In this document: in pieces, positions 1 through 47,777 of the stretch
Position numbering within the stretch: position 1 is the first letter of the stretch
Layout of the letters: each line of letters starts with the position of its first letter
Assembly (NCBI GenBank): GCA_027858735.1
Contig: JAQICC010000427.1
Coordinates: forward strand, 1 to 47,777
DNA: 47,777 bases
Source: Salinivirgaceae bacterium
Lineage (GTDB): Bacteria > Bacteroidota > Bacteroidia > Bacteroidales > SZUA-534
Reading direction: 5' to 3'
The notes under the pieces: model-generated
Seen by the model: the letters and a program-made list of their open reading frames with translations, nothing else
Database searches by the model: none
Told to the model about the DNA's origin: nothing
Position numbers and translations under genes: made by a program

Positions 1-317
1 ATCGGGGCAGGCTACTCAAAATGTGAAAACCAACAATTCCTAGGTCAGCCTGTCCCGTACCGGAGGTCGGGAGGGTTATACCTAAGTAAAGCGCCTCTTC
101 ACTTTGTTCGAATCGCTCAACTTAGCTTAGACTTTAGATATTAGACTAAAAAAAATTAATTTTCAAGGTAATTCTAAAATCTAGTATCTAATGTCTTGTT
201 ATAATATATACGAATTTCATTCGTAGTCAAACCTATGGTACTTTCAGTCCATAGTGGTTTAGTTAACTCAGTTAATTATAGGTGTTTGGGGGAGTTAAAA
301 AAATAATTATGTGAATT

Positions 318-2462
318 TTATTTTACATTCATATCTCGGTATGATATCACTTTTTTTCCATTAAGAACCAGTGAAGCTTGCAAGATAAAATTACCTTTTT
401 TATCAGGTATTTTAATGTTGAAATTTTCGATAGTTACATTGTAGCCTGAGGCTTGTACGTTTTTAACAACCTCGTTAATTAGCTTGTTGTTTTCATATAA
501 GCACAATGAAATCTGACCCGACCAAATATCTTCCAAATCGTTAATAATATACACGGGTGCATCAATATACTGATTGGGGGTGTAGCTTTTGTCCCAAATA
601 TCGAGCATTAGGGCTACAGGACTAAATGCAGGCTTAACATACTTTACAAATGAGTCGTGAAATTCCAAATTTACTACATCTTTGAAAGAATCGCTGGTTT
701 GTCCGCGAGGTTCCGATGGTCGGGAATAGGTTAATCCGGCAAAATGTTGAATACCTGCAATTTTTTGATGTGCCCTCCAATATTCGGTTAAGGCAGCTAG
801 CGTTTTTGCGTAGGTTTCAAGATACTGTTCCGGTGTTTTTGCATCTTTAAAAATGTTCTTATAAACGCTCTCAGAAAGGGTAGTGGGAGAACCGTCGCGG
901 TTTACCCACAACCATCCGTATTCATTTAATATAACAGCATTGTCATAATATTTTCCGTCAGGATCAGGATCTTGTTCATTAGGGTCGTTGTAAGGCATTC
1001 GGGGTTTTGATAGCAGGTGTTTTAAAATGCCTTCTTCAGGTTCTTTAGAATCTTTAAAATGAAAATCGTGAAAAAGATAGGGATGGGCTTCAATAATATC
1101 GGTTTTACGCATAGGGCGCGAATAACCATTGTCCCATGGACGGTTTGATAAGTCTATGCCGCGAACAATTTCAAGAGCTTCACCAGTGATATCAGCAACT
1201 GTTTCGTTTTGTGCATCCCAAATTACAATACTCGGGTGGTTCCAACGTTCGCGCATCCATTGCGTGTAATCGTTTACCAATTGTTGAGTTGTAACCTTAG
1301 TACGGTTTTCTTTAAAACCTCCTTTACCATACCATATGGCGTATTCATCTTGAATAAGTATACCCATTTCATCGGCAATATCATACCAAAAATCGGGTGC
1401 AGGCCCAACATGAAAGCGTAGAGAGTTCCAATTCATCGATTTAAACTGAGAAAATAGTTTTCGAACCCATTGTTCGTTCCACGGTAAATCGCCTCTTAGC
1501 GAATCTTCAAAAAAACGATAAAAGGCCACATTGGTACCTCTTAAAAAATAGGGTTTGTTATTCAGTAAGCATTTTTTGGTAAGCGAGTCAATAGCAAAAC
1601 TACGCATTCCAAAGCTTGTAATGTGTTCATCGGAACTGGTGGTTAGTTTAAGCTCATATAAAAAGGGTGTTTCAGGGCTCCATAATTCATATTTATTTAA
1701 CGGTATCTCTATCATTGTACTAATTAATGATTCGGGATTGTTGTGAATTTTTTGAACACCTTCTGCAATAATTTTCTTGGAGTTTTTTTCAAGCACTTCA
1801 TAGGTAAGTTTAAATGCTTGTCTGTGGTCAAGCTGATTTAACTCAATTAAAGCTGAAATTTTGCCTTTATTAATATCAGGTACTATTTGCACATTTTCTA
1901 TGTAGGGTGCTTTTTTTAGCAAAATATTTACATCATCGTAAATACCAGGGAAATACGTTTTTTTCTCAAAATCATCACCACACACAAGGTTTTCTGGAAA
2001 ATTTTCTTTGGTACCTATCCGAATAACCAGTTCGTTTGTTTCATTATTTGGTTTAAGAAAGTCTTTTATGTTGTATCTTCCTGAAATAAAGGCTTGTTCG
2101 TGTAAAGCTACTTCTTTGCCATTTACAAATATTAATGCAAGATATTTAGCTTTTTTTAGCTCTAATTCAATTACGTCAACTCCTGAATGTTCTATATTAA
2201 AATGGGTGCGATACCAAAAATATCGATTCGTATCGTTTTTGTAGCTCAATTTTTCAAATGCAGGTATAGCTTGGTCAATTAAAGAGGGTACCATAATCTC
2301 ACTCTGGTATTCTTCAGGAATCCAATTTGGATTTGATGTTTCGGTAATTTCCCATTTTCCGTTTAGGCTTATCGATGTTTCGGTGTGTTTATTTATATAT
2401 GAGCAACTACTGAACACACTTGCTATAAAAAAGGTTAAAATGTACAGATATTTGTTTTTCAT
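318..2462 (-). CDS. Glycoside hydrolase family 2 (beta-galactosidase/beta-glucuronidase-like), lipoprotein
   Basis: 714-aa ORF; lipobox-like N-terminus (FIASVFSSCS); GH2 sandwich-domain features (SLNGKWEI, FWYRTHFNIE); acid/base region VIWDAQNET; nucleophile region ILNEYGWLW. Confidence 0.85.
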   Translation of the reverse strand: MKNKYLYILTFFIASVFSSCSYINKHTETSISLNGKWEITETSNPNWIPEEYQSEIMVPSLIDQAIPAFEKLSYKNDTNRYFWYRTHFNIEHSGVDVIELELKKAKYLALIFVNGKEVALHEQAFISGRYNIKDFLKPNNETNELVIRIGTKENFPENLVCGDDFEKKTYFPGIYDDVNILLKKAPYIENVQIVPDINKGKISALIELNQLDHRQAFKLTYEVLEKNSKKIIAEGVQKIHNNPESLISTMIEIPLNKYELWSPETPFLYELKLTTSSDEHITSFGMRSFAIDSLTKKCLLNNKPYFLRGTNVAFYRFFEDSLRGDLPWNEQWVRKLFSQFKSMNWNSLRFHVGPAPDFWYDIADEMGILIQDEYAIWYGKGGFKENRTKVTTQQLVNDYTQWMRERWNHPSIVIWDAQNETVADITGEALEIVRGIDLSNRPWDNGYSRPMRKTDIIEAHPYLFHDFHFKDSKEPEEGILKHLLSKPRMPYNDPNEQDPDPDGKYYDNAVILNEYGWLWVNRDGSPTTLSESVYKNIFKDAKTPEQYLETYAKTLAALTEYWRAHQKIAGIQHFAGLTYSRPSEPRGQTSDSFKDVVNLEFHDSFVKYVKPAFSPVALMLDIWDKSYTPNQYIDAPVYIINDLEDIWSGQISLCLYENNKLINEVVKNVQASGYNVTIENFNIKIPDKKGNFILQASLVLNGKKVISYRDMNVK

Positions 2463-2503
2463 TGTCGTTATTTTTTGGGGTTAAACTTTTGTTAAAATTA
2501 ATG

Positions 2504-5500
2504 TTATTGCTTTAATAATCGTTTGCTAATTGTTGTTGACTTGGACTTAAATTGCACAATGTAAAGTCCTGATTTTAATTCACTAATGTTGATTTTGTTG
2601 CGCTCTTGCTTATTTAATTTGTATGACAACTGCAATTTGCCAATGCTATTATAAATACAAAGTTCGGTTAAAGTATTGATGCCTTTTATATACAAAATAT
2701 CTTTTGAAGGAATCGGATAGATTTGTAGATACTGATTTTCGATTAATGCAATTGCAGTTGTAGTAGTAATTTCAATATTTTCATGACTTTCGGATGCAAG
2801 TACTTCATCAATTGAAGATCTTGGTTTTAGCTTAGCAATCAGGTTGTAATTTATACCTGCAACTGTGTTTTCTGGAATAGAAAGTAACAATGTTACAGAA
2901 GATGTTCCTGCTTCTATATTAATAGAGTTTGCACTTACCTCTTCCATAATTTCGTTTAACAGCGTTAACTCAATTAGGTTTGTATCTTGCGAAATGTAAT
3001 TTACATCTATTTTATGCGATTTTCCAGACTCAAGTACTGTGAAGGAATTAAAATAAATGCTATCGATTAAAGAAGTATCGGCCACAACCTTTACTGTGAT
3101 GTATGCAGAACTAAGCTCACCACTGCTAGCTTTTGCTTCAGCTTTTAACATATAAGTACCCAATGGCAACTTGTTTAAAAGCTTATCGTTTTGGCTGTTG
3201 TCTCCCCAATTGAATGGTGCTGAATTTTCACTTCTTACAAATAAATTGTTTACGAATAAATCAACCTGCTCAATACCATTGCTATGTTTGGCATCAACTT
3301 GAACCTGTAAATCACTTCCTCCTGGTATTTCCAGCAAATTTACTGGAGTGGTAAAGCTGATTTCAGGTAATTCAATGCTTTTCCTGAATTCTATTTTTTC
3401 AAGATCGAATTTTCCTCCTAAAACCTTTAATTTAAGGGTGTATTCACCTTTGTTTAACAACACGGGTAAAGAATCATTATTATTTGAAACGGATAGTGTT
3501 AATGAATCTAAAACAGTATTGTTAAAGCTTACTTCAATAAAACTGTTTGCTTCTGTATTTGTTGTTACAAAATGCATGCTGTATTTACCAGAGTCAATTA
3601 CATTTAATTGGTATTCCATCCAGTCATTTGAATCAGCCAGGCATATAAAATGGTTCGCAAGTTCAATTCCTTGCATTAAGCTGTAATCCGATGATTCAAT
3701 AATACCCGGTATTATATTTACCAAAGTAGAGTCTTTAATACTTAATTTCGCTAAAGCGTATAAGGTATCGGAACATGCATTAACCTCGTAATAGCCCGAT
3801 TTTTCTGCAATAAATAATCCTTTGTAGTTTATGTTGCCACCACCATTAATTGACCATTTTATATTAGTGCTAATTGCATGTCCATACTGATCAGTTGCAA
3901 AGGCTTTAAATGCAATAGTATCGCCAACATAAAGAGACGTATTACCAGGCACAACTTCAATTTTTGTAAGAACTGGTGCCATTTTCACCATCAGTTCAGC
4001 TGTATCTGAAACGTTGCTTGCTGAAGCTATTACTTTAAATTCACCAATGGAGTCAGCAGTAAAAAGTCCTTCCTCATTAATTGTTCCTCCGCCGGTTATG
4101 CTCCAATTTAATGTAGCAGATATAGAATCTTCATATTGATCGACCCCGCTTGCATCAAATTGAAAGCTTTTGCCCACGTATACATTTGCCGTATCGGGCT
4201 TTATATCAATCAATGTTAGATAAGGCAGGTCTTTGATATTAATAGTTGAGGTAGTACTTATGTTATTCACTTTAGCTTTCACTTCGAAAATGCCCGATGA
4301 TGTAGCGGTAAAAATTCCAGCTTCATTAATTGTTCCTCCTCCTGATACAGAATACGCAGGCGAAACGATAATAGGATCACCATTTTGATCAAATCCGGTA
4401 GCTGTATATTCAATCACGTCACCTACAAAAATAGTATCGTTTTCAGGAAGTAACACAAGATTTGAAAGGAAAGGAACTTCGTTAATTATGACAATTGCTG
4501 AGTCAATGATGCCATTACCTGAAGCCGTAATTGTAAATTCGCCTTTACTGCTTGCGCTTAGATAACCTGTACTGTCGATTGTACCTCCACCACTTGTATT
4601 CCAAGTTGGAGTACATGCTATTATCTTGCCTACTTGGTCAAATGCGAGTGCATTAAATTTAATGCTATCACCAATACTTATTTTTGCTGTATCGGGTGAA
4701 ATAATCAATTGAGTAACTTCTGGAGCCTCAAATATTGTAATGGTAGCTGAATTAAATATTGCATCATCAGTAGCTGTAATTAAATATTGCCCCGATGTAT
4801 TAGCTATGAATAAACCATTTGAGTCAATATCTCCACCGCCATTAGTACTCCATATAATAGTAGTATTGATCGAGTCGCCGGTTTGGTCAAAACCGATTGC
4901 TGTAAATAGTATTGAGTCTTTAATAAAAATCGAATCAGCAGTAGGTTTTATTTCAATGGTAGTCAAAAACGACGATGAAAATATTTGAATGCTGGCTTTA
5001 GCTGAAATGGTATCATCTGTTGCGGTAACAACAAATTCACCTTCTGTTTCTGCTGTAAAGAAACCTTCCGTATTGATTGTACCACCACCGGAAATTGTCC
5101 AAACAATATTAGAGCTAATTGTTTTGTCGAATTGATCGTAAGGTTTTGCAATAAAGGTTGTTGAGTCGCCAATAATGAAATTGGCCGAAGTTGGAATAAT
5201 TTCGATTTTTGATAAAACAGGCAACGCAGTAACTTCTATGCTGCCTGATGCTGAAACGGTGTCGTTGGTTGCAGTAACTATGAAATTACCTGTACTCGAT
5301 GCTTTGTATAAACCATCGTTGCTTATACTTTCGCCCCCATTAATGGAATAGCTTATGTTACCGTTAATTATCTCATCAAATTGATCGTATGCAATAGCTG
5401 TATATTGTACTGAATCTTCAACCACAATACTGGTATCAATAGGAGAAATTTGCATACTTGATAGCACACGGTTACTAACGATGTGAACTTGTGCTTGAGC

Positions 5501-7975
5501 GCTTATACTATTTACCGTAGCACTTATGGTGAAGTCGCCAATTGTGGTTGCTGTAAAAATACCGCTGCTTGTAATAGTTCCTCCACCACTGGTTGACCAA
5601 GTTTCGGATATACTATAACTAGCGCCATACTGATCAAAACCAGAAGCTTTATAATTAATACTCTCACCAATTTTTATGGTATCTTTTTCAGGTGAAATGC
5701 TAATTGAATCTAATACTGAAGGAGCCTTGGAGAATATATATATAGAATCTTGACCAATAATACCATCCTCTGCAGCGGCCAGTACTTTTAGCTTATGCCA
5801 GCCTTCGCTAATGTTGGTTAGTATGTCATCATTCTGCCCATTTTCGCCCCAAGTGTAGGGGGCCAAATTTTCTTGTCGAACAAAGTCATCATCAAAATAT
5901 AGTTGTGCATAATCAATGCCATTGAAATGGGTAATGTCTGTAAAAAGCGTGATATCATCTCCTACTGCAATAGTATCATTATTTACAGGAGAGGTAAATG
6001 TAATGGCTGGTTTATCGGTCGGATCAGCCACCAGAATTGTAATGCTTGTATCGTTAGTTGTAATTATTCCGCTTGTTGTTGCTTTACTGGTTGCCAAAGC
6101 TCTCAAAGTATGCGTTCCTTTGGTTAGGTTAGATAGTGCTGCATCAGTTGAGTTGGTCCAATCGTAAGATGCTAAGTTTTCTTGATGCAAGGCTATTTCG
6201 TCAAAATATAGTTTAACATTGTTTATACCTTTGCTATGTGTTGCATCTACTTGAACGGTCATGTTCGAGCCTACTGCATAAAAATCATTATTTGCTGGAT
6301 AGTTGTATTTAATGGCTGGTAATTCATAGGTGTCGTTTACAAAAAAACTTATAGTACTGTCTTTGGTGCTACCATTACTTAGAGTGGCTATCGCATTTAA
6401 AGTATGCGTGCCCGGTACTAAGTTGTTTAGTGCACTCGATTCTGTAGCCCACTCAAAAGGAGCTGTATTATCCTGATTCACTAAAACATTATCGTAAAAC
6501 AGTTGCACCTTACTTACAGTGTTAACAAAGTCGGAGGCAATTACACTTACAGATAAGTCTCCGGCTTTGTATAATTCATCGCCATTTTGAACATTGTTGA
6601 AAAAAACAACTGCTGCACTGTTCACATCTTCAGTTATTGGAGCGGTGCGAGTTGTACTTTGAGCCGATGTATAAATATATCTTTTAATAAGAGTACCCGT
6701 ATTGTTAAAAACCAGCATGTGGGTCGATTCAGAATTAATAAAGCCGTTATGTTCAGCTGAGATGCCTGCGTCTATTGCAATTGTCAAGTCTTGGGTTGTA
6801 CCATAGGCATTGTTTAAGGCTACATTATAGTTGAATGATACAGTTTTGCTGCGGTTTAAAATCATTACCGAAACGCTATCGGCATCTTTCATGGCCACAA
6901 TATCAACATCGGCTTGGTTGTCGAAATTAGTAGCGTAATTTTCGCGCATGTTTTGCCCCAATAGCAAGGTGTGGTAATAACTTGATCGGCCTGTTAAATT
7001 TTCTACGTCAAATAAACTAAGGTCTGTTCCCATTCTATCACCATCGTTTTTGCCTTCATAAATGCTCCAGGCGCACATGGTAAAGGCTTCTTTTTTCATT
7101 CCTTCGCCATACAATTCGGCAAAAAATTGTCCCGCATTAAAACTCCAGGTTTTTTTGTCCTCATCAGTAGTTTTGTCGTTGTTGTAGTGTGAGTTAAATT
7201 CACCTATCCCCCAAGAGAGTTGTTTGTCGGCATCTCGGCCTGTGTTAATGGTTGCAATTTTGCCTGTTAAATCATTTATTACCCATTCTATTTCAGAGGC
7301 ATCAGTTATGTCATATCTATGAAAAGTCACAATATCAAGATAATAGTAACCTTCGCCAGGTACTTTTCCGGTAATGTCATCAGTACCTCCTAATAGTGCC
7401 CCGTATTCAGATGTTTTATAATCGGCATGGTCAGGTCCAAGAATGGTTATTGTGGGATCTACCGATTTTAAAGCAGCGGCAATTCGTTTAAAGTAAGTTG
7501 CTATTTGTGTTGTTGTTTGGTTGCCACCACCATCATGATCGGGTTCGTTACCAATTGACCAGTATTTAACATTTAAACTGTTTGTTACATTTATATAGGT
7601 AATAAAATCAATGGTTTGTTGAGTGGTTAAATTATCTCGAACCTGAACAAGAGGTTCAGCTCCCATGGCCTGAATGGTTTCAATATATTCTTTGTATTCG
7701 GTATCGGTATAACCATTGGCTCCAAACCCACCAATTCGTATGGTTTGAAAACTGGCCTTTTCCATTTTACCACCTGGAGTCAGAAGGCTATTTACTGTTG
7801 AACCCGGATACCAGTAGTTATTGCCAAGTAGGTAAGGGCTAACAATTTGTGCCTTTGTTATGATGCTTAAACCCAATAAAAGCATAATAATTATTGTTGT
7901 CAACAAAGCAAATTCAATTCGTGTGTATTTTTTTAGTTTTAATTTATTGTAGTTTTTGTCTTGGTAGTCTTTCAT
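2504..7975 (-). CDS. Giant secreted multidomain glycoside hydrolase: N-terminal clan GH-A-like TIM barrel, Ig-like repeats, eight Big_2-like repeats, CBM6-like region, T9SS C-terminal sorting domain
   Basis: 1823-aa ORF; N-terminal hydrophobic segment; GGFGANGYT...WSIGNEPDHDGGGN (acid/base NEP) and GIGEFNSHY (candidate nucleophile); eight ~83-aa repeats with (F/Y)DQ...SxNGGGxIxxxGxF; C-terminal YPIPSKDILYIKG...LKSGLYIVQF sorting domain. Confidence 0.85.
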   Translation of the reverse strand: MKDYQDKNYNKLKLKKYTRIEFALLTTIIIMLLLGLSIITKAQIVSPYLLGNNYWYPGSTVNSLLTPGGKMEKASFQTIRIGGFGANGYTDTEYKEYIETIQAMGAEPLVQVRDNLTTQQTIDFITYINVTNSLNVKYWSIGNEPDHDGGGNQTTTQIATYFKRIAAALKSVDPTITILGPDHADYKTSEYGALLGGTDDITGKVPGEGYYYLDIVTFHRYDITDASEIEWVINDLTGKIATINTGRDADKQLSWGIGEFNSHYNNDKTTDEDKKTWSFNAGQFFAELYGEGMKKEAFTMCAWSIYEGKNDGDRMGTDLSLFDVENLTGRSSYYHTLLLGQNMRENYATNFDNQADVDIVAMKDADSVSVMILNRSKTVSFNYNVALNNAYGTTQDLTIAIDAGISAEHNGFINSESTHMLVFNNTGTLIKRYIYTSAQSTTRTAPITEDVNSAAVVFFNNVQNGDELYKAGDLSVSVIASDFVNTVSKVQLFYDNVLVNQDNTAPFEWATESSALNNLVPGTHTLNAIATLSNGSTKDSTISFFVNDTYELPAIKYNYPANNDFYAVGSNMTVQVDATHSKGINNVKLYFDEIALHQENLASYDWTNSTDAALSNLTKGTHTLRALATSKATTSGIITTNDTSITILVADPTDKPAITFTSPVNNDTIAVGDDITLFTDITHFNGIDYAQLYFDDDFVRQENLAPYTWGENGQNDDILTNISEGWHKLKVLAAAEDGIIGQDSIYIFSKAPSVLDSISISPEKDTIKIGESINYKASGFDQYGASYSISETWSTSGGGTITSSGIFTATTIGDFTISATVNSISAQAQVHIVSNRVLSSMQISPIDTSIVVEDSVQYTAIAYDQFDEIINGNISYSINGGESISNDGLYKASSTGNFIVTATNDTVSASGSIEVTALPVLSKIEIIPTSANFIIGDSTTFIAKPYDQFDKTISSNIVWTISGGGTINTEGFFTAETEGEFVVTATDDTISAKASIQIFSSSFLTTIEIKPTADSIFIKDSILFTAIGFDQTGDSINTTIIWSTNGGGDIDSNGLFIANTSGQYLITATDDAIFNSATITIFEAPEVTQLIISPDTAKISIGDSIKFNALAFDQVGKIIACTPTWNTSGGGTIDSTGYLSASSKGEFTITASGNGIIDSAIVIINEVPFLSNLVLLPENDTIFVGDVIEYTATGFDQNGDPIIVSPAYSVSGGGTINEAGIFTATSSGIFEVKAKVNNISTTSTINIKDLPYLTLIDIKPDTANVYVGKSFQFDASGVDQYEDSISATLNWSITGGGTINEEGLFTADSIGEFKVIASASNVSDTAELMVKMAPVLTKIEVVPGNTSLYVGDTIAFKAFATDQYGHAISTNIKWSINGGGNINYKGLFIAEKSGYYEVNACSDTLYALAKLSIKDSTLVNIIPGIIESSDYSLMQGIELANHFICLADSNDWMEYQLNVIDSGKYSMHFVTTNTEANSFIEVSFNNTVLDSLTLSVSNNNDSLPVLLNKGEYTLKLKVLGGKFDLEKIEFRKSIELPEISFTTPVNLLEIPGGSDLQVQVDAKHSNGIEQVDLFVNNLFVRSENSAPFNWGDNSQNDKLLNKLPLGTYMLKAEAKASSGELSSAYITVKVVADTSLIDSIYFNSFTVLESGKSHKIDVNYISQDTNLIELTLLNEIMEEVSANSINIEAGTSSVTLLLSIPENTVAGINYNLIAKLKPRSSIDEVLASESHENIEITTTTAIALIENQYLQIYPIPSKDILYIKGINTLTELCIYNSIGKLQLSYKLNKQERNKINISELKSGLYIVQFKSKSTTISKRLLKQ

Positions 7976-8201
7976 GATATTCTTATTGTATAATTAGCTA
8001 CATGTTTGAATGCAAGGAGCATTCCCAATTTTATTATCAATATTACTAACTTAGTAGGATTTTTAAATGTACTATAGTCTTATAGTCATGAACATTTATA
8101 AAAAGTTGAGTGGGGGTAAGTGCTTGAAATATAGGATGGTATAATGTTTTTTTTGTTTGTCCGGTTGCGTTTTATTTGAATTATTTATTATATGAAAAAA
8201 A

Positions 8202-8229
8202 ACTGCCCCAAGAAAAATCTTGAGGCAGT
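8202..8229 (-). terminator. Rho-independent terminator downstream of the 8252..11674 gene
   Basis: Inverted repeat ACTGCCcCAAGA-aaaa-TCTTGaGGCAGT just past the stop, followed by a T-run on the minus strand. Confidence 0.8.
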
Positions 8230-8251
8230 AATATTAATCACTTTGAGATGA

Positions 8252-11200
8252 TTATTTAACAACAAATTTGTGTGTAATAGTACTGCTGTTGTTTTCTATT
8301 CGAATGAAGTAAATACCTGTTTCAAGTATTGAAATATTTAAAACTTCATTATTGCTTTCAAGTTTTTCAAGCAAAACATTATTTCCTGAAACATCAATAA
8401 CACTTAAGTTGAATCCTTTGGCATTGGTAATGTTAACAACATTGCCTGTAGCCGGATTAGGGAATAATTGAATGTTATTTTCCATGGAAACATCAATTGA
8501 AGTTGCAACTTTATTCATCGTAATTTCTAGTTCAATATCATTATTAGTTATAGTTACAAGGTTTGTTGTATCGTAATAATTTGCCTTACTAATAGTAAAT
8601 ACCATGTCTTCAGCCGGAGCAATATTGGTAAACATAGCTTTGCCATCGGCATTGGTTTTTTGTGAATAGCCTTGAAGTTTAATTTCAGCATTTCTAAGAA
8701 CTGAATTTTCTTCATCGCTAATAATAAATGATACCGTATAGTTTTCTTGAGTTGCAACAACATCAATACTTACCGAAGCCTCTAAATCAGCTATTTTTGC
8801 AGTAACTGTAAATGTTCCATCAATATGGGCAAGAAAAACACCATATTCATTAATTAAGCCATTATTATCAACACTAAATTCTGGATTTACATATAGGGTA
8901 TTATTGTTCGCATCAACGGCAGTAGCAATTATTTTTATTGAATTCCCGATGGCCAATTTTGCACTTGAAGGGCTTAAAGTTAATGACGATAATTCAGTAG
9001 CGCTTACTTTTTCAAAGCTAAAGTTGTTCAGATTCATTTTATCGGTATTGGCTTGTATACGAATAATTTGTTGACCAGAACTTAACTCAAATTCATTAGA
9101 AACTTCAGTGTCTACCCATTCCTGATATCCATCTGAATTTGGAATTTCAATAGTAGCCAATGATGTTCCGGCTGCGTCTTTTAAATCAAAGGAGCTGCCA
9201 TTAGCCCAACCAGAAACACGTCCTTTAATGGTGTACTTTCCAGGCACAGGAACACTTACCAAATAATCTAGCCAGTCACCAGCATTAATATATCCAACAT
9301 TCAATCCACCCTCAGTACATTCTTCTGTTTGAATGCCTTCCATGGCAATATAACTTTCAGCTTCAACAACACCTGGAATTTCAATGGCCTCAGAAGTTTC
9401 GAGTATTGTTGATGACACCTGTTTTGATTCGGTTGTAGCACCAACGGCATCGCTAATTTGAGTTTTTAGAATGTGGTCACCTGGGAATACTGAAATCCAT
9501 TCCACTTGGTAAGGCTCGTTAAGAGCAGTACCCACAAGGTTGTTATCAACAAAGAAATCTACTTTTTCAATAGCATCATCCATATCAAGTCCGCTGGCTG
9601 TTAGTACGATCGATGCAGCACTCTTTAATTTTTCACCTTGCTTTGGAGAAGTAATAGCAGTATAAGGTACATTATTGGTTCCGGGGTCGGTAGTAAATAT
9701 TAGAAAATCAAGATTAGCTCCTGCTTTTTCAAATTCTAATTTTAAGGTATGGATGCCTTCATTTAAGTCGAAGCTAACCATTTGGGTAGCCCATGTTTGC
9801 CAACCACCTGTTTTTTCAACAGTTAAGGTTGCTAGTTTTGTGTTGTCTTCAAGTATATTAATAACAGCAGCAGTAGTAGCATTACTTGCAAGGCCAACTG
9901 TTAAATAGTGTGTACCGGTATAGCTTGCATTTACTTTATACAACAAGTAGTCACCTACATCGGAATAACCAAAACTCAAGGTGCCCAATGTACTATTTTC
10001 GGGAATTAGCCCCTTGTTTTCAAAATAATCTTCACATTCAACAAGAGCTGGAATATTATGAATGGCATAACTGTTAACATCAATTCCCATATATTTTACC
10101 GATCCATTGTTGCATCCAGGTTCGCCACCGTCAGTTAATTTAACTATGATGGTAGTTCTTCCGGCTTTTTTTGGTGTAATAGTTAAGGTACCGGTAGAAT
10201 CGCAGCTCGTATAATCTAAATTGCTGGCATTAGCTATTGCTGGGTTTAAACTATAGGCTTCAATTGTTAGGCCTTGACTGCAATTATTGCCGTCAGAAAT
10301 TCCGCTAAGTTGAACCGTATAACTACCAGAATCGGCAGGAATATTTAATTTTTCAATAAAATTGATGGTTGGAGCAGCGTTACATGCTGTTTCCATCATT
10401 TCAATTTTAGGGCCTTGCTGAAGGTCTGCATCACGTGAAGTATAGGTATACTGTTTTATTAAATTACCATCAGCATCAAAGGCAAGCATTTGTGTGGCAA
10501 ACTCAGGAATAACTCCGGTAATTTGTTTATCAATACCAGCATCTACTTTAATTTGCAAAGGTGCATTTGTTCCATATTCATTATTTAATTTTAATGAATA
10601 GGTGTATGATTTTTCTTTGTCTCTATTCATAATCATTACCGATACTCCAGTTGAATCTTTCATTGAGATTAATCGTACATCACTTTGCGTTGATGCATCG
10701 GTGGTTAGGTATTTTTTCATATTCTGCCCCAACATCATACTGTGGTAGTAGCTTGAACGCCCCAATGGAGGTTCTCCTACATCAAAAAGTCCAAGGTCGC
10801 CGCCGCTTCTATTTCCATCTCCTTCAAAAATACTCCAGGGACAAAGAATTGAGGCTCCTTTTCGCATTCCCATATTATAAAAGTCTGCAAAAACATGTCC
10901 TGCATGAAACGACCATACGTAACCATCAGGGTCGGTTACCTCTTCATTATCCCAATGCATGTTAAATTCACCCATCATCCAGCTAATAGGTGCTTCGGGA
11001 CGATCAGCGTTAACTTTATTTAATTTAACCAGTAAATTATCCACATTTGACTCAATTCCTGTAATTTCTATTTGGCCATAGGTGTGAAATGAAAAAACGT
11101 CGATATAATAGTTGCCGTTGTCATCTTTACCTGAAACATCAGCTGAACCACCTAATAATTGATCGAAACTACTGCTACTATAACCGGCATAGGCAGGTCC

Positions 11201-11674
11201 AATTATTTTTATTGAGGGGTCAATAGATTTTAAAATTGGCGCAATTTGTCTAATGTAAGTACCAACTTGTGAGGCACTTAAGTTACCACCACCATCGTGG
11301 TCGGGTTCGTTACCAATAGCCCAGAATTTAACACCCAACTCATTTTCAATATTAATTTCGCTTATTAAATCTAAAACTTGGGCGTCGGTTTTACTTGCCG
11401 ATACTTGGACAATGGGCTCGGCACCAATTGCTTGAATTTCTTTTATATATTGAATGAATTGTGCGTTTGTGTAACCATTTGCTCCAAAACCACCAATGCG
11501 TATGGTCTGAAAATCTGCAGTATCAATAGCATTACCCACTTGCATAAGTGTTTGTAATGAACCTGATGTTGGATACCAATAGTTATTTCCTATTAAATAA
11601 GGACTAATTTCTTGTGCTAGAGCACCGATTTTTAAAAGTACAATCGTGAGTAAAATTGCAATAAACTTTTTCAT
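8252..11674 (-). CDS. Secreted multidomain glycoside hydrolase, paralog of the 2504..7975 product: clan GH-A-like barrel, CBM6-like modules, one Big_2-like domain, T9SS sorting domain
   Basis: ORF 8252..11746; signal peptide MKKFIAILLTIVLLKIGALAQ suggests the start at 11674. Shares ISPYLIGNNYWYP, QTIRIGGFGANGYT, WAIGNEPDHDGGGN, MGEFNMHWDN with its neighbour; C-terminal FPNPATGNVVNI...ETGIYFIRIEN. Confidence 0.85.
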   Translation of the reverse strand: MKKFIAILLTIVLLKIGALAQEISPYLIGNNYWYPTSGSLQTLMQVGNAIDTADFQTIRIGGFGANGYTNAQFIQYIKEIQAIGAEPIVQVSASKTDAQVLDLISEINIENELGVKFWAIGNEPDHDGGGNLSASQVGTYIRQIAPILKSIDPSIKIIGPAYAGYSSSSFDQLLGGSADVSGKDDNGNYYIDVFSFHTYGQIEITGIESNVDNLLVKLNKVNADRPEAPISWMMGEFNMHWDNEEVTDPDGYVWSFHAGHVFADFYNMGMRKGASILCPWSIFEGDGNRSGGDLGLFDVGEPPLGRSSYYHSMMLGQNMKKYLTTDASTQSDVRLISMKDSTGVSVMIMNRDKEKSYTYSLKLNNEYGTNAPLQIKVDAGIDKQITGVIPEFATQMLAFDADGNLIKQYTYTSRDADLQQGPKIEMMETACNAAPTINFIEKLNIPADSGSYTVQLSGISDGNNCSQGLTIEAYSLNPAIANASNLDYTSCDSTGTLTITPKKAGRTTIIVKLTDGGEPGCNNGSVKYMGIDVNSYAIHNIPALVECEDYFENKGLIPENSTLGTLSFGYSDVGDYLLYKVNASYTGTHYLTVGLASNATTAAVINILEDNTKLATLTVEKTGGWQTWATQMVSFDLNEGIHTLKLEFEKAGANLDFLIFTTDPGTNNVPYTAITSPKQGEKLKSAASIVLTASGLDMDDAIEKVDFFVDNNLVGTALNEPYQVEWISVFPGDHILKTQISDAVGATTESKQVSSTILETSEAIEIPGVVEAESYIAMEGIQTEECTEGGLNVGYINAGDWLDYLVSVPVPGKYTIKGRVSGWANGSSFDLKDAAGTSLATIEIPNSDGYQEWVDTEVSNEFELSSGQQIIRIQANTDKMNLNNFSFEKVSATELSSLTLSPSSAKLAIGNSIKIIATAVDANNNTLYVNPEFSVDNNGLINEYGVFLAHIDGTFTVTAKIADLEASVSIDVVATQENYTVSFIISDEENSVLRNAEIKLQGYSQKTNADGKAMFTNIAPAEDMVFTISKANYYDTTNLVTITNNDIELEITMNKVATSIDVSMENNIQLFPNPATGNVVNITNAKGFNLSVIDVSGNNVLLEKLESNNEVLNISILETGIYFIRIENNSSTITHKFVVK

Positions 11675-12175
11675 ATAATAGTGATTTAAAATTGTATAAA
11701 AATTGATAGCGTAATAATAGATAATTATTAAGGGAGATTGATTCATTATTGTCTTTTTGTAATGCGCTATTGTTTGCTATTTAACTCAATTAAACAAAAG
11801 TAATTTTTGGTGAATTTTGGATAGGATTATATGATCAAAGGACTATTTTGCATTAAGGGTAGTTGGATGATGATTACCTTTACAACGTAATATTTGATAG
11901 GTGTGCTATTTTATTTAATTAAGTTGGAGATGAGAAATATAAGTTTTTATGCTAAAGATTAAAACAATTCACTATTTTAAAAAAATAACTATTGAGTAAA
12001 TAATTAAGAACGTTCATGATTTGAGTTAATAAAGAGAGTGTCTAAATCTTAATTTTTATTGTTAGTTATGTTTAGATACTTCGGGTTAGGTAAATTTAAG
12101 TTTATAGTAGTGGTATTACTACGAATTTAGTGGAAAATAATTTTATAAAGAGTATTTTTTAAGTGAGATATAGTA

Positions 12176-12227
12176 GGCAGTTCTCTGTAGGCAGTCAAGT
12201 TTACTGAGAACTGAATACTGAGAACTT
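12176..12227. repeat. Intergenic imperfect hairpin repeat
   Basis: CAGTTCTC (12178-12185) is inverted relative to GAGAACTG (12206-12213), with a further GAGAACT copy, in a ~740-bp gene-free gap. Confidence 0.5.
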
Positions 12228-12442
12228 CATACTTAAAAACTAAAAAACTCATATAATTTTAACATTACCCACAAAATTGGTAGTAGAACCATAGTAGTTT
12301 GAGTAAGGGCTGTCCATTAGGGTGGCCTTTTTTTGTCATCTGTTTTTTAAGTTTTTGATGAGGTTATTTATAAAAATATAAAGAGTGTAGGGTACCTAAT
12401 AGTTACTCTTTGAAAGCATCGCTCGTTTATATTACAACAAAA

Positions 12443-12469
12443 AAACCGCTCTCAAAATGAAAGCGGTTT
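12443..12469 (-). terminator. Rho-independent terminator downstream of the GH3 gene
   Basis: AAACCGCTCTC / GAAAGCGGTTT inverted repeat followed by a T-rich tract on the minus strand. Confidence 0.8.
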
Positions 12470-12489
12470 AACCAGAAGAACAAATTTAT

Positions 12490-14802
12490 TTATTCCTTGT
12501 AATAGAATTTTTTAGTTAGTACATCGTTTGAATTGCCTCCAATCTGAAGTTCAAAATCGCCTTTTTCAACAATCCATTCATTGTTTATACCAACATGAGC
12601 CAGATCGTTCCAGTTTAAGGTAAATTCAATGGTTTTGGTTTCACCGGCTTTTAAATCAACTTTATCAAAACGCACCAAGCGTTTTGAGTCGGGTGAAATG
12701 ATGGCAAACATATCTTTAATATATGCTTGTACCGCTTCTTTACCATCTCGCTGCCCTGTATTGCTTATATCAAATGAAAATGTTAACTCTTGTTTTCCTG
12801 AAACGGTATCGCTAGCAATTTTCAAGTTTGAATAGGCAAAGCTTGTGTACGATAATCCAAACCCAAAATCGTATTGACGGTAAAATCCGTTATAGCTCCA
12901 GTCGGCTGCACGAATGTCGGTTTTTTTGTGGTAATAGCTTACCATATTTCCAGTGTATTTTGGGTAAGTGTAAGGTAGCTTGCCACTTGGGTTTACTTTC
13001 CCAAATATAATATCAGATATAGCTCGTCCACCTTCTTGTCCGGGGTAGTAGGCCATTAAAATACCATCTACCAAGGGTTCAATGTCATTAATAATGCGAG
13101 GACGCCCCTGTGCCATAACCATTATGATTGGTTTATTTGTTGCAGCTAACTTTTTAACCAGTTCTTGTTGAACTTCCGGTAGAGGTAGTTCATTAATATC
13201 AGAAGGTTTTTCTGAAGCTGTTTTTTCACCTACGCATACAATTATATAATCCACATTTTTAGCTAATTGTACAGCTTTACTTGTGTTAATATCTTCAAGA
13301 TAGTTAGTTCCTTCAACATATTGAACATTATTGGCACCAAGCTCAGCCTTAATAGCATCTAATATAGTAAGTTTACTTGGATCATTATATTTAGTATCTG
13401 CGCCAGAAAAGCTGCGTGACCAAGCACCATTTAATAAATTGATAGAATTGGCCGTGTAACCGGTAACCAACACTCTTTTATTGTTTTTAAGTGGTAGAAT
13501 GGCTTGGCCATTCAAGCTGTCGTTTTTCAAAAGTGTAATGGCTTCGCAAGCCGATTGGTAATTTAATTCTACATGTTTTTTGCCACCTACTTCAGTAAAA
13601 TCCTCGTGGTTATTGTAGGGCTTTTCGAACAAATTAAGGTAAAACTTCATTCTTAAAATGCGGGTTACGGCATCATCAACCCTGCTCATTGGAATTTCTC
13701 CTTCTTTAACCAATTCAATAATATAATCAACCACATCGCAATCGTAGGGGTTCATTAATAAATCGAGGCCAGCATTAACCGTCATTTTGGTTGCTGTTTT
13801 TTTGTCTTCAATTGAAAGGTGTGCAGCGGTTAAAAATTCAACATCGCTAAAATCTGAAATTACCACGCCTTTAAAGCCCATTTCGCCTTTTAAAACATCG
13901 GTAATTACATGTTTATTTATGTGGCATGGAAGGCCATTTATGGCATTCGAACTTACCATAACCCCCATGGCACCGCTTTCAATGGCTTTTTCAAATGGGG
14001 GGAGGTAGTATTGCTTTAAATAATTTTCGGGAATTGTAGCATTTGCACGGTCTTTACCATTTCTTCCAGCACCATAACCCAGAAAATGCTTAACACATAC
14101 CGCTGTGGAAAGTGAATCGTCTAATCCGTTTTGTTGCGAGCCTTCAATGTAAGCAGCGGTCATTTCCGATATCAAATAAGGATCTTCACCAAAGCTTTCT
14201 GAAATTCTTCCCCATATGGGGTTCATTGCCACATCGGCGTTAGGATTAAAATTCCAAGGTAACGATGCTGCTCTTGATTCATAGGAAGTAACTTCACCAC
14301 ATATTTTCGACATTTCGGTATTCCAGGTTGCCGCAATAGCTATTTGGTGCGGAAACAAAACCGACCCCATTACATAGTTTGCACCGTGAATGTTATCTAT
14401 ACCATATAATACAGGAATGCCTAGGCGAGTTTTTTGCATGGCTGCATCTTGTATGGTTTTTACAATATAATTCCACTCTTTGGGCAAGGCCGGATAACGA
14501 GGGGTGTTATGAATACTACCAATGGCATAATCAACAATGTATTTTTTAAAACGAGCGGTATCAAAATTTACAGACCTTCTTTTATCCCAATATTTCCCCT
14601 GCAAAACAGCTGGCAGTCCCAGGTTAATCATTTGCCCTGCCTTTTCTTTCAAGGTCATCTGGCTTAAAATGTCTTGAATTTTCTGTTCTGTTTCAGCAGT
14701 AGCTAATTTACTAACCTTATTATACTTAGTTTCTGTTGTACTATGCTCTGTACAACCAAAAATAAATGAAATGGCTAGCATTAAAATTGTAAACTTTCTC
14801 AT
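12490..14802 (-). CDS. Glycoside hydrolase family 3 beta-glucosidase-like lipoprotein
   Basis: 770 aa; lipobox FIFGCTEH; GH3 N-domain (GIPVLYGIDNIHGANYV, HFLGYG, KGVVISDFSDVEFL with nucleophile Asp), GH3 C-domain and fibronectin-III-like tail. Confidence 0.93.
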   Translation of the reverse strand: MRKFTILMLAISFIFGCTEHSTTETKYNKVSKLATAETEQKIQDILSQMTLKEKAGQMINLGLPAVLQGKYWDKRRSVNFDTARFKKYIVDYAIGSIHNTPRYPALPKEWNYIVKTIQDAAMQKTRLGIPVLYGIDNIHGANYVMGSVLFPHQIAIAATWNTEMSKICGEVTSYESRAASLPWNFNPNADVAMNPIWGRISESFGEDPYLISEMTAAYIEGSQQNGLDDSLSTAVCVKHFLGYGAGRNGKDRANATIPENYLKQYYLPPFEKAIESGAMGVMVSSNAINGLPCHINKHVITDVLKGEMGFKGVVISDFSDVEFLTAAHLSIEDKKTATKMTVNAGLDLLMNPYDCDVVDYIIELVKEGEIPMSRVDDAVTRILRMKFYLNLFEKPYNNHEDFTEVGGKKHVELNYQSACEAITLLKNDSLNGQAILPLKNNKRVLVTGYTANSINLLNGAWSRSFSGADTKYNDPSKLTILDAIKAELGANNVQYVEGTNYLEDINTSKAVQLAKNVDYIIVCVGEKTASEKPSDINELPLPEVQQELVKKLAATNKPIIMVMAQGRPRIINDIEPLVDGILMAYYPGQEGGRAISDIIFGKVNPSGKLPYTYPKYTGNMVSYYHKKTDIRAADWSYNGFYRQYDFGFGLSYTSFAYSNLKIASDTVSGKQELTFSFDISNTGQRDGKEAVQAYIKDMFAIISPDSKRLVRFDKVDLKAGETKTIEFTLNWNDLAHVGINNEWIVEKGDFELQIGGNSNDVLTKKFYYKE

Positions 14803-15149
14803 AAATAGTCTATTAAAATCTAAAAATTATTTAAAAAACTGAACGACAGGTAAAATAAAAAATATAGTAACTAAATCTTCAATTTTTTCTAAGATAAAAG
14901 TAATATGATTAAAAGGTAAAGTTATATAACATTGTTCACTTTACATAAACTATTATCCTAACCCCTTAGTAATACTGCTTTCTAGCCCTGCTGTTAAGTT
15001 GTTGGTTTTATAGCATTTCAGAGCAGTTTAGTAAAATAGGCCATGATTTTAAGACAATAGTATATTCCTAAAAAAGTTATTCCAGCTATTATTATACTAT
15101 CAAAAAAAAGGGAATCAATTAATCTATTTTTAACTAAATCTATATTAAA

Positions 15150-18100
15150 ATGAGAACAAAAATTTTACTAATGACTTGCTCTCTATTCCTCTTTATGGGA
15201 ATATCGAGTGTGAATGCGCAAAATGTTGCATGGTGTACAAAAGATGCAGGAGCGGATGCAGGTTATATCACAGCACTAACAAATGCGGGTTACACGGTTA
15301 CATCAACCGCCTTTGCTTGGAGCAACCTTGATGCTACCTTAGCTACTGATCTTAATGATAATTATGACCTAGTTATTATTTCAAAAGTTAATAATAGTGG
15401 TGAGTTTGCAACGCCTGCTGTATGGCAAACGGTTACAACACCCGTATTACATATGTTTGATTATGGTGCCCGTAGTAGTAGGTTAAGATATTTTAATACT
15501 ACTAGCGTTACAAATACAGGTGGAACTCAAATGGTAGCTCAAGTGCCGTCGCATGCACTTTTTAATGGCATTACCCTTGATGGCTCAAATATTACAGGAA
15601 CTCTTGTAACAAAATTTGAAACCATTGGTACTACTGATGCTGGTAACGGTACTATTTTAGCAACTGATAATGCGGGTACTGGTTATATTTTAGCTGCGGA
15701 GTGGGATGCAGGTACAGAATTCTATACTGGTTCAGGAACTCCTGTCGGAAAGCGTATGTTTTTGGCTTCTGATTATGGTTATAGCTATGTTGGAGATGGA
15801 GATCAGTTGTTTTTAAATGCTGTTGGGTATTTAGCACCACTTACTCCTACCATTAATTTATCTAAAACTAATGTAGAAGAAGGACTAGGAGCAAACGTAG
15901 GAACCTTCGTGGGTAAACTATCAACTGCTAACATAGCAAGTGCTGTTTTATCTGTTTACAATGATGGTACAAATGATACTGATAATGCAATGTTTACTAT
16001 TAATAATGATTCGTTGTTTACTGTGGATTCTTTAGATTATGAAACACAAGCGAGTTACACGATTACAATTCGTGCTACTGGAACACCTACTACCGATAAG
16101 GAATTTACAATTACGGTATTAGACATTAACGAAGCTAGTGCACCAATTACCGATATTACCATTGACAATGCAACGGTTGCTGAAAACAAAGCTCCAGGAA
16201 CAAAAGTTGGAACTTTAATTGCGGCCGATACCAATGCTTTAGAAACGCATACCTTTACATTAATAGATGGTGATGGAACAAATGATGCTGACAATGCCAA
16301 GTTTGCAATTTCTGGATCTGATGTTAATACTGCCATTGAGTTGGATTATGAAGCACAAAAAACATATAATATATATGTAAAAGCCGATGATGGGAACCAC
16401 AATACTTTTACTAAGGCAATAACAATTACAGCAACCAATCAAGGTACCGTTGCAAATATAGTAACGAATGGTACTTTTGATAGCGATGTAAGCCCTTGGG
16501 TAGCTAGTAAAGCAAGTACTGCTACCATGGTATGGAGTAATGGAGAGTTAAAGTTAACCATTGATTCAATCGGGACTAATTCTTATAGTACTGAGTTATA
16601 CTATTATGAGTATGATTTTGTTAAAGACCATGAATACACCTATAGCTTTGACGGTTATTACGACGGTGATTCTACAGAGTATTACATGGGCATAACCGTT
16701 GGTGTTAACGGAAGCCCTTGGACAAACTTTTTAGATGGTACTACAGATACGTTAACGAATACCAAACAAACCTTTACCTATACCTTTACAGCACCAAGCT
16801 CTCCAGCGAAAAGCCGTGTAGGTTTCCAATTGGGTCAGCGAGGTACACAGGTTTATGCTGTAGGTAGAGGCGACACGGTTTATTTCGATAACTTCAGTTT
16901 AGTTGACAATACAGAAACCAATTCAGTACCTGAGAATTTGCAATTGTCATCTACATCAGTAAGTGAAGGCGAAAAGTTGGTGGGTACAATTTCCGCTAAT
17001 GATCCTGATGAAGGCACGGTTTTAACCTATGCTTTTGCAACCGGAACGGGCGATACTGACAATGCTTCATTTGAAATATTAAACGATAACGAATTAAATC
17101 TTAAGTCAGTTGCAGTATTAGGTACTACTTTCAATGTTAGACTTAAAGCAACTGATAGTAATTCAGCTGCGGTAGAAGAAACATTCACGATAACGGTAAC
17201 TAATGTAAATGAAGCTCCAACTGCTATTGCCTTAAGTACTCAAGCTATTGATGAAAATGTTGCAGCTGACACCGAAGTAGGTACCTTAAGCGCAACCGAT
17301 GCTGATGCAGGTGATGCCTTTACCTACACATTGGCTACTGGTGATGATACGAATGATGCAGATAATGGAGCATTCACCATTACAGACAATAAATTAAGCA
17401 TTAATGCTAGTCCTGATTTTGAAACAAAAGCAAGCTATAGCATTTATGTAAAAGTTACCGACACCGGTGGTTTAACATTTGAAAAAGCATTTACCATTAC
17501 TATTGTTGATGTAAATGAGGCTCCAACTGCTATTGCCTTAAGTACTGAAGCTATTGATGAAAATGTTGCAGCCGACACAGAAGTAGCTACCTTAACTGCA
17601 AGCGATGTAGATGCTGGGGATACGTTCACATTTACACTAGTTGATGGTGATGGAACCAATGATGTAGATAATGATGCATTTACTATTGCAGGAGATAAAT
17701 TAAGCATTAATGCTAGTCCTGATTTTGAAATTCAAGATACGTTCAAAATTTATGTAAAAGTTACCGATGCTGCTGGTTTAACATTTGAAAAGGCAGATAC
17801 TATTCTCATTATTGATGTAAACGAAGCTCCAACAAACTTAGCTCTAAGCTCAAGTTTATTGGCTGAAGAAAGTGCGATAGGTACTTTTATTGGGACTTTA
17901 ACTGCCGATGATGTTGATGCTGATGATGTCTTAACTTATTCACTTGCAACAGATGGAACAAATGATGCGGATAATGATAAATTCTCCATTTCAGGAAATG
18001 AACTTTTATCTGAAGTTACAGGGTTAGATTATGAAACAACTCCTGGTGCAACGTATAAAGTACTAGTTCAGGTTGCTGATGCCGATGGTTTAACCACAAC

Positions 18101-20192
18101 GCTACCGGTAACAATAACCCTTACCGATATTAATGAAAATAACCTAGCACCTACAGATATTGCACTTTCAGCAAATACAATTGCAGAAAATGGTGCAGTC
18201 AATGCTTTTGTGGCTAAACTTAGCGCAACAGATGCTGATGCTAGCGATACTCATACTTTCCGTCTTCTTAACGATTCTGTGGATAACGCCTCATTTAAAA
18301 TAAGTAACGATTCGTTATTTGTTAAAACAGCTTTAGATTATGAAACAAAAGCTAGTTACGATATTGTAGTTGAAGCTAATGATGGTAACCTTGGATTATT
18401 AAAAAAGAAAATTACCATTACGGTTACCAATGTTAATGAAGCACCAACAGCTATTGCATTATCGAATAGTTCTGTGGTTGAAAACAAAGCAAACGAGTTA
18501 GTAGGCGAGCTTAGTGTAACCGATCAAGATACTACAGCAGCAACTTATACCTATGCTTTAGTTGCTGGAACCGGTGATACAAACAATGCCAATTTTGCCA
18601 TAAGCAATGATACTTTAACAACAAAAGTAGCATTGGATTTTGAAACAGCACCAACACAAAGTATTCGTGTTAAAGTTACCGATGATACCGTTTCTTTTGA
18701 AGCAGTTCTAAGTATTACAGTAACTGATGTTGCTGAATATGCAGGAGCTACAGGGGTAACCATTACACCTGATACGATTGTTGAAAACACACCCATTGGT
18801 TTTGTTGCAAAATTAAGTGCAAGTGATACTGATGCTAGTGCAACTCACAGCTTTGAATTGGCTGTTGCTGCAGAAGGAGATACTTTAAACAATGATAAAT
18901 TCTCGGTTTCAAACGACAGTTTATTTATTAAAGAATCGCCAAATTATGAGCTTTTAAGTGCTTATGGTCTTAATTTAAAAGTTACTAACGGGACATTCAC
19001 CGTATTTAGTCAGGTTAGTTTAACCATTATTGATATAAATGAAGCGCCAACAACTATTGCCTTAAGCGATAGTTCAGTTACTGAAAATGTAGCAGGCGAA
19101 ATAGTAGGTGTTTTAAGTGCTTTTGATGAAGATGCAAATTCAGTTTTAACTTATTCGTTGGTTGACGGCGAAGGAAGTACTGAAAATGCAAACTTTGTTA
19201 TTTCAGGTGACACTTTAATGACAGCTCTTTCATTGGATTATGAAACAACTCCTGTTCAAAGTATTCGCATTGCAGTTAGCGATGGCGAACTTGCTGATAC
19301 AGCTGTGTTTGCAATTAATGTGTTAGATGTTGTTGAAAATGTAGCTCCAACGGATATTATTTTATCGGCAACTTCAGTGGATGAAAATTCGGCTGCAGGT
19401 ATAAAAGTGGCTGCTTTAACTACAGTTGATGCTGATACAGTTGAAAGTCATACATTTAGTTTAGCAGTTGGTGATGGAACTAACGATGCTGATAATGCTG
19501 CGTTTACCATTTCGGATACAAGTTTAGTTTTGGCTGAAACTCCTGACTTTGAAATAAAAGCTTCTTACAGCATTTATATAGCTGTTGAAGATACTGGCGG
19601 TAATGTATTTGCTAAGGCAATTACTATTACTGTAAATGACCTTAACGAAGCACCTACGGATATTGCCTTAAGCAATGCTACAATAGTTGAAGAGTTGCCT
19701 GTAGGTGCCGTTGTTGGTACACTTTCGGCTACTGATGCTGATGCCGATGCAAGCTTTACATTTGAACTTAAGGGTGGTAACGATGATGCAATGTTTGAAA
19801 TTTCAGGTGATTCATTATTAACAAATTCAGTATTTGATTATGAAACAAATACTGAATTCAGTATTGGTATTGAAGTTAATGATGGTGTAAATACTTTTAG
19901 TAAAACATTTACCATTGAAGTTCAAGATAGCCTTGAAACTGCTATAAGTGATTTTGAAATGGGTAGTATTTCAGCTTATCCTAACCCTGTAGTTAATGAA
20001 CTTACAATCGAAGGTGTTTCTAAAGGAGCCGATGTTAATGTTTATTCAATATCAGGTTCACTTATGAAGAAAGTAACCTTGTTTGAGGGTGAAAAAACTG
20101 TTGATTTCAGTGATTTATACCAAGGAATTTATATTCTAGAAATTAAAACAACAAATAATACAGTTTCTAGATTTTCAATTACAAAAGAATAG
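15150..20192 (+). CDS. Large secreted cadherin-repeat protein with ThuA/GATase-like N-terminal region, an internal CBM4/22-like module and a T9SS sorting domain
   Basis: 1680 aa; signal peptide to SSVNAQ; many ~102-aa repeats with ...ITVTDVNEAPTxIALS...LDYET...; NGTFDSDVSPW...VYFDNFSLVD module; C-terminal YPNPVVNELTIEG...LYQGIYILEIK. Confidence 0.88.
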   Translation: MRTKILLMTCSLFLFMGISSVNAQNVAWCTKDAGADAGYITALTNAGYTVTSTAFAWSNLDATLATDLNDNYDLVIISKVNNSGEFATPAVWQTVTTPVLHMFDYGARSSRLRYFNTTSVTNTGGTQMVAQVPSHALFNGITLDGSNITGTLVTKFETIGTTDAGNGTILATDNAGTGYILAAEWDAGTEFYTGSGTPVGKRMFLASDYGYSYVGDGDQLFLNAVGYLAPLTPTINLSKTNVEEGLGANVGTFVGKLSTANIASAVLSVYNDGTNDTDNAMFTINNDSLFTVDSLDYETQASYTITIRATGTPTTDKEFTITVLDINEASAPITDITIDNATVAENKAPGTKVGTLIAADTNALETHTFTLIDGDGTNDADNAKFAISGSDVNTAIELDYEAQKTYNIYVKADDGNHNTFTKAITITATNQGTVANIVTNGTFDSDVSPWVASKASTATMVWSNGELKLTIDSIGTNSYSTELYYYEYDFVKDHEYTYSFDGYYDGDSTEYYMGITVGVNGSPWTNFLDGTTDTLTNTKQTFTYTFTAPSSPAKSRVGFQLGQRGTQVYAVGRGDTVYFDNFSLVDNTETNSVPENLQLSSTSVSEGEKLVGTISANDPDEGTVLTYAFATGTGDTDNASFEILNDNELNLKSVAVLGTTFNVRLKATDSNSAAVEETFTITVTNVNEAPTAIALSTQAIDENVAADTEVGTLSATDADAGDAFTYTLATGDDTNDADNGAFTITDNKLSINASPDFETKASYSIYVKVTDTGGLTFEKAFTITIVDVNEAPTAIALSTEAIDENVAADTEVATLTASDVDAGDTFTFTLVDGDGTNDVDNDAFTIAGDKLSINASPDFEIQDTFKIYVKVTDAAGLTFEKADTILIIDVNEAPTNLALSSSLLAEESAIGTFIGTLTADDVDADDVLTYSLATDGTNDADNDKFSISGNELLSEVTGLDYETTPGATYKVLVQVADADGLTTTLPVTITLTDINENNLAPTDIALSANTIAENGAVNAFVAKLSATDADASDTHTFRLLNDSVDNASFKISNDSLFVKTALDYETKASYDIVVEANDGNLGLLKKKITITVTNVNEAPTAIALSNSSVVENKANELVGELSVTDQDTTAATYTYALVAGTGDTNNANFAISNDTLTTKVALDFETAPTQSIRVKVTDDTVSFEAVLSITVTDVAEYAGATGVTITPDTIVENTPIGFVAKLSASDTDASATHSFELAVAAEGDTLNNDKFSVSNDSLFIKESPNYELLSAYGLNLKVTNGTFTVFSQVSLTIIDINEAPTTIALSDSSVTENVAGEIVGVLSAFDEDANSVLTYSLVDGEGSTENANFVISGDTLMTALSLDYETTPVQSIRIAVSDGELADTAVFAINVLDVVENVAPTDIILSATSVDENSAAGIKVAALTTVDADTVESHTFSLAVGDGTNDADNAAFTISDTSLVLAETPDFEIKASYSIYIAVEDTGGNVFAKAITITVNDLNEAPTDIALSNATIVEELPVGAVVGTLSATDADADASFTFELKGGNDDAMFEISGDSLLTNSVFDYETNTEFSIGIEVNDGVNTFSKTFTIEVQDSLETAISDFEMGSISAYPNPVVNELTIEGVSKGADVNVYSISGSLMKKVTLFEGEKTVDFSDLYQGIYILEIKTTNNTVSRFSITKE

Positions 20193-20235
20193 TTAATAAG
20201 TGTTTTAATAGTAGTTTTTAAAACAGTATGAGTTT

Positions 20236-20268
20236 AAAATCCTTCTGGTAAATTTATCAGGAGGATTT
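20236..20268 (+). terminator. Rho-independent terminator downstream of the cadherin-repeat gene
   Basis: AAAATCCTtCTG / CAGgAGGATTTTTT stem followed by a T-run. Confidence 0.75.
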
Positions 20269-20478
20269 TTTAATTTATATGACTATCAGTTTAGTTCACT
20301 AACGCCTTATATTTTATTATGTAAACGATGACAGGTATATATGTGCTATCATGTTTCTTATACATTTAGCCTGTGCTTTAACTTATCATCGTCCGTTGGA
20401 TATGACAACGTTAAAAAATCAAAAGGCTGTAGTTCAGTTTTTCGTTGATAAATTTAGGAAACCTTAAGGGCTTTAACC

Positions 20479-20545
20479 TGTCTGCCGGCGAGTCAGGTAT
20501 TAATAGCCGGGGGTTTTAACCCCCGGTAAAATTGAATTGGAATAT
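20479..20545. repeat. REP-like palindromic intergenic repeats
   Basis: CTGTCTGCCGGCGAGTCAGG imperfect palindrome, then CCGGGGGTTTTAACCCCCGG near-perfect palindrome, with AATCGTCGCACGATT close by. Confidence 0.6.
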
Positions 20546-21057
20546 AATCGTCGCACGATTAATATTCAATAAATTAAATGAAGTTTGTTTGCGACGAAAC
20601 AAATATAAAGTAACAATTAACATCGCTATTTTAAATCTAGAGCCAATCAAAATACAAGGGTTGCATTCCTTTTGTAATTTTTCCTGATAATCATTTTCAT
20701 TTTAAGGAACCTTGCTAGCGATTAATTAAAATAATGTAGCAGCCGGTTTTTTTAATTGTAATTTAACCAAAGGGTTAATAAACAGGATAAAGGCCTTAAT
20801 TAAACTAAATTAAGATGTTGTCTTAATTTTAAATCGTGCTTTGAGCGTAGTATAATAAATATTTTTACCTAGGATTCACATATTTTAGACTGATACTATT
20901 GATTGGCCTGAAAGGTTTACCTTCGGATAACTCAGGTTTAAATGGAACGCAGTAGGATTCTATCCTGCATAGTTCTATGCCTGTAATTAACTGTAGCAAG
21001 TAGTGGATGGTATTGGAAAATATAATACGGTGAAATTCTTCAATAAGAATAAAAAAG

Positions 21058-21086
21058 AAAAGGATCGATAATTAACCGATCCTTTT
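21058..21086 (-). terminator. Rho-independent terminator downstream of the solute-binding protein gene
   Basis: Perfect 10-bp stem AAAAGGATCG / CGATCCTTTT followed by a T-rich tract on the minus strand. Confidence 0.82.
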
Positions 21087-21114
21087 CAAACATTTATTGT
21101 ATGCTTTGTTCTTA

Positions 21115-22491
21115 TTAAAGCCCTAGTCTAATATTTTGTATTGCTTCATCTGCAGTTATCTCACCAAGCATAACTTCTACATAATACGTGTTTTTATTGA
21201 TAGATCCGGTAATGTATTGAAAAGATTCCGCTGTTGGTTTATAGGTATTTGATCCGAATTTTGTTTGTATCGATGATGAAAAATTTTCGAATTGATCGGT
21301 TCCAAACGATACATCGGTTAGTTTGCCTTTTATACCTGTAGGACATTTGGTGTATTGAACCCACATTTCTGCCACATCGGGTTTATTCATGGCCAATAAA
21401 AAATCAATGGCAGCCTGTTTATTAGGCGATTTTTTTAAAACACCCCACATTACTAAATAGCCACCGGGGTATATACTTGTTTCATTAAAGGTTGGGTATT
21501 CGTTTGGAAAACAACTCATGGTACTTTCCGGATTTTCTTCATTCCAAATATTATACATCCAAGAACCATTTGAATAGAATAAACATTGCTCATTTATTAG
21601 GTCGAATTTAGAATCAGACCAGCTAACATTTTTCCATTCAGGATTCAGAATATTATATTTAGAAAGTTCTTCTAATATTGTGAGTGTTTTGTGCCAAGCT
21701 TCCAGTTTTTTCTCTGTGACTTCTAGTGTAAATAATTGATCATAATCATTTAATGCTGAAGCATACATTTGAAAAACAAAAGTATTTACCGTGGTCCAGT
21801 CCCCTGCTTCATGCATGGGTTGAATGTAGTCACCCGGATTAGCTTCATTGTATTGGTGTACCGCTTTAATATATCCTACAAAGTCATCTACTGTCATGCC
21901 TTGCTGCTTGATTTCAATACCAACTTTACGAGCAACATTGGCATTGCTCCACATAGCCCAGTATTGGCCTTCAATAAAGGGGCCTGGAATAATACCGCCC
22001 CAGCGTTTTTTAACCTTTTCATTTAATAAATCGGTGCGTGTAGTTCTTCTAAATTCTGCAATGCTTGAAAAATCTACCAAATTGTTTTTAGCCCAAAGTG
22101 AATCTCCGGTAATATTTAAAACTTCTTCATATTGGTCATTAAGTCTTATAATGTCCCATTTTGGGTTTGGATCTTTTATTATTTGAGAAATAAAGAGTTG
22201 ATTGCTATTTGAAATGGTGCGATCGTAGTAAACCTCTTCAGGGAACTTTAAATTCATTAATATATGCTGGTTTTCAAACTCATATTGACGTGTAAAATCG
22301 CGAACCAGTTTTTCCCTTTTTCCTTCGTTAAGCCATTGTCCTAGAAAGTTCACTTGTTGTACAGGCTGTTTAGTCGTTGTAGGTATTACTTCATTAACAA
22401 TTTTCTCTTGTTTATCTTCACAAGCAACTATTAAAATTAGTGTTACAACCATTAAAACAGATGTAGCAATCATGTATCTTAAATTTTTCAT
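21115..22491 (-). CDS. ABC-transporter-type extracellular solute-binding lipoprotein (family 1-like)
   Basis: 458 aa; lipobox LIVACEDK; pattern of a sugar-binding periplasmic protein (YYDRTISNSNQLFISQIIKDPNPKWDIIRLND..., GGYLVMWGVLKKSPNKQAAIDFLLAMNKPDVAEMW). Confidence 0.75.
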   Translation of the reverse strand: MKNLRYMIATSVLMVVTLILIVACEDKQEKIVNEVIPTTTKQPVQQVNFLGQWLNEGKREKLVRDFTRQYEFENQHILMNLKFPEEVYYDRTISNSNQLFISQIIKDPNPKWDIIRLNDQYEEVLNITGDSLWAKNNLVDFSSIAEFRRTTRTDLLNEKVKKRWGGIIPGPFIEGQYWAMWSNANVARKVGIEIKQQGMTVDDFVGYIKAVHQYNEANPGDYIQPMHEAGDWTTVNTFVFQMYASALNDYDQLFTLEVTEKKLEAWHKTLTILEELSKYNILNPEWKNVSWSDSKFDLINEQCLFYSNGSWMYNIWNEENPESTMSCFPNEYPTFNETSIYPGGYLVMWGVLKKSPNKQAAIDFLLAMNKPDVAEMWVQYTKCPTGIKGKLTDVSFGTDQFENFSSSIQTKFGSNTYKPTAESFQYITGSINKNTYYVEVMLGEITADEAIQNIRLGL

Positions 22492-22654
22492 GATAGAACA
22501 TTTTTAAATTTATTTTTTCTCTTGAGCTCATTGTCATGTAGGCAATAGCGGTATAGTTTTTACGGATATATTTAACAATTGTGTGGGAACCGCTATGTTG
22601 AATATATTACCCTATTTATATATTCGAACATAGCTATTTACCCCTTATAAATTG

Positions 22655-24790
22655 TTATTTAATAAGCAAGGTATCCCTCGCAACTATTTCGTTATTAAAC
22701 CACCCTTCGGCATAAACAACATTGTTTTTTAATTTAACGTTATCCCACTGAAAGCGAGTATCGCTTCTTGGACCTGCATTTTTGCTTCTTGCACCTATAG
22801 GCATTTCTTTATAATCGTTATATAGTAATACCGAATCGCAGTTGCTATAAGCCCAAATGCTTACCGGTACTTCTGTAAGTTTGTTTTGTGACCAAGTGCT
22901 TGGAACTATGTAAAGCATAGGTAATTCACTTGCTTTACGATACATACTCTGGTAAAAATAATATACATCTTTTTTTGTTTTATGATCATGAGCAAGCAAT
23001 CCTTTTTGATTCATATATGGGATAGGATTAGTCCCTCGCCCTAAACGTGGTGAAGCAAAATCGAAAGCTACCCAAGCAAAATGACCCGGAAAACTATCAG
23101 CTTTTGCCAAACCCATTGATGTTTTGTATTCGTGTAGCAAAGCTCCGTATTCTTGCGACCACATTTCAGGCTTACCACCAGCACTGTAATTTTTGGTAAT
23201 ATCAAAAATTTCGTTGGTTCGAATGTTTAGATCAATATCGGCACCATATTCACCAATAATTTCTTTCGGGTTGTAAGTTGAAATGGTTTGGCTATACCAG
23301 CCACCCCAGTGCTGAGGTGCATAAGTGTCAACCAAATCCTGGTTCGATTTAAATTTATAATTACACCCTGTTACTGTGCGGTTTGGGTCTAATTTTCTGC
23401 TTAGCTTAGCCAATTCACCAAATACTTTGTTCGATACATCTTCGCCACCACCGGAACGATCCGATTCGTTGCCAATACCCCAAATAATTACAGCCGGGTT
23501 ATTATAATGTTGATCAATCATTTCAGTAAGTTGTGATTTGCAATTTTCCAAAAATGCAGGATCGTCAGATGTACTTCCGGTTAAAGGAATTTCTAACCAA
23601 AGCATAATGCCCATATCGCGACAGGCATTTGCAAAAGCCTGATCGCTAGGGTAGTGGGCGTGACGAACAAAATTGAAACCGGCATCTTTAATGAGTTTAA
23701 CATCCATAACATGTTGTTCGTTGCTTAATGCATAGCCTAAACCTTCCATATCTTGATGGCGATTAATACCTTTAATTAGAGTTTTTTTCCCATTAAGCAT
23801 AAAAGGTTGATTATTTGCAAGTGAAAAGTAGCGGAATCCAAATTTACTTTCATACTGATCTACTTCTTGTCCATCGTAACTTAAGGTTGAAATTACCCGA
23901 TATGTTTTTGGACTGTCCGGACTCCAGAAAAACAGTTCACCTAAAGATGATTCTGATTGCTGTATTTTAATGGTTTCATTCGGTGCAACTATTTTCTTTC
24001 TTTTTAAGGTCGCTATTTCTTTCCCGTTTGGATCAATAATGGTGGATTGTAAAGTTACCTCTTTTTCTTGTTTGGAGTAGTTTTTTACGTAGGTATCCAT
24101 AGTTAAAACTGCAGGAGCTTGTCCACCAACTACGGGTGTATTTCGCACCTTTTCAATTTTAATTTCATCGGTAATAGTTACCCATACATCGCGGTAAATT
24201 CCACCGTAAATAGCGTAGTCAAAACTATAGGGGAAAGAGTTTTTTTCATCAGCCATCCATGGAGCAATTGTTTTGTCATTTGAATTGTCAACCCGAACAG
24301 CGAGAGTATTTGCACTACCTGATTTAATAAAATCGGTAACATCAAATTCAAAGCTTGTATAGCCCCCTTTATGTTGGCCAACGTTTTTGCCATTTACCCA
24401 AACATCGGCAACTAGCGAAACGGCTTCAAATTCAATAAACACTCTTTTGTTTTCATGTTTTTCATCAATACTAAAGGTTGTGCGATACCAAGCTGGTCCT
24501 TTATACATAGTCATTTTGTCAGGATCGTTCTTGAAATCGAATCGGCCATTGAAAACATCATTATGTACACCATCACTACCGCCATTAAAATCATGAGGAA
24601 TTGTCACTGATGTCCATTCGGTATCATTAAATTTTACTTTTTGTGCATTTTTTACATCTGAACGAATAAATTTCCATTCATTTTTGTTAATTGTTTCTTT
24701 AATTCGTTCTGTTTTCGGTTTTTGGTTAAAACTTAAAAATGCTAAACAAACCACCATTAGTGAGCTAAATAATATTAATTTTCGTGTCAT
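22655..24790 (-). CDS. Glycoside hydrolase family 2, beta-galactosidase-like
   Basis: 711 aa; N-terminal signal; WTSVTIPHDFNGG, GPAWYRTTFSI, WVNGKNVGQHKGGYTSFEFDVTD, acid/base IIWGIGNESD, nucleophile MWSQEYGALLHE. Confidence 0.92.
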   Translation of the reverse strand: MTRKLILFSSLMVVCLAFLSFNQKPKTERIKETINKNEWKFIRSDVKNAQKVKFNDTEWTSVTIPHDFNGGSDGVHNDVFNGRFDFKNDPDKMTMYKGPAWYRTTFSIDEKHENKRVFIEFEAVSLVADVWVNGKNVGQHKGGYTSFEFDVTDFIKSGSANTLAVRVDNSNDKTIAPWMADEKNSFPYSFDYAIYGGIYRDVWVTITDEIKIEKVRNTPVVGGQAPAVLTMDTYVKNYSKQEKEVTLQSTIIDPNGKEIATLKRKKIVAPNETIKIQQSESSLGELFFWSPDSPKTYRVISTLSYDGQEVDQYESKFGFRYFSLANNQPFMLNGKKTLIKGINRHQDMEGLGYALSNEQHVMDVKLIKDAGFNFVRHAHYPSDQAFANACRDMGIMLWLEIPLTGSTSDDPAFLENCKSQLTEMIDQHYNNPAVIIWGIGNESDRSGGGEDVSNKVFGELAKLSRKLDPNRTVTGCNYKFKSNQDLVDTYAPQHWGGWYSQTISTYNPKEIIGEYGADIDLNIRTNEIFDITKNYSAGGKPEMWSQEYGALLHEYKTSMGLAKADSFPGHFAWVAFDFASPRLGRGTNPIPYMNQKGLLAHDHKTKKDVYYFYQSMYRKASELPMLYIVPSTWSQNKLTEVPVSIWAYSNCDSVLLYNDYKEMPIGARSKNAGPRSDTRFQWDNVKLKNNVVYAEGWFNNEIVARDTLLIK

Positions 24791-24929
24791 AATTTCAATT
24801 TAAAAATTGTTAAATGTTTTATTTTATGATTAATGCGAAATATTTTCGTTTTGGTAATACGTGCAATCTATTATTTTGTTTTTTTTGTTAGTTTCTAGAT
24901 TACAATTCATAATGTTTTTACCTGCAATA

Positions 24930-27900
24930 TTAGTTATTTAAAGTCTTATTAATAAATTCTGTAGGCGATTCTCCATATAATTTAGTAAAGCATCTTGTAA
25001 AATAAGGCTGACTGCTAAAGCCTACAGCATACGCAATTTCAGTAATAGACATACTATTTTGTTTTAGTAATTTTAATGCTTTTTTTAATCGAATTCCTCT
25101 AATAAATTCATTAACCGATTGTCCTGTAATTGCTTCAACTTTAATATAAAGCAACGATCTGCTAATATGTATGCGATTTGATATGAATTCAGCATTAATT
25201 TTTTCTTCGTTTATATTCTCGAGTACAATATTAATAATTGACTGAATAAGCTCTTTATCTTTAGTGTCAATTCCTTCATTACTAAATTCAAAATTTGCAT
25301 CCTTTTTAAATTTTTCAATAAGATTCCATCGGTGTACCAACAGATTATTTATTCTACTTTTAAGCAATGTTAGGTTAAAAGGCTTGTAAATGTAGTCGTC
25401 GGCACCAGCCTCAAATCCTTCTATGTTTTTTTCTTCAGAATGGCGAGCCGTTAATAATATTACAGGAATATGGCTTGTTCTTTCATCGGATTTAATGCTT
25501 TTACAAAGCTCGAACCCATCCATATTGGGCATCATAACGTCGCTAATAATAATATCGGGAAAATTAAAAAATGTTTTGCGCTGACCATCTTCACCATCCT
25601 TAGCGGTTAAAACCTCATAATCTTGCACTAACTCATTCCGAATGAATGCTCTGAGGTCTGGGTCATCTTCAACAACCAACACTTTGAATTTATTCTCAGT
25701 TTTTTGTTTGCTCTCAATTTTATTTTTAATCTGTTGTTCAATTACATCATATTTTGTTTCCTCGTCGCTAATTTTTTCCTGTTGGGTATTTTTTTCTAAT
25801 GCGGTTTGTTTTATTATGGGAAGTATAACTTTAAATTCAGCACCTTCGCCGACTTTTGATGATACTGAAATTCTACCTCCATGCAATTCTGTTAATTCTT
25901 TAACCAGAGTTAGGCCAATACCTGTTCCTTCAATTTTGCTGTCAGATTTTTTTGAAGCACTATAAAACCTGTCGAAAATATAGGGTAAATCTTTTTTAGG
26001 AATACCCGTACCATCATCTTTTACGCTAATTTCAATTTCATCGTTATCTGTTTTAGATGATTCGCTGTTCGTTGCTCTTAATTTTTTAATGGACAAAACA
26101 ATACTTCCATATTCTCCAGTATGTTTAATTGAATTTGCTATTAGATTACTTATTATTTTGTCAAGTTTGTCGCTATCAAAACTCATAATCTCTTTTTTTA
26201 GCAACGATTTAAACTCATATTTGATTTTCCGTTGTGTTGCTAACTCATTGAATATTTCCCAAATGTTTTTACTGAATTCTACAATATCCCCTTGCGAGGT
26301 CTCAAGCATTAGGCTACCAGCTTCTAGTTTTCTATAATCCATTAACTGATTTACCATTTTTAATAGTCTGTCGGCATTTCTTTTTATTAGCCGAAGTTGC
26401 GATTTGTGTTCATCAGAATGGTGCTCGCTTTCATCAGAAATAATTTTATCAATTGGAGCCTTAATTAGAGTAAGAGGTGTTTTGAATTCATGAGAGATAT
26501 TTGTAAAAAAGCGAAGTTTCATAAGGTTTGCTTCATGCACATTTTTCAAAGCGATCTTTTCCATCTTAAGCTCGTTTTTAAGCTTTTCACGCATTATAAT
26601 GGCATAGCGAAATAGGTATAAGGTTAAAATAATTAATAGAACATATAAAACTTGAGCCAGCTTTGTTTTCCAGAAGGGTGGGTTAATTTTAATTTTAATA
26701 TTTATGCCCCCAACTTCAGAAATTTGGTCACCATCTACAATTCTTGCTTTGAAAGTATAGGTGCCATGTGGTAAATTTGTATATCGGGCAAATCGTTTAT
26801 TCCCAACAAAATACCATTCAGGGTCAAAACCCTCAAGGGTGTAGGCATAATCTAAATTCTGATAGCGATTGTAGTTTAAAGCTACATATTCAAAACTTAA
26901 GTCTGACTGTTTATAAGAAAGTTCAATTTCCTGTGTTTCTAATACTGATTTTGTTAAAGGCGAATTATTTGCATCTACCTTTTGTGATTTGTTAAATATT
27001 TGAAAATCGATCAAATATAATTTTGGATTAAGTTTGGCATTTAAAATAGTATCAGGATGAAACTTAACAAACCCGTTAGTGCTTCCGAAATACATTTCGC
27101 CTTTTTGCGATTTTAAAACAGATCTTTCGAAAAATTCATGGTTCCCGAGTTCCTCCGCCTTAAAAACTGTTTTTACTTTCTTCGTACTCGGATCAAAGGT
27201 AGATATACCATGCGACGAACTCAACCACAAAATGCCATTATCATCTTCCAAAATACCCTTAATATTTAAAGGTAAATTGTACTTATGTGTTAATCTTTCA
27301 AAGTAAATAGATGTGTCGGTTTCAATAATTTTATCAAGTCCTTTTGAACTTCCTACCCAAATACGCCCTTTTGAATCTTCATGAAGTGTATATACGTAAT
27401 TTGAGCAAATGGTGTTACTATCTTCATTATAGCTATGAAAATATCTGTAGGTTGAATCAAACATATATAGTCCGGTATAGGTAATTATCCATATTCGTTT
27501 TTTACTATCTTCTTTCATACTAACCGCATATGTCGATCCAAGAATGTTCGATTTAAAACTTCCAGGGTTATATTTATTATAAAAGGTATTGGTTTCCGGA
27601 TTGTAAACTTCAATTCCATGTCTGTGGTGCGTTGCCAACCAAACATTTTTGTCAGAATCAATCCCCATTCCTTTAATATTGATTATAGGAACATGATTGC
27701 TCCCATTATCGATTGGGAAAAGGTTTTTTAATTTATTGTTTTTTGTATTTAACTCATAAAGTCCAGCACCCCAACCAGTTATGTATAAGCTATTTTCTTT
27801 ACTTGGATTTTCAATAATAGCCAAAATGCTAGGCGATAAAAAGTTATTTTTCAAATGAATTCGATCAATGCTATTGTCATTGTTTAATTTGTTTATTCCA

Positions 27901-29045
27901 CCATTTCCGGTTCCAATCCAAATGGTACCATTTTTATCTTCACAAAAGGCGCTTACTTTATTGTGACTTATTGAATTTTCATCAAACGGATTATGAACAA
28001 AGTGTTCAAATTTTTTCATATTAGGATTAATAAAGCTTACGCCACCTTCTTGAGTTGTAAACCATAAAATACCATTTTTATCCTCGTATATGTTTGTTAT
28101 AATGTTATTTGCAATTGAATTAGTGTTCTTAATGTCGGTTTTGAAACGGGTAAAATCATCAGTTTCTTTATTGTAAAGGCTAACACCATTATTATCAGTT
28201 CCGAACCATACATTTTTATGGCTATCTTCAAATATTACAGCAAAGTTATGACTGCTTATACTTTTTTCATTATCATTAGTATGAATATAGCTTACTGTTT
28301 GTTGAGTTTTTGTATTATATTTTATAAGGCCGTCAAGTGATCCAATCCAGAATAGGCCTTCGGAATCAAGAAGTATTGGAAAACTTTTAAGTATGGGATT
28401 AGTTTCTGTGCTTACATTATTTTTAAACTCAGTAATTATTTCATTACTCAAATTCATTTTAAAAAGGCCGGAATTATTTTGAATAAGAAGTTCTTGATCA
28501 TTTAATCGAAAAATTTTTCTAATGTGGGTTCTGTGCTTTTGACCATTAATGCTAAAGAGGTACAATTTAAATTCATTTTTTGACGGAATATACTTTGCTA
28601 ATCCATCATTTGTGCCAATCCAAATATTGTCATTCTTATCAATAAAAATACAACGTATTACTGTTCCTGGCAATGAACTGCTGTCTCCGGGTATCAAATT
28701 GTAATTATAGAATTTCTCTTCTGAAATATTGTATCTCGATAATCCATCTTGGTTTGTACCAATCCATATATTATCATGCTTATCTTCAGCTAAACAAAGT
28801 GTAAAATTGCCAGGTAGTGAATGGGGGTCTTTAGGATCGTTCTTATAAACATTAAAATTATACCCATCCCATCGGTTTAACCCTTCTTTGGTTGTTATCC
28901 AAATAAAACCTCTACTATCTTCCAGTACAGCAGTAGTATAGTTGCTTGAAAGGCCATCTTTGGTGCTAATGGTATTAAAACTTATATTTTGACCAGTTAA
29001 GCCAAAAACAGTAAAAACAAGTAATAAATTTAATAATATCCTCAT
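24930..29045 (-). CDS. Hybrid two-component system regulator (HTCS): beta-propeller sensor, Y_Y_Y, histidine kinase, receiver, AraC-type HTH
   Basis: 1371 aa; repeated EDSxGxIWIGTxxGLxxY propeller motifs; FFTNISHEFKTPLTLI H-box; GTGIGLTLVKEL; IIISDVMMPNMDGFELC receiver; C-terminal ITEIAYAVGFSSQPYFTRCFTKLYGESPTEF AraC domain. Confidence 0.96.
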   Translation of the reverse strand: MRILLNLLLVFTVFGLTGQNISFNTISTKDGLSSNYTTAVLEDSRGFIWITTKEGLNRWDGYNFNVYKNDPKDPHSLPGNFTLCLAEDKHDNIWIGTNQDGLSRYNISEEKFYNYNLIPGDSSSLPGTVIRCIFIDKNDNIWIGTNDGLAKYIPSKNEFKLYLFSINGQKHRTHIRKIFRLNDQELLIQNNSGLFKMNLSNEIITEFKNNVSTETNPILKSFPILLDSEGLFWIGSLDGLIKYNTKTQQTVSYIHTNDNEKSISSHNFAVIFEDSHKNVWFGTDNNGVSLYNKETDDFTRFKTDIKNTNSIANNIITNIYEDKNGILWFTTQEGGVSFINPNMKKFEHFVHNPFDENSISHNKVSAFCEDKNGTIWIGTGNGGINKLNNDNSIDRIHLKNNFLSPSILAIIENPSKENSLYITGWGAGLYELNTKNNKLKNLFPIDNGSNHVPIINIKGMGIDSDKNVWLATHHRHGIEVYNPETNTFYNKYNPGSFKSNILGSTYAVSMKEDSKKRIWIITYTGLYMFDSTYRYFHSYNEDSNTICSNYVYTLHEDSKGRIWVGSSKGLDKIIETDTSIYFERLTHKYNLPLNIKGILEDDNGILWLSSSHGISTFDPSTKKVKTVFKAEELGNHEFFERSVLKSQKGEMYFGSTNGFVKFHPDTILNAKLNPKLYLIDFQIFNKSQKVDANNSPLTKSVLETQEIELSYKQSDLSFEYVALNYNRYQNLDYAYTLEGFDPEWYFVGNKRFARYTNLPHGTYTFKARIVDGDQISEVGGINIKIKINPPFWKTKLAQVLYVLLIILTLYLFRYAIIMREKLKNELKMEKIALKNVHEANLMKLRFFTNISHEFKTPLTLIKAPIDKIISDESEHHSDEHKSQLRLIKRNADRLLKMVNQLMDYRKLEAGSLMLETSQGDIVEFSKNIWEIFNELATQRKIKYEFKSLLKKEIMSFDSDKLDKIISNLIANSIKHTGEYGSIVLSIKKLRATNSESSKTDNDEIEISVKDDGTGIPKKDLPYIFDRFYSASKKSDSKIEGTGIGLTLVKELTELHGGRISVSSKVGEGAEFKVILPIIKQTALEKNTQQEKISDEETKYDVIEQQIKNKIESKQKTENKFKVLVVEDDPDLRAFIRNELVQDYEVLTAKDGEDGQRKTFFNFPDIIISDVMMPNMDGFELCKSIKSDERTSHIPVILLTARHSEEKNIEGFEAGADDYIYKPFNLTLLKSRINNLLVHRWNLIEKFKKDANFEFSNEGIDTKDKELIQSIINIVLENINEEKINAEFISNRIHISRSLLYIKVEAITGQSVNEFIRGIRLKKALKLLKQNSMSITEIAYAVGFSSQPYFTRCFTKLYGESPTEFINKTLNN

Positions 29046-29535
29046 ATGGCTGAAATTTTAAACTAAAAATCCTTTTCTCAAGTATTTACAATATACACAA
29101 AAAGTATTGTATTAATTTGATATACTTATTTCATATTCTTCAATGATTATTAAGTATCAAACGTTACTCAAATTATTAGAGATTTAGCCTTTTAACTGAA
29201 TAATTCTTCCATTTGATTAGAACTGTATGCATATAGTGCCATTAAAACAGTATTGAATAATGTGGTACCCATTTACTATATTTTTTTGATTTTACTACTT
29301 GTGTCTCCCCAGATAAGTAGTTTAGGATTTTTACAACAGCGCTGTCAAAATTATTGTTAACTGCTAAGTGATAATAAGCCCTTTTTCGGTAGCTAATATA
29401 GTATGTATTTGTATTTGACTAATACATTATTGTCTATAAGAAATTCAATATTATCCATACATCGAAATTAGAAATATTCATTTATTAAAGAGCGTAGTAC
29501 GACCATAACTTTCCAAGAATTTAAAGGGTGTTTTT

Positions 29536-29816
29536 TTTATTATAACGGAACTTACTGGCAACTTTCCTTATTTTATAGGGGATAGCCCCGAAAAAGTTGC
29601 TTTTGTAGCAACAGAAATATTATTTGCTAATAATCTGTCTAATAGTGCATTATGATTTTTTTTGTTATTTTTAGTAATTCTATTGAAATAAAATCAGTAA
29701 CTTGTAAAGCACCATAAAGTCAATCGTTTAAGATTTGTATCCACAGATTGGTGATTTTTTATTCCCCTAACCCTTGTAAACACTCAATTTCTAAAAGTAA
29801 GTTCCGTTATAATAAA
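29536..29816. mobile_element. MITE-like non-coding element with perfect 21-bp terminal inverted repeats
   Basis: TTTATTATAACGGAACTTACT at 29536-29556 and its exact reverse complement AGTAAGTTCCGTTATAATAAA at 29796-29816; 281 bp, no substantial ORF; internal GTTGCT/AGCAAC hairpin. Confidence 0.7.
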
Positions 29817-30017
29817 TATAAAAAGCAAAATAAACAGTTTGTAATACTCAGTTAAACAGATATATGGATAATGGTATATGCGAATTAAATTATACTGAAC
29901 GTAGGTATTTAATTGTGAAATTATATTTACATCGACAAAAAGCAGGGAGATAGTTAAAGCTGATTTTTTAAAAAACAACAATAAAAAATTCTTGAAAATT
30001 TACTAAAACATAAGTTT

Positions 30018-31838
30018 ATGACTAAAGTAAAAACCCCCAATGCATTCATATTAATACTTGTTCTTGGTTTAAGTATTCAGAGTAGTATGGCTCAAAAATT
30101 AGTACAAAATATTTTCGGAAGAGAATGCCTCAGTTTAAACGGCAGATGGAATTATATAATTGATCCATATGAAATGGGTTACTATGATTATAGATACGAT
30201 CCATTTGATCAGTCGGAAACTGGCCAAGGCGGATTTTATGATAACATTACTAGCGTTATTGAAACTGAAAAAGTGGAATATAATTTTGATTTAGAGCCAA
30301 CTCTAAAGGTACCTGGCGATTGGAATTCACAATATGAAAATCTAAGTCTTTATGAAGGAACTATTTGGTATAAAAAAGATTTCAAGGTAACGCCAAAAGA
30401 TGAAACCCGTTACTTTATTCATTTTGGAGCAGTTAACTATGAATCGCATATATATTTGAATGGAAAGAAATTGGGTTCTCATAAAGGTGGTTTTACCCCA
30501 TTTCAATTTGAAGTAACAGGCAAATTAAATAGGGGTAACAATTTTATTGTACTTAAGGTAGACAATAAACGCAACAAGGATGAAATACCAACCATTAATA
30601 CTGATTGGTGGAATTATGGTGGTATAACCCGTGATGTTACTCTAGTAAGCGTACCTGAAACATTTATAAATGATTATAAAGTTCAGCTTGATAAAAATAA
30701 TAGGAACCTTATTAAAGGGTTTGTGCAGTTAAATGGAAGTGCTTTACAACAAAATGTTGTTTTAAGTATTCCCGAACTTTCCATTAATAAAACATTTAAA
30801 ACAGACGCTACGGGCAAAGTAGAATTTGAATTGCCTGTTAAAAAAGTAAAATACTGGACTCCAAATGAACCTTATAGATATACTGTATCTCTAAGCACAG
30901 ATAATGATAAACAAACGGATCTAATAGGTTTTAGAACCATTAGTACTGAACATAAAAAAATATTATTAAATGGCGAACAAGTGTTCCTAAAAGGAATTTC
31001 TGTTCACGATGAAAACCCATTAATACCCGGTCGATTACGCTCCGATGGTGATATTCGAATGGTTTTAACCTGGGCCAAAGAGCTAGGCTGTAATTACATA
31101 CGCCTGGCACATTACACACACAATGAAAGAACAATTCGTTTAGCCGATGAAATGGGATTAATGGTGTGGGCTGAAGTGCCTGTATACTGGACTATTTCAT
31201 GGGAGAATAAAGATACCTATGCAAATGCTTTAAACCAACTTACAACAGGTATTGAACGAGATAAAAACAGGGCATCGGTAATAATATGGTCAATTGGAAA
31301 TGAAACTCCGGTTACCGAAGCGCGCAATAAATTTATGATGAGTTTAGCTGACCATGTGAGAGAACTCGACAATACACGATTAGTTGCAGCAGCCTTAGAA
31401 GTTGAACGCGAGGGTTTTGATGTAAGAGTGGACGATCCTTTGGGAGAAAAAATTGATTTGGCAAGTTTTAATGAGTATGGAGGATGGTATTGGGGAGGAC
31501 ATCCTTCGAACTTATCGAAATATAAATGGGAGATTAAGTATGATAAACCTGTTGTAATATCCGAATTCGGAGCAGGTGCTCTTGCCGGCTATCACGGAAG
31601 TGATAGTACATTATGGACTGAAGAATACCAGGCCACGCTTTATGTTAACCAAATTAAGATGTTAGAGCAAATTGATGGTTTTAGTGGAATGACTCCGTGG
31701 ATACTTGTTGATTTTAGATCACCAAGGCGTCAGCATCCACAATTTCAGAATTTTTGGAATAGGAAAGGGCTAATTTCTGAAACAGGGCAGAAGAAAAAAG
31801 CATTTTTTATTCTTCAAGAATACTATTCAAAAAAGTAA
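30018..31838 (+). CDS. Glycoside hydrolase family 2, beta-glucuronidase-like
   Basis: 606 aa; signal peptide to SMAQ; LNGRWNYIIDPYEMGYYDY, FLKGISVHDENPLIPGR, acid/base VIIWSIGNETPV, nucleophile VVISEFGAGALAGYHG. Confidence 0.92.
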   Translation: MTKVKTPNAFILILVLGLSIQSSMAQKLVQNIFGRECLSLNGRWNYIIDPYEMGYYDYRYDPFDQSETGQGGFYDNITSVIETEKVEYNFDLEPTLKVPGDWNSQYENLSLYEGTIWYKKDFKVTPKDETRYFIHFGAVNYESHIYLNGKKLGSHKGGFTPFQFEVTGKLNRGNNFIVLKVDNKRNKDEIPTINTDWWNYGGITRDVTLVSVPETFINDYKVQLDKNNRNLIKGFVQLNGSALQQNVVLSIPELSINKTFKTDATGKVEFELPVKKVKYWTPNEPYRYTVSLSTDNDKQTDLIGFRTISTEHKKILLNGEQVFLKGISVHDENPLIPGRLRSDGDIRMVLTWAKELGCNYIRLAHYTHNERTIRLADEMGLMVWAEVPVYWTISWENKDTYANALNQLTTGIERDKNRASVIIWSIGNETPVTEARNKFMMSLADHVRELDNTRLVAAALEVEREGFDVRVDDPLGEKIDLASFNEYGGWYWGGHPSNLSKYKWEIKYDKPVVISEFGAGALAGYHGSDSTLWTEEYQATLYVNQIKMLEQIDGFSGMTPWILVDFRSPRRQHPQFQNFWNRKGLISETGQKKKAFFILQEYYSKK

Positions 31839-31918
31839 TTATCAATGGGTGACTTTAATTGCACAGACATCCTGGAAAAAGGGGAATCAACATTATTAAA
31901 CACTTTTAATTTATTAAT

Positions 31919-34900
31919 ATGAGAAAATTTACACACTTAAATTTATGTAAACCTATTTTGCATAGGTTAATAAAACAACAAAAATTGAAGTCCGTTTCAA
32001 TGTTGATTGTTGTTTTGATTTTGCAATTGTTTTCGGCTGAAACCTTTGCGCAGAACACTTCAATTACAGGAAAAGTAACCGATAATACTGGTGAAGGAAT
32101 TCCTGGGGCTACCATTGTTGTTAAAGGAACCTCAATGGGAACCGCAACCAATTTTGATGGAGTATATTCAATTGACAATGTACCTGCCGATGCTCAACTA
32201 GTGTTTTCATACATAGGTATGTTAGCAAAGGAAGTACTTGTTGAAGGTAAAACTTCCATTGATGTTACTTTAGAAGCTGATATGATTGGTTTAGATGAAG
32301 TAGTTGTAGTTGGTTACGGAACCATGAAAAAGGCTGATCTTACAGGTTCTGTTTCTACGCTAGGTAGTGATGATATGGTTAAACGTGCGGTCCCCAATAT
32401 TACTTCTACACTAAGTGGAAAAATGACGGGTGTTATTGCCCGTCAGGAAAGTGGACGACCAGGGGGGGATGCTCCTAAGTTTACGATTCGAGGTAAAAGT
32501 ACTTACGGTAATAACGATGCCCTGGTACTGGTTGATGGTATTGAGCGTGAGTTTGACAGAATAGACCCGAATGATATTGAAAATATTACCATATTAAAGG
32601 ATGCGGCATCGGCTGCAATTTATGGTGCTCGTGGTGCTAATGGTGTAATTTTGGTTACCACAAAGCGCGGTAGCGAAGGTCCTGGAACCATTACGTACAG
32701 TGGTTCATATACCATGTCAACGCCATCGTTTAAGCCTGAATATATGACTGTTGGAAATTATGCAAAATATTTGAATGAAGCTTCGTATATTTCTGGGGGT
32801 GACTCTATTTTTACGCCTCAGGAAGAAGCTGAATTTATGAATGGAACGCGCCCAGGAACTGATTGGTGGGGCGAAATGATGTCGGATTGGGCTCCTATGA
32901 AACAGCATAATATTTCGGCATCAGGTGGTAGCGACAAGGCTAAATATTTTATGTCTTTGGGTTATATCGATCAAAAAGGATTATATGATGCAGCAAATTA
33001 TAAACGCTATAATGTACGATCAAATTTAGATGCAAAACTGACGGATAACCTAAAAGTTGGTTTAGATATTGCGGCACGCACCGATGTTACCAATGAAGGA
33101 ACAGTTAGTGAAGACAAACTATACCAAACCTTAAGAACAGCTTTACCTTATGTACCCGCTTATATTCCTGAAGAATTGCGCACTCCTGGCGATGAGTTGG
33201 GTTTAAATAGTAACGGAGCTGCAGGTAGCCCTATGGGTGAATCTATGTATTCAGGCTACAAACAAGGTAATAATGTATTTCTTGAAACTAAAATTGGTCT
33301 TGAATATAGTTTTGATTATGTAACTGGTTTAAAAGCAATTTTTGATTATTCTTATGATAAAAAATTCTATAATTTCAAAGAATTTTCAACCCCATATATT
33401 TTAAATTTCTACACTTACGAAAATGGTTTGACCAATACACAACCAAGCGAAACTAACATAACTTTGGATCAAACAAAATCAGAAGCCACAAAGAAAACCT
33501 TACAAACAGGTTTAAATTATGATAAAGCCTTTGGAGCTCATAATATTTCTGGAGTTTTATTGATTGAACAATCAGATTATAGATGGGATAAAATTGGAGC
33601 ATACCGTGAAGGTTTTATTTCAGATGCTATTGATCAAATATTTGCTGGATCGGATATTAATAAAAATAACTTAGGTGAAGCAAGAGAGGAAGCTCGCCGA
33701 GGATACATTGGTCGTGTTGCATATAACTATAATAATAAATATTTGGTTCAAGCCAATGCACGCTACGATGGTTCTTATAATTTTCCTAGCGATAGTCGTT
33801 TTGCCATGTTTCCAGCATTTTCTGCAGGTTGGCGTATTTCTGAGGAAGAATTTATGCCAGAAATACCATACTTAAATAACTTGAAGTTACGAGCTTCATG
33901 GGGGCAATTTGGTAACGATAGAATTAACATTGACGACAATGATGTATATTTTCCGTATTATTCAGGTTACGAATATAACGAAGGAGCGATTGTTGGAGGT
34001 AAATTTTATGGAGGTGTTAGACCCACAGGACTTGCTAATTCAAATATAACTTGGGAAACTGCTGTTAGTAGTAACGTTGGTCTGGAATTCGGATTTTTTG
34101 AAGGAAAATTATCAGGTGAATTCGATTATTTCCAAAAGAGTACCAAAGATATCTTAATGAATCAGGATGCAGCAGTTCCTGCAACATTTGGAGCTGAATT
34201 GCCAGCCGAGAATCTTGGAGAAGTTGATAATTGGGGTTATGAAGGCGCTTTAAACTATAAAAATAATTTTGGTGATTATTTTGTTTCTGTTGGGGGTAAC
34301 ATAACTTATGCAACCAGTAAAGTTAAGTATATTGCTGAAGCTCTTGATGTACCTTCAAGGATAAGAAAAACGGGTCAACCTTTTGATGTTCGTATTGGTT
34401 ATGTATCAGAAGGGTTATTTCAAACTCAGGAGGAAATTGATGCTTGGGCTGTGCAAGATAATAATGGTAATAAATCGCTTCAGCCTGGAGATATCAAATA
34501 CAAAGACATAAATGGCGATACTTTAATTAACGATGAAGACCGTATTATTTTTGGACAGTCATCCACACCAAAATTGGTATTTGGCTTAAACTTTAACGTT
34601 GAATATAAAGGTTTTGCTCTAGCTGCCAATTTCCAAGGAGCAGCTGCATACGATAACTATAAAATGGTAGAGTCCTTCCAAAAAGAATACAACTCCTTAG
34701 AAGTTTTGGCTGACAATTCATGGAGAGAAGGTAATGAAGATGCGAGATATCCACGTCTTGAAATTGGAAGGTCAAATAATAATAGTTCCTATTCTTCATA
34801 CTGGATGTACGATGGTTTTTATATTAAATTAAGAAATCTAGATGTTTCGTATACTTTGGCAGATAACAGCTATTTAGATAGGGTAGGTATTGATAATGTC

Positions 34901-35026
34901 GTATTGTCATTGTCTGGAAGAAATATTTTGACATTAGCGGGAAATAAAGATTTTGATCCTGAGAATCCAAATATGAATTATCCAATAATGAAGACCTATA
35001 CTTTTGGCGTAAGTATTACTTATTAA
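31919..35026 (+). CDS. SusC-family TonB-dependent outer membrane transporter
   Basis: 1035 aa; carboxypeptidase-like N-domain (ITGKVTDNTGEGIPGATIVVKGT), LDEVVVVGYGTMKKADLTGSV, plug domain (ILKDAASAAIYGARGANGVILVTTKRG), C-terminal beta-strand. Confidence 0.97.
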   Translation: MRKFTHLNLCKPILHRLIKQQKLKSVSMLIVVLILQLFSAETFAQNTSITGKVTDNTGEGIPGATIVVKGTSMGTATNFDGVYSIDNVPADAQLVFSYIGMLAKEVLVEGKTSIDVTLEADMIGLDEVVVVGYGTMKKADLTGSVSTLGSDDMVKRAVPNITSTLSGKMTGVIARQESGRPGGDAPKFTIRGKSTYGNNDALVLVDGIEREFDRIDPNDIENITILKDAASAAIYGARGANGVILVTTKRGSEGPGTITYSGSYTMSTPSFKPEYMTVGNYAKYLNEASYISGGDSIFTPQEEAEFMNGTRPGTDWWGEMMSDWAPMKQHNISASGGSDKAKYFMSLGYIDQKGLYDAANYKRYNVRSNLDAKLTDNLKVGLDIAARTDVTNEGTVSEDKLYQTLRTALPYVPAYIPEELRTPGDELGLNSNGAAGSPMGESMYSGYKQGNNVFLETKIGLEYSFDYVTGLKAIFDYSYDKKFYNFKEFSTPYILNFYTYENGLTNTQPSETNITLDQTKSEATKKTLQTGLNYDKAFGAHNISGVLLIEQSDYRWDKIGAYREGFISDAIDQIFAGSDINKNNLGEAREEARRGYIGRVAYNYNNKYLVQANARYDGSYNFPSDSRFAMFPAFSAGWRISEEEFMPEIPYLNNLKLRASWGQFGNDRINIDDNDVYFPYYSGYEYNEGAIVGGKFYGGVRPTGLANSNITWETAVSSNVGLEFGFFEGKLSGEFDYFQKSTKDILMNQDAAVPATFGAELPAENLGEVDNWGYEGALNYKNNFGDYFVSVGGNITYATSKVKYIAEALDVPSRIRKTGQPFDVRIGYVSEGLFQTQEEIDAWAVQDNNGNKSLQPGDIKYKDINGDTLINDEDRIIFGQSSTPKLVFGLNFNVEYKGFALAANFQGAAAYDNYKMVESFQKEYNSLEVLADNSWREGNEDARYPRLEIGRSNNNSSYSSYWMYDGFYIKLRNLDVSYTLADNSYLDRVGIDNVVLSLSGRNILTLAGNKDFDPENPNMNYPIMKTYTFGVSITY

Positions 35027-35055
35027 TTTTGTAAATAACGGTAAAAAAATAAAAG

Positions 35056-36750
35056 ATGAAAAAATATAATATATTACTAATGAGTTTGTTATTGTTCCTT
35101 TTAGTAGGCTGTAATGACGATTTTCTTGACAAAGCGCCGCTTAATGTAATTAGTAGCGAACAAGTATTTAACGATGAGCAATTTGTGGAGGCTTACTTGT
35201 ACCAAATTTATAATTACATGCCTTGTGGATATGGTCGTAGGAGTCTAGATGATCCATCTGACGAGAAGACTCCTGGTGTAAATACTTTGGGATATGGGAA
35301 TGCCTATATTCTCGACTGTTGTACTGATATTTTATGTAATAAAAGTCCATGGGTTGAATCGAGTCTAACCATAGTGCCAGGTTTATTTAATTCAAGTGCT
35401 AATGATTTAAATAACTGGAATCAAAAATACGAAGCCATTCGCTATTGCAATGATTTTTTAGCAGGGACTGAAAATAGTGAATTAGATCCTGTTTTTATTA
35501 CCAGAGTTAGAGCTGAGGTTCGATTTGTAAGAGCATTTCAATACTTTGATTTAGTGCGTCGTTTTGGAGGCGTACCTTTAATTGATGGTTTGCAATCGCT
35601 TGATGATATTGAAGCTTTAATGGTACCGAGAAATACAGCGGATGAGATATATGATTTTATTGACTACGAATATGCTGAAATAGCGGATGATTTGCCATCG
35701 GCAAGTGAATTAGGGACTGAAGACTTAGGTAGAGCAACAAAAGAGGCATGTTGGGCTTTAAATGGTAGGGCCATGCTTTTTGCAGAACGTTGGACTCGTT
35801 CAGCGGAATTATCAAAAATGGTTATGGATGCGAATACATATACATTAAGTTCTGATTATAATTTATTATTTCAATCACGTGGTGGAGATCCGGAAGTGAT
35901 ATTTGAAGTATTATTTAATGGAGCAGAAAAAGGTCATGGTTTTGATCGCTTATCATTTCCTTATAGTTTTAGAGCCGACTGGGGGTCGCAGATTATCCCA
36001 ACTCAAGATTTAGTGGATAGTTATGAAACCATTAATGGTTTATCTATTGATGAAGATCCTGCTTATGATGAAACAAACCCATATGCCAATCGCGATAGCA
36101 GACTTGCTGCAACCGTTTTATATCAGGGAAATACATTTAAAGGAACAGTAATGGATTATTCCATAAGCTCTGATCCTGATGTTGTAGCTCACGGTCCTGA
36201 TGCTCCTCTTGGCGAGGTAAATAATACAACAACAGGATACAATATGAATAAATTCATAGATCAAGCTTTGGACAATGGCCCAGGATGGGGTAAAAGTCAA
36301 ACAAGCTGGAAAGAAATTAGATTGGCTGAGGTATTGTTGAATTATGCAGAGGCTCAAAACGAAGCTGCAGCAGGTCCAGATGCATCGGTTTATACAGCCA
36401 TTAACGCCGTTCGAACTCGTGCCGGACAGCCTGATTTACCTACCGGATTATCAAAAGAAGAAATGTTTGAACGCATTGTTCAAGAACGCAAAGTTGAATT
36501 AGTAGGTGAAGGTCATCGCTATTGGGATATTAGAAGATGGCATATTGGAGTTGAAGTATTGAATGAGAAAAATACCTATGGCATGTTTGTTTATAAAGAT
36601 GCTGCAACAGGCGAACTAACCTACGAACGTACAATGGTTCCAATAACAAAGCGTCCAGCTTTCCTTTATTTAGAACATTTTGATTTAATGCCAATACCGC
36701 AAGATGAAATGGATAAAAATTCAAATTTAGTTCAGAATCCGGGCTATTAA
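35056..36750 (+). CDS. SusD/RagB-family nutrient-binding outer membrane lipoprotein
   Basis: 564 aa; lipobox LLVGCNDDFLDKAPLN; RAEVRFVRAFQYFDLVRRFGGVPLI; ERIVQERKVELVGEGHRYWDIRRW; C-terminal LMPIPQDEMDKNSNLVQNPGY. Confidence 0.97.
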   Translation: MKKYNILLMSLLLFLLVGCNDDFLDKAPLNVISSEQVFNDEQFVEAYLYQIYNYMPCGYGRRSLDDPSDEKTPGVNTLGYGNAYILDCCTDILCNKSPWVESSLTIVPGLFNSSANDLNNWNQKYEAIRYCNDFLAGTENSELDPVFITRVRAEVRFVRAFQYFDLVRRFGGVPLIDGLQSLDDIEALMVPRNTADEIYDFIDYEYAEIADDLPSASELGTEDLGRATKEACWALNGRAMLFAERWTRSAELSKMVMDANTYTLSSDYNLLFQSRGGDPEVIFEVLFNGAEKGHGFDRLSFPYSFRADWGSQIIPTQDLVDSYETINGLSIDEDPAYDETNPYANRDSRLAATVLYQGNTFKGTVMDYSISSDPDVVAHGPDAPLGEVNNTTTGYNMNKFIDQALDNGPGWGKSQTSWKEIRLAEVLLNYAEAQNEAAAGPDASVYTAINAVRTRAGQPDLPTGLSKEEMFERIVQERKVELVGEGHRYWDIRRWHIGVEVLNEKNTYGMFVYKDAATGELTYERTMVPITKRPAFLYLEHFDLMPIPQDEMDKNSNLVQNPGY

Positions 36751-36793
36751 AATACTTTATAAGTAAGTTTAAGTAATGTGTTTTTTGATTAGG

Positions 36794-36820
36794 GCTGGTG
36801 TAGTAATACACCGGCTTTTT
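36794..36820 (+). terminator. Rho-independent terminator of the GH2-SusC-SusD operon
   Basis: GCTGGTGTA-gtaat-ACACCGGC stem followed by TTTTTTTT, 44 bp after the SusD stop. Confidence 0.85.
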
Positions 36821-36882
36821 TTTACTTAGTACCTTAAATCCGCAAGCGGATTCTTTGAGGCTACGAATTAACACTAATTTCG

Positions 36883-36904
36883 TTTTCACCCAATTGGGTG
36901 AAAA
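36883..36904. repeat. Perfect 22-bp palindrome
   Basis: TTTTCACCCAATTGGGTGAAAA is its own reverse complement; no T-run specific to either strand. Confidence 0.75.
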
Positions 36905-37169
36905 TATATTTCATGTAAGACTGTGCCCATCTATGGTTTCATTTTTTTGCTGCGGATATTAGGTAGTATTAAAGGAAATACTATCCAATATAAAAATAAG
37001 TATTCATGGTTTAATTTTAAAAGAGGGTGTTCGAAAATATTATGATTGGATTAAACAAAACAGAAATAAGAAATTTGAAGAACTAATATTTGATTTGAAT
37101 CGCAAATTACAAGATGATTATGGTTACTATTGAATTACCTTTAATAATAAGGGTATTTTATAGTTATTT

Positions 37170-37397
37170 TTGACAGGAAAGGCGGATTCTGCAAATGAGG
37201 TTGAACGGACATGGTGGAAAACCTTCATGGAATTGGGGAAAGTATGGGAAGTTAATCACAGTGTGGATGCCATAACTAAAATCCAAAATTTATCATTCCT
37301 ATCTTCCAGCGAAACCGATTTGAGAGCAACCGTGTGCGAGAAAGATGCTAGTACGTGTCTGTGTGGGAGTGGTAAGTTAACGAACCGCTCTACTCGG
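37170..37397 (+). other. Degenerate, ORF-less group II intron remnant (3' end with domain V/VI-like sequence)
   Basis: 37319-37397 TTGAGAGCaaCCGTGTGCGAGAAA...GTACGTGTCTGTGTGGGAGTGGT..ACCGCTCTACTCGG resembles domain V plus domain VI (GAGTGGT/ACCGCTC stem) and a CTACTCG-type 3' end. Upstream GGTTGAACGGACATGGTGG and AAAGTATGGGAAGTTAA resemble intron core text. No reverse transcriptase ORF. Confidence 0.5.
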
Positions 37398-37403
37398 AAA
37401 CGA

Positions 37404-37856
37404 TGAAGTTTATCGGAAATACCAAGACCAATTACAAATAAAAAAGGAGAAAAAATAGCAACTGCGGATTTAAGAAAAGATCACCAAGTTGAACTTCTTG
37501 AAGTTTTATTATCATCAAATTATAGGTCATGGGGTTTTAGAAATAAAGATTTGAAGCAAATTTTAGGAAAATACTAGAAAACTGCAAGAATAGCCTACGA
37601 ATTACGAAAATTAAGAGAGCGAGAAGCAGTAAAAAAGCTACAAACACCTCATTATTATTAACTTAAAAAAGATGGCTGCGTTTGGATTTTTTATTCATTT
37701 TTCAATTCTAAACACTTTTTAAAACCCTTACTATCTGTTAGTTATCTAAATAAATATTTTTCAAACTCAAAAAAAGTATCAATTATAAAGAGGGTTTACT
37801 CAGATATAAATAAGGCTGCATATTTGATTACATCAGAGTTTAAGTTAGCTTCGTAA
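37404..37856 (+). pseudogene. Decayed gene with GFRNKDL motif and C-terminal winged-helix-like region, interrupted by in-frame stops
   Basis: One frame reads SLSEIPRPITNKKGEKIATADLRKDHQVELLEVLLSSNYRSWGFRNKDLKQILGKY*KTARIAYELRKLREREAVKKLQTPHYY*LKKDGCVWIFYSFFNSKHFLKPLL...; the protein-like reading continues through two stops (~37575 and ~37650). Confidence 0.55.
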
Positions 37857-38024
37857 ATTAAAAAAAAGTGAATTTTATTTACGTTTTAAAAAAGTTAAAG
37901 CATATTACTACACTGCAATGCAGGCATAAGTTTTAGCCATTTTATAACTTGCATATTATTGATGTATCTATCCTTATTAATACATTAATAATGAATATGG
38001 TTTCGACTAAAAAATTATAATTAC

Positions 38025-38032
38025 TAAATTTG
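38025..38032 (+). promoter_or_regulatory. Candidate Bacteroidetes -7 element (TAnnTTTG) for the arg operon
   Basis: TAAATTTG at 38025-38032, with TTTCG about 20 bp upstream as a weak -33 candidate, ~117 bp before argB. Confidence 0.4.
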
Positions 38033-38148
38033 CATAATTTAATTTATGAAGGTAACCTTAAAAAACAGAATCAAACGATATAATATAGGCATACAGCATG
38101 CAATAAATATTGCGAGTGTCTGAATTATTTGATTTTATATAATTAATA

Positions 38149-38970
38149 ATGATGCAAAAACCAATAATACTTTTTAAATATGGTGGCAATGCCATGACTG
38201 ATGAAGAGGTTAAAATGAGCGTTTTAGAAAATATTTTATCCTTAAAACAGAAGGGTTATAATATTGTCATCTCGCATGGTGGCGGGCCTTTTATTAAAGA
38301 AATGCTGGCTCAGGTTAATATTGAATCTGAATTTATTGATGGACAGCGGTATACCACACCCGAATCTTTTAAATATATTGAAATGGTTTTGAAGGGGCAG
38401 GTGAACAGCGATTTGGTGAATATCATAAATAGCCTTGGATTTAGTGCTGTTGGCCTATCAGGTAAGGACGGGAACACTGTAATTGCTCATAAAAGATGGC
38501 ATAAAAAAGTAGTGCACGGAAAGGAGCAAAAAGTAGATTTGGGTCAGGTGGGTGATATTTCAAAAGTTAATCCTAAGCTTTTAAACCAATTGCTTGAAAA
38601 CGATTTTATACCTGTAATTGCTTGTATTGGTGCTGATAATAATGGTCCAGGCTACAATATTAATGGAGATACTTTTGCCGGATACCTTGCCGGAGCATTA
38701 ATGGTTGAACAGTTTGTTGTTTTAACCGACGTCGATGGATTGTTGAGGGATAAAAATGATTCCTCGTCCATAATTAGAAAAATTTCGATTCCGGAGGTGA
38801 AAACTTTAAAAGATGAAGGTATAATACAGGGGGGAATGATACCAAAAATGGAAGCCTGTGAAACTGCTATTAATATGGGAGCTCATAGTGCCAAAATAAT
38901 TAATGGTACAAAGCCTGAGCAGATTGCAAATGTTAACAATGATGCAATAGGAACTTTAATTACAAAATAG
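38149..38970 (+). CDS. argB: Acetylglutamate kinase
   Basis: 273 aa; FKYGGNAM, ISHGGGPFIKEML, FIDGQRYTTPE, GLSGKDGNTVIA, PVIACIGADNNGPGYNINGDTFAGYLAGAL, IIQGGMIPKMEAC. Confidence 0.95.
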   Translation: MMQKPIILFKYGGNAMTDEEVKMSVLENILSLKQKGYNIVISHGGGPFIKEMLAQVNIESEFIDGQRYTTPESFKYIEMVLKGQVNSDLVNIINSLGFSAVGLSGKDGNTVIAHKRWHKKVVHGKEQKVDLGQVGDISKVNPKLLNQLLENDFIPVIACIGADNNGPGYNINGDTFAGYLAGALMVEQFVVLTDVDGLLRDKNDSSSIIRKISIPEVKTLKDEGIIQGGMIPKMEACETAINMGAHSAKIINGTKPEQIANVNNDAIGTLITK

Positions 38971-38983
38971 TTAAATCAGCAAT

Positions 38984-40177
38984 ATGGAATATACAAACGA
39001 GAACTTATCAGCTTTAGACAAACAGCACTATCTACAAACATTTGGCAGGTTTCCGGTTACCTTTGAAAGAGGAGATGGATCTCATGTATGGGATGTAGAG
39101 GGCAATGAATATATTGATGCTCTTGGAGGAATTGCAGTAAATGTGCTTGGGCATAATCATCCAGGTCTGGTAAAGGCTATCCAGGAACAAGCAGGAAAGC
39201 TGCTTCATATTTCTAATTTCTATTTAAACGTACCTCAGGCCGTGCTTTCAAAAAAGCTTATTGACCTTTCAGGGCTCGATCGTGTGTTTTTTGCGAACAG
39301 TGGAGCAGAATCGGTTGAGGGAGCCATAAAAATTGCCAGAAAGTACGCCCATAGTATTGGCAGAGGAGGTGAGATAATATCCTTTGAAGGGTGCTTCCAT
39401 GGTCGAACGCTGGCTACCATTGCTACAGGTAAGGAACAAATGCAAAAAGGGTTTGAGCCTATTCCAACAGGCTTTAAAAAAGTTCCATTCAATAATTTGG
39501 ATGCGGTAAAAAAGGCTGCAACTAAAGAAACAGCAGCAATAATTATTGAACCTATTCAGGGCGAAGGTGGCATAAACATAGCTGATGAATTCTTTTTAAA
39601 GAATCTCCGAAACTATTGTGATGAGCAAAATATTGTATTGATTTTTGATGAAATTCAGTGTGGTATTGGCCGTACGGGTAAAATGTTTGCCAAAGACCAT
39701 GTTGGAGTACAGCCCGATATAATGACGCTGGCAAAAGCATTAGGTGGTGGTGTCCCCATTGGAGCCATATTATCCAATGAAAAGGTTAGCTCGGCTATAG
39801 AATTTGGTGACCATGGTACTACTTTTGGCGGAAATCCCTTAGCGTGTGCAGCGTCTCTGGCAGTGCTAGAAGCTATTGAATCGGAGAACCTTCTGGATGA
39901 GACTTTAAAAAAGGAACTTTGGTTAAGAACTGAAATTAAAAAGTTAAATATACCAGACATAAAAGAGATTAGAGGCAAGGGACTCATGCTTGGAATTGAA
40001 TTTAATTTTGAAACCAAACCTATGGTTTTGAAAATGCTGAAAAAGGGAGTGTTGGCAAATGCTACAGCAAATACTGTATTGCGGGTGGTGCCGCCCTTAA
40101 ATATTCCAACGGCCGATTTAAAAAGGGTTGTTGAGGTGATTTATGAATCGTATAACGAAATTAAAAGAAATGAATAA
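38984..40177 (+). CDS. argD: Acetylornithine/N-succinyldiaminopimelate-type aminotransferase
   Basis: 397 aa; class-III PLP aminotransferase motifs: FANSGAESVEGAIKIARKY, SFEGCFHGRTLATIA, IIEPIQGEGGIN, LIFDEIQCGIGRTGKMFA, DIMTLAKALGGGVPIGA. Confidence 0.95.
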   Translation: MEYTNENLSALDKQHYLQTFGRFPVTFERGDGSHVWDVEGNEYIDALGGIAVNVLGHNHPGLVKAIQEQAGKLLHISNFYLNVPQAVLSKKLIDLSGLDRVFFANSGAESVEGAIKIARKYAHSIGRGGEIISFEGCFHGRTLATIATGKEQMQKGFEPIPTGFKKVPFNNLDAVKKAATKETAAIIIEPIQGEGGINIADEFFLKNLRNYCDEQNIVLIFDEIQCGIGRTGKMFAKDHVGVQPDIMTLAKALGGGVPIGAILSNEKVSSAIEFGDHGTTFGGNPLACAASLAVLEAIESENLLDETLKKELWLRTEIKKLNIPDIKEIRGKGLMLGIEFNFETKPMVLKMLKKGVLANATANTVLRVVPPLNIPTADLKRVVEVIYESYNEIKRNE

Positions 40178-41207
40178 AAAGAAAATTGGTATCATTGGAG
40201 CCACTGGATATACGGGTTCTGAATTGGTGCGAATACTCAAAAATCATCCAGATGTTGAAATTAGTTTGATTACTTCGGAAAGTAGAGACGGAGAACGGTT
40301 TTCTGATGTGCATCCATTTTTTCAGGGCATTGAGGATCAAAAACTACGGTCGATTAATCAGATTGGCGAATTTGATCTGGATCTGGTATTTTTGGCACTC
40401 CCGCATGGAGTATCCATGGATTTTGTAAAGAAGCACCATAATAAATCATTTAAGATAGTGGATTTGTCGGGTGATTTCAGGTTACAAAGTGCTGCAGATT
40501 ATGAGGAATGGTATAATATGGAGCATATCTACCCTGATGGAATTAAAAAGGCTGTTTTTGGAAGTCCTGAATTATTTCGTAGTAAAATAAAGGATGCAAA
40601 GCTTGTGGCTAATCCAGGTTGTTTTCCAACCAGTGCCATATTAGGTTTAGCGCCATTATTGTCCCATAATTTAGTAGAAATAAATCCTATTATTATCGAT
40701 TCAAAAACGGGAATAACAGGGGCCGGAATTAAATCTAATCCGGTAAATCTTTTCTCAAATGTAAATGATAATTTTAAGGCTTACGGACTAAAAAAACATC
40801 GTCATACCATAGAAATACAAAATATACTTGATATAGTAGCGGATAAGAATACTATGGTTCAGTTTACTCCACACTTATTACCGGTTGACAGAGGAATATT
40901 AACCACTATTTATGTCAGGCCAGTTGGGAAAATGGATGAGAATAAGCTTAAGCAAATTTATAGTGAATTTTATGACAAGGCTCCCTTCGTGAGGTTGCGA
41001 AATCAAATTCCTGCCATTAAAGATGTTAGAGGAAGTAATTATTGTGATTTATATATTAGTTATGATGAGCGTACAAATATGATACTAATTGTTAGTGTCA
41101 TCGATAATCTGGTGAAAGGTGCATCAGGTCAGGCGGTTCAAAATATGAACCTAATGCTGGGTTTAAATGAACAGCAAGGCTTGAATATGGTACCTGTAAA
41201 TCCTTAA
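40170..41207 (+). CDS. argC: N-acetyl-gamma-glutamyl-phosphate reductase
   Basis: ORF from 40143; likely start at 40170 (MNKKKIGIIGATGYTGSELVRIL), overlapping the argD stop by 8 bp; active site VANPGCFPTSAILGLAPL; HRHTIEIQ. Confidence 0.95.
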   Translation: MNKKKIGIIGATGYTGSELVRILKNHPDVEISLITSESRDGERFSDVHPFFQGIEDQKLRSINQIGEFDLDLVFLALPHGVSMDFVKKHHNKSFKIVDLSGDFRLQSAADYEEWYNMEHIYPDGIKKAVFGSPELFRSKIKDAKLVANPGCFPTSAILGLAPLLSHNLVEINPIIIDSKTGITGAGIKSNPVNLFSNVNDNFKAYGLKKHRHTIEIQNILDIVADKNTMVQFTPHLLPVDRGILTTIYVRPVGKMDENKLKQIYSEFYDKAPFVRLRNQIPAIKDVRGSNYCDLYISYDERTNMILIVSVIDNLVKGASGQAVQNMNLMLGLNEQQGLNMVPVNP

Positions 41208-41212
41208 TAAAC

Positions 41213-42448
41213 ATGAAAAATAAAAAATATACAGAAATGATAAAGAATTTAACGAATGTTAGAGGAATTAAATGTTGGGGAGCTCATACCGGAATTAAGT
41301 CCCTGCGTAGAGATTTGGCTATAATTTATTCGGAAGTTCCGGCCAGTGCGGCGGCTGTTTTTACCCAAAATCAAGTGGTTGCAGCACCTGTTATCTTATC
41401 AAAAAAGCACATTAAAAATGGAAAAGCTCAGGCCATTGTTATAAATGCTGGTAATGCCAATGCGGCTAATGGCAAACAGGGAATGGAGGGTGCTGAAGCC
41501 ATGGTAAATACGCTTGCTGAAGAATTAGGTATTGATAAAGAATTGGTACTGGTTGCGTCTACCGGAGTTATTGGAGAACCCTTTCCCACTCAGGAAATTG
41601 TAGCAGGAATAAAAGAAAATGTAAGCAAACTTACCTCAAAATCACAGGCTGGTTCATTTGCCGCGAATGCCATTTTAACCACCGATACTTTTGCCAAAGA
41701 AGGGTTTATAGAATTTGAAGTAGATGGTTATGAAGTAAACATGGGAGGTATTGCCAAAGGTTCAGGAATGATTCACCCTAATATGGCAACTATGCTGGCT
41801 TTTGTTGTAACAGATGTGGCTATTGATCCTGAATTACTGCAGAAAACAGTAAAAGAGGCTGTTAACAAATCATTCAATATGATTTCAATTGATGGAGATA
41901 CATCAACCAATGATATGGTTGTAGTATTGGCTAATGGAAAAGCCAGCAATACTGAGCTGAAAAAAAAGTCTGATATAGGGTTTAAAAATTTCAGCAAAAA
42001 GCTGGAAGAAATGATGATGCATCTGGCTAAACAAATTGTTTCAGATGGAGAAGGAGCTTCGAAATTTATTGAATATGAAATTGTACATGCACCCGATGAA
42101 GAGTATGCAAGTAAAATGATTAGAGCCATATCTACCTCATCTCTTGTGAAAACAGCTATGTTTGGTCGTGATCCAAATTGGGGAAGAATTATAAGCGCTG
42201 CAGGTAATGCAGGTTTGCCATTTGATTATGAGAAAGTAAGCCTGTTTATGGGTTCTGATGAAAAAATTATTCTCGTACTGGAAAATGGAGTTCCCGCAGA
42301 ATTTGACCGAAATTTCATGAAAAAACTACTCAGGGAATCTCACATTAAAATTAAAATAGATTTGCACAATGGAAAAGGATCTTCGATTGGTTGGGGAACC
42401 GATTTAACCACTGATTATGTGTTGTTTAATTCAGTTTATACAACCTAA
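41213..42448 (+). CDS. argJ: Bifunctional glutamate N-acetyltransferase/amino-acid acetyltransferase (ornithine acetyltransferase)
   Basis: 411 aa; VINAGNANAANGKQG, GVIGEPFP, autocleavage region KGSGMIHPNMATMLAFVVTDV, SINGDTSTNDMVV-like SIDGDTSTNDMVVVLANG, GRDPNWGRI. Confidence 0.96.
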   Translation: MKNKKYTEMIKNLTNVRGIKCWGAHTGIKSLRRDLAIIYSEVPASAAAVFTQNQVVAAPVILSKKHIKNGKAQAIVINAGNANAANGKQGMEGAEAMVNTLAEELGIDKELVLVASTGVIGEPFPTQEIVAGIKENVSKLTSKSQAGSFAANAILTTDTFAKEGFIEFEVDGYEVNMGGIAKGSGMIHPNMATMLAFVVTDVAIDPELLQKTVKEAVNKSFNMISIDGDTSTNDMVVVLANGKASNTELKKKSDIGFKNFSKKLEEMMMHLAKQIVSDGEGASKFIEYEIVHAPDEEYASKMIRAISTSSLVKTAMFGRDPNWGRIISAAGNAGLPFDYEKVSLFMGSDEKIILVLENGVPAEFDRNFMKKLLRESHIKIKIDLHNGKGSSIGWGTDLTTDYVLFNSVYTT

Positions 42449-42596
42449 CTGATTAATTCATGAATTTTCTTAAAATTGATTTAATATTCTGATTATCAGT
42501 TTTTAAAGGCAATATGATAATGTAAAATAATTATTAAGAAATTTCCGGGTGTGTTTATTTTAATGCATTCCGCTATTGCGGAACAGGTAATGTTTC

Positions 42597-42625
42597 GTCT
42601 GTCTGCCGGCGAGGCAGGTTGCGAA
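42597..42625. repeat. Palindromic intergenic repeat (CTGCCGGC family)
   Basis: GTCTGTCTGCCGGCGAGGCAGGTTGCGAAAC, related to 20479-20500 (CTGTCTGCCGGCGAGTCAGG) and to a decayed copy near 42846-42868. Confidence 0.55.
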
Positions 42626-42669
42626 ACCCTTGAAATATATAGATATGTCTGCGGTTTTCTAAGCCTTAC

Positions 42670-42984
42670 AGCTACGACAGTGGATACGCAATGCAAGCAA
42701 GCTTAGTAACTATTAAATTTGCCACTTTTACAAAGCTGTATAAAATGCATTCCAACCATTACGAATTTTATTGGAAATTCACATTTACTTGTACGTTTTT
42801 ATAAATATAAAAAATACTTGAATTGAGAGTACCCTAAACAATTTAACCTGCACGACGGTCAGGCGGGTTATGTACTAAAGTTATGTTGCCATGGAAACGT
42901 ATAAACAGCGAGATGTCCAGATAACTACCTATCTTGAATGCAACTAACTGGTTTGTATTGCGTTATATCATGCTGTTACCACTC
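42670..42984. repeat. Intergenic repeat element A (left of M1 peptidase module)
   Basis: Aligns with element B (45001-45291): GTGGATACGCARTGCAAGC..TTAGTAACTA, GTACCCTAA.CAA.TTAA, AAAGTTATGTTGCCATG, AAACAGCGA..TG.CCAGA.AACTACCTA, CAACTAACTGG.TTGTATT.CGTTATA.CATGCTGTT.CCA. Confidence 0.75.
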
Positions 42985-42988
42985 GTTT

Positions 42989-44980
42989 TTATTCCTCAAT
43001 ATTGAATAGAATCCATTTATTAGGGTCAAATTCAAGTATTTCCTTTCTCGAAATATCAATGGATGCAACATTATTATCAAAATCAATCTTTTGTAGTCCA
43101 TTTTCTGTTTTTAACTCTAATGGCATATTGAACGGCAAATTATCTTTGGTTATCCAACTTAAAGAAACTCCATCTTTATTTTTCTGAATCATTAGTGTAG
43201 GTAATTCTGCTTTATATAAATAAACATCTTTAAACCAGTCATAGTTTGTTCCACAAACATTCTCTATTGTTTCAAATAAATCATTTGTAGTTACAAATCT
43301 ACATTGTTGTCCATTAGTTTTATGTTCTAACTCTTTATTTGGATATGCCATTAAACGTAAAACTTTTATTATGTTTTCTTTTCCGATTAAATATCTTAGT
43401 GAATGAATCATGTAAACTGATTTTGCATATGACCAATCACTAAATATATCTCTTGAGCTAACGATAGAATCTATTGCAAGTGGTATTTCATTTTGAACAC
43501 CTCTTCTTCTCAATTCCAATTTCTTTTTATATCCTATTTCACCTTGTAAATATTCTTCATAAAGTGCCTCAACATATCCGGTTAATCCTTCTTGAATCCA
43601 GAAATCATTCCAATCATACGCAGTAACCAAATTTCCAAACCACTCATGACATAATTCGTGGAATAAAATATAATTATAGCCTGGATATTTATGTGTGAAA
43701 TTTGGAGCAATGGCAGTTATCGTCTGGTGTTCCATGCCGACAAATGGAACTTCTACAACACCTATCTTTTCATTTCTAAATGGATAAGGGCCAATAGTTG
43801 ATTCGATAAAATCTAAATAGTTTTTAATATTTGGGTATAATTGTTTTGCATTGGTTTCATTCTCTGGTAAAAACCAATAAGAAATCCTTATTGTATCCTC
43901 ATATAAACTCACATATTCATCTTTTAACTCGATGTAAGGTGCAATATTTAATGCAATTGCATAATTATTTATTGGGTTGCTCACTTTCCAAGTATAAGTA
44001 GTGGTTTGATTATTATCGACAGTATTTATTAATACGCCATTCGAAACTGCCATCAATCCTTGCGGTACTGTGAAAGCTAACTTTACCGAATCAGGTTCAT
44101 CCCACTGATAATCTTTACATGGAAACCATAAATCAGCTCCATCAATTTGGCATGACGTAGCAATCCAATCTTGACAATCCTTTGTTTTATTCCATGAAAA
44201 TCCGCCCTGATATGGTGCATGAGTTGCACTCCTTGGTTTACCTTCATATTCAATATACACATTAAGCAAATCTCCTTTGTTCCTTTGCATTGGCAGTTTG
44301 CACCAATATTTCCCTTTATGTAATTTGGTCTCCAATGTAACTTTCTTATTCTCTTCTTTTAAAAATACACTCTTAACTTTAAGTAATGTATCAAGGTCAA
44401 AAACAAAATATTTTAGTTCTTTGGTTACAACTATGGAGATAGTATTTGATGCTCTAATAAATTTTTTATCAGGGAAAATTTCCATTTTTATATCGTACAG
44501 AATCACATCGTATGCAGTTTGTTCTTGAATAAACTGTCCACCAGATATTGTTCCCGAAGCATTATTATCAATAATATTTGTTGGAAGTTTTCTTGTCTCT
44601 TTAAAATCCGTTTCGGAGATGATAATTTTATTTTGTCCTTGCAAGATTTGAAATACACCAAGTGCATTATTGTCTGAATCGCAAATAATCCAATATTCGC
44701 CATCCTTTACATTCAATTTAGTGGATTGATTTGCGTTTACAAATGCTCTTCTCTGTTTTCGTATCAGGTTTGTATTTGAAATCCAGAATCCTTGAATAGA
44801 TTTATCGGTTTCGTTAACCAACAACAATGTTTCCTTTGATTCTCTCCATATAGGAGATTTACCACAAGACATCAACTCCCAATCCAAAGGTTCTAGCAAT
44901 TGGATAGTAGAATCAATCGCTTGACTATTAGCACTAATAATTGACGTAATAAGAATTAAAAATGTCGCTATATATTTCAT
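42989..44980 (-). CDS. M1-family (gluzincin) metallopeptidase, secreted
   Basis: ORF to 45031, but the signal peptide MKYIATFLILITSIISANSQ starts at 44980 and the extra N-terminus is repeat-derived. HELCHEWFGNLVTAYDWNDFWIQE = HExxH-x18-E; FVGMEHQT exopeptidase-type motif. Confidence 0.9.
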   Translation of the reverse strand: MKYIATFLILITSIISANSQAIDSTIQLLEPLDWELMSCGKSPIWRESKETLLLVNETDKSIQGFWISNTNLIRKQRRAFVNANQSTKLNVKDGEYWIICDSDNNALGVFQILQGQNKIIISETDFKETRKLPTNIIDNNASGTISGGQFIQEQTAYDVILYDIKMEIFPDKKFIRASNTISIVVTKELKYFVFDLDTLLKVKSVFLKEENKKVTLETKLHKGKYWCKLPMQRNKGDLLNVYIEYEGKPRSATHAPYQGGFSWNKTKDCQDWIATSCQIDGADLWFPCKDYQWDEPDSVKLAFTVPQGLMAVSNGVLINTVDNNQTTTYTWKVSNPINNYAIALNIAPYIELKDEYVSLYEDTIRISYWFLPENETNAKQLYPNIKNYLDFIESTIGPYPFRNEKIGVVEVPFVGMEHQTITAIAPNFTHKYPGYNYILFHELCHEWFGNLVTAYDWNDFWIQEGLTGYVEALYEEYLQGEIGYKKKLELRRRGVQNEIPLAIDSIVSSRDIFSDWSYAKSVYMIHSLRYLIGKENIIKVLRLMAYPNKELEHKTNGQQCRFVTTNDLFETIENVCGTNYDWFKDVYLYKAELPTLMIQKNKDGVSLSWITKDNLPFNMPLELKTENGLQKIDFDNNVASIDISRKEILEFDPNKWILFNIEE

Positions 44981-45000
44981 GGTACGATGTTTCTTAAAAT

Positions 45001-45291
45001 GAGTGGTAACGATTGTGGATACGCAGTGCAAGCTCAGTAACTACTAACTTTGCCACTTGTTCTTAGCGTTTAAACTACCAGTCTCCCGAGTCCTTGGGAT
45101 TGCGCATTTTGTTTTATATACGTTTATGTAAATATATTAAATAACTGCATTTAAAAGTACCCTAAGCAACTTAATTGTGTACAAAAGTTATGTTGCCATG
45201 AAAAAGTTTAAACAGCGACCTGCCCAGACAACTACCTAATTTGAAAGCAACTAACTGGCTTGTATTACGTTATACCATGCTGTTGCCAGCT
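45001..45291. repeat. Intergenic repeat element B (between M1 and ParDE modules)
   Basis: Homologous to element A along most of its length; ends GAGTGGTAACGATTGTGGATACGC and GCTGTTGCCAGCT. Confidence 0.75.
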
Positions 45292-45292
45292 G

Positions 45293-45589
45293 TTATCGAT
45301 CGCAAAAAACATTGTTCAAATCTTGTCTTCCAACAATAGCCATAATTTCTACAATGTCTTCAATGACTCTAAAATAAATACTATCTGAGCCACAAACACA
45401 ACGTCTATATCCTTCTCTTAAATAATCAACAGCTTCAAATGAAAAAGGTCTTTCAGCGATTATATCAAAGTATTCGAAAAATGCATCAAAATATTTGTCT
45501 GCTTGTTTTGTACCAAACTTATTTACACCAAAATGATGAATTCTAATTAGGTCTTCTTTAGCAACATTGCTTAATTTATATTTAGCCAT
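45293..45589 (-). CDS. parE: ParE/RelE-family toxin
   Basis: 98 aa; MAKYKLSNVAKEDLIRIHHFGVNKFGTKQADKYFDAFFEYFDIIAERPF...REGYRRCVCGSDSIYFRVIEDIVEIMAIVGRQD is typical of ParE. Confidence 0.9.
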   Translation of the reverse strand: MAKYKLSNVAKEDLIRIHHFGVNKFGTKQADKYFDAFFEYFDIIAERPFSFEAVDYLREGYRRCVCGSDSIYFRVIEDIVEIMAIVGRQDLNNVFCDR

Positions 45590-45821
45590 TAAGTAAAGAC
45601 TTCGATTTTAATAATATTTGTTTTTTACTGTCACTAGTAAATCCACTATTTTCTGCCTTTTCCAATTTGGAACTTATCCAATCTATTTGGCGTTGTTGAT
45701 TTCTTGCTTGACGCACTAAATCATTTACCAATTCACTTTTACTTGAATATTCCTTACTATTAACTTGAGCTCTTAACCATTCGTCATTTGGTTCCGTGAA
45801 TGAAATACTTTGTCTACTCAT
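45582..45821 (-). CDS. parD: ParD-family antitoxin
   Basis: Overlaps the toxin start by 8 bp; MSRQSISFTEPNDEWLRAQVNSKEYSSKSELVNDLVRQAR ribbon-helix-helix-like N-terminus. Start placed at the internal Met rather than 45842. Confidence 0.88.
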   Translation of the reverse strand: MSRQSISFTEPNDEWLRAQVNSKEYSSKSELVNDLVRQARNQQRQIDWISSKLEKAENSGFTSDSKKQILLKSKSLLNG

Positions 45822-45910
45822 AATATTATTCTTTTGATGCAAATTTACATCAATAATACATCAAAAGCAACAAAAAAGATTTAATTTAGGCTGAAAATCA
45901 TCTACCCAAT

Positions 45911-46113
45911 AGCTGGTAACGTTTAGCTAAACGTCAGTGCGGACTTAACAACTAATTAGTTCCAATTTGGCGAATAGCAAATTTATTTATCGAACACAAT
46001 TTACATAATTTAATTTCCTCACAGAAATTAAATTTGCGGGGTTAATAAGTCACAACTTCGATTCGTCTAAGCTTTTACCCGCATTGCGTTTGAGCTGTTG
46101 TTATATACAGGCC
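45911..46113. repeat. Intergenic element C (between ParDE and FISUMP modules), divergent relative of A/B
   Basis: Left end GGTAACG...AGTGCGGACTTAACAACTAATTAGTTCC parallels B's GGTAACG...AGTGCAAGCTCAGTAACTACTAACTTTGCC; right end GCATTGCGTTTGAGCTGTTGTTATATAC; internal CGTTTAGCTAAACG palindrome. Confidence 0.5.
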
Positions 46114-46183
46114 TTGCACTCATTCCTAAGAAAATTCGGCCGCGAATCGGTAATAGCTAAATAATCTAACCCATAAGATACCA

Positions 46184-47218
46184 TCAATCCTTAATACATC
46201 GAACAGAACGACCATCACCTATGTCGTTGTGGTCTCGATTAATTTCAGGGTATTCGAAGTACAAGTACCGGAACCAAGCATCTTCTATACCACTAAATTT
46301 TGTAGTAGTCCAAAAGCTAGCAACCTGATTCAAAGCATTATTAAATGTTCCACCGTTGAGACGGGTACTTCCAGGAAGAATATTAAAACCAGATATACCA
46401 AATTCAGCATTACTAAGTAATTCCCCTGCTTGCCAAAGATCAATATTTCCAGCAAGTTTACTACCTTCATTTGTACCTCTGTATCCCACTTCATCGGCAT
46501 CAACTTGTGTCATTCCTAAATGAATTTCAAGTTGTTTCCATTCACCATCACTTGGAAGGTGCCATTCATCAGGGCAAACACCTTGCACACCACTTGGATT
46601 TCCCTCACTACTAGATGCTCCATCCATTGCAGCATCCCAAGTGTATAAGGCACCATAAGCACTAGCATTTGACGAAGAATTATCAAAATAACACATACCT
46701 CTATCTCCATTTAAATCAGCCCAATAATGTGTATCCTCTACTAATGGAATTTCTGTCCCGTCTGCATAGTGTGTGGTTTTAAGGTTTTCAGCCATCCACC
46801 ACTGGTTGCCGATTTTTATGGTATTGTATGTATTTCCATCGTAGTCTGTGACTGTTCCGGTTTCACCACTGGCTGTGACAGTTATATAATCAGTTTTAGT
46901 TTCATTATCAGAACCATAATTATTGGTGACTGTTAATGAAACATTATAATTACTATTTGATGAATATGCATGAGAAGGGTTTTGAGAAGTTGAAGTTCCA
47001 CCATCACCGAATTCCCATGCCCAACTAGTAGGAAAATAAGAAGATTGGTCAGTAAACTGTACTAATGAACCGAGTTTAACAGACGTTTGACTGGCAGTAA
47101 ATGCTACAACAGGTTTATTTCCAATGTTTTGCTCATCTGTTTTGTTGCAGTTAAATAGTAATAAAACAAAAGCTATTATTATTACAAATTTAAAGTGGGA
47201 TAAATCAACTTGTTTCAT
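46184..47218 (-). CDS. PKD-domain plus Fibrobacter succinogenes major paralogous (FISUMP) domain lipoprotein
   Basis: 344 aa; lipobox LLFNCNKT; PKD (VQFTDQSSYFPTSWAWEFGDGGTSTSQNPSHAYSSNSNYNVSLTVTNNYGS); FISUMP (DGNTYNTIKIGNQWWMAENLKTTHYADG...CPDEWHLPSDGEWKQLE...GRSVRCIKD). Confidence 0.92.
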   Translation of the reverse strand: MKQVDLSHFKFVIIIAFVLLLFNCNKTDEQNIGNKPVVAFTASQTSVKLGSLVQFTDQSSYFPTSWAWEFGDGGTSTSQNPSHAYSSNSNYNVSLTVTNNYGSDNETKTDYITVTASGETGTVTDYDGNTYNTIKIGNQWWMAENLKTTHYADGTEIPLVEDTHYWADLNGDRGMCYFDNSSSNASAYGALYTWDAAMDGASSSEGNPSGVQGVCPDEWHLPSDGEWKQLEIHLGMTQVDADEVGYRGTNEGSKLAGNIDLWQAGELLSNAEFGISGFNILPGSTRLNGGTFNNALNQVASFWTTTKFSGIEDAWFRYLYFEYPEINRDHNDIGDGRSVRCIKD

Positions 47219-47777
47219 AATATTATTCTTTTTATTTTTTATAAGTATAAAATTAATTAATCTATAAATATTTCAGGCTTAATTTGAGTAAAAAAAATCA
47301 AATTGTCTAAAAGGTAAAAGCAGGTGGTAAAAAATAAAAACTATTTTCTACCAAATTCCACCTAAGTTTCATATTACTATTTTTTCGGCTTGTATATAAC
47401 GATGACAATAAACGTTGGCGCTTTGTTTCATGTTGGTTTTTGGTTTATAAAACACTGTTAAGTTAAAATTATTTCCGCTTTTTACAAACTGCTTAAAGCG
47501 CTAACTTTTATTGTGGGTTGAACTAAATCCCTACTGGATAGCTTTTTCAAATATAAACTATAATTTAAGATAAATAAATACATTTTGATTATATTTGAAG
47601 AATTAGAGGATTTGGTTATTTTAATACGTGTTTATTTATTTTTAATCATACTACCTCTAATATAACTTCCTGATTTTCAATTCCGAAAATTTGAAAACCG
47701 TCGATAAGTACATAGAACAAAAATTTCAAAAACTGCCCGGATTGTAGTTCAACCTGGACTCATCGCTGGGTCTTGCA

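Follow-up and report, generated by a model that had tools for sequence, protein, structure and literature searches.

A low-copy MITE of the IS1634 family between an HTCS gene and the GH2-SusC-SusD genes in a Salinivirgaceae bacterium

The intergenic region between an HTCS gene and a GH2 glycoside hydrolase gene in a Salinivirgaceae bacterium contains a real transposed element, which is present in low copy number and is of a known, ordinary kind, namely an IS-derived MITE of the IS1634 family. The element was found in a stretch of 47,777 nucleotides, hereafter called the window (Table 1), and it almost certainly descends from an IS1634-family IS that lost its interior, transposase gene included, and was inserted in this shortened form at TTATAA in the gap between the two genes. 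A preliminary description of the window had suggested a non-autonomous element at this site, which is borne out by three intergenic copies, by a 6-bp duplication, by an intact IS of this genome that shares the ends, and by related elements in other genomes.

Table 1. Coordinates of the MITE and of neighboring features in the window.
Feature	Position	Strand	Evidence or remark
HTCS sensor/regulator	24930..29045	-	Pfam Reg_prop, Y_Y_Y, HisKA, HATPase_c, Response_reg, HTH_18
Target-site duplication TTATAA, left copy	29540..29545	.	Identical to 29807-29812
MITE, non-autonomous IS1634-family derivative	29546..29806	+	Two more genome copies; both ends align with IS1634-type ends
Left TIR CGGAACTTACT	29546..29556	+	Identical to the 11 bp ending the C203 IS and relatives in G084, G074 and G270
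Left part, homologous to transposase-upstream IS end; contains TGTAGCAACAGAAA	29546..29650	+	Alignment with IS and relatives; inner homology limit approximate
Candidate terminator-like hairpin GTTGC TACAAAA GCAAC + TTTTT	29596..29612	-	Points at HTCS gene
Right part, homologous to post-stop-codon IS end; TGTATCCACAGAT common with C212 IS end	29731..29806	+	Alignment
Right TIR, reverse complement of CGGAACTTACT	29796..29806	-	Inverted-repeat search; alignment with IS ends and relatives
Target-site duplication TTATAA, right copy	29807..29812	.	Identical to 29540-29545
GH2 glycoside hydrolase	30018..31838	+	Pfam, NCBIfam
SusC	31919-35026		Follows GH2; Pfam, NCBIfam
SusD	35056-36750		Follows SusC; Pfam, NCBIfam

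The MITE is located within the 972-bp gap that separates the HTCS gene on the minus strand from the divergent GH2 gene on the plus strand. The stretch originally delimited (29536-29816) stops 201 bp before the GH2 ATG, in agreement with its earlier placement between the divergent HTCS and GH2-SusC-SusD transcripts, about 200 bp before the GH2 start. This stretch begins with TTTATTATAACGGAACTTACT (29536-29556, plus strand), the exact reverse complement of which is found at 29796-29816, forming a perfect 21-bp inverted repeat. Such a repeat is indeed very unlikely by chance, as none of 100 dinucleotide shuffles contained any match at three or fewer mismatches. A literal 21-bp TIR was nevertheless rejected when the copies were aligned, the repeat being resolved into an 11-bp TIR, a 6-bp palindromic duplication and 4 bp of flank. 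Judged from the aligned sequences, the element is 261 bp long (29546-29806) and not 281 bp, because identity between the copies runs from CGGAACTTACT to AGTAAGTTCCG. By the same alignment, its true perfect TIR is the 11-bp sequence CGGAACTTACT, and the remaining 10 bp at either end of the stretch belong to the target. Thus, the description as a MITE-like element stands and the repeat is real at its coordinates, whereas the lengths of 281 bp and 21 bp do not hold. The longer repeat is apparent because TTATAA is self-complementary and because the four outermost bases, TTTA and TAAA in the flanks, are complementary by accident, the probability of which is about 1% in this gap. We caution that, next to a palindromic target duplication, a TIR can appear to be perfect and to have twice its real length.

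Being short (<500 bp) and without a transposase gene, the 261-bp element has the features of a MITE, and its strand was set by the transposase-upstream end of the IS. It was correctly described as non-coding and hairpin-containing: no ORF of more than 35 aa lies mostly inside either the 29536-29816 stretch or the MITE, one terminator-like hairpin is present, and single-strand folding is more stable than in shuffled sequences (z = -3.6 and -4.3 for the two strands), which is largely due to the inverted ends.

The TTATAA hexamer, earlier named as a candidate target duplication and noted to be palindromic, is a direct 6-bp duplication. Among duplication lengths of 2 to 10, the flanks of the MITE are identical only at length 6, and random 6-mers in the AT-rich gap agree with a probability of 0.0018. 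The implied empty site is TTTATTATAATAAA. Perfect 6-bp duplications were also identified around an intact IS of this genome, on contig C203 (TTATAC), and around elements on contigs C581 and C305 of a MAG labelled Acetofilamentum sp., G084 (TTAATA, ATTTAA). A second IS1634-type IS of the same genome, on contig C59, has the 6-bp duplication TTACAA. The duplication length of the presumed parental type, 6 bp, is shared by the window MITE and the C203 IS, while 5 of 6 positions agree at a copy on contig C32. From 46 flanks, nearly all of them from G084, the preferred target was derived as TTWWAA, with the frequencies T(.80) T(.96) W W A(.98) A(.67); the commonest target in this predominantly G084 set, with 8 of the 46 flanks, is TTATAA, as in the window. 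A clear target rule, TTWWAA with a 6-bp duplication, thus emerges for this group of IS1634-derived MITEs.

In line with the earlier suggestion of a genome-wide search, two further copies were identified at other intergenic sites on contigs C32 and C54 of the same genome (G000; 5.99 Mb in 452 contigs). The total of three copies, at unrelated intergenic sites, is a low number. The C32 copy (6324-6583) is complete and 98% identical to the window MITE, from which it differs in the alignment by four substitutions and a one-base indel; its duplication is imperfect (ATAAAT/AAAAAT). The C54 copy (1126-1329) is likewise 98% identical, with other DNA in place of its right end. The earlier suggestion of recent activity is only moderately supported: the copies have diverged by about 2%, one right end is gone and one duplication is degraded.

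The search for an autonomous IS with the same ends was also successful. An intact IS of 1.94 kb with the ends CGGAACTTACTT...AAGTAAGTTCCG and TTATAC on both flanks is located on contig C203, and it carries CGGAACTTACT at both termini, as expected if a MITE shares its TIR with an autonomous IS. Another end of this type was identified on contig C212, close to the contig end. The single 575-aa ORF of the C203 IS matches the IS1634-family transposase model NF033559 in NCBIfam with 259.6 bits (cut-off 100), and the protein also matches PF01609. It contains the motifs YDITSSYF, IGDRG and Y-x2-L-x3-E-x6-K, which we take to be the catalytic D, D and E regions of a DDE transposase. Members of the IS1634 family are 1.5-2 kb long, with ends of the form C-----YT and AT-rich duplications of 5-6 bp, and most of them lack the R of the YREK motif (PMC2266710). 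The C203 IS agrees with the family in length (1.94 kb), end (CGGAACTTACTT), duplication (TTATAC) and transposase type, and it is the obvious candidate mobilizer of the MITE. Two more IS1634-type transposases are encoded in the genome, at C59:5514-7226 (50% identical to that of C203, in an IS of 1944 bp with different ends and TTACAA) and at C326:1167-2870 (46% identical), which indicates that several IS1634-type subfamilies with a common kind of target coexist in the genome.

Roughly the first 105 bp of the MITE match the end of such an IS that lies upstream of the transposase gene, and roughly the last 75 bp match the end that follows the stop codon. The C203 IS and the MITE have only these terminal and subterminal parts in common. 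No match to any IS found was obtained for the middle 80-100 bp, and a parent closer than the C203 IS therefore probably exists or existed. When 393 genomes of the order were searched with the transposase, none was returned at E <= 1e-100 outside this genome; a left-end pattern scan of viral contigs returned nothing, and plasmid-borne relatives of the transposase reach only about 30% identity.

In the mechanism that we propose, an IS1634-family IS would have lost its interior, including the transposase gene, to give a short element that kept both ends. Insertion into TTATAA between the HTCS and GH2 genes would then have duplicated these 6 bp, and an IS1634-family transposase that recognizes ends starting with CGGAACTTACT may move the MITE in trans, now or formerly. 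One could instead picture the truncated relic of a different IS family that resembles IS1634 ends by chance, given that its interior is unmatched. We regard this as highly improbable, because homology to IS1634-type ends extends over about 80 bp on the left and 76 bp on the right (z = 16 for the first 80 bp and z = 18 for the last 76 bp in comparison with the G084 relative), duplication length and target are the same, and no ORF is present. Even less credible, in our view, is that the stretch is a cis-regulatory structure, such as an operator or terminator, of the HTCS and GH2-SusC-SusD genes and not a transposed element. Its site between divergent transcripts, the stable fold of its inverted ends and the terminator-like stem directed towards the HTCS gene could be read in this way. 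However, this explanation is largely refuted by the presence of the same sequence on C32 and C54, in intergenic regions that are not related to this one, and the transposon-type ends and duplications, the lack of a Bacteroidetes-type promoter inside the element and the lack of an Rfam match also argue against it. Furthermore, the element is not a single copy kept at one position throughout the relatives: copies occur elsewhere, and the MITE is absent from 19 of the 19 other genomes of the family, one of which has a chance-level 24-bp match; none of the relatives searched belongs to the same genus. No orthologous empty gap was recovered by synteny, since the GH2 homologs in three relatives (49-53% identical within the family) and a paralog on contig C79 have different neighbors.

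A true transposed element may still, once inserted, alter the expression of the locus, by moving regulator sites away from the promoter or by ending transcription that runs leftward. In favor of this unlikely scenario are the lengthening of the control region by 267 bp, the minus-strand terminator-like hairpin and an imperfect 14-bp inverted pair that brackets the MITE (29450-29463/29859-29872). Such a pair is, however, about what would arise by chance in 972 bp of AT-rich DNA (by a rough estimate, a few per region). Moreover, an exact -7 motif for HTCS transcription occurs only once, at 29353 on the minus strand; it is situated on the HTCS side of the MITE, nearer to the gene, so that the HTCS transcript need not cross the element. 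The consensus of Bacteroidetes-type promoters is TTG-N18-20-TAnnTTTG. This pattern is found near the left end of the C203 IS and its relatives but not inside the window MITE, which was therefore rejected as a promoter donor. An RNA gene or riboswitch was also considered and rejected, as no Rfam match was found. The number of terminator-like sites in the MITE is one, a weak 6-pair stem, versus 0.3 expected in shuffles. The proposal that the element could move or insulate the promoter is thus not upheld, the element having no promoter inside and this stem as its only terminator-like site. That the insertion rewired the HTCS-controlled locus, for example through the hairpin and a 267-bp spacer between regulator sites and promoter, and was kept for that reason, we consider very unlikely. 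On sequence grounds, a regulatory role of the MITE is possible but unsupported, and a passenger is the default reading. For the polysaccharide locus the MITE is probably only a spacer, and we infer that its arrival between the HTCS and GH2 genes was a neutral passenger event. The literature searched by titles and abstracts held nothing relevant on MITEs or IS in the control regions of polysaccharide loci. Separately, imperfect repeats (ATTATCCATACATCGA and ATTATATTTACATCGA, with the inverted partner GATATATGGATAAT, at 29450-29465, 29859-29872 and 29920-29935) flank the MITE; they could be regulator sites, and their occurrence is at about chance level.

As in the IS1634 family, which is related to IS4 (PMC2266710), the ends have C as their first base and YT at positions 7-8, the AT-rich duplications are 5-6 bp long, and the 1.94-kb partner IS encodes a large DDE transposase without the R of YREK, whereas the window element is only 261 bp long and has no transposase. 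MITECca01 of Cardinium is derived from the IS982-type ISCca4 (PMC9769881), and a 187-bp ISL3-type MITE with intergenic copies is known in Microcystis (PMC11448079). Like these two, the window MITE is shorter than 300 bp, has kept parental ends and lost the interior, and co-exists with an IS of the parental type in the same genome; its copies are also intergenic, as in Microcystis. Unlike them, it belongs to the IS1634 family and has only three copies in the genome.

Our findings add a group of IS1634-derived MITEs to this order. Elements with the same ends and the subterminal TGTAGCAACAGAAA were identified in other families of the order (G084, G074 and G270), and in a pattern search of genome contigs such records were MAGs labelled Acetofilamentum sp. 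and Paludibacter propionicigenes (SulCav isolates; DYKL, DYOH, DYMG). These elements share the TIR, TGTAGCAACAGAAA and the target preference with the window MITE; two of them are complete, with a length of 259 bp (G084, C581 and C305, with perfect 6-bp duplications). They differ in that overall identity is about 69%, the interior is not demonstrably homologous and one MAG has a far higher copy number. The interior of the window MITE is not clearly shared with the G084 elements, and common descent of the entire 261-bp and 259-bp MITEs was rejected, as the ends are homologous but the interior is marginal (15 of 500 shuffles as good; 122 of 500 for the center).

G084 yielded 90 pattern matches, versus 2 for the reversed control. 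Classified by the bases that directly follow the TIR inwards, about 40 ends are left-type (ACAA/GCAA) and 43 right-type (TTAA). Most are no further than about 55 bp from the end of a contig, which is the pattern that a repeat collapsed in the assembly produces. No IS1634-family transposase of this type was found in the binned contigs of G084. The 447-bp element in G074 has retained its two ends but no more of the transposase gene than the final 72 codons; this is what one would expect of an intermediate on the way to a MITE, and shows how such elements can arise. As a side observation, the DYKL01 records of the MAG labelled Acetofilamentum sp. (G084; most of L074-L121) comprise about 40 copies with these ends, most of which break the assembly. 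Likewise, at four IS left ends (L113 in DYMG01000024, L124 on contig C112 of G270, L112 and L119) the IS sequence gives way to other DNA shortly before or shortly after the transposase begins (MYLQFN), which suggests one-ended remnants or contigs mis-joined at the repeat.
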